NCBI GenBank assembly: GCA_009617715.1 | Contig: VTFK01000270.1 | Location: forward strand, 62,001-126,000 | DNA: 64,000 nucleotides | Source: Plectrocnemia conspersa | Lineage: Eukaryota > Arthropoda > Insecta > Trichoptera > Polycentropodidae | Direction of reading: 5' to 3' | Shown here: piece by piece, positions 1 through 64,000 of the stretch | Position numbering within the stretch: the stretch's first letter is position 1 | How the letters are laid out: every line of letters starts with the position of its first letter | Notes under the pieces: model-generated | Database searches by the model: none | What the model was told of the DNA's origin: nothing | Seen by the model: only the letters and a program-made list of their open reading frames with translations | Program-made: the position numbers and the translations under genes

Positions 1-21
1 GGTTAGCGAGCGGCGAGACGC

Positions 22-98
22 GAAAGCCTTAAAGGCTTTTTATGTTTTCACAAGGTTTGACATGACCGAGAAGAGGACCACCTAACGAACGGTCCTCT
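22..98. repeat. Two short perfect inverted repeats at the left edge
   Basis: Two small hairpins can be seen. AAAGCCTT and AAGGCTTT are separated by one base near 23-39, and AGAGGACC and GGTCCTCT are separated by 11 bases near 73-98. They lie in the GC-richer first 350 bases, which stand out from the AT-rich DNA that follows. No function is claimed. Confidence 0.4.
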
Positions 99-347
99 GT
101 TAAGTTCCGACTCTCAAACTGTGGTTTCTATTTGGCTAGCGCCAAACAATGCGAACTGTTTCCGTTCTTGCTTTTTATCGTGATGATTTTTTTATACCTT
201 TCGGAGGTTTCGGCCGTAAAAGACCTCTATCTTAGACCCTGTTTCGACTGCTTAACATATCAAAGCTCCGACACCTGGAGATGTATGGCGGCGCCGCGGT
301 CAAAAGCTTATAGTTTGCAAAAATACCTCGCAGTTCTTCACAGATAG
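66..347 (+). CDS. Possible terminal exon of a small secreted protein (unidentified)
   Basis: An open frame runs from just after a TGA at 63-65 to a TAG at 345-347 in GC-richer DNA. It has no ATG near its start, so if real it is the 3' exon of a gene that begins off the window or at an unseen upstream exon. An acceptor-like site (tttctatttggctag, ending at 140) could open it. The translated segment around 144-213 is a strong hydrophobic run (FPFLLFIVMIFLYL) ending in a plausible signal-peptidase site (SEVSA). A short tail with three cysteines follows (RPCFDCL and WRCM). No family is recognised. The reading is weak because it rests on one hydrophobic stretch and local composition, and it could equally be a non-coding GC-rich edge. 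Confidence 0.22.
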   Translation, partial: PRRGPPNERSSVKFRLSNCGFYLASAKQCELFPFLLFIVMIFLYLSEVSAVKDLYLRPCFDCLTYQSSDTWRCMAAPRSKAYSLQKYLAVLHR

Positions 348-3300
348 TCGAGCCGATATATTTACACAAAAAAAAGAACGCTTTAGACAGAAACATGTGT
401 CCGCGGTGTTCTGACTATTTAAATTTATATTAGGTAGCCTCAGACGCCGTATAATAATAAAATAACAAAGGTAAAGGTTGTGTTGAAAAAATATAAATCT
501 TATTAAAACACTATTCAACACACGTTTACAAAATATATTGCTTTTTACATATAATTTCAAATACTATAAAGATATTAATTTATTGATTAAATTACCAATA
601 AATATTTTTTAATTACATTTTAAGTTTGAGTTTAAAATAAGAGTAAAATTAATTTTTAGTATTTAAATTTAGTAATTAAATTTCAAGTGTGAGTGTTTAG
701 TCTATATTACTGATTTTATTGTATTATATTTTTTTTATCCTTTTATTTAATATCAATCACAAATATATAATTTATAAAAACCACATTTTTGGTTTCGCTT
801 TTGGTATTTTATATGCACACCATAAGGGATGAACCGTGTGTATTTTTTTTTGTAATTCTTTCCATTGATATTTTTTTCCTCATGTAATTTTTTTATTTTT
901 TCTGTGTAATTTTATCATGTAAATACATATAAAAAATATAAATATAGTCTTTTCTGCTATTATAAAAGTTCTACAAATTGTCTGCATAGCGACATAATTA
1001 ACGCAGAAAAACTATTTAATGAATACTTTTTTGCTGGTTTTTTAATTTTTTTTTATATAAAATGTAATCTGTTTATTATATTACTTAATAATTAAAAGCT
1101 TGAAAATGAATTAATAATCAAAATATTTAGAAAGCCTATATCTGTTTCATAATAATTAATAAAGCGGAGTCGTTAATGGGGTCAGTGGCCAAGGACTATT
1201 ATTTGACGAAATTTTAGTCCACTGTATTGTGCTAGTGCAATGGCAGCTAAACAAGACGAATGTTTAAAACTCCTTGGCGTCAGAGCAAAAATAACAGGAT
1301 AGAGCGACCAAAAATCAACTGACTTACGGCTCCCAACCGTTGCTATCCCTGGCGCCTAACGAAAGGATTGGGAATTTATTGAAAGCACCCCGAAACGCAC
1401 AATAGGCCAACGAATTATTTTTTTTTTCTAAATACGCTTTCTTATCTTCTTCTTCGTCGACTAACTTTTTATATAGTATATTTAAATGTTGTATGTAGCA
1501 ATAAATATATGTTGAAAGCTTTGATTTATTATTTTAAAATTATCATTATTGTTGTTTTATTTAATTTCAACTAATTATTTTAAATAATACTCAAATAAAT
1601 ACTATAAGCTAATATAATATAATGCAAAATGGTAACTTAATAGTATAATCGAATTAAAGAAATCTTATTATGTTATATGTAATTACATGATTTTAATTAT
1701 GAAATATTGTGCAATTATTATCTTAAATCCCTTATCAGACGTGCGCCTAATTAATTAAGACATTTATTACATGATAATCTTAATACACAATTAATAAATA
1801 TACCTAATTTTATTGATTACACTCTTTCGTCGTTAATATTTCATCACATTATGAAAATGTATATATTTTTACCGAAATACGCGAAGATTGTTATCAAACA
1901 CGTTTTTTCTTGAACAACACGTGGTTTATAAGTATTAACATATCTCAGTGCTGTTAAATTACCTTTATCTGGATCCTAAACAATGCATTGAAGTTTTTAT
2001 CAGATCGATTCAATTACACCACAATTTCGGTAATCGATAAGCAATAATATTATTATGACTAGAAACGTTTACCGTTAAATTTATTATTTTAGTCTAGGAC
2101 AGTATTATTTAATAGGAAATTAAAACCCGCTTGATTTATGAACATTTAGCGAACACGGGTAAGTGCAATTTGAATCTTGAAGTAAAGATACCTGGACTTT
2201 GAGCACTTAATGCGACTGGACTACGTGGGTGGAATATCCGGTACACTCATCTTTGTCGAAGAAAGCTGTGCTACAAAGCTTTCATCATATACCTACAAAC
2301 ATGCGTGCAGGAAAAGATTAATGTTATGTAATAAATAAAAATGTTACCCATTTTTATTGCAATGAGAAATTCGATTTTAGTTCAAAGATTTACCTAGAAA
2401 ATATTTTATTACTAGTATTTTTTTTAATATTTTAATAGCATGTGTAGTTTTAGATATACTATATTTTATTATTTAGTCATCGTTTTCACTTCTGATTTGT
2501 GATGTAATCTTGTTAGTTCCGTAAAGTCATGTAACGCTTCAAATAATGTAAACACTTAAAACCACAGAATTGATTTTTTCAATTTGAAACTTTATTTATT
2601 GATTGAATAAAATTTATTTTTACAACTAATAATACTTTAAGAATAATATGAAAATGCTTTAGATATTATGTATAATAATTATATTCATAAAATAATTATA
2701 AATGTAATTATTTTTCATAAAAAGTAGTAAGTATACAGTGGTTCGACCAATGGTACCTGAACAGCACCTGGTTAAAACAATGACGTATGCCTCGAAACAT
2801 TTAAGAGTGCCGCAGGTAATAAAATGTCTCACAAATCAATTGAGACCTCATCAGCATCCAATCTCGGTCCACGCCCTCCGAGTACCTCTTTAAAATTGGA
2901 GTGAATTTACTGTTCTCATCGTATACATCGACCGTTTCGCTGGACAATGATGTCATACCACGTGGCAAAATAATTTAGTATTCCAGATGGACTGTCGAGA
3001 TATCGAACCATGTGTGGTCAATAATATAAAAAAACTTAGATTTAGCATATATAAATATTCTGAATATTTATAAGCTCTAATGTGTGCGTAGGACAAGACC
3101 CGTTTCAGTATTTTGTTGCCCAGGAAAAAATATTTCATTGAACATCTTGAAGAAATTAAATTTTCAAGGTCAATTCTTGTATAATAAATGTAAGCCGAAA
3201 TTTTACAATAAAATTTGAACTACGTATTCTAAATAGCATATTTAATACACCAAAAAAGAATATATATGTGTATTTTAAGTTATATGGGTCTAAAATATGT

Positions 3301-6300
3301 TAGTAGTCAACATTAAAATATATAGAAATACAAACTATTTTTTTCAATTGCTCTTTTAATATAATAAATGATTTAAGTTAATTAATCTGATCACTCAAGA
3401 TAAATTTATGATTACACAACAATGTAAAAAAGCCGAGTTCAGAGAAAAACGAATTTTATTCCAAGAAAATGACGCAAATGCATATACAAATAAGATAATT
3501 GTGATGAAATTTTTGAATAATCAGATGGAATGTTCTAGATCAGTGCTTTTCAATACACTCTCCGCAATTTTTAAATTTGGCTTACTTTCTATTAAAAATT
3601 AAATGGATTATAAAGCTGACACTAACACATATTATTTTCAGATGACCTTTTACAAATAATAATTTGAGAATGTGAAATTTTTAAATTATTTGTTTATAAT
3701 ACGGTCTTGAATTTAATGGCCCTGTTTAAATTATCAATAATCGTTCGAGAACATTCCAGAATAATTATATTATTATTTATTTATTGAAAAATAATTTTTA
3801 ACTCGTAAAAATTTAAAATTTTTTTTTTGGTATTATATATTTTTTTATTAGATTACTTATGCAATTCACATGTAACTATTATTCATCAATAAATTCTATA
3901 GTAGAGATATATTTATTGCAGTGACAGTAAAAGTTGTGATTGTGGTTCTTTTATGTGCCTCTTTAGCTAAGTAAACTAAGTGTCAACCCTTTTATTTATC
4001 CTCTAACAGAATCTTGGAAAATGTGAAAAAAATATTTTAAGGAATCAGGTCGTATTGTAAAATTCTGCTTCTCTAATATACGCCCCCTCTAATGAAGTAC
4101 GTGGATTAATTCCAGTGGCCATTGTAATCGCTTTCCGATGACTACATAATATTTCGAAGAAGATTATTTGTTCAGCAAAACAATGTCTATTGTTTTGACG
4201 ATATCACCATATATTATATAACTTAGTTGTAACAAATTATTATATAAGTATCGTTTTCGGTGATTTAAGTTTATGATTTTTTGAAATTCTGTCTTGGGTA
4301 TTTTCTACGTCTGGCTTGTAGTTGTTCTTATATGACAACTTCTCTTTAGAGATTATTTATTTGGTATAATTTTATAAATATTTCATTAATACTGATGGAA
4401 CTTCAAGATATAATTTCATTGATACTGATGGAGATTCCAAATTGCATCCGTAAGGGATTATAAAATAAGCCGGATGGATATCAAAATATTACTAAAATTT
4501 TAAAAGCATATAAAGCGTAATCTCTCAAACCCCTATCGCCCTTTAGTTGTTAACTTACCGAATATTTAAAATTAACAATATTATATATAGGGTTTGGTAT
4601 TAGTATATCTCATATTTTGAGTAGGCACTGTAGTGAGGGTAGATAAGTGATGTAGGTTTTATTTGTTAGGTTAAAATCTGCCGATTTTAGTATATATCAC
4701 AAGTTGGACTGATGATCATCTGGGCTTTGTTGTTCAAGCGTATTATAAGAACAACGTAATGTGATGATGACGTGAGAATGCGATTTTATTGGATTTATAA
4801 TCTTCTGGCTACTAGATCCACACTGAAAAAAAATCATCTAGCAAAGCTCTAAATATATGAAAGCAGTAAGAGCATCAAGACGTCCTGTTTATTATTATAC
4901 CATGACACATAGTTTAAAGAGGATTCTGAACGTCGATTTAAAACTGTATCCTTACAGAATGATGTTTGTTCAAGAAAAATGTGGAATTTATTCAACAGGT
5001 TTCCCCTGCAGCTATTCTTTTGAGTAGCAATGAGTCTCACTTTCATATCAGTAGAACCCATTTGATATTTTCCTTGATAAATATTTAAAAAATGGGTATT
5101 TAAACATCACCAAAATTTAAAGAAAATGATTTGATAAAACCCATTAAAGCAAAACTGTTTTATATGTACCTTTTAGAAAAAAGAATACAATTTTTTCTAG
5201 CTAGCTTCGTTTAATTTTTTACCCCTCATAAATTTTGGAGTACTACTTTTTTATGAATGTAAATATATTTAGTTTTTAGGTTTCATTAAATACACAACCC
5301 ATTATCTAAATATCGTAGCTGGAAAATCGCTGGATCTATAAGCTTTCAATTCTGGGGTTAACAATGTCTTTATCTTGTCCCCAATCTGTCGAAATATATG
5401 TATATGGATGGAAATTTTTATATAACACAAATATTTCGTTTCGTTAGATTAGAATTTTTGGATTATTTCGTTAGAGATTTTTTCCTGTACCCCATATTTA
5501 AATTTCTTAAATCCATTTTGGCTTTAAATTTATACTTTTTGTCATCCTACAGTTGAATTCTTATTTTAATTTTAATTATGTACCGTACTTTAAGTCGCAT
5601 GCTATTTTATTCTTGAAGATCTTCAAAGATAATTGGTGGGTAGTTTCGTTTACTAGTAGTGAGTGTTTTTTAGACAGATTTGTTGTTATGTTTTAATCAG
5701 TACTAGATCTTGCATAGATTTTGACAAAATCCTTATATTAGCAGTGTATATTTAATACAGAGCTTGTTCTAAAAAGCTTTCTTGTGAAACTTCAGGATTA
5801 CATGTACGAGTTGAGTTAATATTTTTAACACATCGCGTAGTTTTACGTCTTCAATGGTGTAAACGTTGAGTATACAACGGATCGTTTCTGATTGAATTTT
5901 GTAAGCTCAAAGTATTTTTAATGCTTCCGCATGAAACAAACAAATAAGGAGGTTGGAATAGTCCGTCTTTATTTTGTATATATTCTGTTTTTAAACATGA
6001 AGTGGTGCAGGCGTGAAGACGTTCGATCGATTGCTCTCAAATTGTTTATTTTATTCTCGATAAGTAAGCTTAGTTATTAATTGAATAACAGCAAGATATA
6101 TTTTTAATTAAATTTCTGCATATAGAAATTAGTTCAATATACATGGGTTTAGTTTTAAAGCTGCTATTATATTACAATATGTTTAATTTACATAAAAATT
6201 TTAAATACTCGCACCTAGTCTTAAACGGCCCTGTACTTAACCACTTTACTGATGATTTTTTGCTAAGTCCACTTTTTAATATATCTGATATAAATCATTT

Positions 6301-7950
6301 TGAAAGTTACTTAATAATGATGTATTTTTTCACGTATAACACAAGAAGTCGGAATATTTTAAATACGGGTTTCGCTGTGATGAATGGTCGCAATAAAAAC
6401 TTTGTACACTAGCGTATGTATTAAATGCTAATATCCGATATATGATTTCATTTATAATAATAATTGTTCTGAAAAAAATTGCCAATATTTGAGAACGCCT
6501 TTAGCATACATAAACGAAGAGTGCAAAAACCGACCGACCGGCGGAATGTTGTCAGACTTTTGTTCAAGTGATTTCGTCTGCCGAGAAAGGTTAACCGAGT
6601 TGAACCGTAGGTATTTCCCTAAAGATCAATAACTGTCAAATGTGTAACATCTACGCGGAGGTCAACCAATTTACACGATAAGCGAACGCTAACGAGACCT
6701 TATTAGTAACCAATCGGATGTGACTGTAGTCGAAATGCAGTTTGACATAAAAGACGTTTGAAAATTGTGTCATCGATATTTTTCGAGTGATTAATAACTC
6801 CACGTTATCAGTGAAACGATAACGGTATATTAATAGTGAAACGTTTTATTGATCCAATACGTCCGAGAGCGGACAAGATTTTATCGTCTTCTTAGCTTCA
6901 TCGATCATTTGCTTCTTTGATGGAGTTTGTGGGTGTACACTATTTATCTATCAATCAAATCATGATTTGCTCACAATGAGACCCCGAAAAGACACTTTAA
7001 CACTTTCTAGATCGAGATCGACTCGAAAGTGCGGTAGAAACTGTGCGAGGAGAGCGTTGAAGTCTATAAAGATAATTGCTGCTTCCACTATCTTTAGACA
7101 TCGGTCCTTCGCGAGGTGTCCGCCTACTTATTTATATACAGAAATATATGTGTGGGAAAATGTGCAATATTAAATATACGGCAACGATCCTTAAATGTTT
7201 TATCTTATATACTGTCTGTGTTATAACGCACATTATATAGATTAATGAAGTAAATAAAATAAGTATTTTTATAAAGTAAGAAAATAGTTAAAATGCATTA
7301 CAATATAATATTTTATTTAAATACTTTAAATATAAATATCACAAAGGATACTTGTAAAGTATAGATTTTAATAATAGTATAAATAAAAGAGATTTTTTTA
7401 TACGGTTGGTGACATTACAATTTTCGTCACGATCCGCGTGATGTGACATAGTTTACCATGCGTTAGTCGCAGCTTATTGACTGTGCTTATACTTGCCGTG
7501 TCTGTTATTATTTAACTACTATTATAGCTGTCACTATGCATGACCAATTTTTATTATATTTTAATTATTCATCAATGAGATTTAAAAAATTTAGAAAAAC
7601 TTAATAATAATTATTTCTGATCTCCCAGACACGATAAAAATTAAAAAAACATATGGTACATATTGGATTCCAATTAAGGCTTTAGTCATAAACTTTAGTT
7701 TATTTTTCAGTATAAGTAAAAGTGTTTTTAATTTAATGCAATGATTATCACTGATGAATTAATTATCAGGTGAAATTGTTTAACATAATGAACAATTTAA
7801 AAAACTGCTTTTAATTTATTTATTTTAATATAAATATAACTCATAAAGTTTTCACAATTTGTCATTATAGATAATTAACAAACAATAATTATATTATTAA
7901 AAAACTAAAAAAAAACACATTATGGCTCACACTTAAAATATATGAACATT
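348..7950. other. Gene-poor AT-rich stretch
   Basis: No convincing gene is seen. Most of the stretch is A/T low-complexity sequence. GC-richer islands lie at about 1165-1415, 2745-2960 and 6490-7120. The island at 2750-2893 holds a 47-codon ATG frame with no recognisable domain, and the one at 1165-1415 holds only a 20-codon frame. These could be old transposon fragments or conserved non-coding DNA. The frames of 60-90 codons here have ordinary AT-rich codon noise and no splice or domain support. Confidence 0.6.
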
Positions 7951-7953
7951 ATA

Positions 7954-8166
7954 CTACATTATTTCCCCCAGATTCTCGTAGCTGTCGTCAAAAATATTCT
8001 CGTGCTTGGCAAGCTCGTTGAAAAGCTGAATGGCTCGTTCAAGAGAAGCGTTCTTGGGCTTACGTGACGTCCTGGTCGCGACGAACAAGAATAAGGTACG
8101 TAATCGTGACTCTTTAGAGCAGTTTTTCTTCAAGGTTTTCTTGAGCTCAGTTCTACTTAAAAGTCT
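7954..8166 (-). CDS. Orphan coding fragment (LFNEL family), possible terminal exon or repeat relic
   Basis: On the minus strand a 70-codon open frame, bounded upstream by TGA (8167-8169) and ending at TAG (7954-7956), stands out in base use from the AT-rich surroundings. It has no usable start, so it would be a 3' exon or a fragment. Its N-terminal half is basic (ELKKTLKKNCSKESRLR), followed by LFLFVATRTSRKPKN. The C-terminal half is an acidic amphipathic stretch with LFNELAKHENIFDDSYENL. A second copy of this last stretch exists on the plus strand at about 46287-46340 (LFNELVRHEDVFSDKFEEL), so the sequence belongs to a dispersed family, either a transposon-encoded protein or a duplicated exon. 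I do not recognise the family. Residue-level similarity between the copies argues that it was once translated. Confidence 0.4.
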   Translation of the reverse strand, partial: RLLSRTELKKTLKKNCSKESRLRTLFLFVATRTSRKPKNASLERAIQLFNELAKHENIFDDSYENLGEIM

Positions 8167-8213
8167 TCAGCTTCAATATATCTCATGAAGCAAAAAAATA
8201 ATATCATGGTTAT

Positions 8214-8221
8214 TGACGTCA
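8214..8221. promoter_or_regulatory. Perfect CRE palindrome TGACGTCA
   Basis: An exact 8-bp CREB/ATF consensus, one of seven in this window (8214, 14131, 14329, 17550, 36068, 45231, 61889). This copy lies just upstream, in minus-strand sense, of the orphan coding fragment. Binding is not shown. Confidence 0.4.
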
Positions 8222-10111
8222 GTTGAATCACAAAACATCTCGATTTCTTTAACCCTATTAAAACTTGCTTTTCAATATTGATAGCCATATTTAATCATTT
8301 CTTCTATGCATATAGTGTCGTTAGAAAACGAAATAGCCCTCAATTTTTGAGAGGCTTAGGAATTAAAAACTTCCAGAGCGATATACCTAAGATGCAAGGA
8401 TTTATAAATTTACCATCAATAGAGAACGTTTTTTTCGCTTGAAATATTTGTAGGGCAACTAAGTTAAAGCCACGATTTGTCACTAGTCGGCATCTTATTT
8501 ATTAGAATTTTCATGAAATCTTTAAAAAAATTGAATTGCTCATCTGCGAAATCACTATGCTTTAAATTTAATTGACAACAAGCTTGGAAGGTTTCATAGC
8601 TTCATTTGAGTTCATGTTGAGGCCGTAGAGATAGTTCACTTAAAGGGGTTATAGAAAAACCAAACTTAATGTACCTTTTTTTATCATAATGTCTAGCTAT
8701 GTTTATTTTTATTTTTTTGCTTTTTAGCAATCGACACATTTTGTTTTTTTTTATTTCTTGTAAACTGAATGTACTCGTTTTTCAAAATAAAACTGTTGAG
8801 TTATTTCTGACTGTATGAAGTTTTCTAAAATAGTGTTTTCCAGACACCGGTGCCTACTATGGCACAATGCCAAACTTTTATGCCGTAAATCGTAAAAAAG
8901 TAAATATACTGTTAATACTGAATTATAATTGAAAACGTATCAGTGAAAACCCTGTTTATTTTTTAGCACACTCAAATTTCTAAAAATCTCTATTACGTGA
9001 AGTTATTTGAGAAAATCGCTTTCATATTTTTTAAATTAAAAATAGTATTTCGAAATATAAAAAAATATTATTTAGTATATATTAAAAGGTTTATATTTAT
9101 ATATTGGTTTTATAATTTTTTTATACTATACAATTTCCCTTTATAAATTATTTATAATATTATTCAACAGAATATTAAAATTTGCAACTTTAGTATTTAA
9201 AAAAGTACAGGTATTATTTCAAAATATTAAAATAAAAAAAAAGATTTTAATATGCCATAATTTAAGGAAAATTAAATAATTTTATGAATGTAATTATATC
9301 ACTAATTTATAATTTTAATTACACAAATATATTTAATTTTTAGTACACATAGCAGTATAACATATATTTTACAAACAGAACATCGATTCTTATTTTGAGA
9401 AATCAAACGGGAAAACCGGATTTAAACTAATATTTTACCCATAATACGCTAATATTGAATAACTAATTAATTATCGAGTTATATTAGCGTTTTTCTTCAA
9501 GAAGCATAAATATATTTTTTCGCTTGGCTTTCCTGTTCCATCTATAATGAACGTCAGAGATGAGTGACAGTCATTTTTTTGCCAAAAAATAGAAAGACAT
9601 CCGTTTAGGAAAGCTGGCGGCACTTTTGTAGCTCCCATTTAACAAGTTCTACTAGTGGTCAAGCAACCCGATGACTCACCTCCGAATTTAAATCATTACT
9701 CAAACGCAACCGAGACCTCTGAGCGCGAATCCTAAATCAGGGTGTTCAAGCGGACAATGGACGTGTCAATCGAATTATGGTTGCAGATAAAAAATTAAAA
9801 TTATATATTGCATGAGCTTCACAAAGGATTACCCATACGCATTTCTTCCTGGTTCCTGGTTCAATGTAATAATTTTCCTCGGCAGACATAACTCCTTTTG
9901 ATCATACATAACTGGATTTGAACCAAAATAGTGACATAATACACAATTTATATAATAGTGAGTACAGCTTAGATTTTCCAATTGACATCATCGTACGCCT
10001 ACTAGAGACAAAGGTCGTCGACGTGATCGTTAGTTTAACAATAAAGCAAGGCAACGAATGACTTAGACATGATTTATTTATAAAATGCCTTATTGTCATA
10101 GGTCTAATTTG

Positions 10112-10162
10112 TTATATATTATTTGTATAAAAGCATTTTATATATTATTTGTATAAAAGTAT
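10112..10162. repeat. 26-bp tandem duplication, two copies
   Basis: The unit ttatatattatttgtataa plus eight further bases occurs twice back to back, with only its last few bases differing. This is a simple local duplication in AT-rich DNA. Confidence 0.8.
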
Positions 10163-10467
10163 AATTCATTATCATTTTTGCGGCGGACTTTCGTTGTTAA
10201 ATTTTCAAAGACTGATATTTAGCTCCTGTAGATCTAAGGTGACCGTTTGACTGGACCGGATTTGAAGATCGAAGTGGTAGCAACTGCTTTTCTATGAACT
10301 TCGATGGTGTAGTTTGTGGCATTTTGTCAGAGCTTGGGGGAAAACTCTTGGCGTAAATTTAATATGTTTTTATAATTAATTGGTATTTTCTTGAGATTTG
10401 CATTTGGTCAAAAATAATAGTTTTATTCATAAATAACAATTTTTATCGAAGAAAATTATTTTGTAAA

Positions 10468-10528
10468 GTTTACTATAAAATAATATTTATTACATTGAAG
10501 GTTTACTATAAAATAATATTTATTACAT
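10468..10528. repeat. 33-bp tandem duplication, two copies
   Basis: The unit begins gtttactataaaataatat. The second copy starts at 10501 and matches exactly for 28 bases. It is a recent or conserved slip duplication, 330 bp from the previous one. Confidence 0.85.
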
Positions 10529-13500
10529 CTAATAAGACACATAACATATAAAATATTATTTGACTGTGGTAGAAATGAAAGTAACATACCAATTTCTCTC
10601 ATTAGTTTTTTTTAACCAAATATCTATCTGGATCTAATGACTGAAGGCTCTAATTTTCATATTCGTATACAGAATATATTTGCCCATTTTTATAACTATT
10701 CGTTATTAGAATATTTATCCAACTATTTATATAGTGTTCGTTTAAATTTGAAGTGAAATATTTTAAAAGTTTTAATTTATATAATCATTAAAAACCGACC
10801 AACTCTGAAAAGTATTACAATAATGCAGTTAGTCTTTTTTTTCTTCGATGTATTTTGCGAAATTTATTTTCTAGCTTGTATGTTAACCCAGATATGCCCA
10901 CTGTCCTATGGGTAGGTCACTAAAATCGTGCCACTGTTTTTTACAATTATGACAGTTTTGTTTCTTTTACATGAGTCAAAACGTGAATGAACTCATAAAA
11001 AGGGTCTTTAATAATAACCATGATCCTAACAACTAACGTCCACAAACAACATATAGGAGATAAAAACATATTCTTATTACCGAAATTCCAGAAAATATTC
11101 ATACTTTTGAGTTATAATTTTGCAGCTGTGGACCTACTCAATGTCTTTAGATATAAAATTAAATATAATAACTTAGACATAAAAACACACAACTTAAGTC
11201 ACGGATTATTTTACTATAAAATTCGGGATCTAAAATATATTACGTTTTAGTTAATTTGAAGATAGTGTTTTTATCAGTACCCTTTAAAAATGATCACATA
11301 CGACAGGAGAAAATTATTGAAAGGCTTAAACCGAAAACAAGAAAAATGCAAAGTATCTTCCTTTTAAGAAATCTGATGCTAAGTTGATCCTTCTTTTTCA
11401 CTACACGCTTGCGTTTCGACTGACAATATATCGTATTCAACTTGGCACATGATCAACCCAAAAAAAATGTACACGCCGGATGAGTTACAAGAGGAACGAG
11501 TTGCTTAGACTGAACGACGCCGATCGTTAAACCAAATCGGTGAATAATTTATTCAAAGTGGTTAATAATCGACTGCTGGATTTCTCTATTCACACACAAA
11601 TAGGATTTAGTTATATTTTTTACGAATATTGGTATAAAAAATATGAATATAGATCATTGGGTCACCAGACATACTGACCTTGCCTGGTAAAAAATATCAA
11701 TACGCAATACTAGAAAGGCATTTTCTCTGTCAATTGCGGAAGAAGACTGATGTAACATGTCGAATGATTGAACTAAGAAAATCTAAGGTCGAAATCAGAC
11801 GACATTCTTCAGTGAGTTTGTCATTGGTTCGATTCAAAATGAATAAATAAACAAAGCGGCGCCTTCGGCCAAACAGAGCTAGCATTGTTAATTGTTGGGA
11901 ATTGCGCAACGACACAGTTATTGTTTATTGCTAATTATTATGTCGGTGTGTCTCCTTTGTGATCTTGCACCGAAAGGGTGTACATTACACCGTCGTTGCC
12001 CACGAGGATTATGAGATATCGGTGTCAACTTAATAGAAATTGACCAGCCAAGTGACATTACACGAACCATAATCAAAGCAAAACCTAACGAGATGTAATG
12101 ACGTAAAAATAACCGTTAATAATCGGAATTGAACCTCGCGTAATGAGCCACTGCAGAAGAATCTCCGCTTCCCTTTGCGTGTCAAACACAAAAACTCGTT
12201 CGTTAAAGTCCTACACCGCCGCCGAGTTAATATTCCTCAATATACACATATAAATATAAATTGACTTCTTGAAACACTAATTACGTGTCGATGTATAGTC
12301 GCACGCTTGATGGGTGATACAGTGGTTCTTAAACGAGATAACGTGTATGAAGAGCTTTTCACTAAAAAAATTCTCTTTAAAATTTTTTTTTTACGTATAA
12401 ATAAGTAATTTGTTCTGAATAGATGTAGCTGAAAATAGTTTACTATAACTATATATAATAGTTTGCTATACTCGCAGCGTATTTTTAAGCACCTACCTGT
12501 GTGACCTTAGTCAGTCTTCTCGTCTTTAATTCTAGACAAGGGCGGCAGCGCTTTCCTATGTTGGAGATAATACATGAGGTTTCGCCACTACTATCAATCT
12601 TGGATTAATCTCCTTCGTTTCTTACAGGATCTGTGGAATCCAGTCCAACATACAGTACCAAAATAATGTACTACTTTCGAAATTAAAAAATATTAGTAAT
12701 ACAAAAATATATGTCCAAATTAAAAAAATCGAAATAATTGAGTAAAATTTACTTATTTGGTGGCAAGGATCCAACTGCCTTAAGCGAACGTATTATGCAC
12801 CACGCTGATGTAACTAATGCAGTGACATGTAGCACTCTTCTAAGTAGGAAGATAGAAGAAAGGAGGATAGAAGAATATGATTTTATATCTTCTAAAAATT
12901 TTATTTAAAAAAAAATCAAAATTCTATTTATTCTTTTAGCTAATATCACACACAAGACAATATGTAATATATGACGTATTATTAATTTAAATATCGCGTA
13001 ATTTGCCATTAAAAATCAAAATAAAACTTTATTATTCATTCGCAATATTATTTATTTTTTTTATCATTTTCCTTATATGTTTTTAATATGATTTTTATTG
13101 TAGAATAAATACATATTGATTAATTAAAAAGTTTGTGTTTACCTTAACTATACTCAGGTAAAGAGTACTTATATTTGTTGTTAAGTATGTTTAACAAAGC
13201 TCTAGTAGTATTTAAATAACGAATATTAAATCAATTACACATTTACATTCTGTTTTTATACTAAAATTAGTAATGATTTTATACAACGATCAATTCGTCA
13301 GTAAGATGATTTATAAATAGATATATTATATACAATTGCAATTGTTGTTATTATTTACTTTGTATATATAAATTTAAATACCTTTTCCTAATTAGATTAA
13401 ATAAGAGTTGTTGTATAACTTATAAATATATTATCGTATTTATATAAACAATATTTAAAATATAAATGAAATTGCTTTTGAATGTTATATTATATAAGTA

Positions 13501-14130
13501 CATAATGTATAATAGCGCTAATATATTTATGTAAAATAATGCAAGTAATATAAAGTGTGTGATAAATCGATCTAATTTTGACAATATTTATTTCATGTAT
13601 GTAATATTACTTATATAAGTTTGTTATACTTGTTTTTAATTTTTTTTAAATATAATAACGTCACTCGTTTACAGATAGTAATTTCATTTTTAAACCAAGT
13701 TAACTGTATTTGGTATTACCTAATGTTTCAGCCTACAACGGCTTCTTCAGACAGTTTATTACAATATAGTCTTTTATCACCTTCCATAAATCTAATTTAC
13801 CGTGTATTCCAATTGACCGACTGTATTATGTATACAATTTTATCAATACAGAATCTGTTAGTCGTACGCGTGTGACCAAAGTCACATAAACTCCTCATTC
13901 AAGGCTAACATTACACAAATCTATCGTTCGATCGATCTGTATCAATCGCCTTCGTAGAAAGTAGTCGTGTGATCGAACTATCAATGAGATGTTCTCCTTG
14001 CCTTTGAAGCCGAGCGAATAGGCGTAATTTGTGACTGCACCTCGTCAGGTAGGCATGAATGTAAGATCGGCGACCTTGCTTCAGATGATTCACCCTCCTC
14101 AGATTCTGATTTCGGGATCTCGCGCAAATC

Positions 14131-14138
14131 TGACGTCA
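14131..14138. promoter_or_regulatory. Perfect CRE palindrome TGACGTCA
   Basis: An exact CREB/ATF consensus, paired with another copy 198 bp downstream in the same GC-richer island. Confidence 0.45.
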
Positions 14139-14328
14139 TCTAAAGTTACACCACGTCTCGCTTTCTTTTCCTGCTCGTCTCGCAAAGAGAAATTTCATAT
14201 ATGGGCACGAATTGAAAATGTTTCGACACGAAAAAGTGACCGTAACCCTGTTTTTTCCATCACAGAATGGCACCAAGTACGAATTCCGTAACCTACAATG
14301 CGGCCTACGCGATTGTCTCAGATATCGG

Positions 14329-14336
14329 TGACGTCA
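14329..14336. promoter_or_regulatory. Perfect CRE palindrome TGACGTCA
   Basis: An exact CREB/ATF consensus, immediately after the possible donor of the orphan exon at 14266-14327. Confidence 0.45.
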
Positions 14337-17300
14337 CTATTACGCCATACTTTTTGACGAAAGTCCTCATGATTCATTGTCGATGGAGTCGATCATGATT
14401 GGGAGCAAACACGGTTGACCGCAATAGTGGGAAATGCACTAATGTCATATTAGCGAATCGGTCACGAATTTGGTATGGTGTCATCCTTCGTATCCTGATC
14501 GGAAATTAGTAAGAGGAAAAAGCTATTCTATCCATTCGTACATTCACAGATAACAGTATCTTAAAAAGAATAACAATAATTGTAAGGACCGTAATAAACT
14601 ATACTAATTTTCTAAATAGTTTCATTTTTAATACTGAAGTAGAAATAAAATAACATATAATAAGCATAACAAAGTAAAATAATTACCGTAGCAAATAAAT
14701 TGTGAATACTTAAAACTAACACATAAATAATATACTTTTACCTACTTTTTTCTATGTTTTAAATATTAAATATTTTCCTAATAAATTTTCCCAGAAAACT
14801 GCGAAGATTTTTATTTTGTTAAAAATTAATAGTAATTTTTTTAAGAGAGGCGTTTAGTCGTATGTTAGTTTTAACATATTTACACGCCTAAGTCAGACTT
14901 CAGACTATAGAAGATCGCAGAAGCCGCCGCCGCTTCTCTCTTTGCGTCCCCTAAAACATGCACTTAAGAAAAATTCACATGTAACTAACATAATCGAGCT
15001 GTATGTGACAATATAAATTAATGCACAAACAATTATTAACAACAAACTTTGTCTTAAGAACAGAAATAAACACCACTGACACAAAAATCAGGTCACAATT
15101 AACGTATCTTGAGTATTGCATCATAATATTCTTAATACGCCCATTGGAGAAAATTAATTTATTTTAACCTAATATATAAAACGTCAGTTATTCTAACTTG
15201 CGTTTAAACTGTAATTAAACTAAATATTTGCCAATTTAGTATATGGTATTAATATTTATTGTTAAATTTTTTTTTTTAAAATATATGTATATTACAGGTT
15301 TTTAAGTTACAAATGCAGTTATAAGATCAATATTAGTATTTCATTTATTTTTATATTTAATTACATTTTTAGTAAAATAATGCATGAAAATGTTAATCAA
15401 AACAGTTCATATTAACTTAAATCCTTGAAATTTTAATACAGATTTTATTATATATCAAAATTTAAATAATCAAGATAATAGAGGCACATACACCCAGGAC
15501 TTTTACAAGCATTTTATTAAAGAAAATTATATTAAAATATCATTTATCTAAGAGATTTATTTATTTCATAATTTATTAATATGAGAATATTGATCAAAAT
15601 GTATTCAAATCGAATTTTGGTCAATAGGAGAACTCAAAAACAATTATCCCTTCTCAGAAGTCAAAAATTCACGTCAAAAGCATTAAAATCGTGTCGGCAC
15701 CGCCACAATGGGAATTAATACAAGTGGGAAATTTATACATGGTTTAATATATCATAATAAATTACATGATAAAATAAAAAAATAATAATTTTATGTTTAT
15801 TGAAACGACCTATATATTTTATAACACTTATACACTTGTAGTAATAATTAGCTAATAGGTAATTAATATCATCATATCATCACATATAATAACAACAAAT
15901 TAGATTAAAATTTGTATTTCTTAATCCAATAAAAAATACAGGATTACAATTTTCTACCATGTTAATTAATTTTACATTTGATTTTTATTTACTTACTTAC
16001 GTTGCATATTGGTTATTTCATAATATCATTTTAAATATAGATTAATGCTGTCGAGAATCATGCTCTTTAGTACATAGCTATAAATTATCTTTACTATGTT
16101 ATGCTTGTTTTACACGACTGCAATTTATTGAAAATATATTTCATAATTTAGACTGCTTTGCTATTTTAACTTATGAAAATATACTACTTTACAAATCATA
16201 TACAAATTATTTAGGTTCTTAAGTAAATTATTTAAATAGCACAAACGTATGTAAAACTTTCTATCTCAGAAAACTGAGCTGTAACTATTTTTGGAATCTG
16301 TAGTCATTTTTAGCATTAATTTAATATACGCCTACTTAAACCTTGATGGTGTTCGACACTGTTTGACCTCGACAATCAGCCAATATTTTGACGCAACGCA
16401 CAAGCCTTCGGATATCATTGCAATGTCAATGATCTATTCCGGTTCACAGTGGAATTTGAAGAAATTATCTGCATATTTAATAATCACAAGATTAGTTTAA
16501 TTCTTAGAAAACCTTGCAAATTCCAATCGAATTAAAAATACCGTTCTCTAGTTGTTTTTAAACAAAATTTAGCTGATTAATTAGCTTTCTTCGTGATGAT
16601 ATGATGAGGAAAATTGTTACTGAACGCATAGTACAAAACTGGTTTTAGAATTAGCCCAAAATTCATCAACCGGTTTTCGCGAATCATCGCCAGATGCAAC
16701 TGGCCATGCTTGTTTATCGTTTTAATTTAATACGTGCTTATTGCAATGAAAATTGTATATGTAATAATAAAATCAATTAAGGAAGTATATTTTTAATCGA
16801 AATAATCCTTATTATTTACTAATAAATAGGATGTATAATATTTTGGATCCGGTTAGTTTTTGTAATAAATACCATTAGTCATAATCTTATCCAAACTATT
16901 TTTATGTTTACGGAAGCTGCTCGTGTGGAGTTACATATTTATGTTTCTTTATTACAATGTTTCACTGTAATGAAATACACATCAGACGCCCACCTGGCAG
17001 TAAGCGTTGACATTAAATGTTCATCTTCTTATCATTATCATGATTAATGACAAGACACCGTTGTATAAATACTTTTTATCATCGTGGAAGAAAATGCATC
17101 GTTACGTAATTGAACACACCTTCATTGAGGTGTGTGAATTAGTATTCAAACCGTTCCATGTTGAAACCAACCAACGAGACCCAATAAACCTGCGATATTT
17201 AATTAATAGGAATGTTAATAAGGATTATTATAATATATATGAACCGAGTGAGTCTGAACGACGCCACAATAAATTATTTAAGACCGATTGATCATATACG

Positions 17301-17549
17301 CATTGGAATGCTTTAATTGTGGTCGGTAAACCTATATGCACACCTTCTTTTCGAGTTATTTTGTAGATTCGCAGTGTATTCTAAAACTTTCTCTATCGGT
17401 AAGCTGCAATTCGATCATTGCGAATGGCTTATATAAAGGTTTCTCTGGCTTTGTCGCGCTGAACTTCTCGACATGCCGATGATACAAATTTCTACCTGTT
17501 TGACTATCACTTTTCTATTTGCTTTCGATCGAAACTTGTACAACCAGAA

Positions 17550-17557
17550 TGACGTCA
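17550..17557. promoter_or_regulatory. Perfect CRE palindrome TGACGTCA
   Basis: An exact CREB/ATF consensus in a GC-richer patch beside a CT microsatellite. Confidence 0.4.
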
Positions 17558-17610
17558 GCTCTTGAATCGGACTCGGGCCAGACATACAGGTGCCTGTTCT
17601 GCCCACGCGT

Positions 17611-17644
17611 TCTTCTCTCTCTCTCTCTCTCTCTTTTTCTCTCG
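17611..17644. repeat. (CT)n microsatellite
   Basis: About eleven CT dinucleotides with a short T interruption, then ctctcg. On the minus strand it creates a spurious Glu-Arg repeat frame, which should not be called a protein. Confidence 0.9.
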
Positions 17645-19209
17645 ATTGGACGAACTTCATTAGAATCAAATTATTATAACTGATTTTCTGAATATAATAA
17701 TGTATTGATTTAAATTTTAAATCCGTTCTTCAGTTATTGAGACGTGTAAGATTTATGCTTTTTTCACTAGCTAATTGAATAAATTAGTAAATTTATTTAA
17801 TTAAATATAAATAATATATCTCAATTTATTTTAAAAAGTTATCAACGCAGTGAGATTTATTATATTAAAAGCTATTAATTTCGCTTAAAAAGTCACAGTA
17901 TTTAACGACACAACGAGATATTGTAGGTTCACCTAATTAAAATGACAATTTTTTAGGTTTAGAAATTTTATTTGTGAGTAGAAGATAATTTATCAAAATA
18001 TTTACTAATGAACGGATTTCTTATCTCTTCTTGCCAGATTTAAATTTCTTAATATTTATTATTTTACAAGCAAAAAAATAATTAAAATGGAATATAAATA
18101 TTATCACATATTTTTTTGACTCTATATTTTAAAATCTAGTAAAATTAAAATATAATTTTAAAAAACACTACAATAAAATCAAATAAAATAAGATCTAGGC
18201 GGTAATCAATGTGTCACAGTGGATAAAAAAACAATACATAGTATTATTTCAATAAATAAAAAAATCATGAAATAAAAAAAGTGATGCAAACCGGACCAAC
18301 TCCTCGTTTATAGCAGAGCTATCTTTAAATTAAGCATTCAATTATTAATAATTAATTATTTTTAACTGCTTCCAAATATATTGTATTTTATTTTAATATT
18401 TTTTATATTTATTTATTTCTTATTTAGCACTTCTTTCGCGGTTACAAATATTGAATCTTTTTTTGCTTACACATTTTAACATACTAGTAATATCGATTTT
18501 AATAAATTCGTCATATCACAATGTTATAATGTTATCGATTTTTGATCCAATTAGCAGTATTGATCTTTTATTTTCTTAAATCGTTCAATCATTGTCTCCA
18601 TTGTATTCCAACTTGCCTTGCAAATAAAAAATCGGCAATTACTCATTATGTACTTATTTGTGTAATACATTAAATGATGTTACATCTATAATTTTTACAG
18701 TTTAAAATCAGATTTGTAATTATTTTCACATCCTTATATTGTTATAATTAATTTAATTAAAAATATGTTTCGAAAAAATTCAATATATTAAGGATACGTC
18801 TAAGACTAAAAATATTGTATATTGTAATTAAATATATATTTAGCGTATATATTTAACCACACAAACAATAGGTTTTTTTACGTATTTTCCTTTAGGTCAA
18901 ACAGCATTTTCTATTAATAGCAGGTTATAAGTAGAAGTGCAGATATTTATTATTTGCTTATGCAATATTCATATAGTATTTATTATCTACACGTACAAAA
19001 TACCTAAAACGGGATTCTTCCTACAAGTAATACTCGTCGCTACAATTGACATTAACTATGAACCATTTCTATTTCTGAAATTTTTTATTCAGAAATTTAC
19101 AAAAAAATAAAAATTGATTATCAACTAATTTTGAACAAACAAACTATTATGTATGACTAATATCTGATTATTCCATGCGGTGTGTCATTAACTAATCCTA
19201 AATCTCGAC

Positions 19210-19251
19210 AGATCTCTGTGTAATATACAGAGATCTATATACAGTGTATAT
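19210..19251. repeat. Two adjacent perfect hairpins
   Basis: AGATCTCTGT (19210-19219) and ACAGAGATCT (19227-19236) form a perfect 10-bp stem with a 7-base loop. Directly after it, ATATAC-agt-GTATAT forms a second small stem. The pair may be a transposon terminus or a transcribed hairpin. No larger element boundary is visible. Confidence 0.55.
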
Positions 19252-22200
19252 GATATTTATAAAAGAATGTTTATCTTCTGTCTGTACATCCTTAATTACC
19301 TTAAGAATAATTCGTTTCTCTCTATTACTTTAATAATTTTATAAGTAAAATATAATATTATAACTAATAATAAAAATATTTTACATTTATCTTTTAATCT
19401 GCATGTATGAGGTAAAACTTAAATGATTTCAACCAAACCTAATAAATCACTCGTTTTTTAAATAGAATTTATATTAAGTGACTTGATTTTGAATGTCAGC
19501 GATGATAGTGTATATAAAAGTGATATAAAGAAAAACTAACATCGTATCCGTTAACAAATAATAAATAATCTAATCAACGAGTCACTTAGTATGTAAAAGT
19601 TATTTGATACCTAACTTAGCAGATAATTAAAGATAAAAAAGAAAGACTCGATTGAATTTGAGTTTGTTTATTTAAAAATGCGATAACATAACGTGCGCGA
19701 TAAATATCCACATGTACTTTAAACCGTGTATAGTTATGGTTATTAACTTTTTAACTTTATAACTGACAAGTGTAATACATATTTCCTAAAATGGTTTGCA
19801 GAAAATGTATTTTTTTAATATTTATTGTAAAATCTAGAAAATATGAATTTTATTTTTGTTATGATATTTAGTGGTATTTTTACATTATCTGTCAAATAAA
19901 CTTAATATCTGTTTTCACTGCAGTACTGCGTTACATACACAAGTAGTATCGAATATATGGTTGAACCCTTGGATGCATAGGTAAACCTGGTAGAACGGTT
20001 CAAGGGAACAGCAATTGCTTTCCTTGGTCTTCTAAAGATTGCCTCAGTAGACTACAAATTTTTAGGCAAAAATGAAGTGGCAGTATGGCAGTGTTCTGAC
20101 CTATATACCCTTAAGAATTGAGGGATATTCTAACGTCATATTTAGTCCTTGATCCACTGAACAATATCGATAATTCTGGTTTATTATTTAATACATATCA
20201 TACAAAAACGTAACAAAGTCTTAATCATTACATTAGAAAAATATTTTTTTATATTTATAAAAATATTTGGAAAATATTATTTAATATTTCTAAATGAAGT
20301 CTTCTTTTGTAACAAGATAGTCGTGAACTCAATGCGTTAAAACGAAGTAAATCAATAGCAATAAGTACACATTACTAGCTACAACTATTAAAATAATTAT
20401 AAACAATTAGCATAGTTTACAATCAAGAGATAACACTTTGCAGTTGGTGCTGGTAATATTAATAGCACATTTTTATAATTGAAAATTGAAATAGGCTGCG
20501 GAACATGTGGACTCTAGATTATAAATCCAGTACCTTATTCTTGTCTTTGTTAGGCTCAATGGTTTTACTTAACTTCTCAGAAATACGAATGAACTCGGAT
20601 ACGCATAACAGTTTGTTTGCGGTTTTAGCTCATTTTTTTCTTGCTGTTATTATATATTTAATTAGTGCTGAGAGTCTTTATACTGCGATTTTTAATTTCA
20701 ATTGAAATTTTATAATGCGATAATATTTCTTTAATTTATTTTAAATAAGGTAAAAAAAAATAGTTTGGTCTGTTCCTAAAATAAATGTCTATACATATAC
20801 TATTTTGTATGGATTTTGTGTACATATTTATATTATATAAAATAAACAAATTTATAAACGTAATATTTATAATACCTGCGTGCCTTTGGCGAGGACCAAA
20901 CGAGTCCCGGTACATATCTTACGTGAAGTATTATCATACCAGTTTGCTTTTGAGTTCATATCTACGACCATGCAGAGCCCATTCATAAGCAGAGGTGAAT
21001 GAATGTGGTGTCTTCATACTCGCGGTCGGCGTTATGCTATAATAAATATATTGTCATTTTTATCATAATATTAAATGTAAAACTAAAAATTAGACCAGCT
21101 AAATTACGTGCTGAAAAGATTTGCTAGTATGTCAAAATATTGACATTAGTATTTATATGGTCAGTCGAGGCAATATTGTCAGAATTTTCCTCATATTTTT
21201 AAGGAAAAAAATTATAAATTCACAGATTACCATTTGAAAATGATTTAAAAGGTGCGAATGTTGTATTATTAGTTTGGATATTCATATCGTAAATAACAGT
21301 TTTAACAATTTTATCCCCGAGTTGAGATAGACCGGTTGAAGCATTAACAATGAACGGTTTCTCATTTAATGCTACAATGTAATTTTAGACTATAAAATGC
21401 ATAACAAAATATAAATTTTCTCTGGGAGATTTATTAATTGTATATGTACTATACACAAATAGTGTTATTTTAATATGTTATTCGCATATTGATGCTTACT
21501 AATTGGCAATAAAACACAGTAACGATCGATACAATGTAATTATTTATTAAAAAAATGTATATTTACATAAAATAAATGGTTAAAATGACATAATGACACA
21601 TTTGAAATGCACATATAAGTAGCCAGTCTATTTAGATTAAGATAATTTACAGCAATCTGGATTTTTTGACCCAAAGTTGGTTTTATTTAACGATAAATCG
21701 TATATTAATATAACAGCAACAAAAATACTTCATGGTTACATTAATAATAGACTCTTAATCTGTGCATAATTTTATAAATGGACATAATTTTACATATACT
21801 ATATCAAGCACGGATTAATTTTTAATTTAAGTTGTTTTTACCATTTTGGATGCTATGTTATCACATGTGTATATATGCATGTCATTCGCCAAAGTTTTTG
21901 TCCTTGGCCAGTCGCCCCCCATTGTATACGTTACTACGGAAGGTCGGGCGTTGAGATTTTTACAGCAATGCTCTCTAAATCAACTCACAGTGTTGAAGCT
22001 AGAGTTCTAATGTTGGAAGGTTTAAAAAAAGTTAGATTATGTTGAATTTCTCTTACAAAAAGGGTAGATTTTTTTGTGTTATTTTACTCAAATTGGAGCT
22101 TATAAAACTGAAATTGAAATTACATTAATAAAAATGTTTTGTCTAACAGATAATAGACCTGTCACTGCAAAATTTTCGAAAGTTTCTGTTTCTTTAAAAT

Positions 22201-25200
22201 TATTTGTATTTCATTATTATTTATATTTCTTAATAATTATTAGTTTCTTAAAAATTATATTAAAAATTATTATTAATTAAAAATTATTATTAATATAATT
22301 ATATATTATTAATATTATTAAAAATTATGCATTTTTTTGTATCTAATAACATATTTTTAAGAACATTTTTTATGTCGCAGATAAGCTTCAAAAATTAGTT
22401 TTTAATGTAATGTTTAGATTTTAGGTATTCTAGGACTAGGATTTCAGAATAAATTCCTCAGGTTGATTACCGGTGCTCCTTAGTTTGTGCTTTACAATTA
22501 TATATTAAGTGACTGCAACTGTATCAGTGGAAAAGAAATACATAAAAAGATTAGTTAACAATATTTAAACAGATTCACCCTAACATACTGGCAAGTAATC
22601 TGATAATAGACTTTTTTTAACTAAACGTAGAATTAAGCTTGTAAATATGTTGAAACTAACAATTTAATTAACATAAGCAATATCATGACCACTAACAAAA
22701 TTACTAACAACTATCTTATAATAACATATAGTTATTTAACCTTATCAAAAATACTTTAATTTACTGTCAATTAAATAAAAGGAAACTTTTAGTGGAAGAC
22801 TTTCTACATACTAATTTAATTTTTCCTTTTCCAAGTGACTAGTTACTGGGAGAAAAGAGAAAGAAGGAAATATGTATATATTTGCATAATTTCATATTGT
22901 CTAAACATACAGTTTTCATTTTTTTAAATCAACAATATATTTTAAAAATATATAATAAAGACCTAGTTTGGAAAAACTGTTTCTATTTATGAAAATTATA
23001 TAAATTGAGTGACCATATATCAGTTATAAAAAAAAATTGTGCAAATATTATACTTTTTTTAGATTGGTTGAAACAGCATTTGTAAATAGTTTTTATGACA
23101 ATTAATTACATTGGGATTATTAAAAAAAATTAGATGCTTGTTAAAATACATATTGTGTTGTCAAGTTGTTTGAAACTAATTAAACAAGACATATGGACAT
23201 TTATTGTCGTTATAATGCAGTTGTGTACTACCTGCGTATATTTATATTTATTCACAAATAATAATATTATGGTATACATATTATATTTGCACAGCTTTTA
23301 TTTACACTATACAAAAAGATTTGTTTCACAGATAAACGATTTATATTATAAATTACTCTAAACATTTTAGTTATCATAATTTTTTGAGAGATATCGATTA
23401 AAAATATTTTTAACGGATATTAATTAAAAGAAGTGGGTGTAAAAAGATGTTAAACAGAGTAAGCTAAATTTTTTATATATATATTTTAGAATCCATTATT
23501 ATTGAAAGCTCAAGACTTTAAAATGTCAAATTAAAAATGTAGTGTATGTCACAATCGTATGAATTTTACGGAAAAAAAAAAAGGCGAGTATATCTAAAAA
23601 AAATAAAAGCCTTTATTGAAAAAAGTTACTAGTGACATAGATCAAAACAACGTGTATTTCCCGAAAATATAATTTAGGGATATTTAACTCGCTAAAATTG
23701 CTTATTTGCTTTTACAATTATCTCAATATAAGACAGGAAATCGATAAGTAAACATTAAGATCAGTTAAAATAAGTAATCTAGTTATAAAAACGATACAAA
23801 TCAAACATGAAGATAATCTAGTTTATAATTATTTCAAGGCTATGTTAAATATCTTGAAATTGGAAAATCAAAGTATATTGTTATATATATAGTTTGAAAA
23901 TAATATCAGCATTGAAAAATGTCAATTGTTGACCTTTGGGGACGATAAATAAAGCGCAGTGCACACATTGTGACACGTTCCCACGAAAATATGAAATAAT
24001 CGAATTATTTTTCTAGGTCTTTATTTCTTTATACACACAGACAAATATTTGTATTATCCGTCCGGAATTGTTTGAAACCAGACACGGACGTAGACTTTCT
24101 ATGAGATGGGACATGCGCGGTCACGTATGGACAAACAGTCAAATTAACCATTACGGTTCAAGTTAAATGAAAACGCTTGTTGTCGAAAGGTCGCAACGTA
24201 ATTTTTATATGGAGCGTGCTCAGAATGTGGACGATAGATATTTTGCGATACGCAGATAATACATTTAGTTTATCGTTATTACTAAGATTTATTTTTAACG
24301 ATGATGATATAATTTTATAAAAAAATTCTATAATATTTTTTATTGTGAATTTAAACGAAATTAAACACAAAAATCCTAATATAGCACAAATCACACAAGT
24401 GTGATTATGGCATTAAAACTAAAAATACATTTAAATTAAATTAAAAAAGAAAGAGACAATGACTAGAATTTAACTGTCTAAACTTTAAAATGTCAACTAG
24501 TACGTTGTTGATTTTATTTTTGGTGGTATTTTTAAAATGACGTTTGTTACATATATTATGATTTTTCCTAAATTAAAATTATTATTAAATCCCATTGAAA
24601 AAATGTCAATATATAAAAGATTTTATTAAATGATAAATATTTTTATAGTGAAACTAATTGGCCGTCTTTATTAACTATTAGTTTTTTTAATTTATTTATT
24701 AATATACGCGTTTTTCGTTTACAAAGCAGGCGCCGTGTCAGCTATCAGGAAACTTGTTTGCTTAATATATTACGCATTTATTATAATATTTATATATATG
24801 GAACGCTCATCTTTTCCTGTATTATTTATACATGTACGTTTTTTGTATATTCATAAAGCACCTTATACCCTTTGTCATCTTTCATCAAACAACTTTTTCC
24901 ATTGTTCGCTTGGTCCAGTAAGCATTTGCAGTACGCACGACTCAGTCGCTGTCTCAGCATCACGAAAGATCACACGGACAAGATATTCAAATAAGTCCTC
25001 ATAAAGGACCCCGAAGCATATTTCTGCACTTTTCGCATGTGCATGCATACCTCAAAGATAACGAATCGCATTCCCGACGAGCGCAAAACAAGAGGAACGA
25101 CCGATGTTTTTACGACTTGGGTGAAAGTCGAAATTAAAAGGCTACTAGTATGTACTCCATATATATATAATATATACATAGTACGTATAGGAGTAAATGT

Positions 25201-25720
25201 ATAAAAATCTTCGACTAAAGTATGACACGTAGTCTTTAATTAAACGCGATTATTATTTATTGTTATTAGAAAGTAGAAATCTGATTACAGCTATTGTATA
25301 AATGGCAAAAATAAATTGGATATTAAGTTAAATTTGTATGAATGAAATATATTGAAATGGATTATTAATTTTTCTTATGAGCGAATTGCATATTTTATAT
25401 ATAATTATGATGATCTATAATAATTGTGACCACAGTAATAATTGTTTTAAATATTCTCACTGCACAACTAATTGCATCTTAAATATTATTTAAAAAATGT
25501 TCTATGGAGCTGATACCTGGGCAAATTTTTAAATTAAATAATCCTTCACTTTCCTGATTACTTTGGCGTAGCGTAGCACATGATCAGTACTAATTCATCT
25601 TAACAATGGCCTTGCCCTGTCGAATATAAAGAAATATGGTGTCTAGTTTATGGTGCTTTTAACGCGTAATAACTAAAATATTTTTCATGATCTTTGCTTT
25701 GTACCCGCTTATGGTCTAGT

Positions 25721-25745
25721 CGATATATATATATATATATATATA
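25721..25745. repeat. (AT)n microsatellite
   Basis: A run of about 12 TA units after cgatat. Simple sequence. Confidence 0.9.
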
Positions 25746-28700
25746 ACTAATAATTATATCTTTACATATTATATACAAAACAAATGTCTTAAAAATAGTG
25801 CTAAATATAAGGGCTATGCAAAAACAGTTACTTTTGTGAAGTCACCCAAGTTATAAACACTGATATATTGTTTCTATATGCACATGCAGAAAAACATCAT
25901 TTTAGAAGCCTGCCCAAAATAGTATAAAAATTATTTGTATTTCGGCGCAATCAACGCTTAATCAGGATATACTATGAATGGCACGAAAGAATATGCCACT
26001 TTTAAGATAACCTACCGTATTTTAAATATATATATAAAAGTGTGAGCCTAAAACTATTTCTCCAGAGCCATAAAACCACACGTAGCAAGTACATACGAAT
26101 TCCATTGTTGCCAGATTCACGCAACCCATGACACACTGCATTTGTTAACAGTTAAAAAAATAAAGGTATTGTTATTAAAAATATTATTTATAATATTATA
26201 TAATTTAAATTATTAATATATCTACTGTATTAAAAATATTGCACAAATTTGTACTGCCTAAAGTACAAATATTGTAACATAAAAATAATTTATAGTCTTT
26301 GTAATTTTAACTAAAAAATAAATGCATATTATTTAAAGGGTGTTTCGAAGCATAACTTTTCATTACATTGTTATGCATATTTTTACTATTTCTTGAACAT
26401 AAAATGTGTTGAAAATTCATAAAAGATTTTTTATTTAAACTTCAGGTCGAGATCAATGGTGTCAACGACATAGTTTCTCAATGCAATGCGTATTTTTCTC
26501 AAGAACAAATTGATTTGTGAAAGAGTGGATCGTTTTCCGACTCGTTTATGTTATTTTTATAGCTAGAGCTGTTGATGACATTCAAAAGAAAATTGCAGTT
26601 CTCGCTTTACGATCACACTCTGCTAATTCAAAAGTGTCGAGAGCCATTTGTGGCACAATGCGTGGAAACAAAAATTTCAGTGTGAATAATGTTTCCCTTT
26701 CTTCGTTGTTTGGACATAACTGTACCTAGATTTTAGATGAAAGCTATGTATAAGTATATTTTTTCACGGTATTTTATTATATATATTTAGTTATGCCCAA
26801 TATCATAATGATTTAAATAATATATGAATTTAACTTGTTTGTATACACGCGCAACATTCCTTGATATATCAAGAATGGTTTAATACAAATAGAGCTAAAG
26901 AATAAAGTAATAAATACGACATTTTCCTGTATGGCGCAGAAACTCTAACAGTCAACATTTATAATCGTAATATTACAATTGTGTCTTATGTTTCAATCAA
27001 AATAAAATAACATTAAGAAAGCATTAGAAAATAATTTTAAAAATAAACTTATTTCACGTTTTTGCCTAGTATAAAAATCATATGTAGTTATTTAACTTTT
27101 AATTTATGTTGTTCCACTTGAATATTTTGTAAATATTTGTGCAGTGCCTAACATAACCTAACAACAACAAACGAGCGTTTTGATACACACTACATGATAC
27201 TTGAAAAAATGATTATATATATAAATATTTTTATGAAAATTCGGTGAATGGTATATTCGATCTTGTAAGCAGTGGTATAGTAATCAAAAGTAGTTAAATA
27301 TACATACCTTTAAAAAAAATACAAAATAAAATATATATAAGTAATTTAAAGAAGTCAATATTTTTTGCCAGTTTACAAGTGACATTTTGTTATCAAATTA
27401 AAGATATTGCTATATTATCTGGCAAGTTTTAATCAGCTAATGTCTTGAGTCCTTATCTTAATTTTTTTTTAATTATGAAATTTGATAGTCAATCGCAAAC
27501 TGATTGTCGCCGTTGCGTATTAAAAATGACCATCATGCATAAAATCAGTCTGGTGTGTCTCAATACTGACTTGAATGTGTTAGTTATTACTTACTAGCGT
27601 CTGTCATGTTTCATACATTTAGCAATTCATTTTAAACTCCTAAAGTTTATAACGAAGTCAATATAATAAAACCTGACAATTGCCAACTGTCATTTATTTG
27701 TATTATGTTATAGCTGCATTTTCATAGACACATCCACACTTTATGTCACATTATGTTTGTCTAATAAGAAGGTCCAGGAAGGTTCTATACGTTACCACAT
27801 GTTTCTCCCGCATCAAAGAATCATGTTGAGCTTGTGCATACAATAGAAAATTCTCTTTGCAATTCGAGACAATACTGCTAAAAGGCATATCGATTAATCC
27901 TTTGAGTAGTACGTTCATCTATACTTACATTTTTTAATTTGTTAGTATACACCTGAAAGTGATTAATTATCAGTATTTCATAATTATTTAGTGTTGTTAC
28001 TTATTTATTATTATTTTGTATTGCATTTATATAATAGTAAATCATAGTAAAAAAAGTAATTCTTAACTTTTTATTGATTTAATTAATTTTATTGTTTTTT
28101 CGTATTGGTTGGTTTTATTAATTTAATTTAAGTATTTCCTATTATTATATTTCGTTAATTTATTTTACGTATTTTTTGTATATTAATCGGCTTTTGTGGA
28201 TTTTTTTTATATCGATTCAGAGGCTCTTAATATATTTTTATAGCATTAATATAAAATATTTTTTGTAATGTTTATTTATTTCGTAGTCTTTAATTTATTA
28301 ATATTTTTCTATACAAATCATTTACAATAAATTAAATTTAAAAATAATTTAAAAATAAAAGGTATTTTATTTATTATTTCTTTAGTTATATATATGTAAC
28401 TATCTATCTATGGTACTACAAAATAGTGAAAGATCGACCGCCGTACATATACGGCGATACCGCTCAGAGGGTTAAGGATACAATTTAATTTTTTTACTGC
28501 AAAATATTTTTAATTTAGTTTTAAATTTAAATTTATATGTATCAAATCGTACAAAATTTACCCGGAAATGATTTTTCGAGATGAGTTAAGACTGAAACCC
28601 TAGTATCGATTCATTACTTATATCACTGCTATTAGCTGGGTGGCACATATTTGCAGCCGATGAAATGTGATATTAATTCGATTATAAAAAAATATATTAA

Positions 28701-30520
28701 TTGAAGGTCATTTTATACATTTATAATATATATAATCGTCTATAAGTTAAAATGGGATTCAGTAAAACGCAAATATGTATTAATATATTATAGAAAATCA
28801 GTTTTTTTATAAAGTAGCGTTAGATTTAGATATATGGCTATGATGCTAAAAAATAATAATTTTCAATAAATTTACAAAAATATTTACGCATAATTTTTTC
28901 TAAATTAATGCATAAATTTAAAGTTTATTTATTTAATAAAAAAAGTATTCTGGTGTACGATTTAGAACCATATATTTTTGTGCATTTGAATATGAAATAA
29001 GCAAGTTTTTATTGGACAATTTTTGGATTTGGATAATTTTGAATCTAGTGTTTCTTAATTTTTTATTGTATCTGGGATATCGAACTTAGAGACTATTTTA
29101 CAATTATATTTTCGAATAAATGGTGAATAAATATTAATCTTTAAATGTTTCTAAGAGGGTAGTGAGAAAGTCAAAGATTACATGGGAACAAAATTTATGA
29201 CGTTTTCCGCATGAAACGAATAACAGTCTAATTTGTTAAAAGTATTTCAACAGAAAAATAATCGTGAAAAACGCCAAGTATTAGTTTGAATGCGGTCCAA
29301 TAATCTCAATAAAAATGCCATAAAGAACGAAGAGCAATAAAGCACGTCAAGTTCAATTGAATTTCAAAGTTCTATACTGTTTTCTTCGATTAAAACAGTA
29401 TAGAAAATTACGAATCGTTAAACAACCTCAAACGAAAAGTTAAAATAGTAATGTATAAATAAAAAAGTCATTAAGAGGCTAAATCGAAAAAAAAAAAAAA
29501 AACAAAATTTTATTTTTTACGATAAATATTAAGCAAAATTATACAAATAATATTTATTGTATATGTTACTTATTATAGACATATACATAAATACATTTTT
29601 AAATTTTTTCATACTATATGTAAATGTATTAAAATATTTTGTGATTGCAATATACTACATGTATGTAAAAGTACGATTTCGATTTATTTATAAATATTTT
29701 TTGCTTATTAAAAATGTACCCTTAGCAGGTTTTGATCGCTCATTGAGATTCTCTGACTGTATATAATATATGGTATTTAATAAATCTGGCATAATTACAT
29801 TAATGTATATTAGAAAACATTGCAGGTAGTCATGAAAAAATATATATTTTGTGCATTTAAACAAACTGTATGAATTATTAAACCGGTAATTATGTTATCG
29901 TATTTTATTATAAGGAAGTTTTTATATTTTTAAAGCAGTTTTAAAACGTGTGATAATTGCCACTAATACCAAAGGTGATATTTTCAGGTAAAACCGATTA
30001 CCATACAAAAATTCATACATATTTTAGAGCGATGATCGTTTTCAGTTGTTTCAATAGAAAAAAACGAAGCAATTTATCATATTTTTGACTTTTTGAATCT
30101 TCCTTTAGTGTACATGACATATTTGCGTTCAAAGAACCATCTAAAAGGCTTCACTTTCTACGAACGTCCAGTAAATGGGATAAACCCAAATAAGATGAGC
30201 AATCTAACCGCTGCGAACAATGACAAGCAATTCGTGACAGTTGTAGTTATTGTTTTTGTCCCGAGAAATACATAACGAGTGGGAAAAATAAAGTCGCGTT
30301 TACAAGAAACGGTACTAAAAATGGTACTGGGTCCGTTTTTTTCCGTCTCGAAATCGTTCCGGTTGGCTCAATTTTTTCAAGCAGATCTCATCTCTCGAAT
30401 CTAGAGTCGTGTCTTAGCGTATGGCATAATTGTGAATTATTATATCATTACACACGGCAATCGCTGGTGGGTCACTATGTTGTTGTTGGAAAAACCAAAT
30501 TTAATCAACCGAGATGTTGG

Positions 30521-30553
30521 ATTGTAGATAAACAAGAACGAATTATCTACAAT
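30521..30553. repeat. 11-bp inverted repeat
   Basis: ATTGTAGATAA and TTATCTACAAT are perfect complements around an 11-base spacer, in a GC-richer patch (30260-30640). It could be a hairpin or a dyad binding site. Confidence 0.5.
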
Positions 30554-31528
30554 GCAGAGCCGGATACACTCGGACTCGTCAACATCAGCAGGTTAATGAA
30601 TCGTTTTTTGTCACTGTGATGAACAATCACATTTAAGACAATGAACCGAAAAAATGGGGATTTTCGGATATGTGTACGTAAAAAACGTAAGACACGATTT
30701 GTGCATTTTTTGAAATAAAAGTAAAAAGATTTAAGTGAAAGTGATTGAATTTGGAAATATATTCAATTTATTGCAGAACCATATTAATCTAATGATAGGT
30801 TATTTTAAATTTTTTTACAAGTGTATTTATAGCTATTCAAAATAATAAGCATTGACTATGTGCTAAGTAAAATATCATTATAATTAAAATGTGTAATCGA
30901 TTAGGATAAATTCTATATGTATATGTAAATATATTTTTTTAAAGAAATCAAATTTTATACAAAATTATTATTTGTAAATTGATATTTTTTTGATATTTTT
31001 ATCTACTTCCATAATTTTTTTGTAGTACTTGGGTATTTTATTGGTGTTTTTTTTTGCTTTGAAATTTATTTTACATTTATTTCACCACAAATAATATTTT
31101 AGATAACTGTTTTAATTTTTTGTTGTAACTTGTAGTTATTTAAGGTTTTCAGAAAAAGTTCACTAAAAAAATAATAAGAAAAATGATATTACAAATAAAA
31201 AATAGTATTTTTTTTTAAAAAAAATACTAAACAATTTTGATACAGAACATTTTTTAATTTTCTGTCTTTTTTCATATAGATTAAAATCAAATTCATAAAC
31301 GATTGGTTTTCTGTCAAAATAAACTTTGAATTTTTCCAAAAATTGTCAAAAAAAATACAACGATATCTAAAGTCCTAATGATATTTTTGTATTAGTTTTA
31401 ATCTGTATTTTCATTATTGAATATATAATATAATAATGCTAAGTCATTTCGAACGTATTTTGAGCTTACTTTTGGGCACTAATATATAACAATGATTTTT
31501 TAATAGTATTATTGTGAAATATTTGGTT

Positions 31529-31583
31529 TCAAACTCAGTAAAAAAAATGTCTTATGCCTCAAACTCAGTAAAAAAAATGTCTA
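31529..31583. repeat. 30-bp tandem duplication
   Basis: The unit caaactcagtaaaaaaaatg plus ten bases is present twice in a row. Confidence 0.85.
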
Positions 31584-32840
31584 AGAAAATACTTTTTGTT
31601 ACAAAATTAATATATACAGTAAGTTTTTTTCATGATTAATTATTGATTTTGCCACAAATATTCAATTAATTCAATTAAATGCTTATATATTTATTAAACA
31701 GCTAATTTCAAGAATCACGTAATTTATAGCATTTAAAATATAAGTAAACATATTTTATTTTTAAATATATACATTTTTATTAACAAAATAGCCTGCTTAA
31801 ATAAATATTTCTCTAAAATTTTCTTCAATTATATTGTTACTAGCGTTTAAAAGTAATCTAATATTAAGGTGTACATACGAATTAATTTGATAGTACATTT
31901 TGTTCATGTTAGTTACTAAATCAGGTTATATTTGTATTTTATCATAGGAGTAGTCATGTGGTATGCATTCATAACAATCAATGTGATTTTTAGTAAAACA
32001 ATTAAATAATTTGTCTTTATATTTATAAAATAAATGTCTAATTTGATTATAAGTATCTATAGAGAAGAGGAACTGTAAAAGGATGTAGCACAGTATAAAA
32101 ACAATAGGTATCTCCTAACAAAAAAATGATTCAGATATTATCGTATCGTTGAATTTATTATATATCCATTAATAAACACGTTTACGATTTTTTCTATCAA
32201 AAGTCATAGTTAATGTCAGACACTTGTGGTAAATTATTACTCTGCCTCCTTTATGATAGGTTATGTGTAAAATTGCTTTTTTATGATGTGCGAATCCAAG
32301 CTAGACAGCTTGGAGCTTACTTCATCGTTGACTCACATATGGAAATCGAAATGTCAGGTTCGGTTGCTAAAAAAACGATATCATGTTATTACATATAAAT
32401 CACACTGATGTCTTCAGCATCAGGTGCTGCGGTATCAATCATCAGGTGGATTAACATATCGCCGCAAACCATAAAAAATATATTTACAAAATCAATTAAC
32501 ACACGTGTGGTCATTTATTACAGGTATAAACGCGCATGACAGTGTTCGGTCACGTTGACGCGAAACTAATAGTAATTAGTTAAAACAATAGTTAAACAGG
32601 GAATCCCGCAGTTACAAATTACTACTTGCGTCACGCTTGGTTAACCATTACGTTAACTGTACACCTTTGGCAAACGTTATTAATTGTATTTTTTTTCTAA
32701 TAAGATGTATGTCGTAGAAGATCATTAAGCATGTTTACATTCATCGTTTCAAGTAAATATTTGTTTTATGTTATGCATGTATTATTAATTATTAATCTAT
32801 AATATTGTATATACGTATATATATATAAGCAAATATTATT

Positions 32841-32868
32841 GTATGTACATACATACATATGTACATAC
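32841..32868. repeat. 11-bp perfect hairpin in an AT/GTAC-rich tract
   Basis: GTATGTACATA (32841-32851) and TATGTACATAC (32858-32868) are perfect complements with a 6-base loop, following a (TA)n tract. Confidence 0.6.
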
Positions 32869-32975
32869 CCAAATAGTCACACTTCGTATGTCATAGATAT
32901 CTCAATATATCACAAATCGTTCCATACAGCATAACGGTTGTACAAATAAAAATTTGAAGAGTGTTTATGACGCAA

Positions 32976-33036
32976 TGACAGTTATCAACACTTAAGTGTT
33001 ACCTTGCAACGTCATATTTCACCGTGACTGATAACA
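32976..33036. promoter_or_regulatory. Symmetric dyad: palindrome plus inverted GATA sites
   Basis: AACACTTAAGTGTT (32987-33000) is a perfect 14-bp palindrome containing two overlapping TTAAGTG-type NK-2 homeodomain half-sites. It sits between inverted GATA motifs (GTTATCA near 32981 and TGATAAC near 33029). The surroundings are GC-richer than the flanks. This fits an enhancer core, but no target gene lies nearby. Confidence 0.3.
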
Positions 33037-34485
33037 GTTTACATTATTTGTTCAACTTCCATCTGTATGTGATACATAAAAGTGAAATTGTTTTTGATTT
33101 TAAATCTTATTAAAGTAATATTTTAAGTTTATAAACCCGATAGATTAATTGTATTTTACATTTCATAGCAAGCATTATATGTTTATGTTCAGGATCCTAA
33201 TTTAAATTAAAAAAAAATATCCATAGATTTCTATATATAGATACATTTTTTTTAAATTAAAAAAACTGTAGTTAATTGTACTACTCTTTTCAATGTTAGT
33301 TAAATGCATTGGTTTTTTTTTCGAGTGAAAAAAAAATATTTCATTAAAAATTTAACACAAATTTTATGAAGTTATGATTTACTTGAAATGAAGTTGATGT
33401 TATGATATTTTTTTCTGGTTAATAAAAACATAGTAAAAATGTAGTTAAATACATTCTTGCCATAAATTATATATTTGACTCTTATAAAAAGGGCAGTTAA
33501 TGTGCTGTTTAATCGCCGTTTTAAATCAATGCAAATGTGCAAGAACACAAAAAATTTAGTCTAGTAAATATTATTATAAATAATTAAAGACAAAATTGTC
33601 AATATTTTTATATATATTGTATTAATATATACAAATATTATACAATAAAAAATTAATATAAAAGTAAAAATTTAATAATAAAACATCTCTTTGTAATAAA
33701 TTAGTATGACTTTAAATATATTAAATTAAAATAGCTGACGCTCCTATTTATTTTTTTTTATTAGATTTTTAGTTCAATAAAACGCGAAATTTATATTGCT
33801 GCGTAATATTAAGATATTTATTTAATAAATTTAAAACGGCTAATTTTTAATTAGTTGTGTAGTGAAAATATTTCTAATAATAATGCAGTATTATTAATAA
33901 AGTTTTTCCATTTGATAGCAAATCGCAAAATAATAAGTTTTCTAGTAAAACAATTCAGGGGAACCACATTTTTACACATTGCAACAAATATAGATTTATA
34001 TTTGATATTATAATATAAATCTATAAATAGTTTTTCTTTGGGCTGCTTTGGCCTTTCTTACGACTTTGACTTGTCAGCGTGAAGGTCTTGCCTCGTATTT
34101 AAAGATTCTATATTGACCACCCCGGAATTCTCGACTTTTGTGCCATTTCGTATTCCAAGACTTAATTATGCGAGATTTTTTAGTGAAAAATTGTGCTGAA
34201 ATCATCAAGAAGAAAAAAAAAATTAGTAGCATAATATTTTTTTTAAATTGCGACTCAATTTTTTTATTTGCTCTTAAAAATATATTTCAATAATGAGTTT
34301 AATGATTTAGATGCTTTAAAATTATGTAATAAAATGAAAGAATACTTACTAGAATCGAAAAAAATGAACAAACAACTAATAAAATAACAGAATATTTATC
34401 CGGTAAAAATTAATAAAAGTAGTCGGAGAAACGAACTTAAGATTTGACAACCAATCGGTCTAAAAATGTTAACAATCTTTTGTAC

Positions 34486-34580
34486 AAAAAAAACATCTAT
34501 TTGAGTGACAAGTCTGTTTTTAAAAAAACATCTATTCTAGTGACAAGTCTGTTTTTAAAAACATCTATTTGAGTGACAAG
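34486..34580. repeat. 35-bp tandem repeat, about 2.7 copies
   Basis: The unit aaacatctatttgagtgaca plus a T/A-rich remainder repeats three times, the last truncated. The middle copy differs by a few bases (ctag for tgag). Confidence 0.9.
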
Positions 34581-36067
34581 ACAAATACAGTTTTAAAACG
34601 TAAGATATTTATTTTTCCTTCATGGCAAATCTTACAAAAAACTTTACAGCAACTATATAATTAAGCTGAAAACATGAAATTTGTTCACACTGTAAATCGT
34701 TAATGTCTACGATTAATATACTGTTTAAAACTTAATCCTATTTTTACTATACATGAAAGCTTTTTCAACTTGCAGTGGTTAAAATATTTTTATTTAAGAA
34801 TAATTAGTATAAACACAAATAAAGATTATTAAGTGAAATTATTACATCGAAATATAATTAGCATGTGACGAATAACCTAATCGATATGACCACGTAGAAT
34901 TACTGACTCCACTGTCAGTACTATTACAAATGCTATCTAAAAAGTAATATTGAAATATTGACAGTTAAGATTTTTTACGTACCGCAATGTAAAATATAAA
35001 GTGTAAGGCATAAGCTTTGAGCATAAATATAGCAGTATTTGCTGATATCTTAAAATAAGTATGTCCTTATATGTGCAAATAAAACATTATGCGTAATATC
35101 AATATATCATTTTTCCCAAAAATGGAATTTCAGAGACTCGTGCGTAAACTGGATATTGATATTTTTAGTACGTCATTGACAGGTATCAAATTCATTGACT
35201 AAACAATATTTACCTTAGACGCCGGTGAGCCATTGACTGGCTCCATGTTATCAGATACTACGAACATTCTTCAACTCAATCGATAACAATATTTTAACTT
35301 AACTGCTAAATTTAACATTTAATCGCATTGAATCTGATGTCATTTTCATCTCATGAAAACACTTTAGCGGTGACTCATGGCCGAAGAAAATTCCACGGGC
35401 GTACACGTTCAACAATGATTAGTATAATGATCGGCAAAGCTTCAATTTTGCGTTAGCAGCAGGTAAACTAAAAAATACATTATTCAATGATCGAAAATTA
35501 TTTATTGCTATTACAATTATTTATGAATCACATTACTCCATGGTGGGTTTGGCGCACAAATCTAAAATTACGTGATTCACGTTCGCACACAAACACATTT
35601 CGATGATCGAATATATAGGTACATCTTAAGAATTTCACTCTTATGATTCATAACGTAAGTTTTATCTGATTGCTATCTAGACGCGCCTATATATTGTCAG
35701 CTCTACGTGATGACACTGAGCAATGATTTGGCGCCAGTTTTATCAATGAAATTTGTTCAATTGTAGTGACGTTTTAATTTATTAATATAGGCGAGTCAGT
35801 CATGCACTTATACATTATTAAACGATATTGAACGGTTTCAGATAAGTACGCTTAACTATGTCGCTGATAGACACTTACGTAAATTGCAATGTAATAAAAT
35901 AGATAACTTCAAAAGGTCGTTCGAATAACTCAAATAAATATTAGAAACTCTATAATTTTCATTAATTTATTAATTAAGATTAAAATCGAATAAACATATT
36001 TTTTTAGACTGTCATTAGCATAGCCCAATGGTTGTAAGTACGTCACAGTCAAAGAGTTTTATGGTTT

Positions 36068-36075
36068 TGACGTCA
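36068..36075. promoter_or_regulatory. Perfect CRE palindrome TGACGTCA
   Basis: An exact CREB/ATF consensus, preceded by tttatggttt. Confidence 0.4.
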
Positions 36076-36231
36076 CCAAAGTTATCAAATATGTGAAATT
36101 TGCGTAATTTGCTAATTATTAAAATCATATTTTTCATAATTGTGTCTCATAATGCTTCCACGAGCGTTTAATCGACGTGTGGTTTTGAAATTATGAATAT
36201 ATTACCAATTATTCACCGTTATTGATGTATC

Positions 36232-36980
36232 TGAGTCGGGCAACATCATGTTTTAACAGCGTATTAATTGACATTATATTATAATTTGACATGTTCAGAG
36301 AAATTATTTTAATTAATTGATATTTTAATTATTAAAAATAAATAATTATGCATTAATAAAAAAATATTCAACCTGTTGTCTTATATAACGTAAAAATACA
36401 AGTGTTAAAGTTTAAACCTTTTTGTATTGTGCGTTCAAAAAATAACAATTTGCAATATTTATACTACAAAAATAATATTTTACCTAGATTACTTTTTTTT
36501 GAACTACATTTAATTTTTTTATAAATTATGTTAGACAATGAAACAGATTTTTTATAGCAGAAAAGTGATTTATAATATCAACGATATTCAAATTTGTAAT
36601 CTACCGATTTAATTTTATTTATATTAACATGTATAGCTTTATTGTTACTGTCGATTAATACCAAAATTAATAATTCAAATCTTAAGGGAGGTCTAGTAAG
36701 TTACTAACCTAATAATAACTACAGTTATCATAAAACCATGGTCTCATTTACATTAAAAAAAATTAAAGTATATTTTGTGCAACAGAATAATCCATGTATA
36801 TCTGTTAGTAATAGTACTAGTAGTGTTAGTAATGCAACAGAATAATCAGTATTTAATCTGTTATAATAGATAAAAATAGCAATAAATACAGATAACAATA
36901 TTTATAGCGGTTAATAAACTATTTAACTTGAATGAGTTTCATTCATGTTGGGTCAGGCAATATCATGTTTTAACAGCGTT
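36232..36980. repeat. Direct repeat pair about 719 bp apart
   Basis: The 28-bp sequence gtcgggcaacatcatgtttt plus aacagcgt near 36234 recurs near 36953 with two substitutions. Weaker similarity continues for several tens of bases. It appears to belong to a larger zone of degenerate local repeats running to 38.7 kb. Confidence 0.6.
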
Positions 36981-37321
36981 TTGAGAATTTTTAGCCTGTT
37001 TGATATTTAATAATTAAAATTAAAAATATGCGAAATAAGGTTTTTAAAATAATTAAATTTGCATATACATCATGTATTATATTTATAAAATTTGTCAAAT
37101 TTTTCCAAAAAATAATGTATGTCAGTTTTTTTTACAAAAAGTTTGCTCTATTTTTAATTTTATTTATAGTTTACACTTTATTTATTTAAATCTAAGGTTT
37201 GTTCTGTAGATTATATTTATGAATCAGTAACGTAGAATTTTTTATTTTTTTTAATACAAATAAGATTTTTTCTATGAGCTAAAGTAGCTCATTATAAGAG
37301 AATATTCAATACCTAATGTGT

Positions 37322-37375
37322 AGTTCAGAAAAATATAGTTAAAGCTATGTCAATTCAGAAAAATATAGCTAAAGC
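37322..37375. repeat. Short tandem duplication
   Basis: ttcagaaaaatatagttaaa is followed by a near-identical copy about 31 bp later, with one substitution (gcta for gtta). Confidence 0.75.
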
Positions 37376-37605
37376 AAATCGATGATGATCGATCGTAATT
37401 ATATTTATATTATAATAAAATAATCACTAATTCCTATCTCTTAGACACGACAAAAAATAAAAAAAAAAAAGATTAAGTGTTAGACCATTTTTGTAAAAAT
37501 TATATTTGGAATTATCAGCTTCAGAATAAATAACAAAAATTATAGCTGTTAAGTAAACATTAAACTTTGACCTTAACTGATAAAATTTACAATATTTAAC
37601 TGTTC

Positions 37606-38690
37606 AAAACCGGTCCACTGGTTGATGATATAAACTTATATAATAAAAAATAAGATAAAACTAATAAATAATCTGACGAAAAATAATTATATGTATATGT
37701 TTATAGTTAAAATTATAAAATGTAATATAATAATAATTATTGCTATATTAAAATATTTTTTTAATACAAATGAAGCTTTGTCACCATAATGTTGGTAAGT
37801 CAATATTGTTAAATTGATACAAAAGAATTCGTGAAATAATAATAGTACTATTTTTATTAATAAGTTTCGTATAGTATCGAATGAGCTGTCAGTGTAAAAA
37901 AAAATAAAACATATACATACATTCAATAAAATAACTATCGATTGTGAATCAAGCGAAAATGTAATAATTTAAGATATTTCAAGGGATTCTATTGTACAAA
38001 AAAAAGCTTGTCTTTAAAAATCTATATTAATTTATATAAAAGTTTTTTATCCTGTTTGCATTATATAACATTATATAAACGTTCTGTGTAATATTAATAA
38101 TAAGTTTTTTGATTAGTTTTCAATAAATTTCGGTTAACTTGAGTCAAATGTTTTAAATTTTTTAACTAAACAAAACCGATAAATTTGCTTCAATTAACTG
38201 GTTAATGATCCTCACTTATATATCAAAAAAAAAAAAAAATTTAATTAAATGTTAATATGAAGAAAAATAATATAAAAATTATACAATATAATATAAAAAT
38301 ATTTTTTTACTATAATTTTTTTAATATATATTAAAACTTTGCCATCATAATGTAAGTAGGTCAAAAGAACTAGTATTATAACTAATATTAATTGCACTAT
38401 ATTTTTTAATAAATTTTATATAGAGTCAAAGAAGCTGTCATGGTAAAAAAATGCAACATATGTATTCAATAAAAAACGATAGAAGTAAATCAAGCGAAAA
38501 AGTAATAATTTAAAGATTTTTTAAAGGATTTTATTTTTCAAAGAGAAATAGCTAGTCTTAAAAATCTTCTTAATAATTTATATATCAGTTCTTCTGTCTC
38601 ATCCTGTTTGACATTTATTATACAAACGTTCTGCTTGATAATTAGTATTTTGTATAATTCTGAATACATTTCGGTTTACTTGCGTCACTA
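37606..38690. repeat. Diverged tandem duplication, unit about 530 bp
   Basis: Two successive blocks (about 37606-38131 and 38174-38690) share an ordered series of matching segments: aaccgg/aaccga, ctttgtcaccataatg/ctttgccatcataatg, gagctgtcagtg/aagctgtcatgg, aatcaagcgaaaa, aatttcggttaact/catttcggtttact. Between these the match is patchy, so the duplication is old. Neither copy has a coding frame of note. It could be two diverged copies of a non-autonomous transposon or a decayed satellite. Confidence 0.7.
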
Positions 38691-38959
38691 AGTTTTCTTG
38701 GTGATAAATTTTCCGTTCTTCGGTCTGTTTTTTTAATGTTAAAACCCAAGTTGTCACAAGAGAGAACGTTCCTTAGGTGACGGAGGCAGGACAAGACCAA
38801 CAATGGTCCATGTATTTTCTCCGTCGACTTCCTCAGTCGTAGGCGGGGTTTAACGCTCCCCGTTGACATTAAAAGTAATGCGTTGCATTTAGTCGCAGCT
38901 GTGAACGAGGGCGTCAGCTCCTTCCGATACGATCGCCGTTTCTCTTTCATTTTTGCCAA
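38642..38959 (-). other. Doubtful 105-codon minus-strand frame in a GC-richer block
   Basis: This is the longest ATG frame of the desert, lying in a GC-richer block (about 38690-39010) that abuts the tandem duplication. The product would be basic (KMKEKRRSYRKEL near its start) with no signal peptide, membrane segment or recognisable motif. No splice partners or promoter are seen. It may be a fragment of a mobile element or chance; I do not claim a protein. Confidence 0.15.
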
Positions 38960-39773
38960 ATGAGTACTAAAAATATTGGGTCGACACGGAAAAGACCATG
39001 TCGGGTGCTGAGTTACATGTTTTTAAAAAAAGGAAAAAAAAACGATTTAAATATATATAAATCAGAATAAGCAGTTCACATTATTAGCATATGATAATTG
39101 CTAATTAAGACGTACATCATGTGTAATTTTTTTAATTTCTCAAGAAATATTGATTTTATTAAAAATACAAATTTTAGTTATTTAATCTATTTTGGAATAG
39201 ATACAATAATATTAGTGACAAAATAAACGTAAAGTTAAAAAAAGTAGCTTTACAATTTTTATTTGTTCATAATACGATGGATAAATAATATGTTGGATAT
39301 GACGCTAAGTATTTCTTCAAATGACTAAAGGGTGCTATTAAGAATTCAACTATTCCTAGTTTTGGGTTTCGAAGCGTCTTCGAGAGTCATAATTGCGTCC
39401 TTTACTGGTGACCGTTAGATTTAGAATCGCCAATGGATATCGCCATCCAACTCCTCATAGTAATATTTAAAATCAGCTACGGATTGATAATATATTTATT
39501 TATATTAAATTTTAAGTAATATTTTGGACCATCGTGGCACATTAGAGTTACCTGTTGTACCACAGTGACCATAATTTAATTTTAATAAATAAATAATATT
39601 CGTTAAACGAGTCATAAAAAATAATGGATTTTTGTGACTTATATTTGCAAAACTAGCTAACAGGAGCGTCATAACAACAATCATCTTTGTCGTAAGAATT
39701 TAAAGCAAAATTAATCCATCGTGAATGGCACAAATAACTGTTATATTATAGTATTTTTTTTATCTACAATTCA

Positions 39774-39813
39774 ATTGATGCAAGACTTATGCAACCCAGT
39801 ACGAAAGTATCTG
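39774..39813 (+). repeat. Dispersed repeat fragment, copy 1
   Basis: About 38 bases (ttgatgcaagacttatgcaa onward, through acgaaagtatct) match 58609-58646 with six substitutions. This is a fragment of an unidentified interspersed repeat. Confidence 0.5.
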
Positions 39814-42800
39814 CTAATATATCTAATAATATTTAAATTTTTAAAAAAGATATTCTGATTCTGTTTTAACTTAAAAATAATCCAAAAACCACGTGTATCA
39901 TATATCTTACATGTTGCCTCAAGGATTTATAAGTAATTTAAATATTAAAGTTCTTGACTTTCGTATTTTATAATTTTCAACCTCAGATAAGCGTTTTGTG
40001 GGTATATTTATGTGTCTCACTAGATGTAGAATCAGCAGGTACATAAAAGGCGATCTTATATTTGCTTTACATAATAAATTAACATATTGTAGGTTTGGTT
40101 ATCAACGACGCCAAACTTTTTCGCCTGCTTGCTATTTGTAATTCATTCATTAAATTATAAGATACAGTGCAGATATATATGCGTCAATTAAACATAAAAT
40201 AAAAAAGCCCCATTAAGTATATTTTTTTAAATAGTACGTTAAGTGTCTTTAGCTTGTTAAAATTATCAATATTTACCTTATACTTCAAATGCTTAAGAAG
40301 ATCTTGAAACAAAAAGCATTTCAAAGAAGATATAAAATAGTTTTGCATTAACCGGGATTTCAGATTTTGTACCTACTACATTTTTATACGATCTAATATT
40401 TCTTAACATACAAAAATTTATATTGTATTTCAGGGCGTAACTATCTGAAAGATTCAGCATCATATTTTTTCATTGCTTTTTTAAAATAATAATAAAATGT
40501 ACCTCATTACTTTTTAATTGTTTAAATTGTAAATTTTGTGATAAATAATAATATAGATATTTTTTAATTATGGTGCATATTGCATTACATAATAAACATT
40601 TTAATTTTTATGTTAAAATATTTTTTAATTCAATTTTAGTTTTTTATGAGACTGAGAATGCAGCTAATTTCACTATACTGAAAAAAACGTGAGCATTTTT
40701 TAAAAATATAATATAAAATACACATGATTTTAAAAAAACTAGTTTTCTTATAGTCGCTCATTAGCTGTGAGTTTTTGTAGATACCATAAAAATAGATAAG
40801 TATTGATCCTAGACGTCATAATTCTATTAATATACTATATTTATAATTTTAATTTATTCAAATCAAATTATAAATATATCTTGTTGACCTAGAAAAATTA
40901 ACTTATATAAATGTTATATTTAATCTTATACGTAACAATTACCAAATAATAAATATGAATTTATTACAATTTATTGATGAAATATTTTTCATCAGTTATT
41001 ACTTCATTAAATGATAAGTTTTGTGTCGATAACTTGCTAACTAATTAAAAAAAATATTTGCAATAATAATATAACACCTATTCATTTTCATATTATATTA
41101 ATATTTATCTTAATTTAATCGAAAAAAAACATTATTATTATAATTAGAGTTTAACTACTTATTACATTTGTTATATTATTTTAATAACTTCATAAGTTAA
41201 TGTTAATTATATTATATGTTTTAAATATAAAGTAAATTATAGTAAGCTTATAGCTATAAATAATATGAATTTATTGACTTAATAATTAATTTAGTTAAAT
41301 TGGGTAATTCATATTTAGAAGATGCAGATTAACAACATTTTAAAACTTCAGTAAAAGGTGTTTCTTAACATTGTATTAAAATTGTATTAATATCATTTTT
41401 ATAAATAATATTGTATGTACATGATATATTTAAAAAAATCCCATAAAAATAATGTATATATGTATAGTTTAGACACACATTAAATATATTCCATCGTAAA
41501 CTAATACTAATAACCCAACAGAGACATTTTCCGCATTCAGTTTTTTCATCATCATTTTTGTGACACTTCCAGGAAAAAATGCACGAAATGGAACACCTCT
41601 GACGTGATCTCTACTTGGAATCAATAGATCCTGCACACTTTCATCAAATATGACCTTTTGAATAATTAGTAACTCTACATCTATATTTTAATTTTTTCTT
41701 GTAAATAATATAATAGGTTTAATATATATGAAATAAAAGGCAAGCTTAAAAACATTTACTTTCCTTTGATATTTTTCACAAGTTGTTACTTTTCTTTTGA
41801 TATAAATACACCACTTCTAATGGCATAAATAAAAATAGGTCAATAATCATAGTAAATATAATGATGCAGTAAACATTTGATTACGTAAACATATTTTTAC
41901 TGAGTTTGGAATTAGAAAAAATAATAAAATATAGGACGGTTCTTAGACAAATAAGATTCATTGTAGGCATAACATCAGGTAAAATTAAGTTGTTACATTT
42001 CAGATGCTAGTATGGGTCAATCAATAAGCCTGCTGAAGCCACTGAATGTATGATGTCAATAAAATCACCCACCTCGGCTATGTGGCAATGATTCATTGCA
42101 AAAATTTAATATAATATCTTTTGTGTCTTGGAATTCCATTTCGCGTACGAGTACAGAAAGCTCGATCGACAAAACACTGCTAAACCTTATAAGGCATCCG
42201 TCGGTGCTTTGAACTCATGTTGAATTATTCCCATCGATATTTTTTCCATTGAGGAAAAAACATTAAAATTCATCGGTTATTAAATAATTATAATATTATT
42301 CTGGTTATTAAAAATATGAAATGACCATATATTTTGCATATCGACAGGTTAATTCATATTAACGCAGTTTGCTCTTTATCGATATTATATTTAGAAGGCG
42401 CCTCTAAAAATATCCAAGAATTCATTTATATCATCATTTAGGTCAAAATTAATATGCAAATGTGAATATTTCCATTTGGCGGTGTGTGACACAACATTAA
42501 CGTTAAATTCCGATCGTTTTATTCACAGGCGTGATCTTCAATCCGAGTACCAATTTTGGCTCTTTCTGTACAACTTCCTTGAAAATTTATTGTCATACAG
42601 TAAAAATAAAATTGATGACTTTTCATCATTTTTTCACGCAATAGTATTTAGTTATTGCGAGATTTGTGTAATGGCAAATAATGTTCATCAACACGATTTA
42701 ATTTTGAATTGAAACATCAATCAATGTAATAAATGACAAACTGATTTATGAGTCGTTTATTTATTGTATTAATAAATTTTCTAAAGTATTTTACAGCTCT

Positions 42801-44254
42801 GTGGCGTACAAAGATACAATTAAAAATTATATTTTATTGTAAAATTTTATTTCTACTGGTAATACACAGGTTCTATTTATGAATTAAATAATCTTATTCA
42901 TTACCTAATCAATTCTTATAATATTGTCAAATAGTTACTCACTTATACAATTGATAATATTATATAATATTGCCAGATGCCATTTTTAAATATTTTAGAT
43001 TATTTTTTTTTTTCGTTATTATTTTCAAGACATAAAACATAAATATATTATAAAATTACATTTATCCCATAGCATTATTTTCCAGTATGTGTAAATTGTC
43101 CAGTTATCTACTAACAGTGAATCATTTTTTATAGTTAAATTTAGGCCCTATCATAGTTGATAAAAACATATATTGAAGGTTATATCATATATTTACAAAA
43201 AATTAAATGATATTTTTTAATTTTTCAGATGTAACGAAAATCATAATAAAATGTTGAAAATCAGCAAATAAAATTTAATTTAAAATTCAATACAATATCA
43301 TTTTTTTTTAATTAACATTTCTTTGCATTTTTTTACTGAGAATTAATTGAGTATATTATTAACCTTGTGAATACATTAGAAGCTTTATTATTAGGCGATT
43401 ATAATATTTAAATATAGAAATATGTATATTTTTCTAAATGTTAAAACAATGCAGGCTGTTTTAAACTAAAATATACGATTAACATTTAAATAAAAGCAAA
43501 GAAAATTTGTTCATTCTAAAATTATACTTAAAATAATCAATAGATACTTAATTTATCACATATTTGTAATCATTTTAGAATGTTGTCTATTAGATAATAT
43601 CTAAGAAAATACACATTGATAAGTTGACCATTGGCTGATATATATATTGCGAGTCGTCTCTCGGAAGGGAACGATCTAGGTGAATTTTTTTGGTGCAATA
43701 ATGGTTTTAATTTATTTTGTTTACATATCTTGGTGTTTTTTTTTGGCACAAAACGCGTAAATCTGCATCCACGCCAAATTATTATATCATATCATTGTCA
43801 GTTCTCTGTGTAAGTATTGTGCTTAGATTTTAATTTTTGTACATAGTTCTTATTATTTCAACACAAAATTGTTTATATAGTTTAATCAATGAATTCTTCT
43901 AATCCCCACATACATTATGTATATTTTATTTTCATAGAAATAACACATCTAGTTAATTTGCAATCCTAATATTTATATTCAATGAAATCGAACAACGCAC
44001 ATAACAAATAAAATGAAAATTATTGTCGCATAATAAAAATTATTGAAAACTGTCACGTTGCTGTCGGCCATTTTGTTTTATATTAAAATGCATATTTTTC
44101 ATTGGTCGACAACAAAATAATTTATTACCGGAAGCTCAAAAATGAATCAAACCAACTCAATTTTTATTTTTATTTTCTTTGTTTACGTGTATTAATATAA
44201 ATCGTTCATACAGAGCGGTACGATTAACAGAGTAACAAAATAAACGTGTAGTCG

Positions 44255-44309
44255 AGATACAACTTGCTGTATCTTGGCGATGCATACATTGCCTAGGTAA
44301 TGTATGCAT
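44255..44309. repeat. Two adjacent palindromes, the second nearly perfect over 30 bp
   Basis: GATACA-acttgc-TGTATC is followed by ATGCATACATT (44280-44290) and AATGTATGCAT (44299-44309) around gcctaggt. The second forms one continuous palindrome broken by a single base pair. It could be an element end or a dimeric binding site. Confidence 0.6.
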
Positions 44310-45230
44310 TAACTAAAAATTATAGTTAAATCTTGCAATGTAATATCTAACTTAAATTTCTGTATTAAATAATGCAAGACTTACATTACAATATTCCGTG
44401 TTGACTTTTACTAAAAAATGCATAAATTAACTGGAACACATAAGCTAAATTAAGCTTAAAATTCATTTATCTATAATCTTATTGTCTTGCAACACTGTCA
44501 GATATAAATTAAATCAATTAAATAAAAACCATGAGATAAATCAGAGAGGATTAAAATTGTTTAAATAAAAAAAAACTCTTCCTACCAAAAACTCACAAAG
44601 ATGCACTTAAAGTTTTACGTTTGGCAACAGCTCAGCCACATAATATATAAAAAATACAACTACAATTTGGAATAAATGCTAAATTGTATTTTATTACAAA
44701 AATAATCAATACTACAATTTTAAGGTTATGTCAGATAACAATTAGCAATACCAATAAGAATTAGATTATCATGTGACTATGCACATAGCGCTAAAAATAT
44801 GACGTCGGTCAATCATATAAATTCATACTTTTTCTACGTCTGTATGATTAGTGTAGGCATTGACTAGGTAAAGTATATATTTATTCGTCCATGTATATTG
44901 TGGTTGGCTTAGTTAAACAATACATGTTGCATTGAGTATACACTTTTTAACATATATTTTTAATGGAATACCAGTCCAGATTTTCTACTATAATCTACAG
45001 TTGTCTAGAATATATGTTAATAGGTGTTTAATAATAAACTAGTATCTAATTTTTGTATTTAAAAAGTTGAGGGTTAAAAAAATAAATTTAAAATGCAGTT
45101 TCTGCAGGTCTCTATGATTATATGCGTATAAAAATACATTAATATTTTAAACAGAGTTTTAAAAGCTTTTTGTAAGCATTATACATCGACGAGAAGCTTG
45201 CAAAATTGCACTTTCATAATTCTACAAATT

Positions 45231-45570
45231 TGACGTCAGAGAGACACGACACACAAGTCATCGGTAAAAGGATAGATAAACATTTGCCGTTACTTAGAAT
45301 CACGAACTGTAAAAACGAAGGTAAACCTTTGGCGGTAATTCCCAATTCCACTTTTCTACGTCACAAGTCGATCAACAGATAAGAGTGTGTGTATATTTAT
45401 AAGTATTTGCTAGGCAAATAATTTATAATCCTCTCCTGAAATTGAATGCACAAGGAAGTGTCGACAATTGCGGTTCGTAATTTACGATTTTAACAATCAC
45501 CCCGCGTCAAAGGTTAAATTAGATCGAATCAATTTCCGCGAGTTCCACAACACGATTTGCGGTTAACAGT
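45231..45570. promoter_or_regulatory. Candidate enhancer upstream of gene A (CRE, GATA, Runx, near-kappaB)
   Basis: This GC-richer block, about 3 kb upstream of gene A, holds an exact CRE (45231-45238), a near-kappaB site GGTAATTCCC (45334-45343), a GATA site AGATAAGA (45377-45384) and two Runx motifs, TGCGGT (45469-45474) and TGCGGTTA (45558-45565). GATA plus Runx sites are characteristic of Drosophila blood-cell enhancers (Serpent and Lozenge). Blood cells are also a known source of Upd3. Clustering by chance is possible; no conservation test could be run. Confidence 0.3.
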
Positions 45571-46274
45571 CGTTTTATAGGTGATGTTAAGATTTTATAT
45601 TAACCCTGAACGATATATAGGACGGTCATTTTTACAGAGAAATCGGATCATCTTGTGAGGTTTGGAATTCCGCCGCCAGACTAGGATTTCCGGTCGGCAA
45701 AAAAAACTTTTGTGAACGTTTGAAATATGAGAAAAGCTATTACCATTCTTACAATAGAAAATTTGTAGTCGTTTTTGCATTATTAATTATTTTTTATGAT
45801 CTTATTCTCTTTGAAAAATATGATTTTAATAATAGTAATAATGACATGCTGATAATAACACATGATAGTCTACGTTCAGTAGGTAAAAAAATGCAGGTGG
45901 TATCATAAATAGATAGCTAGGATTTCCCGACGCATTTCTTGCGATTAAATCTAGTTCATTTGCCAGCTTTAGATATTTGCTATAAAATGAAAAACATTCA
46001 CATATATGCATAAACGTTAAAATAAAAATAATATATGTTTAAATAATATCAATAAATAATAAAGAAGTTTATTCTGATACAATTTAACAACATGTGAATG
46101 TGGTAATATACTATCGCGATAATGATAGGTCTAGTTTTAGCTTAATCGTTATTTAGCAATGATATCACTTACAAATCAATGCAATTTTAAAGCAATAATG
46201 TAATAATAATAAATTCTTCAACATCATCTAAATCAATCATTTAAAATGTACGGTGTTCACACAGTGGTCAGGAA

Positions 46275-46375
46275 TAATACCATCCAAATCATCTAGCTCT
46301 TCAACGAGCTTGTCAGACATGAAGATGTTTTCAGCGATAAATTTGAAGAGCTGGTACATTTAATACAGAAAAATA
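46275..46375 (+). pseudogene. Relic copy of the LFNEL-family coding fragment
   Basis: Plus-strand codons from 46287 read LFNELVRHEDVFSDKFEEL. They align residue for residue with LFNELAKHENIFDDSYENL of the minus-strand fragment at 7954-8166. The codon before LFNEL is TAG where the other copy has CAG (Gln), a single-base nonsense change, so this copy looks dead. The opposite strand also has a short open frame here, but the protein similarity supports plus-strand descent. Confidence 0.45.
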
Positions 46376-46379
46376 CACA

Positions 46380-48570
46380 TTTGAGTATGCGCTACTACAA
46401 TGTTTCATACTATATTTTTGATGTATATGTGTGGAGTATGTTAATATATACATACATAGATGCTTTGTGCAATAAGCTATGACACAGAATACAAAAAACA
46501 CAGGTTCCAAAATAAATATAAATTAAATATTTCATCATATCTTGATATAAAATTGTGATTTAATAGTTAAAATATTTTATCATTTGTGTCGTTTAATCAC
46601 ATCTTATCTAGTTATCAAATAAATTACATATAACACGTTTTTATGTTACCTTTATTTAATTATTCTATAAAATCTGATACATTTAGTTTAACGTTTATTT
46701 AAATAGAAATTATAGACTAAAATATTTATTAAGTTTAATACATATATATATTTAAATATTTGTCACGTCGAATCATTGTTTTGTATTTTATTTTATTTTG
46801 GCAAGATGATACAATATATATTGCTAGTTTATTGCCGTTTAAAATAGTTTATACTTGATTTATCGGTCCAGAATTTTCTTAATTTATTTAATATTAAATT
46901 AACTTGATAGAGTTTAATGAGATAATATAATAAATGCAAGGCTTTAGAATTACCATGCTTAGGAAGAGCTTATTATTAAAATTTTAATCCTTTTTTTTAT
47001 TACTAATATGATCAAAGTAAATTATTGATCGGACTTGTTACCTAAGATATTTACAATCTGATAAAACTATATGAGTAATCGTGGTCACATTTTGTATGAT
47101 ATTTTTTAATAATCATATAAAGCAATTTGAGAAATATGCCAAGTCTCCCAATTTTATTTGTTTGGATTTCAGCTTCAGTGTTTTTTTTTTGTCGATTAGA
47201 GCTTTTGTGAAATAAAGAACTTTCTTAAGATCGCACATCCCAGAACATTTTTGACGAAAAGCAAAGAACAAGTTGATTTTCGTTTTTTTAACACCCATGT
47301 TCACAATAGAGCAAGAAGTAGATAGTAAATTACATTTTTTTAACACTTACAGGAGGAACATAAAAATGTGATTTAAAAGATTATTTACTAGAAACTGCTG
47401 TTTAATTTGAAGACGAGTAAAATATTAATTTCAGCAGCATAAGAACTTTAAATAACATTACAAAAACAGTTGGTTCACACAAAAAAGCGGCGGAAATATA
47501 TATCCATAAAAATAAAACCATTAACAAAAGTCCTGGTTTTTATTTCTGGACCACATATGTGCAGAATAACTACCGAAAATTGTCATCGATCAAAGCATTA
47601 ACACAAACACAAATGGCGTAAGTTGTACAAACGTGAAGATAATTAATGTCATTAGTGCTGCCTCACCGCAAGTGCATCGATATGCTACTAGGTCAAGGAC
47701 GAGAGCAACAATTATGTAGCAAAGTACTGATCGTAGCAGGTCCATCATTGCCGAAATATCGAATGGTATATATATGAAATATAGTGTGTGTTTTTGACAA
47801 AATGGGAGATAGAAGGGCTTGCGAATTGCACTTTTTCTGACGTTTCGACATCCGATGTTGGGGTCATCATATCTTTATTTTTTTCGTTAAGAAGAAAACA
47901 ACAAGTTTATTATCTCTTATAATGTTTATTTGTATTTAAATTTATTTTAATACAGTTGAATTATGCTTAGTTTAAAAAAAAGTTACCAAGGTTTTAAAAT
48001 ATATTTTTTTGCATCTATTTTACTTATTGTTTTTTACAATGATAATTGTAGAAAAAAATATGTTTGGTATTCATTAAAATGTGGTTTTTTAATGCTGAAT
48101 TTTCGTCATAAGATTCATGAGATACTTGGTTCATGAGATAATATTAGAAAAATACAAAATATTTTGTCCTTTTCACTAGGTAAATTGTTCCTATTTTTTT
48201 TTAACATTATAATTCTACGATGAACCAATATGTTTCATGCATATATAAGTACAGAAGGAGTTATATAAATACTAAACAAAAATTGTACAACATTGAAGAT
48301 ATCCGGTTCATCACGGACGAAGACTTGTGCAAAATAATATTTTTAATAAAATAAATTCTTATAAATACTTATTTATGTTCAAAGTTGACTTTTAATACGT
48401 CACCCATTTCACCATTGAACTGAAGTGTTGCTTTCAAAACTTTCAGTTCAATCTACTTTATTATATTTTTTGCACATGACGTGCATTTTAAAGTCAATAT
48501 CATGTTGCTCGAAATTCATTTATGTCTACGTCATATCACTATCTATGACAAATATCTAGCGGTTATCTTT
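46380..48570. other. AT-rich stretch upstream of gene A
   Basis: No gene is seen. It contains the possible Penelope-type terminal fragment at 47828-47870 and a GC-richer patch at about 47560-47760 without a coding frame. Confidence 0.55.
47828..47870 (-). mobile_element. Possible Penelope-like element terminal fragment
   Basis: The minus strand reads TGATGACCCC...CGAAACGTCAG. This order of TGATGA, a short spacer, CGAAAC and GTC is typical of the terminal repeats of Penelope-like retroelements, which often carry hammerhead ribozyme cores. The spacer does not form a good stem II and no reverse transcriptase is adjacent, so at most this is a fragment. Confidence 0.25.
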
Positions 48571-48578
48571 GGTGTAGG

Positions 48579-48617
48579 TATATATATGAAGAGTGGTCTT
48601 CCATATCGATCAGAGTT
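48579..48617 (+). promoter_or_regulatory. Promoter P1 of gene A (TATA plus Initiator)
   Basis: TATATATA at 48579-48586 lies 33 bp upstream of an insect-type Initiator (ATCAGAGT, A at 48612). This is canonical TATA-to-start spacing. A ~75-base leader free of other ATGs follows, up to the ATG at 48687. Confidence 0.55.
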
Positions 48618-48686
48618 AAAATTCGCACTCCAAGACTAGTGATTTAACACAAGCTTAAGTGGCATTGTATACAACCGTATTATAAC

Positions 48687-48735
48687 ATGGACTCCAATCG
48701 CAGAGCCTTTGATATATATACAAATGTTTTTGGAG
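48687..48735 (+). CDS. Gene A alternative first exon 1a
   Basis: The ATG at 48687 opens 16 codons (MDSNRRAFDIYTNVFG) plus one base, ending at GGAG before GTACTG. The phase-1 end fits the exon 2 acceptor at 51123. This form would place a long, partly charged N-region ahead of the signal core, much as in gene B, and could be a signal peptide or a signal anchor. The donor is only moderate. Support comes from the matched phase and the good promoter just upstream. Confidence 0.45.
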
Positions 48736-51700
48736 GTACTGTTTATTTACTTTTATTTTAGTTTTTTTTTACGTTTTTCGGTTGTTTGTTTTATTAATTT
48801 TGGACAATTTATTAGTCATATTATATGCCATATGTCACACGTTTGATCCTGTTTTTCACGTGTCAGTAATTCGAGCGCCTTTACGTCACATTGGCCGATA
48901 AGAAAATGTTGACTATCGCTGTAACGCGATACGTAACGCGACTTAGTCATTCATTGATGTCTGGGACACACCTCCACCTTCCCCCACTATCACTAGGCGC
49001 CACAATGTTACCAATCTGATCAATGAAATTTCACGTCACTTCCGCACCCTGATACTTAAGACCAATATGCCATCGCCAGATCAGTGTCATTCGCGAGCGA
49101 ATCATCAAACGAGCATCACCGAGACGAGGAAAATAAAAAATGTGTCAAACTTACAGTGAACAAACTACCATACGCAATATGCGCGGAGGTAAATGTGCAA
49201 TGTGATATGTGTATCTACAAATCTCCAGTCCACCCGCACGTATTCACCGTGTACAATACATGCATCGTGTATAGTGGGATTCTATTTTTAATCGGCCGAC
49301 TGTCCCAGAAACCTCACCGTTGTGTGGTCACACAACGCGCCGTAAAACGAGACTGTTTTATTACCAATATCAATTATTCGCGACGGATTTGCCCGCACGT
49401 TAAAGTACATATTTTATTTTGCTAGTGCAAATATCAGTTCTTAATTGACGCCAGTCGAATTTTATTTTATTACTTTTTCGCGTAGAGATAACGAGACGTT
49501 TATTGCTTGAAAATCGAGTTATATTACAGCGTTACTTCAATTTAAAAAATATTACTCATACGTGTGACGTAGGCGATAAAGAGTCCACAAGAACATACTT
49601 GATTTGTTTACACTAAATATTAAGTGGAATCACGCTAGCGTCTAAAATATAGCGATTGATAAAAATGAGTTCAAATCGATCGTTGTAATACTTGCTTTAA
49701 ATTATTTTTTTATTATCGAGATCAAATTGACGGTTTAGTTTAATCATGTAATATTTTAGTACAAATACAATTAAACTTTAATTTAGATTTTAAGGATATT
49801 TTTATTCAATCTAATGTATGACAAATGCCGAATAAAATTATATAGTAGGATTTATACCACAATGATAAAGTAGCTCACTGCATTTAAATCTGACACAAAA
49901 TCTATTTGTTTATAATATATTTATTTGCATCTAGTATATCAATAATTTAATAGAAGCTTAGTTTTTGACTCCAGATTTTAATTATAAATTTACAAAAACT
50001 GTCTCAGTATTATTTTACAAAACAATTTTTAGTAAGAATGTGATATAGTCTTTTGCTAACATGTCGTAAATCTAAATTGTCTACCTCTATAAATTTATAC
50101 TTTACAAAAAAATTAAAAAGTGAGTGTATTATATATTTATGTGATACATTGAAATAAAGTAATAGTAAGACCTTCCAGATTAGTATTGTCCTTTTCATAG
50201 GCATTTTCATTTGTTCATCTACTACATATTTGTGATGCTCTTAGTGTCAATAAAATGTTTTAAAAAATCTCATTGTTTATGATTACTAGCTATTTTCATA
50301 GCTTGAGCGTTAGAATCGTATGCGCAAATTTTCATTCAAAAGTGGAGTAAGTTAATTCGCACTTAAGGCCATCGATATATGTGTTATTACTTTGCTTTTA
50401 ATAGCCTTTAGTACATGTAGTTATAAATGTAGTTAAAAATTATACATAACTTCTTTCTAAATTGTATTCATATCCTGGTGTTTGTTCCGTATCCTGGTGC
50501 TAAATTGCAAATTGTCTCTTTTTTGTCTTTGGTAATCATCTAGTTTTTTTAATTACTTTTTTATACGTATCACGGAGGTTCCGTCAACGGTTGTGATTTC
50601 GATCCGTTGTGCAATTGATCTGATTCCGGTTGAGGTGACGCGGCGCGGGGATTCCCCCGATTAGGTTCGCCGCTTTCATGTCCGTCGAAATCTCCGATAG
50701 AATAATGACACAAATAAAAAAAGATCACGAACACCAAGTGGCGGTTCCTGTCGGAGGGAAACGGACTTTGGCGGAAGCTGGTGGGGTGAGCATAGGAGGC
50801 TCGAAGGTTTGAGCATGCCACCAGTCACAGTTTGTCTCTGGCAGAGGCCGCACGTCATTCGCGAGCGAGCCTTGACACCCCGTGAAACGACGGCAAGAAC
50901 GATCTATCGAAACTTCATAAGATGTGATTCAATACAATTAGTGTTTTAATATTTGAAGTGTAATGGCAATTAACGATTTCACCACGCGATAGTTAATGAA
51001 AAAGCATGAATGTGAAAATAGATTTTTCATGGATGTAAATTTACGTGGTACGTTTTTTAATGTTCAGCGATTTCTACATTTATGTGCAGATTAAATAATG
51101 TGATATTTTACGTTGTTCGCAGGAATATCCGCAAGTAGGTGCACAATTCGAAGCATATGCCTAATATTGTTCCTCGCTTTGCTGGCCGATGCTGCGCCTC
51201 ACATCCTACAACCTAAGCATAATGGAATGGCTTGGATCAATCCTTGCGGGGTCCACCACGTCGAAAAAACGACTGTCAGACACCAAGCCAACTATTTCTT
51301 GAGGTTCCTCAAGGAAGAGCTGAAAGTGACCCTGCACGAATTCTACAAGACCCGCGGGCGCCAAAAGAAAGTACTACCTCTAGATCACAGATGCATGAAG
51401 ATCGACTACACTAAGTCCATCACGACGGATCTGACGAAGAGTTGGAAGGAGTATAGGATGTACAAGACAGAGAACCCCAACATCATAAAGAAGACGCCTG
51501 GAATATTGGTGAGTAAATTGCAATGCAAAGTGCTTCTATACTCGAGGTCGCTTCTCGAGAGAAAACACGCGTTATTCGCCCACATCTAGGCTCGACTCAA
51601 AGAACTTTTTAAAGTAACGTCCTCTCGGAAGAGCTTTCAATTCTGCTTTGAAGAGCTCTTGCGCGCTTGCACACAAAAGGGTCCCACGTTTTACGGGTCA

Positions 51701-54451
51701 GAGCGTGACATAAATAATTTTACCCACATCGTTGCGATCCATAAATTCAATTGATATGACATGCCTGCTATCCGCATGTAAATTATTATTTATATACTAC
51801 AATAAACATCGTAAAGTGTTACGCGCTAATTAAGAAATGTTCAATAATATGTAAAGTACTCAAATAACAAGTACATAATATTTTAAACGAATCTATCTGA
51901 ATTTAAATATTTAACGAATAATCGTCACATTCGAGTATTGAATATGGAATATAATACGGCGAATGATTTTAAAATATGCCTCACTGCCACTGAACATACT
52001 TTTATCTTTAATATTTATAAAATATTGTGCAATTTTATCGATTATATCTAGTTAATAAAATTATTACTTAAGCATCTCATTAATCTTTAATGTAAAAAAT
52101 GTGACATAGCTCGATAATCGTGACAATATAAAATAATATGCAATTTCTTTCGACGGTGTGAGTTTAAAAGAGCATTTTGCCTCGAGCTTGAGATATTATC
52201 GATTCATCGCCCTCCAATTTGCATGCATAATTTTCTTACGCGTCGCCATTAATCGAATGTTCGGGCAAATTTTTAAAAAAACAGTATCGCAAAGTTCCCG
52301 CCCGTAATAATGCCATCCTTGTTAACGTCCTCCGACATAAAATTATCTCGAACTCAAAGGAGAGAGCGCTGAACCGCAGATAACTAGTCATTCATAACAA
52401 ATATCATAGTATCGTTATCGTGAAATAAGACACAGTATTAATTGATTATTTATTCATTCGCTGAACTTAATAGAAATGAAGTGCGTCGATGATACATCGA
52501 CCACCTGCAAAACCAATAATAATGAGAATGAGTCGAATTACAGACCTCGTCAAATTTAATTGTCGCAATCGATAAGTGTGCGCGTTTGTAAACAATATTT
52601 AAAGTACGAATTCGATATCGCTGTTGAAGAGAAAGAATTATGCATCAAACGTGCCGTTGCATTTAATTATTTGTAAAATCTCATGGCATAACGCAACCGG
52701 CGATGATGTAAGCGAATTGTTTGTATAAAGTCAAGAATAGAATTTACATCCATACAACATATATATAGTATATATAAATTGACCGCAATAAGCGACAATT
52801 GGAAATCAAAAAAAAATATGATTACCTTCTTAAGCTTTAAATTGAACTAGGCGCAGACGATTTAGGGATTATGTCCAATTATTTTTTTCACTCGTTGATT
52901 TTATTTTATTATAATTGAACTGCCGTTGTACCGCGGAGACATCAACGCGCGCGAGAGCGAAACCTGCAATCGTAAAAATGAAACGTGCTGGACCTTCGCT
53001 GAGTTCGCCAACGCTACGAACGGAAAAACGCATAAGAAGTATACGTGCTCGAAGATTTAAACGGTTTTTTGCATTGCATTTAGTAAATGCAGACGTACAA
53101 TTTTAATTCTACTCGTATTTCGTTGAATAAAGCAAGACTTCTAATAATTATAACTACGATAAAAGAATACAAATCACGGATAATACTTTTAAAGTGCAAA
53201 TGATTTTTTAGTTATTTTAATATTGATACCAACATAAAACTAATTTAAAAAATTTTTTTTAACTTTTTTCCATCGAAATAATTTCATAGTATATGTACAA
53301 ATAATAAAAAAGTCACTCAAATAACGCTATAAGGAAATGTCATTTGTCTTTATCAATTAGTACATACGCATGCTTCTACCATTAATGCAACAAAACAGCT
53401 GTGCGTACTGACTACCGTCGTCGTCGTCGTCATAGTCGTCATGCAGAGTATATTATTATTAGATATTATAATTAAATTATCACTCTAAAACGTAAATTTT
53501 TAACATCACACCATTCGCTCGTGACAATATTGCGTTAATTGAACGATCATAAATATATTATTTAACCGCGCGTCGGCAATAAAAATTGCTAATAACATTT
53601 CACGTCAAATAAATTGTATCATGAAGGTGTTGACGATTTAGTGTCAAGACGTGACGTAAAGTGAGCTGCCGTTTCTTAGTTTTAAACTGTGGCCAGCTCA
53701 TTAGTTGCGTTCGTAAGACACATTTTGCGTTCCCAGGTGGCAGTTATGGTTCAATTAACGACAAATTACCCCACAGTTACTGATATTCCATCTGCTCGGC
53801 TGCAGTCCGTTTGCATACCAGCATCCCATGAAAGTTATTCTGAATTACTTCTGCGAGCCATAATTAGCTTAACAATAATTATATGTGCGTATATAAAAAA
53901 AATAATGACCACTGCTTGTTACGATCGCCACGACAACAGGTTGGGTCAGTTAAAATATATTTACTAATTATATTTTTTTTATTATTACAGATTCATGATT
54001 GGCTGTCTAAGTTTTACGAACGGCAAATGGGTTTCTACAATGGCTTCGAAAGGCTGATCAGAGTGAAGTTAGTCTCCGAAAGTCTCGTCTTTAAAGAAGA
54101 AGATCGCTTTGCGGCGATAGACCAATTGAAAACAGGGCTAGAAGTTTGTTGTGTGAAGTTGAAACCAGCTTGAACACGACGGGAATTCCTAAAGACTTTG
54201 TCGTAAAAAATATTCCATCAATTCTCCCGGGAAATTTTCCTGAGAAAGCAGACGTCGCTGGTATATGTACCTTGGACGAATCGTTTTACGCACTTTATCA
54301 AGAGTTTCTCAAAGACTGGCAGAAAATATTGAACGATATGAGTTCAATAAAAAAAGAGCGAAAGAGGATGCAACATGGAACACGCAGCTTAATTAGGAAG
54401 AGAGTTACAGCGCCTAAGAACAGAAATAGGCAAATCCAAAACAAGGGTTAA
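48687..54451 (+). CDS. Gene A: secreted four-helix cytokine-like protein (unpaired-like candidate), apparent frameshift
   Basis: Three-exon gene rebuilt from splice signals: an alternative first exon (48687-48735, 49179-49188 or 51029-51047), exon 2 (51123-51508) and exon 3 (53991-54451). The P2 form would be 285 residues once the exon-3 frameshift is bridged. Residues 12-27 are a signal core (SICLILFLALLADA), with cleavage likely after ADA. Cysteines fall at 45 (WINPCG), 94, 187 (LLCEV) and 225, and N194-T-T is a glycosylation sequon. Helix-like segments lie at about 56-79, 131-159, 168-193 and 227-258. The C-terminal 35 residues are very basic, suggesting matrix or heparan sulphate retention. 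Such architecture is known for long-chain cytokines and is proposed for Drosophila Unpaired JAK/STAT ligands. The match here is architectural only. Gene B downstream is its paralog. Confidence 0.6.
48857..48902 (+). promoter_or_regulatory. E-box, ATF-type and GATA motifs upstream of P2
   Basis: CACGTG (48857-48862), TTACGTCA (48881-48888) and GATAAG (48897-48902) lie within 46 bp, about 180 bp upstream of the P2 start. They would suit stress and tissue input to the downstream promoter, but this is motif-level evidence only. Confidence 0.35.
49051..49100 (+). promoter_or_regulatory. Promoter P2 of gene A
   Basis: A TATA-like GATACTTAAG at 49051-49060 precedes two Initiator candidates, TCAGT (A at 49083) and TCATTC (A at 49089). 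The 15-bp string GTCATTCGCGAGCGA (49086-49100) occurs identically at P3 (50854-50868). Confidence 0.5.
49140..49188 (+). CDS. Gene A alternative first exon 1b
   Basis: Two in-frame ATGs, at 49140 and 49179, lead to GGAG before a strong donor GTAAAT at 49189. From the second ATG the exon gives only Met-Arg-Gly plus one base. Joined to exon 2 this makes a compact, classical signal peptide (basic start, hydrophobic core, ADA cleavage site). The upstream ATG would add 13 residues. The intron would be 1934 bp. Confidence 0.6.
50607..50615 (+). promoter_or_regulatory. C/EBP-type site TTGTGCAAT
   Basis: It matches the C/EBP consensus (TT-G-Y-G-CAAT) and lies 31 bp before the kappaB site. In vertebrate acute-phase and IL-6 promoters this pairing marks inflammatory control. 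Whether insect C/EBP uses it is inference. Confidence 0.4.
50647..50657. promoter_or_regulatory. Perfect kappaB site GGGGATTCCCC
   Basis: This symmetric Rel-family consensus lies about 200 bp upstream of the P3 Initiator. Insect Relish, Dif and Dorsal bind this class of site. Eight of its eleven bases are G or C, so it is very unlikely by chance in an AT-rich genome, although the local block is GC-richer. Confidence 0.6.
51029..51047 (+). CDS. Gene A alternative first exon 1c
   Basis: The ATG at 51029 opens six codons (MDVNLR) plus one base, ending CGTG before GTACGT at 51048. The phase matches exon 2, and the intron would be only 75 bp, short but usable in insects. The leader from P3 contains several upstream ATGs, which would lower translation, so the start is uncertain. 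Confidence 0.4.
51123..51508 (+). CDS. Gene A exon 2 (signal core, WINPCG motif, helix A)
   Basis: The acceptor GCAG ends at 51122 and the donor GTGAGT begins at 51509. The exon enters in phase 1, leaves in phase 0 and gives 128 complete codons. It encodes the signal core, cleavage site, WINPCG (first cysteine), a strong amphipathic helix (VRHQANYFLRFLKEELKV onward) and the second cysteine (HRCMKIDY). GC and codon use are clearly higher than the flanks (many CTG, GCC and AAG codons). The frame runs into the intron to a stop at 51587-51589, so the exon must be spliced. Confidence 0.8.
51509..53990 (+). other. Gene A intron 2
   Basis: A 2482-bp intron from GTGAGT to a long T-rich tract and ACAG. 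It contains GC-richer patches (52140-52760 and 52920-53060) and a short GTC triplet run (about 53415-53436). Open frames at 52915-53106 and 53689-53967 have no domains and lack matched splice sites, so I do not treat them as exons. Confidence 0.65.
53991..54451 (+). CDS. Gene A exon 3, broken by an apparent 1-nt deletion
   Basis: It starts after tattattacag in phase 0 with IHDWLSKFYERQMGFYNGFE. The first frame hits TGA at 54171-54173. The other frame, open through the same region, continues from LLCEVETSLNTTG to TAA at 54449-54451. The switch is needed at the T run near 54145-54147, where one extra T makes a single frame of 153 codons. The recovered LLCEV aligns with FLCEV of gene B at the same distance from the exon start (54 versus 52 residues). 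This argues that the joined frame is the ancestral protein. Confidence 0.7.
54145..54147 (+). other. Frameshift point in gene A (T run)
   Basis: GAAGTTTGTTGTG reads GAA GTT TGT TGT in the upstream frame and TTG TTG TGT GAA in the downstream frame. One missing T explains the break. There is no slippery heptamer of the X-XXY-YYZ type, so programmed minus-one frameshifting is unlikely. A base-calling error in a homopolymer or a real loss-of-function allele is more likely. Confidence 0.65.
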
Positions 54452-55556
54452 AGTCGCGAATAATAATTAAAATATAAGCTTCGTGCTGAACCCAAGGAGT
54501 ATTGGTGATAATTTAACTTTGCCATGACAATTGTTTTTTGACTAGGCTATCAAAAACTAAATCTATATAGACAAACGTTCATATTCAACGCTTTAAATAC
54601 ATCATGTTTAAAGTGTTAATGTCGATCGAAGTCTTTCTTAGCCCAAAATGTCAGCTTAAACTTACAACACAGAAAATCAGATTAACCGTCTGAATTTCTT
54701 ACTAAAAAAAACTACTATTTGGGTTAATAAAACTGTGATATAAAAATATACTCAATCGATTTGTCAATTATTAAAATTATTTTGTATATTGTTTGAGTAG
54801 CAATTTTTGTAACATTTTAAAAATGATTATTTTTATATGAATCTAGTAACTAATTGTACACTGTGATAATATTTTATTATGTTAGCTTAAGTAAATAATT
54901 TTAATAATTATCTCAATAAGTAGGATACTGATCTTTTTAACTGAATCATGGCATTAATTTAATTGTTTTATTTATAAAATATATAAATAAACCACATTGC
55001 CAAATCTCAAATTAATTAGAATATTTTCTACATATTTCAAGATATGATATGAGTATTATAAAAGTTCCTTTGTATTATATTTATAAACTTTTAGTGTAAG
55101 ATTATATTGCGTAATAACTATTTATTTCATCACAGTGACCAAACTTATTATTAATATATAATTGTGATAGTTTTAAAAATAAACATTGTATCTCTTAAAT
55201 ATCGATTTTTGAGGAGTACAATTAAACAGTGTAAAAAGTATTATTTTCGAATGTATAGTATATGTAAGAATATGTTTTCAATGTATGTGCCATGTATAAG
55301 TAATATTTGTTTCTTAATTTATTTTTTCGCTTTTTCAAGCTTTACCTAATATTAATATTTATTTATTTGTATTGTAAATGTATTTTTTTAAATTATTATA
55401 AGTGGTAATTATAATCTGTATTTCACAATTCATTATTTATTTATCATCGCTCATTTAGAATCATAATTATTTATGTTAAAAATGTGATTAAGATTAACTA
55501 TATAATCGCAATTGTTCTGTACTATTTATGACAATTATTTAACGTGTTTCAATAAA
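54452..55556 (+). other. Gene A putative 3' UTR with poly(A) signals and AU-rich elements
   Basis: AATAAA occurs at 54726-54731, 54986-54991 and 55551-55556. Use of the distal site would include two exact TTATTTATT nonamers (55359-55367 and 55433-55441), the class II AU-rich element that destabilises cytokine mRNAs. In such AT-rich DNA these can arise by chance. Confidence 0.4.
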
Positions 55557-55559
55557 TAC

Positions 55560-57420
55560 TTTTTTTATTAAAAATATGTTCTTTATTGATTTACATTTTT
55601 AATGTATCCTTACATTAGTTTGTATTTAGATATACACCTAATAAAAAAAATGCAAATAGAATTGGTTTAAGAATTGGTTATAATTTTATTTAGATCAAGG
55701 TAGTTGAGTAGTTTGAGCTATTTAGCTTTTTATCACAACTTTAATTATAAAATATTTATTTTAACTTACAAAATATGCTAATTTTAAATAAATTTTATGG
55801 TTAATAAATAAAAACTTTTTTATAAGTTTTGTAACTAAGCAATAGATGGTATTCATTAAAAATATACAATTTAAAATAGAGATCAATAAAATATATACCC
55901 ACAGATTTTAAAAATAAAATTATAGTTATTCAGTTACAAAAGTAAATATTTAAATAAACAAAAATTATATTGTGACGATATCAGCAATATACAACAATAT
56001 TATCTTTAGATTAATTTGTTAAGAACAATGAATATTTAAATTTATTTACATTTTCCAGTAATTTCTATCAATGACATCTATTTTTTATTAAAGTAAATAG
56101 CTATATTATTGAGTTTAATAAAATATATTAAATGTTTATAGAATGCATAGATTTAACATTTTGTGATTATAGTTAAGCTGTGTTTACTTGTGTTAACCTT
56201 ACACTAGTAAAAATATTTTATTAATATCAAAAATCAATCAATTTAGGTTATATATATAAAAAATATAAAAATATATTTTTTTTACATTTAGACAGTGAAA
56301 ACTCAACTAGCTCAATTTGCTGTATCTATTAGCAGTGTAGTAAATAATACTAAATTATTGTTAATTATAAAAAAATACAAATATGTAGAATTAGTAAAAT
56401 ATTGTGTTTGTTTAGTAATTTACATGAATAGTAAGTAATTCTTTATTACTTGACACGTGAGTTTGAATTACGAATATACTACAAAAAAATTTATTACCCA
56501 TTAATATATTATCATTCATTAATCTTTCTAATAAAAATTGACTATGAATTTACTTTTCTTATCTGCATCAAAATGGCAGTATATTTATCATTAAAAATAT
56601 TTAATTTAATAGTATAATGTCAAACATGACGAAATATCTAATTAAATACAATTTAAGATTTACATCTCGATAATTATATAGCTGTCGATTATATTATCAT
56701 CGGAAATTAATTATTTAATGATGATTCATCATATTTAATCAAAAAATATCTTTGGTTGTCCTTAAAATTTGAGTTATAAATAAATAAAAAAAAATACTTG
56801 CAAACCACATGTTGAATTAAAAAGCATATTAAATTTCTGAAATCATTTTAACAATTCATAATTGAAGTTCATTATGCTCTTATTTTTTAGAAAAAAAAAC
56901 CTTCATTTTTCGATTATGCCTGAAATTTGAACGAGATTCCAGCAGCATTGCGATTTATCATTTCTTAATCGAAACTTGGTAAAAAAGCTTTGAAAATATA
57001 AATTTAATTAGATAAAGCAATGCAGTCTAAAAATATTAAATTAGGATCAGTTTTAAATTTGCATATAAAATATTTAAGGAATTATCTTACGAATATATTA
57101 AAAAAAGCTACATATTAAGGAACAGAATTAACAAATTATTATTTGTGTAATAAAACCTATCTTTTAAGAAAACATTCCTATGAAAAATAAAATGTATAGA
57201 CAAAAGTAGCAATACTAAAAAATTTTTTTTTAATAATGCACTACAAGCTCTTTTAAAGAGCGTTTTCAACAAGCTGAAGATTGGCAAAAAACTGTCAGTT
57301 GTGAAAATGTCAGTTGCTCTTGGTTATTTATATAATACAAATGCCAAATTATAATAATTTATTTATTTATAATAAATAGTCTGATCAATATATTCATTAT
57401 AACTAAACATAAATTTATAT
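55560..57420. other. AT-rich intergenic DNA between genes A and B
   Basis: No coding, tRNA or repeat signal was recognised; it is A/T low-complexity throughout. I looked for a relic of a second-exon copy just upstream of the tRNA-like repeat and found none. Confidence 0.6.
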
Positions 57421-57422
57421 AA

Positions 57423-57495
57423 AATGCTGAAAAAGCGTAGTCTTTTAGACGCTGGACTAATACTTTCGAGACCGCGGGTTGAAATCTCGCAGCAA
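57423..57495 (+). repeat. tRNA-derived repeat, copy 1
   Basis: The segment resembles a decayed tRNA: an A-box-like gcgtagtctttta, an anticodon-arm-like gctggactaata and a B-box-like cgggttgaaatct. It aligns over about 62 bp with 59345-59406 in gene B intron 2. It is not a functional tRNA because the acceptor stem is lost. It is either a SINE head or a segment duplicated with the gene. Confidence 0.5.
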
Positions 57496-57639
57496 ACTTT
57501 TTATTAGTTTATAGCTGACGATTTATTTGCGCATTTTTCGATGATTTTGTAGCCAAAAGTAAAAAAAATATAAAAATTCTCTATGTTAAATATAATTACG
57601 TAGATGGATTATTTCTACGTACACTATTCAATTAAAATA

Positions 57640-58040
57640 AAATAAAACGGGATAGTGCTTTGATTTTTTATGCGTATTAAGCGCATCGATACAGAACATT
57701 TATGGGGGTCACTCAGTCAAACAAACTATAAAATCAATGGCGCTATAAGTTGGAAATATCCATATCAAAAACGCGTAAAACAATAAAATTAAGTTACACG
57801 TAAGTTATAAAGGTCATTCAAGCCACATAGACAACATAGAGGGCCCGCCGCTGGGGCTTCGTCCTTAACCGATTGTTCATGCAACAAGAAACTACGCATT
57901 AAGAAACGCCTACTATTGGTATATCACGCTTGGGAGGTTGGGGCCCCCATAGAAGGTTGTTTTGACCCGGTCATTTTAGCGCCAGCTGATCTGGCGCCGA
58001 ACATTTTGGCGCAAAGATCACATCAAATCGATAGATGTAT
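57640..58040. mobile_element. GC-rich insertion, probable unclassified transposon fragment
   Basis: The block 57650-58020 is sharply GC-richer than its flanks (gggcccgccgctggggcttc, gggaggttggggccccca, and the repeated GGCGCC and TGGCGC strings near 57980-58013). It has no coding frame. It separates the tRNA-like repeat from the relic exon, where gene B has only about 250 bp between the equivalent elements, consistent with an insertion. The family is not identified. Confidence 0.35.
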
Positions 58041-58430
58041 CATCTAAGAATTGATAAGATTGATAATATTTTTTCGTAGCAGTATATTTCTTATTCAATA
58101 TATTCGAGAGGAATAAAGATAACAATTAAATAGGATGCGTTTAACAGGAAATTGTGCATTTAAATAAATACTTTATTCAACAAATCAAATTGTTTGTGCA
58201 CTTATGTAAAGTAAATCTTCAGATTTTTTCTTCGAAAAAGGATTCGTTGCAGAAAATTATTAATGGGGTGCTTACTATTCTGACCAGTGACCTAATCTGT
58301 CACTAATCTGAGTTACACGCCATTTTATGGGTAGCACCATTATTATGGCCAAGGCTGTATATTGGTTGTAAACTATATTAATATTTTTTTAATATTTATA
58401 TCATATTATCATATTATTATTTATATCATA

Positions 58431-58563
58431 TTATCTCATTGTAACGCATTGGGCGAAGGCATATCATTATATTTAAGAAATCACGAATAGATTATTTTTT
58501 ATTTTAGATAAGAGATTGGTTGAAAAAATTGGTATAGTACAATATTAAAAATGAAAGAAGTTA
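58431..58563 (+). pseudogene. Relic of a third cytokine-like gene: intron end and exon 3 start
   Basis: Bases 58508-58562 match the first 57 bases of gene B exon 3 with three substitutions and two single-base deletions, and the acceptor tattttag is kept. The preceding ~75 bases also align with the end of gene B intron 2 (ttatctcattgtaacgcatt versus ttatttcaatgtaacgtatt). The frame reads IRDWLKK, then breaks. Similarity stops after gaaagaa. It is a decayed fragment of a tandem duplicate, not an exon in use. Confidence 0.75.
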
Positions 58564-58608
58564 AGATATTTTTTCAGCAGGTAGTGAAACCGAAAATATT
58601 ATTGCTGC

Positions 58609-58646
58609 TAGATTTATGCAATCCAGAACGAAAGCATCTATTATTG
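58609..58646 (+). repeat. Dispersed repeat fragment, copy 2
   Basis: It matches 39774-39813 at about 84% over 38 bp. It begins about 45 bp after the relic exon stops matching gene B, so an insertion of this repeat may have truncated the relic. Confidence 0.5.
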
Positions 58647-58776
58647 TTTTAAAATGCTTCATAAGTATTGTTTTAAATTACATAAATAGCATGTGTTGCA
58701 TTTAAATTATTAATTTTAATTTTAAAGATAAATACAATGTTTATCAGATTGACAGATTTTGACGATATCAGAGACG

Positions 58777-58812
58777 TTAAATGGTGGCGCTTAGAAAAAT
58801 TCGACTCATTCG
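58777..58812 (+). promoter_or_regulatory. Candidate promoter of gene B
   Basis: A TTAAAT TATA-variant starting at 58777 lies 31 bp before the A of a TCATTCG Initiator (58806-58812). The same seven bases open the shared core sequence of gene A promoters P2 and P3. The leader to the ATG at 58879 would be about 70 bases. Confidence 0.4.
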
Positions 58813-58878
58813 TAATACTACCTGCTAGAATAATCATTACGTAGTTCAATTATGATGTGTGCCTTGTGCGAACATAAA

Positions 58879-58930
58879 ATGGTGTGGAAATATAACAGAG
58901 CGAAATCGGACAGGATTGATAAATGGAAAA
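58879..58930 (+). CDS. Gene B exon 1
   Basis: The ATG at 58879 opens 17 codons (MVWKYNRAKSDRIDKWK) plus one base, followed by the donor GTATGT. The 84-bp intron ends in a T-rich tract and TACAG at 59014. The phase-1 exit equals that of all three gene A first exons. No alternative ATG is needed. Confidence 0.65.
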
Positions 58931-59969
58931 GTATGTTCAATATATAATATTTATGTTGTAGTATTAATAATTTTAAAATTAATGTTTTAAATTTATTATT
59001 TGTTTTAATTACAGAATTATGTACAGTTATGATTTTTATTACGTTAATAAAAAGAGGAAATACCCATCCAATTTCAACTTATGATATATTTTATGATGAA
59101 CCGTGGAAAAATACATGTGGCAATTACAAAGAAAAAAAAATTAACGACAAAAGTCCTATCGAACTAGACATAATAAGTAAAAGCCTGAGTGAAGTTCAGT
59201 ATTATGTTTGTAGTTTAACAGAAGTCAATATTCACCATAAAAAAATGGACATGTTCAATAGATACCTAAAGAATAAACATAGCTACGCGGACAAACAAGC
59301 ATTGGTATTTATTACTTTTTAATTATTTTTACTTAAATTATTTTATGCCGGAATAGTGTAGTTCGTATAGTGCTGGACTAATAATCTATAGCTGTGAGTC
59401 AAATCTATTAGTAGATTTGATTTTTTTTATTTATAAAAATTAGTTATAAATAAAAACCGGGATTTTATATGAATTTTAAGCTATAATAATTGTTTATTAG
59501 TAATTAAATATTATAGATTTTACAGACTTCAATACTTATTGTTACTTTGTTTCATTAATTACTTGTATATGTTGCTTATATTATTTCAATGTAACGTATT
59601 AGACTAATGCATAAAAAATTATAATATTGCTGCAATACAAATAATTTGTTTTTATTTTAGATAAGGGATTGGTTGAAAAAAATTCGGTACACTACAATAT
59701 TAAAAATGAAAGAACTCTCTCACATTGGAAAAAATATATTAGAAGACAAAAATTATATTTCTACAAAAATAATTGATAAAGCTCACAACACCATGATAAA
59801 ACTTAATAGTTTTTTATGTGAAGTAGTGTCTTCAATTGGAAACAAACCAGAAACGAGAAAACTGCTTAAAGGAGAAACACAAGAAACAATATTTTATAGG
59901 GACTGTTGTAAATTTTTGTCTCATTCTCTAGGGATATTAAAAGATTTAAAGGATATTGCTCCACGATAG
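58879..59969 (+). CDS. Gene B: intact secreted four-helix cytokine-like paralog of gene A
   Basis: Exons 58879-58930, 59015-59304 and 59661-59969 give an unbroken 216-residue product. Residues 1-18 are basic and residues 19-29 hydrophobic (LCTVMIFITLI), a signal peptide with a long N-region. Cysteines lie at 52 (WKNTCG), 83, 167 (FLCEV) and 196/197. Helix-like stretches fall at about 65-88, 110-141, 149-173 and 188-212. Intron phases (1, 0), the exon 3 opening IRDWL and the 52-residue spacing to LCEV match gene A, while overall identity is low. It lacks gene A's basic tail and has no N-x-S/T sequon outside the rare NTC. This is fast divergence after tandem duplication, as expected of immune ligands. 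A receptor of the Domeless type is a guess. Confidence 0.65.
59015..59304 (+). CDS. Gene B exon 2
   Basis: It enters in phase 1 (A plus AA makes Lys) and leaves in phase 0 at GCATTG before GTATTT, the same LEU-then-donor context as gene A (ATATTG before GTGAGT). It holds the signal core, WKNTCG and the second cysteine (YYVCSL). It is 32 codons shorter than gene A exon 2. Confidence 0.65.
59345..59406 (+). repeat. tRNA-derived repeat, copy 2, in gene B intron 2
   Basis: The segment gccggaatagtgtagttcgt onward shares the gctggactaata core and the whole register with 57423-57484. It starts 41 bp after exon 2 and has lost a recognisable B box. It is more decayed than copy 1. Confidence 0.5.
59661..59969 (+). 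CDS. Gene B exon 3
   Basis: The acceptor tttttattttag is followed by 102 codons and TAG. The exon begins IRDWLKKIRYTTILKMKEL and includes FLCEVVSSI and a YRDCCKF doublet. The frame is continuous, which makes it the template for judging the break in gene A. Confidence 0.75.
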   Translation: MRDWLKKIRYTTILKMKELSHIGKNILEDKNYISTKIIDKAHNTMIKLNSFLCEVVSSIGNKPETRKLLKGETQETIFYRDCCKFLSHSLGILKDLKDIAPR

Positions 59970-60171
59970 TAAAATACAGCTTTGTATAGTTTTAGATTTG
60001 AACTTAACACAGCAATCTCGTGTAAATGTGCTTTAATTAAATTAATTAATAATTTAATTTATTTATTATTTATATGAATGTGCAAATGAATTATTAATAA
60101 TTCATCGATAGATGTATATTAGAGTTTTGAAATGTTGTATACAGATGTCGTATTTATTAATTTTGAATAAA
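59970..60171 (+). terminator. Gene B putative 3' UTR and poly(A) signal
   Basis: AATAAA at 60166-60171 lies about 200 bp after the stop. An exact TTATTTATT nonamer (60059-60067) sits within overlapping ATTTA pentamers (60057-60072). It echoes gene A's 3' region, with the same caveat about AT-rich DNA. Confidence 0.45.
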
Positions 60172-60290
60172 TGAATGAACCAAAGATGTCATGCTATAAT
60201 TTTATTTCTTAAGTCATATATATTTTATTTTAAAATTTAAAAAATATTTTACTACTACATTAATAAACAGATGATAAGTTTATTTCTATA

Positions 60291-61165
60291 TAGTAATAAT
60301 ATATTTTATATGGTAAATCTCTTAAAAAACGTATTCACCATTTTTTAAACGAGTCATTATAAAAAAAAATCTTGTGTGATTTGAATTAAAGTTAGCTTCT
60401 TGTAACATTGAGAAAGTAATAACGATCAATAGGAACTAATAAACAAGATGATTTTTATGCGATTTTAACTATTTCAAACATCACAATCCTTCTCCAAAAA
60501 TATCTAGATGCTAAAAGTTTGCGATTATGTTTTGTTTGCAAACAAAACTCATAAATTGGATATACTTAAAATTCATGCAATTTGCAATAAAAAATGTGAC
60601 TTGTTTCACTCTCTTTTTCAATGAATCCTGAATTTCATTTAATACCAATATTCAATCGCATTTTTTTAACCGTTTCTGACTTATCCCACTTTCATGATAA
60701 ACGGCACATTTTTTTTCTATCCTATAAATGGGATAAATAAATGTGCCGTTTATCATGAAAGTGGAATAAGTCAGAAATAGTTAAAAAAATGCGATTGAAT
60801 ATTGGTTTTAAATGAAATTCAGGATTCATTGATTTGGAGAGTGAAACAAGTCACATTTTTAATTGCAAAATGGAGGAACTTTGAGTAAAAATATCTAATT
60901 TATGAGTTTGGTTTGCAAGCATAACATAATCGCAAACTTTTAACATCTAGATATTTTTGGAGAAGGATTGTGATTTTTGGAATGGTTAAAATGTCATAAA
61001 AAACAACTATTTTATAAGTTCCTTTTAATCTTTAATAACTTCTCAATGTTACAAGAAGCTAACTATAATTAAAATCAAAAAAGACGTTTTGTTTTATAGC
61101 TCGATTAAGAAATGGTGAATACGATTTTCAAGAGATTTGCCATATTAAATATATTTTTAGAGATA
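60291..61165. mobile_element. Long foldback: two ~415-bp inverted arms with almost no loop
   Basis: The left arm (about 60300-60720) and right arm (about 60731-61160) are reverse complements with roughly 85% identity by eye over more than 400 bp, including small indels. Matching landmarks include ATGGTAAATCTCTT with AAGAGATTTGCCAT at the ends, TATCTAGATGCTAAAAG with its partner, and CATGATAAACGGCACATTT with AAATGTGCCGTTTATCATG at the centre. The loop is only a few bases (near tataaat, 60723-60729). No coding frame and no clear target-site duplication were found. It may be a foldback transposon or a hairpin-RNA locus, lying 120 bp past the gene B poly(A) signal. Confidence 0.8.
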
Positions 61166-61169
61166 TAAA

Positions 61170-61640
61170 ATATCAGGTTATTATCAAAACATATTACGAT
61201 AAGAACATTGTGTTCGCCGGAGTGTATGTTGAAAAATTGCTAAGCAAGTGATTGATAAAAATATTTAGGAAAAATCCCCTTTTGCTAGTTAGATAAGATA
61301 AGACAAAATACTTATCAATCCGTTTATATATCGTTTGAAATCAAAGTTTGAGATTTCACTACTTATCTAAAATATTAAAATCTTGTTTGTCAAGTTATTT
61401 GAAGACAAATCTGCCTAATACGATGGAATTTTTATTAATAATCGTTTTATTAATCTATTGCATTTGCTAAGTAAAATACTTTTAAATGCATTTGTAGGAA
61501 ATTATATGTAATTAGGTATTTTATTTATTTTTAATTATGACCATCATGACCTTAAGGGTAAGATAAATCGTCATGACGGCTAAAATCAAAAATTAAAATA
61601 AGCAAGTTGGTTTTGAAAAATTCAATATCTTGATAATTTT
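61170..61640. other. AT-rich DNA between foldback and retrotransposon relic
   Basis: No gene or clear repeat. A GGTCATGATG-type inverted pair is seen near 61540-61578 (gaccatcatgaccttaag versus cgtcatgacgg), too weak to name. Confidence 0.5.
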
Positions 61641-61654
61641 AATAATATTATCAC

Positions 61655-62020
61655 AGCCTTTAATCGATATGGTATGAAGGTTTTACATACATATTTAAAT
61701 AACACTCTCCGATTATCTCATTCGTAAAATATGCATACGTATTATATAGTTACGTTAAATAATTAACTATCAAAATTGCGTATAATTATAGCTGGAGTGC
61801 CGCAAGGGAATTTTCTTGGACCGTTCCTTTACTAATGATATACTAATGATATTCATATTCAAAACAATACAGACTAATCAATGCATGGTGACGTCACAGA
61901 CGCTGTAATGAGTGCTTATCGACATAAACCAATTGCAATTTAAATGCAAACATCTCTACAGAATTTTAAATAAGTACTTTAATAAATGGAAAATTAAAGT
62001 AAATTAAGATACAATCACAA
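61655..62020 (+). pseudogene. Reverse transcriptase relic of a jockey-type non-LTR retrotransposon
   Basis: Codons at 61791-61832 read AGVPQGNFLGPFLY, the conserved RT block around GVPQGS-LGP-LY, followed after two stop codons by YTNDI (61839-61853), matching the usual LY-x-x-YTNDI spacing. Upstream, AFNR then, in a shifted frame, IWYEGF (from 61656) resembles AFDRVWHEGL. Downstream, in another frame, LNKYFNKWKIKVN (ending 62004) matches the block after the YADD region. Several stops and at least two frameshifts make it dead. The catalytic YADD segment itself is not recognisable. Confidence 0.8.
61889..61896. promoter_or_regulatory. Perfect CRE palindrome TGACGTCA
   Basis: An exact CREB/ATF consensus inside the reverse transcriptase relic, so it may be inherited from the element rather than selected. 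Confidence 0.35.
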
Positions 62021-62029
62021 GTATTTTAA

Positions 62030-64000
62030 TTGCAGTTTATAGACAATATTTGACTATACTATGCATACCCTTATAAGTAAGGTAATACAGGAAATTGCCT
62101 AAAATATTTATGTATATGTTTTTATTTACTATTGCGGAGACCAGGTGTAAAATGCTTGCTATCAATGCGGTCCAGATTTAAAAAATAATTATAACTGTAA
62201 TATCATATTGTTGCTTAGTGTGGAATAACATTTGCTATAGATATACTATTTTTTAAGTCCCAAGTTATTTAAAATAAATATGTATAGCACTCTTCTTAAA
62301 ATATATAGCAAAAGTAGAACGCTACCAAAATTATAGAAATAAAACAAGTTTAAATCTAATTGAATTAGTTTTATCAGAATTACGCATTACAGTTTGAGAT
62401 TCAATATTTATGGATCATAAAAAATCAATAATTAAATACATAATAAACAAATAATTGTTTTAATTGAGTTTTGTGAGTTTTAACTTTTATGTAGCAAAAC
62501 AATCCTTGCGATGAAAAATGCACTCTTTTATAATAATAATAGAAATCAGTGAGCACAATGGTTAGGCAAAAATAAAGCCCCAAAGCATTTCACAAAAAGA
62601 TATGATAGTTTGCCTTCGGTTTATTACACTACAATTTTTTTTTATTTCTTGGTAAATCCACTACAGCTAGGAATTATTGGCAATATGTTAACAAAATACA
62701 TTTCGAAATAAAATTTATAAAAAATCTAAAAATATAGTGTAAATAATGACTACATATTCATACATACATACATATTTTTATGACAGCAATAAAAAAGTCT
62801 CAAGATTTTATTTTAAGTAATATACCAATAAATGTTTTAAACTTTAAATACGCTCGCAGTAATATTTTATTTTTTTCTGCTACCTAAAAGACTCATTCAG
62901 TTGTTGTTGATGTGGGCCTTATTGCAAAGTATAATACTATATCTAAGATTTTTGTCATATTTATAAATGTCTCGCAATATTAAAACTTGTTTTGTAGTTC
63001 ATTCTTAAAATAATCACACAGAATATAAGCTTCTCTGTAATTGATTAAAATATAATCTGAATTTTTTAAGCTTCTGTATCTATCGGAAATTTGTAATTTA
63101 AAAAAACATATTTAGATGCATTTTTTCGTTATATTAGGTTCAAAAAATACAATTTACGATTTTTCTTGTACTTCTTTAGTTTTCTAAGCATTTTTTTAGT
63201 GAATATTTGGTTCAGTGTAGAATTCGACAAAAAATATGAAAATTCAGTTTTGGTTAAATATTTTTTTACATGTAAATTAGATTTTCGAATCTTTCTGTTA
63301 AAAATTTACTCGTATAACACATTGTAACTAGTGCATTTAACAGGATTTTAATCATTGTATCTAAATGAATTGTTTTTTAATTATTTTTGTATTTAGTATA
63401 ATTTCTATATATTATTAAAAAAAACTATACCAATTTATGTTATAGTGTTTATTTTAATCGATTAACACGCACATAGTTATTCACAGTTGACACGAAACCG
63501 GTACGGTGTGGTGTGTATACATATTGTTATCGTTTTGCCATTGTCCACATAATGAAAGTAATTATTTTACAACAACAAACGAGGATACTCGTAAATAGAT
63601 TATGTATTTATGCACATGCGATGAAATACTTTCACATATGTCACATTAAAAACAATTAAAAAAACAGTGAAAGTGTTGCTTATTGCTTTGCGTTTTATTA
63701 GAAAGATAAATGATTTGATTAGAATTTTTTTTATACAAAATCATATATTTATTTAATCGCATTATTTATAAGTAGATATGATTTGACATTTTTTGATTAG
63801 ATTTAACTACTTGGCTTTGATAAGAATGAGTCAGATTTATTATCAATTTTACGAAATGGTTCAAGTATTTTATTTTCGTATCTGAAACGTGAGATACTAA
63901 AAATACGTGCTGTTCAACAAAATAATTCAAGATATAATGCACATTTGAAAATAATTTTACAGATATCTCGCTTCTTCTTTTATTAACTCTTTAAAAGCTC
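62030..64000. other. Gene-poor AT-rich right end
   Basis: No gene, RNA or clear mobile element is seen. It is A/T low-complexity with a short (ACAT)n-like run near 62750-62777 and a slightly GC-richer patch near 63470-63590. Confidence 0.6.

Follow-up and report, generated by a model that had tools for sequence, protein, structure and literature searches.

Two neighboring genes, A and B, in the window (the whole 64,000-nucleotide stretch of Plectrocnemia conspersa DNA analyzed here), together with a third gene, C, about 102 kb upstream of A on the same contig, probably encode small, secreted, helical cytokines of one rapidly evolving family whose mode of action resembles that of Drosophila Unpaired. 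Membership of the three in the Unpaired family itself is not proven. In the mechanism we propose, the A, B, and C proteins would be made with a signal peptide and then released, and the released proteins would bind a Domeless-type receptor, switching on JAK and STAT. STAT is present in the genome (STAT_bind match, E 1.7e-38). STAT sites number 23 and 21 in the window, where about 21 would be expected.

Genes A and B, 4.4 kb apart, could be rebuilt on one strand with intron phases 1 then 0, in agreement with the original prediction (Table 1). The introns of gene A open with gta after 49188 and gtg after 51508 and close with cag before 51123 and before 53991; those of gene B open with gta after 58930 and after 59304 and close with cag before 59015 and tag before 59661. 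The signal core expected early in exon 2 was found in both translations as a predicted hydrophobic, signal-like stretch (residues 27-38 of A and 19-29 of B), and W-x-N-x-C-G, the I-[HR]-D-W-L that opens exon 3, and [LF]-L-C-E-V are likewise present in both genes. The spacing of 52-54 residues that had also been claimed, measured from the initial I of I-[HR]-D-W-L to where [LF]-L-C-E-V begins, holds approximately, at 53 in gene A (counted with the frame bridged by one X) and 50 in gene B. Past the signal core, cysteines fall at residues 58, 107, 201, and 239 of A and at 52, 83, 167, 196, and 197 of B. The frame break in gene A is either an assembly error or real.

Table 1. Exons of genes A and B and an associated decayed copy, in window coordinates.
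Feature	Position	Strand	Content
Gene A exon 1	49140..49188	+	16 codons plus one base, phase 1 donor; putative start codon
Gene A exon 2	51123..51508	+	Signal core, W-I-N-P-C-G
Gene A exon 3	53991..54451	+	I-H-D-W-L, L-L-C-E-V, stop codon; frame broken by one base near 54140
Gene B exon 1	58879..58930	+	Phase 1 donor; putative start codon
Gene B exon 2	59015..59304	+	Signal core, W-K-N-T-C-G
Gene B exon 3	59661..59969	+	I-R-D-W-L, F-L-C-E-V, stop codon; predicted to form three long helices
Decayed copy of the end of gene B intron 2 and the start of exon 3	58428..58559	+	79% identical to 59578-59714

Gene C lies at C263:2179-9346, and its translation carries a hydrophobic core (a putative signal peptide), W-I-N-P-C-G, and V-L-C-E-I. 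Read in six frames (753948 positions, with the last 20976 bases read as N), contig C263 holds W-x-N-x-C-G three times, in A, B, and C only. The order of W-N-C-G, D-W-L, and L-C-E is identical in the three genes and the spacing varies, with 145, 117, and 140 residues from the W to L-C-E in A, B, and C, respectively. The global alignment score of A and B was reached by 1/2000 full shuffles and 3/2000 block shuffles, or by 13/1000 shuffles with other trimming, and their local alignment score by 62/2000 and 41/1000. For B and C, the global score was reached by 14/2000 block shuffles, and global alignment of A and C was not significant (352/2000 full and 282/2000 block shuffles). Local single-sequence HHalign gave P 0.00047 for A and C, over 16 columns round L-C-E, 0.0028 for A and B, and 0.13 for B and C; run globally, it returned no result for any of these pairs. 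A profile built from C and its relatives D, E, and F missed both A and B, with scores reached by 74/1000 and 107/1000 shuffles. Gene B is linked to A and C through the motifs and weak alignment, and the three may be paralogues, a relationship that rests on weak similarity of sequence. We infer that B and A are homologous to C.

Among the 24736 families of Pfam, gene A matched a single one, Unpaired (PF15972), at E 0.005 whole and 0.0033 without the signal part, and gene C also matched Unpaired alone (E 0.0045 and 0.0035). The scores, 16.9-17.5 bits for A (profile positions 23-171 of 273) and 17.0-17.4 bits for C (positions 25-169), fall below the curated cut-off of 27 bits, and the two genes align to the profile in the same register. 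Masking W-I-N-P-C-G abolished the match in both A and C, and masking L-C-E abolished it in A and weakened it to E 0.058 in C. Thus, marks on which the original prediction drew are scored by the Unpaired profile. Neither the six block shuffles nor the one reversal of gene A matched Unpaired, and no Unpaired match was found for two cuts of A, two parts of C, or P0001, a relative of gene A exon 2, on its own; gene A carrying the P0001 exon 2 matched at a reduced E 0.029. Pfam gave no Unpaired match for B or for any of D, E, and F. Because B, D, and F show weak matches to unrelated families at E 0.01-0.03, weak scores by themselves mean little. Run against the genome frame by frame, the Unpaired profile did not find A and C, whose exons are split, and elsewhere picked out only one weak place (C185, E 3.3). 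NCBIfam held no match for A or C, and Pfam none for a further six open frames in the window.

Gene C has three clear relatives, D, E, and F, all on contig C560. Genes C and D each lie at most about 3 kb from the ends of their contigs, and the set of A, B, and C and the set of D, E, and F may be parts of a single cluster spanning some 130 kb at least. The sequence at the end of C560 is a repeat, 94% identical to a stretch beside reverse-transcriptase frames at C263:158579-159031, and since it matches many places of C263 it is no evidence that C560 joins C263. It is quite possible, if rather less than probable, that A, B, and C on C263 and D, E, and F on C560 all belong to a single diverging family of Unpaired-like cytokines, which would then number six or more in this genome.

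Modeled alone with no alignment, gene B exon 3 forms three long helices (mean pLDDT 73), and AlphaFold gave no usable model for gene A exon 2 with P0001 (pLDDT 39). With gene B exon 3 as the query and a limit of E 10, Foldseek returned 563 matches, of which none reached E 0.001. The matches listed by Foldseek and VIA-align are generic bundles (syntaxins, CorA, BAG domains, and designed bundles, among others), and a cytokine is absent from the 50 listed for each, a result that is little informative because the query is a three-helix piece. For the whole A, B, and C proteins we infer a four-helix fold. PDB sequence searches produced four matches for gene A, none better than E 0.16 (kinetochore Mcm22), and one for the whole of gene C at E 0.99, none of them credible, and nothing for part of gene C or for the C-D-E-F profile. 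No relative of gene A exon 2, the end of gene A exon 3, or the C-D-E-F profile was found in viral contigs, and none of gene A exon 2 in prokaryote genomes; PHROGs gave no match for C, D, E, or F, and neither Rfam nor tRNA scans of the window gave a match.

It appears improbable that A and B owe their likeness to chance, as unrelated open frames or as pseudogenes in decay. The broken frame of gene A and the decayed copy of gene B exon 3 would fit such a history, as would the lack of codon-position bias in gene B, for which protein searches at E up to 1 found nothing. However, the reading frame of gene B is open across three exons despite AT-rich DNA, the similarity between A and B exceeds nearly all shuffles, and third-position G+C in gene A exon 2 is 0.63, compared with 0.34 in the gene A introns. 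Furthermore, P0001, the only protein that gene A retrieved at E up to 1, is 93% identical to exon 2 and preserves its frame, with 9/129 residues changed and no indel; the two frames diverge a few codons past the donor.

An explanation that we consider unlikely, albeit less so, is that A, B, and C belong to a different and unnamed family of secreted helical proteins, such as hormones or seminal or salivary proteins, and that their likeness to Unpaired amounts to two short motifs. The Unpaired scores below the cut-off, the dependence of the match on those two motifs, its absence from D, E, and F, and the PDB results are all consistent with such an origin. Yet Unpaired had been predicted in advance and emerged as the sole match of two diverged genes in one register, and the three motifs keep a constant order across A, B, and C while their spacing changes. 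Our preferred reading is that of Unpaired-like cytokines.

The Drosophila Unpaired genes os/upd1, upd2, and upd3 are clustered on one chromosome stretch. Compared with that family through the PF15972 profile alone, the candidates resemble it in the weak but sole match that A and C show, in the W-N-C-G and L-C-E marks scored there, and in lying as several putative copies along one chromosome stretch, whereas A and C score below the curated cut-off, B has no match, and loop lengths are very different in A and B. The original view of A and B as divergent Unpaired-like ligands is therefore upheld in part: the sole match and shared register favor it, and the low scores, the loss of the match in truncated A and C, its absence from B, D, E, and F, and the broken exon 3 frame of gene A weigh against it. 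Vertebrate class I four-helix cytokines are secreted long-helix bundles that act via JAK and STAT. By analogy, the A, B, and C proteins would share this general idea, but A and C have no credible PDB sequence match and the fold matches of gene B exon 3 are generic.

Our findings bear on a wider search for insect JAK/STAT ligands. In honey bees, an Upd-like gene, UpdlC, has reportedly been characterized (PMC10846157) and, by description only, resembles the present genes as an Upd-like ligand gene outside flies. Published reports describe the JAK/STAT ligand as not found in a beetle, a butterfly, scale insects, and a planthopper, and a mosquito study describes it as not conserved outside Drosophila, while the receptor, JAK, and STAT are reported in most of these accounts (PMC2375007, PMC3654919, PMC11084805, PMC2885366, PMC3130749). 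The genes described here provide handles for finding and then testing such missing ligands, namely W-x-N-x-C-G, D-W-L, L-C-[ED], and R-D-W-x-I-[YF]. If the six-member expansion is true, JAK/STAT signaling with multiple ligands, overlooked by standard searches, would operate in insects beyond the best-studied flies.

The exons of A and B, two adjacent plus-strand genes that are candidates for Unpaired-like cytokines, could be rebuilt at the positions that the original prediction had named, with GT-AG at 8/8 splice sites, and the identical intron phases it had described (1, then 0) hold for both genes. A decayed copy shows that part of B was duplicated in the past and then lost. The coding status of A is informed by P0001, a 169-residue frame from a single 978-base contig and the sole relative of A found among ~5.8 billion predicted proteins (E up to 1). 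Relative to A exon 2, P0001 has 9/129 residues changed, gap-free, and the two frames diverge a few codons past the donor, the pattern expected at an exon-intron boundary. A exon 2 has a third-position G+C of 0.63, versus 0.34 across the A introns; B shows no comparable bias.

Features of the candidate genes and their relatives
Feature	Sequence	Position	Remarks
A exon 1	window	49140-49188	putative first exon and start codon
A exon 2	window	51123-51508	
A exon 3	window	53991-54451	one-base frame break near 54140, joined with one X
Decayed copy	window	58428-58559	B exon 3 start and adjoining intron end; 79% identical; directly before B
B exon 1	window	58879-58930	putative first exon and start codon
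B exon 2	window	59015-59304	
B exon 3	window	59661-59969	
C, possible first exon	C263	67-325	phase 1 donor at end
C exons	C263	2179-2348, 2421-2516, 8724-8855, 8925-9086, 9158-9346	strand as A and B; stop in last
D	C560	138693-139352	matched part open as one long frame
E	C560	135025-136992	two exons
F	C560	130207-130836	matched part open as one long frame

The 15-mer GTCATTCGCGAGCGA occurs twice, at window 49086 (just 5' of A exon 1) and 50854 (5' of exon 2), and perhaps marks two A promoters. A long inverted repeat at window 60454-61000 has two pairs of arms, 153 and 115 nt long and each 90% complementary, and is perhaps a foldback element.

Likeness between A and B is confined to short segments in BLASTP. 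Aligned globally beyond the signal core, the two score 41, a value reached by 1/2000 full shuffles and 3/2000 block shuffles (13/1000 shuffles in a differently trimmed first trial); local alignment is weaker (62/2000 in one trial, 41/1000 in another). In six frames of contig C263, examined over 1-356000 of 376976, W-x-N-x-C-G occurs three times, in A, B and a third gene, C, ~102 kb upstream, each time preceded by a signal-like core. Within the assembly (393 Mb, 959 contigs), in which the window occupies C263:62001-126000, C was first traced through W-I-N-P-C-G at C263:2301 (tblastn, query A, E 1.3). Like A and B, it has an exon that opens with the signal-like core; unlike them, it has additional introns further on. 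The same contig carries a reverse transcriptase frame at 13428-14447 (RVT_1, E 8.1e-12) and an open frame matching a DNA/RNA non-specific endonuclease at 163270-163974 (Endonuclease_NS, E 5.4e-35).

Among 24736 Pfam families, the one match of A is Unpaired (PF15972), at E 0.005, or E 0.0033 without the signal part, its 16.9-17.5 bits lying under the 27-bit cut-off. Unpaired is also the only match of C (E 0.0045, profile 25-169; E 0.0035 without the signal part). No Unpaired match came from two truncated versions of A, from P0001 by itself, or from either part of C (first two exons; last three exons). Block-shuffled A gave a Pfam match in 0/6 cases, and reversed A matched a non-Unpaired family at E 0.22; with P0001 exon 2 in place, Unpaired was still the only match of A, weakened to E 0.029. 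Masking W-I-N-P-C-G abolished the match in both A and C, and masking L-C-E abolished it in A and reduced it to E 0.058 in C; masking W-L within D-W-L of A hardly altered it (E 0.0051). Unpaired is absent from the Pfam matches of B, which are DUF713 (E 0.025-0.029) and DUF445 (E 0.11-0.16).

Searching the genome with C places D, E and F on contig C560 (E 2e-24 to 2e-15), on both strands of 130130-139440. C, D, E and F are clear homologues: BLASTP of C against the other three gives E 8e-19 to 1e-50, and all share N-P-C, D-[WG] before L-P, [LV]-C-[DE] and R-D-W-x-I-[YF]. D, E and F have no Unpaired match in Pfam, and the weak matches of D (E 0.028) and F (E 0.011) to unrelated families indicate the Pfam noise level. 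Genome searches with A and B found only themselves, besides weak places (E 0.29, 6.9); C escaped both, which shows that searches of this kind do not reach far. A profile of C, D, E and F fails to recover A or B (scores equalled by 74/1000 and 107/1000 shuffles), and HHalign in global mode finds nothing among the A, B and C pairs. A and B are thus putatively linked to C by their motif order, by the Unpaired match that A and C share, by the B-C alignment (14/2000 block shuffles as good; A-C, 282/2000) and by local HHalign (P 0.00047 for A-C, 0.0028 for A-B, 0.13 for B-C).

Modelled alone, B exon 3 has helices at 2-28, 35-61, 63-68 and 74-99 (mean pLDDT 73), which, with one exon 2 helix, would suit a four-helix bundle. 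Fold searches with this model returned generic matches, and structure prediction for A exon 2 gave no usable model.

STAT_bind matches one place in the genome (C347:87973, E 1.7e-38). Passages in earlier papers describe the JAK/STAT ligand as not conserved beyond Drosophila (PMC3130749), an upd orthologue as not identified in Tribolium (PMC2375007), the ligand as not found in scale insects (PMC11084805) or without match in a planthopper transcriptome (PMC2885366; likewise PMC10069781), and its entry in a butterfly table as N (PMC3654919). For the honey bee, by contrast, the Upd-like gene UpdlC is in use (PMC10846157), so non-fly ligands are not unknown. Among the literature matches listed, no publication could be linked to the locus. 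We do not class these candidates as Unpaired family members because no score reached the curated cut-off; membership is plausible, and A, B and C likely function like an Unpaired-type ligand.
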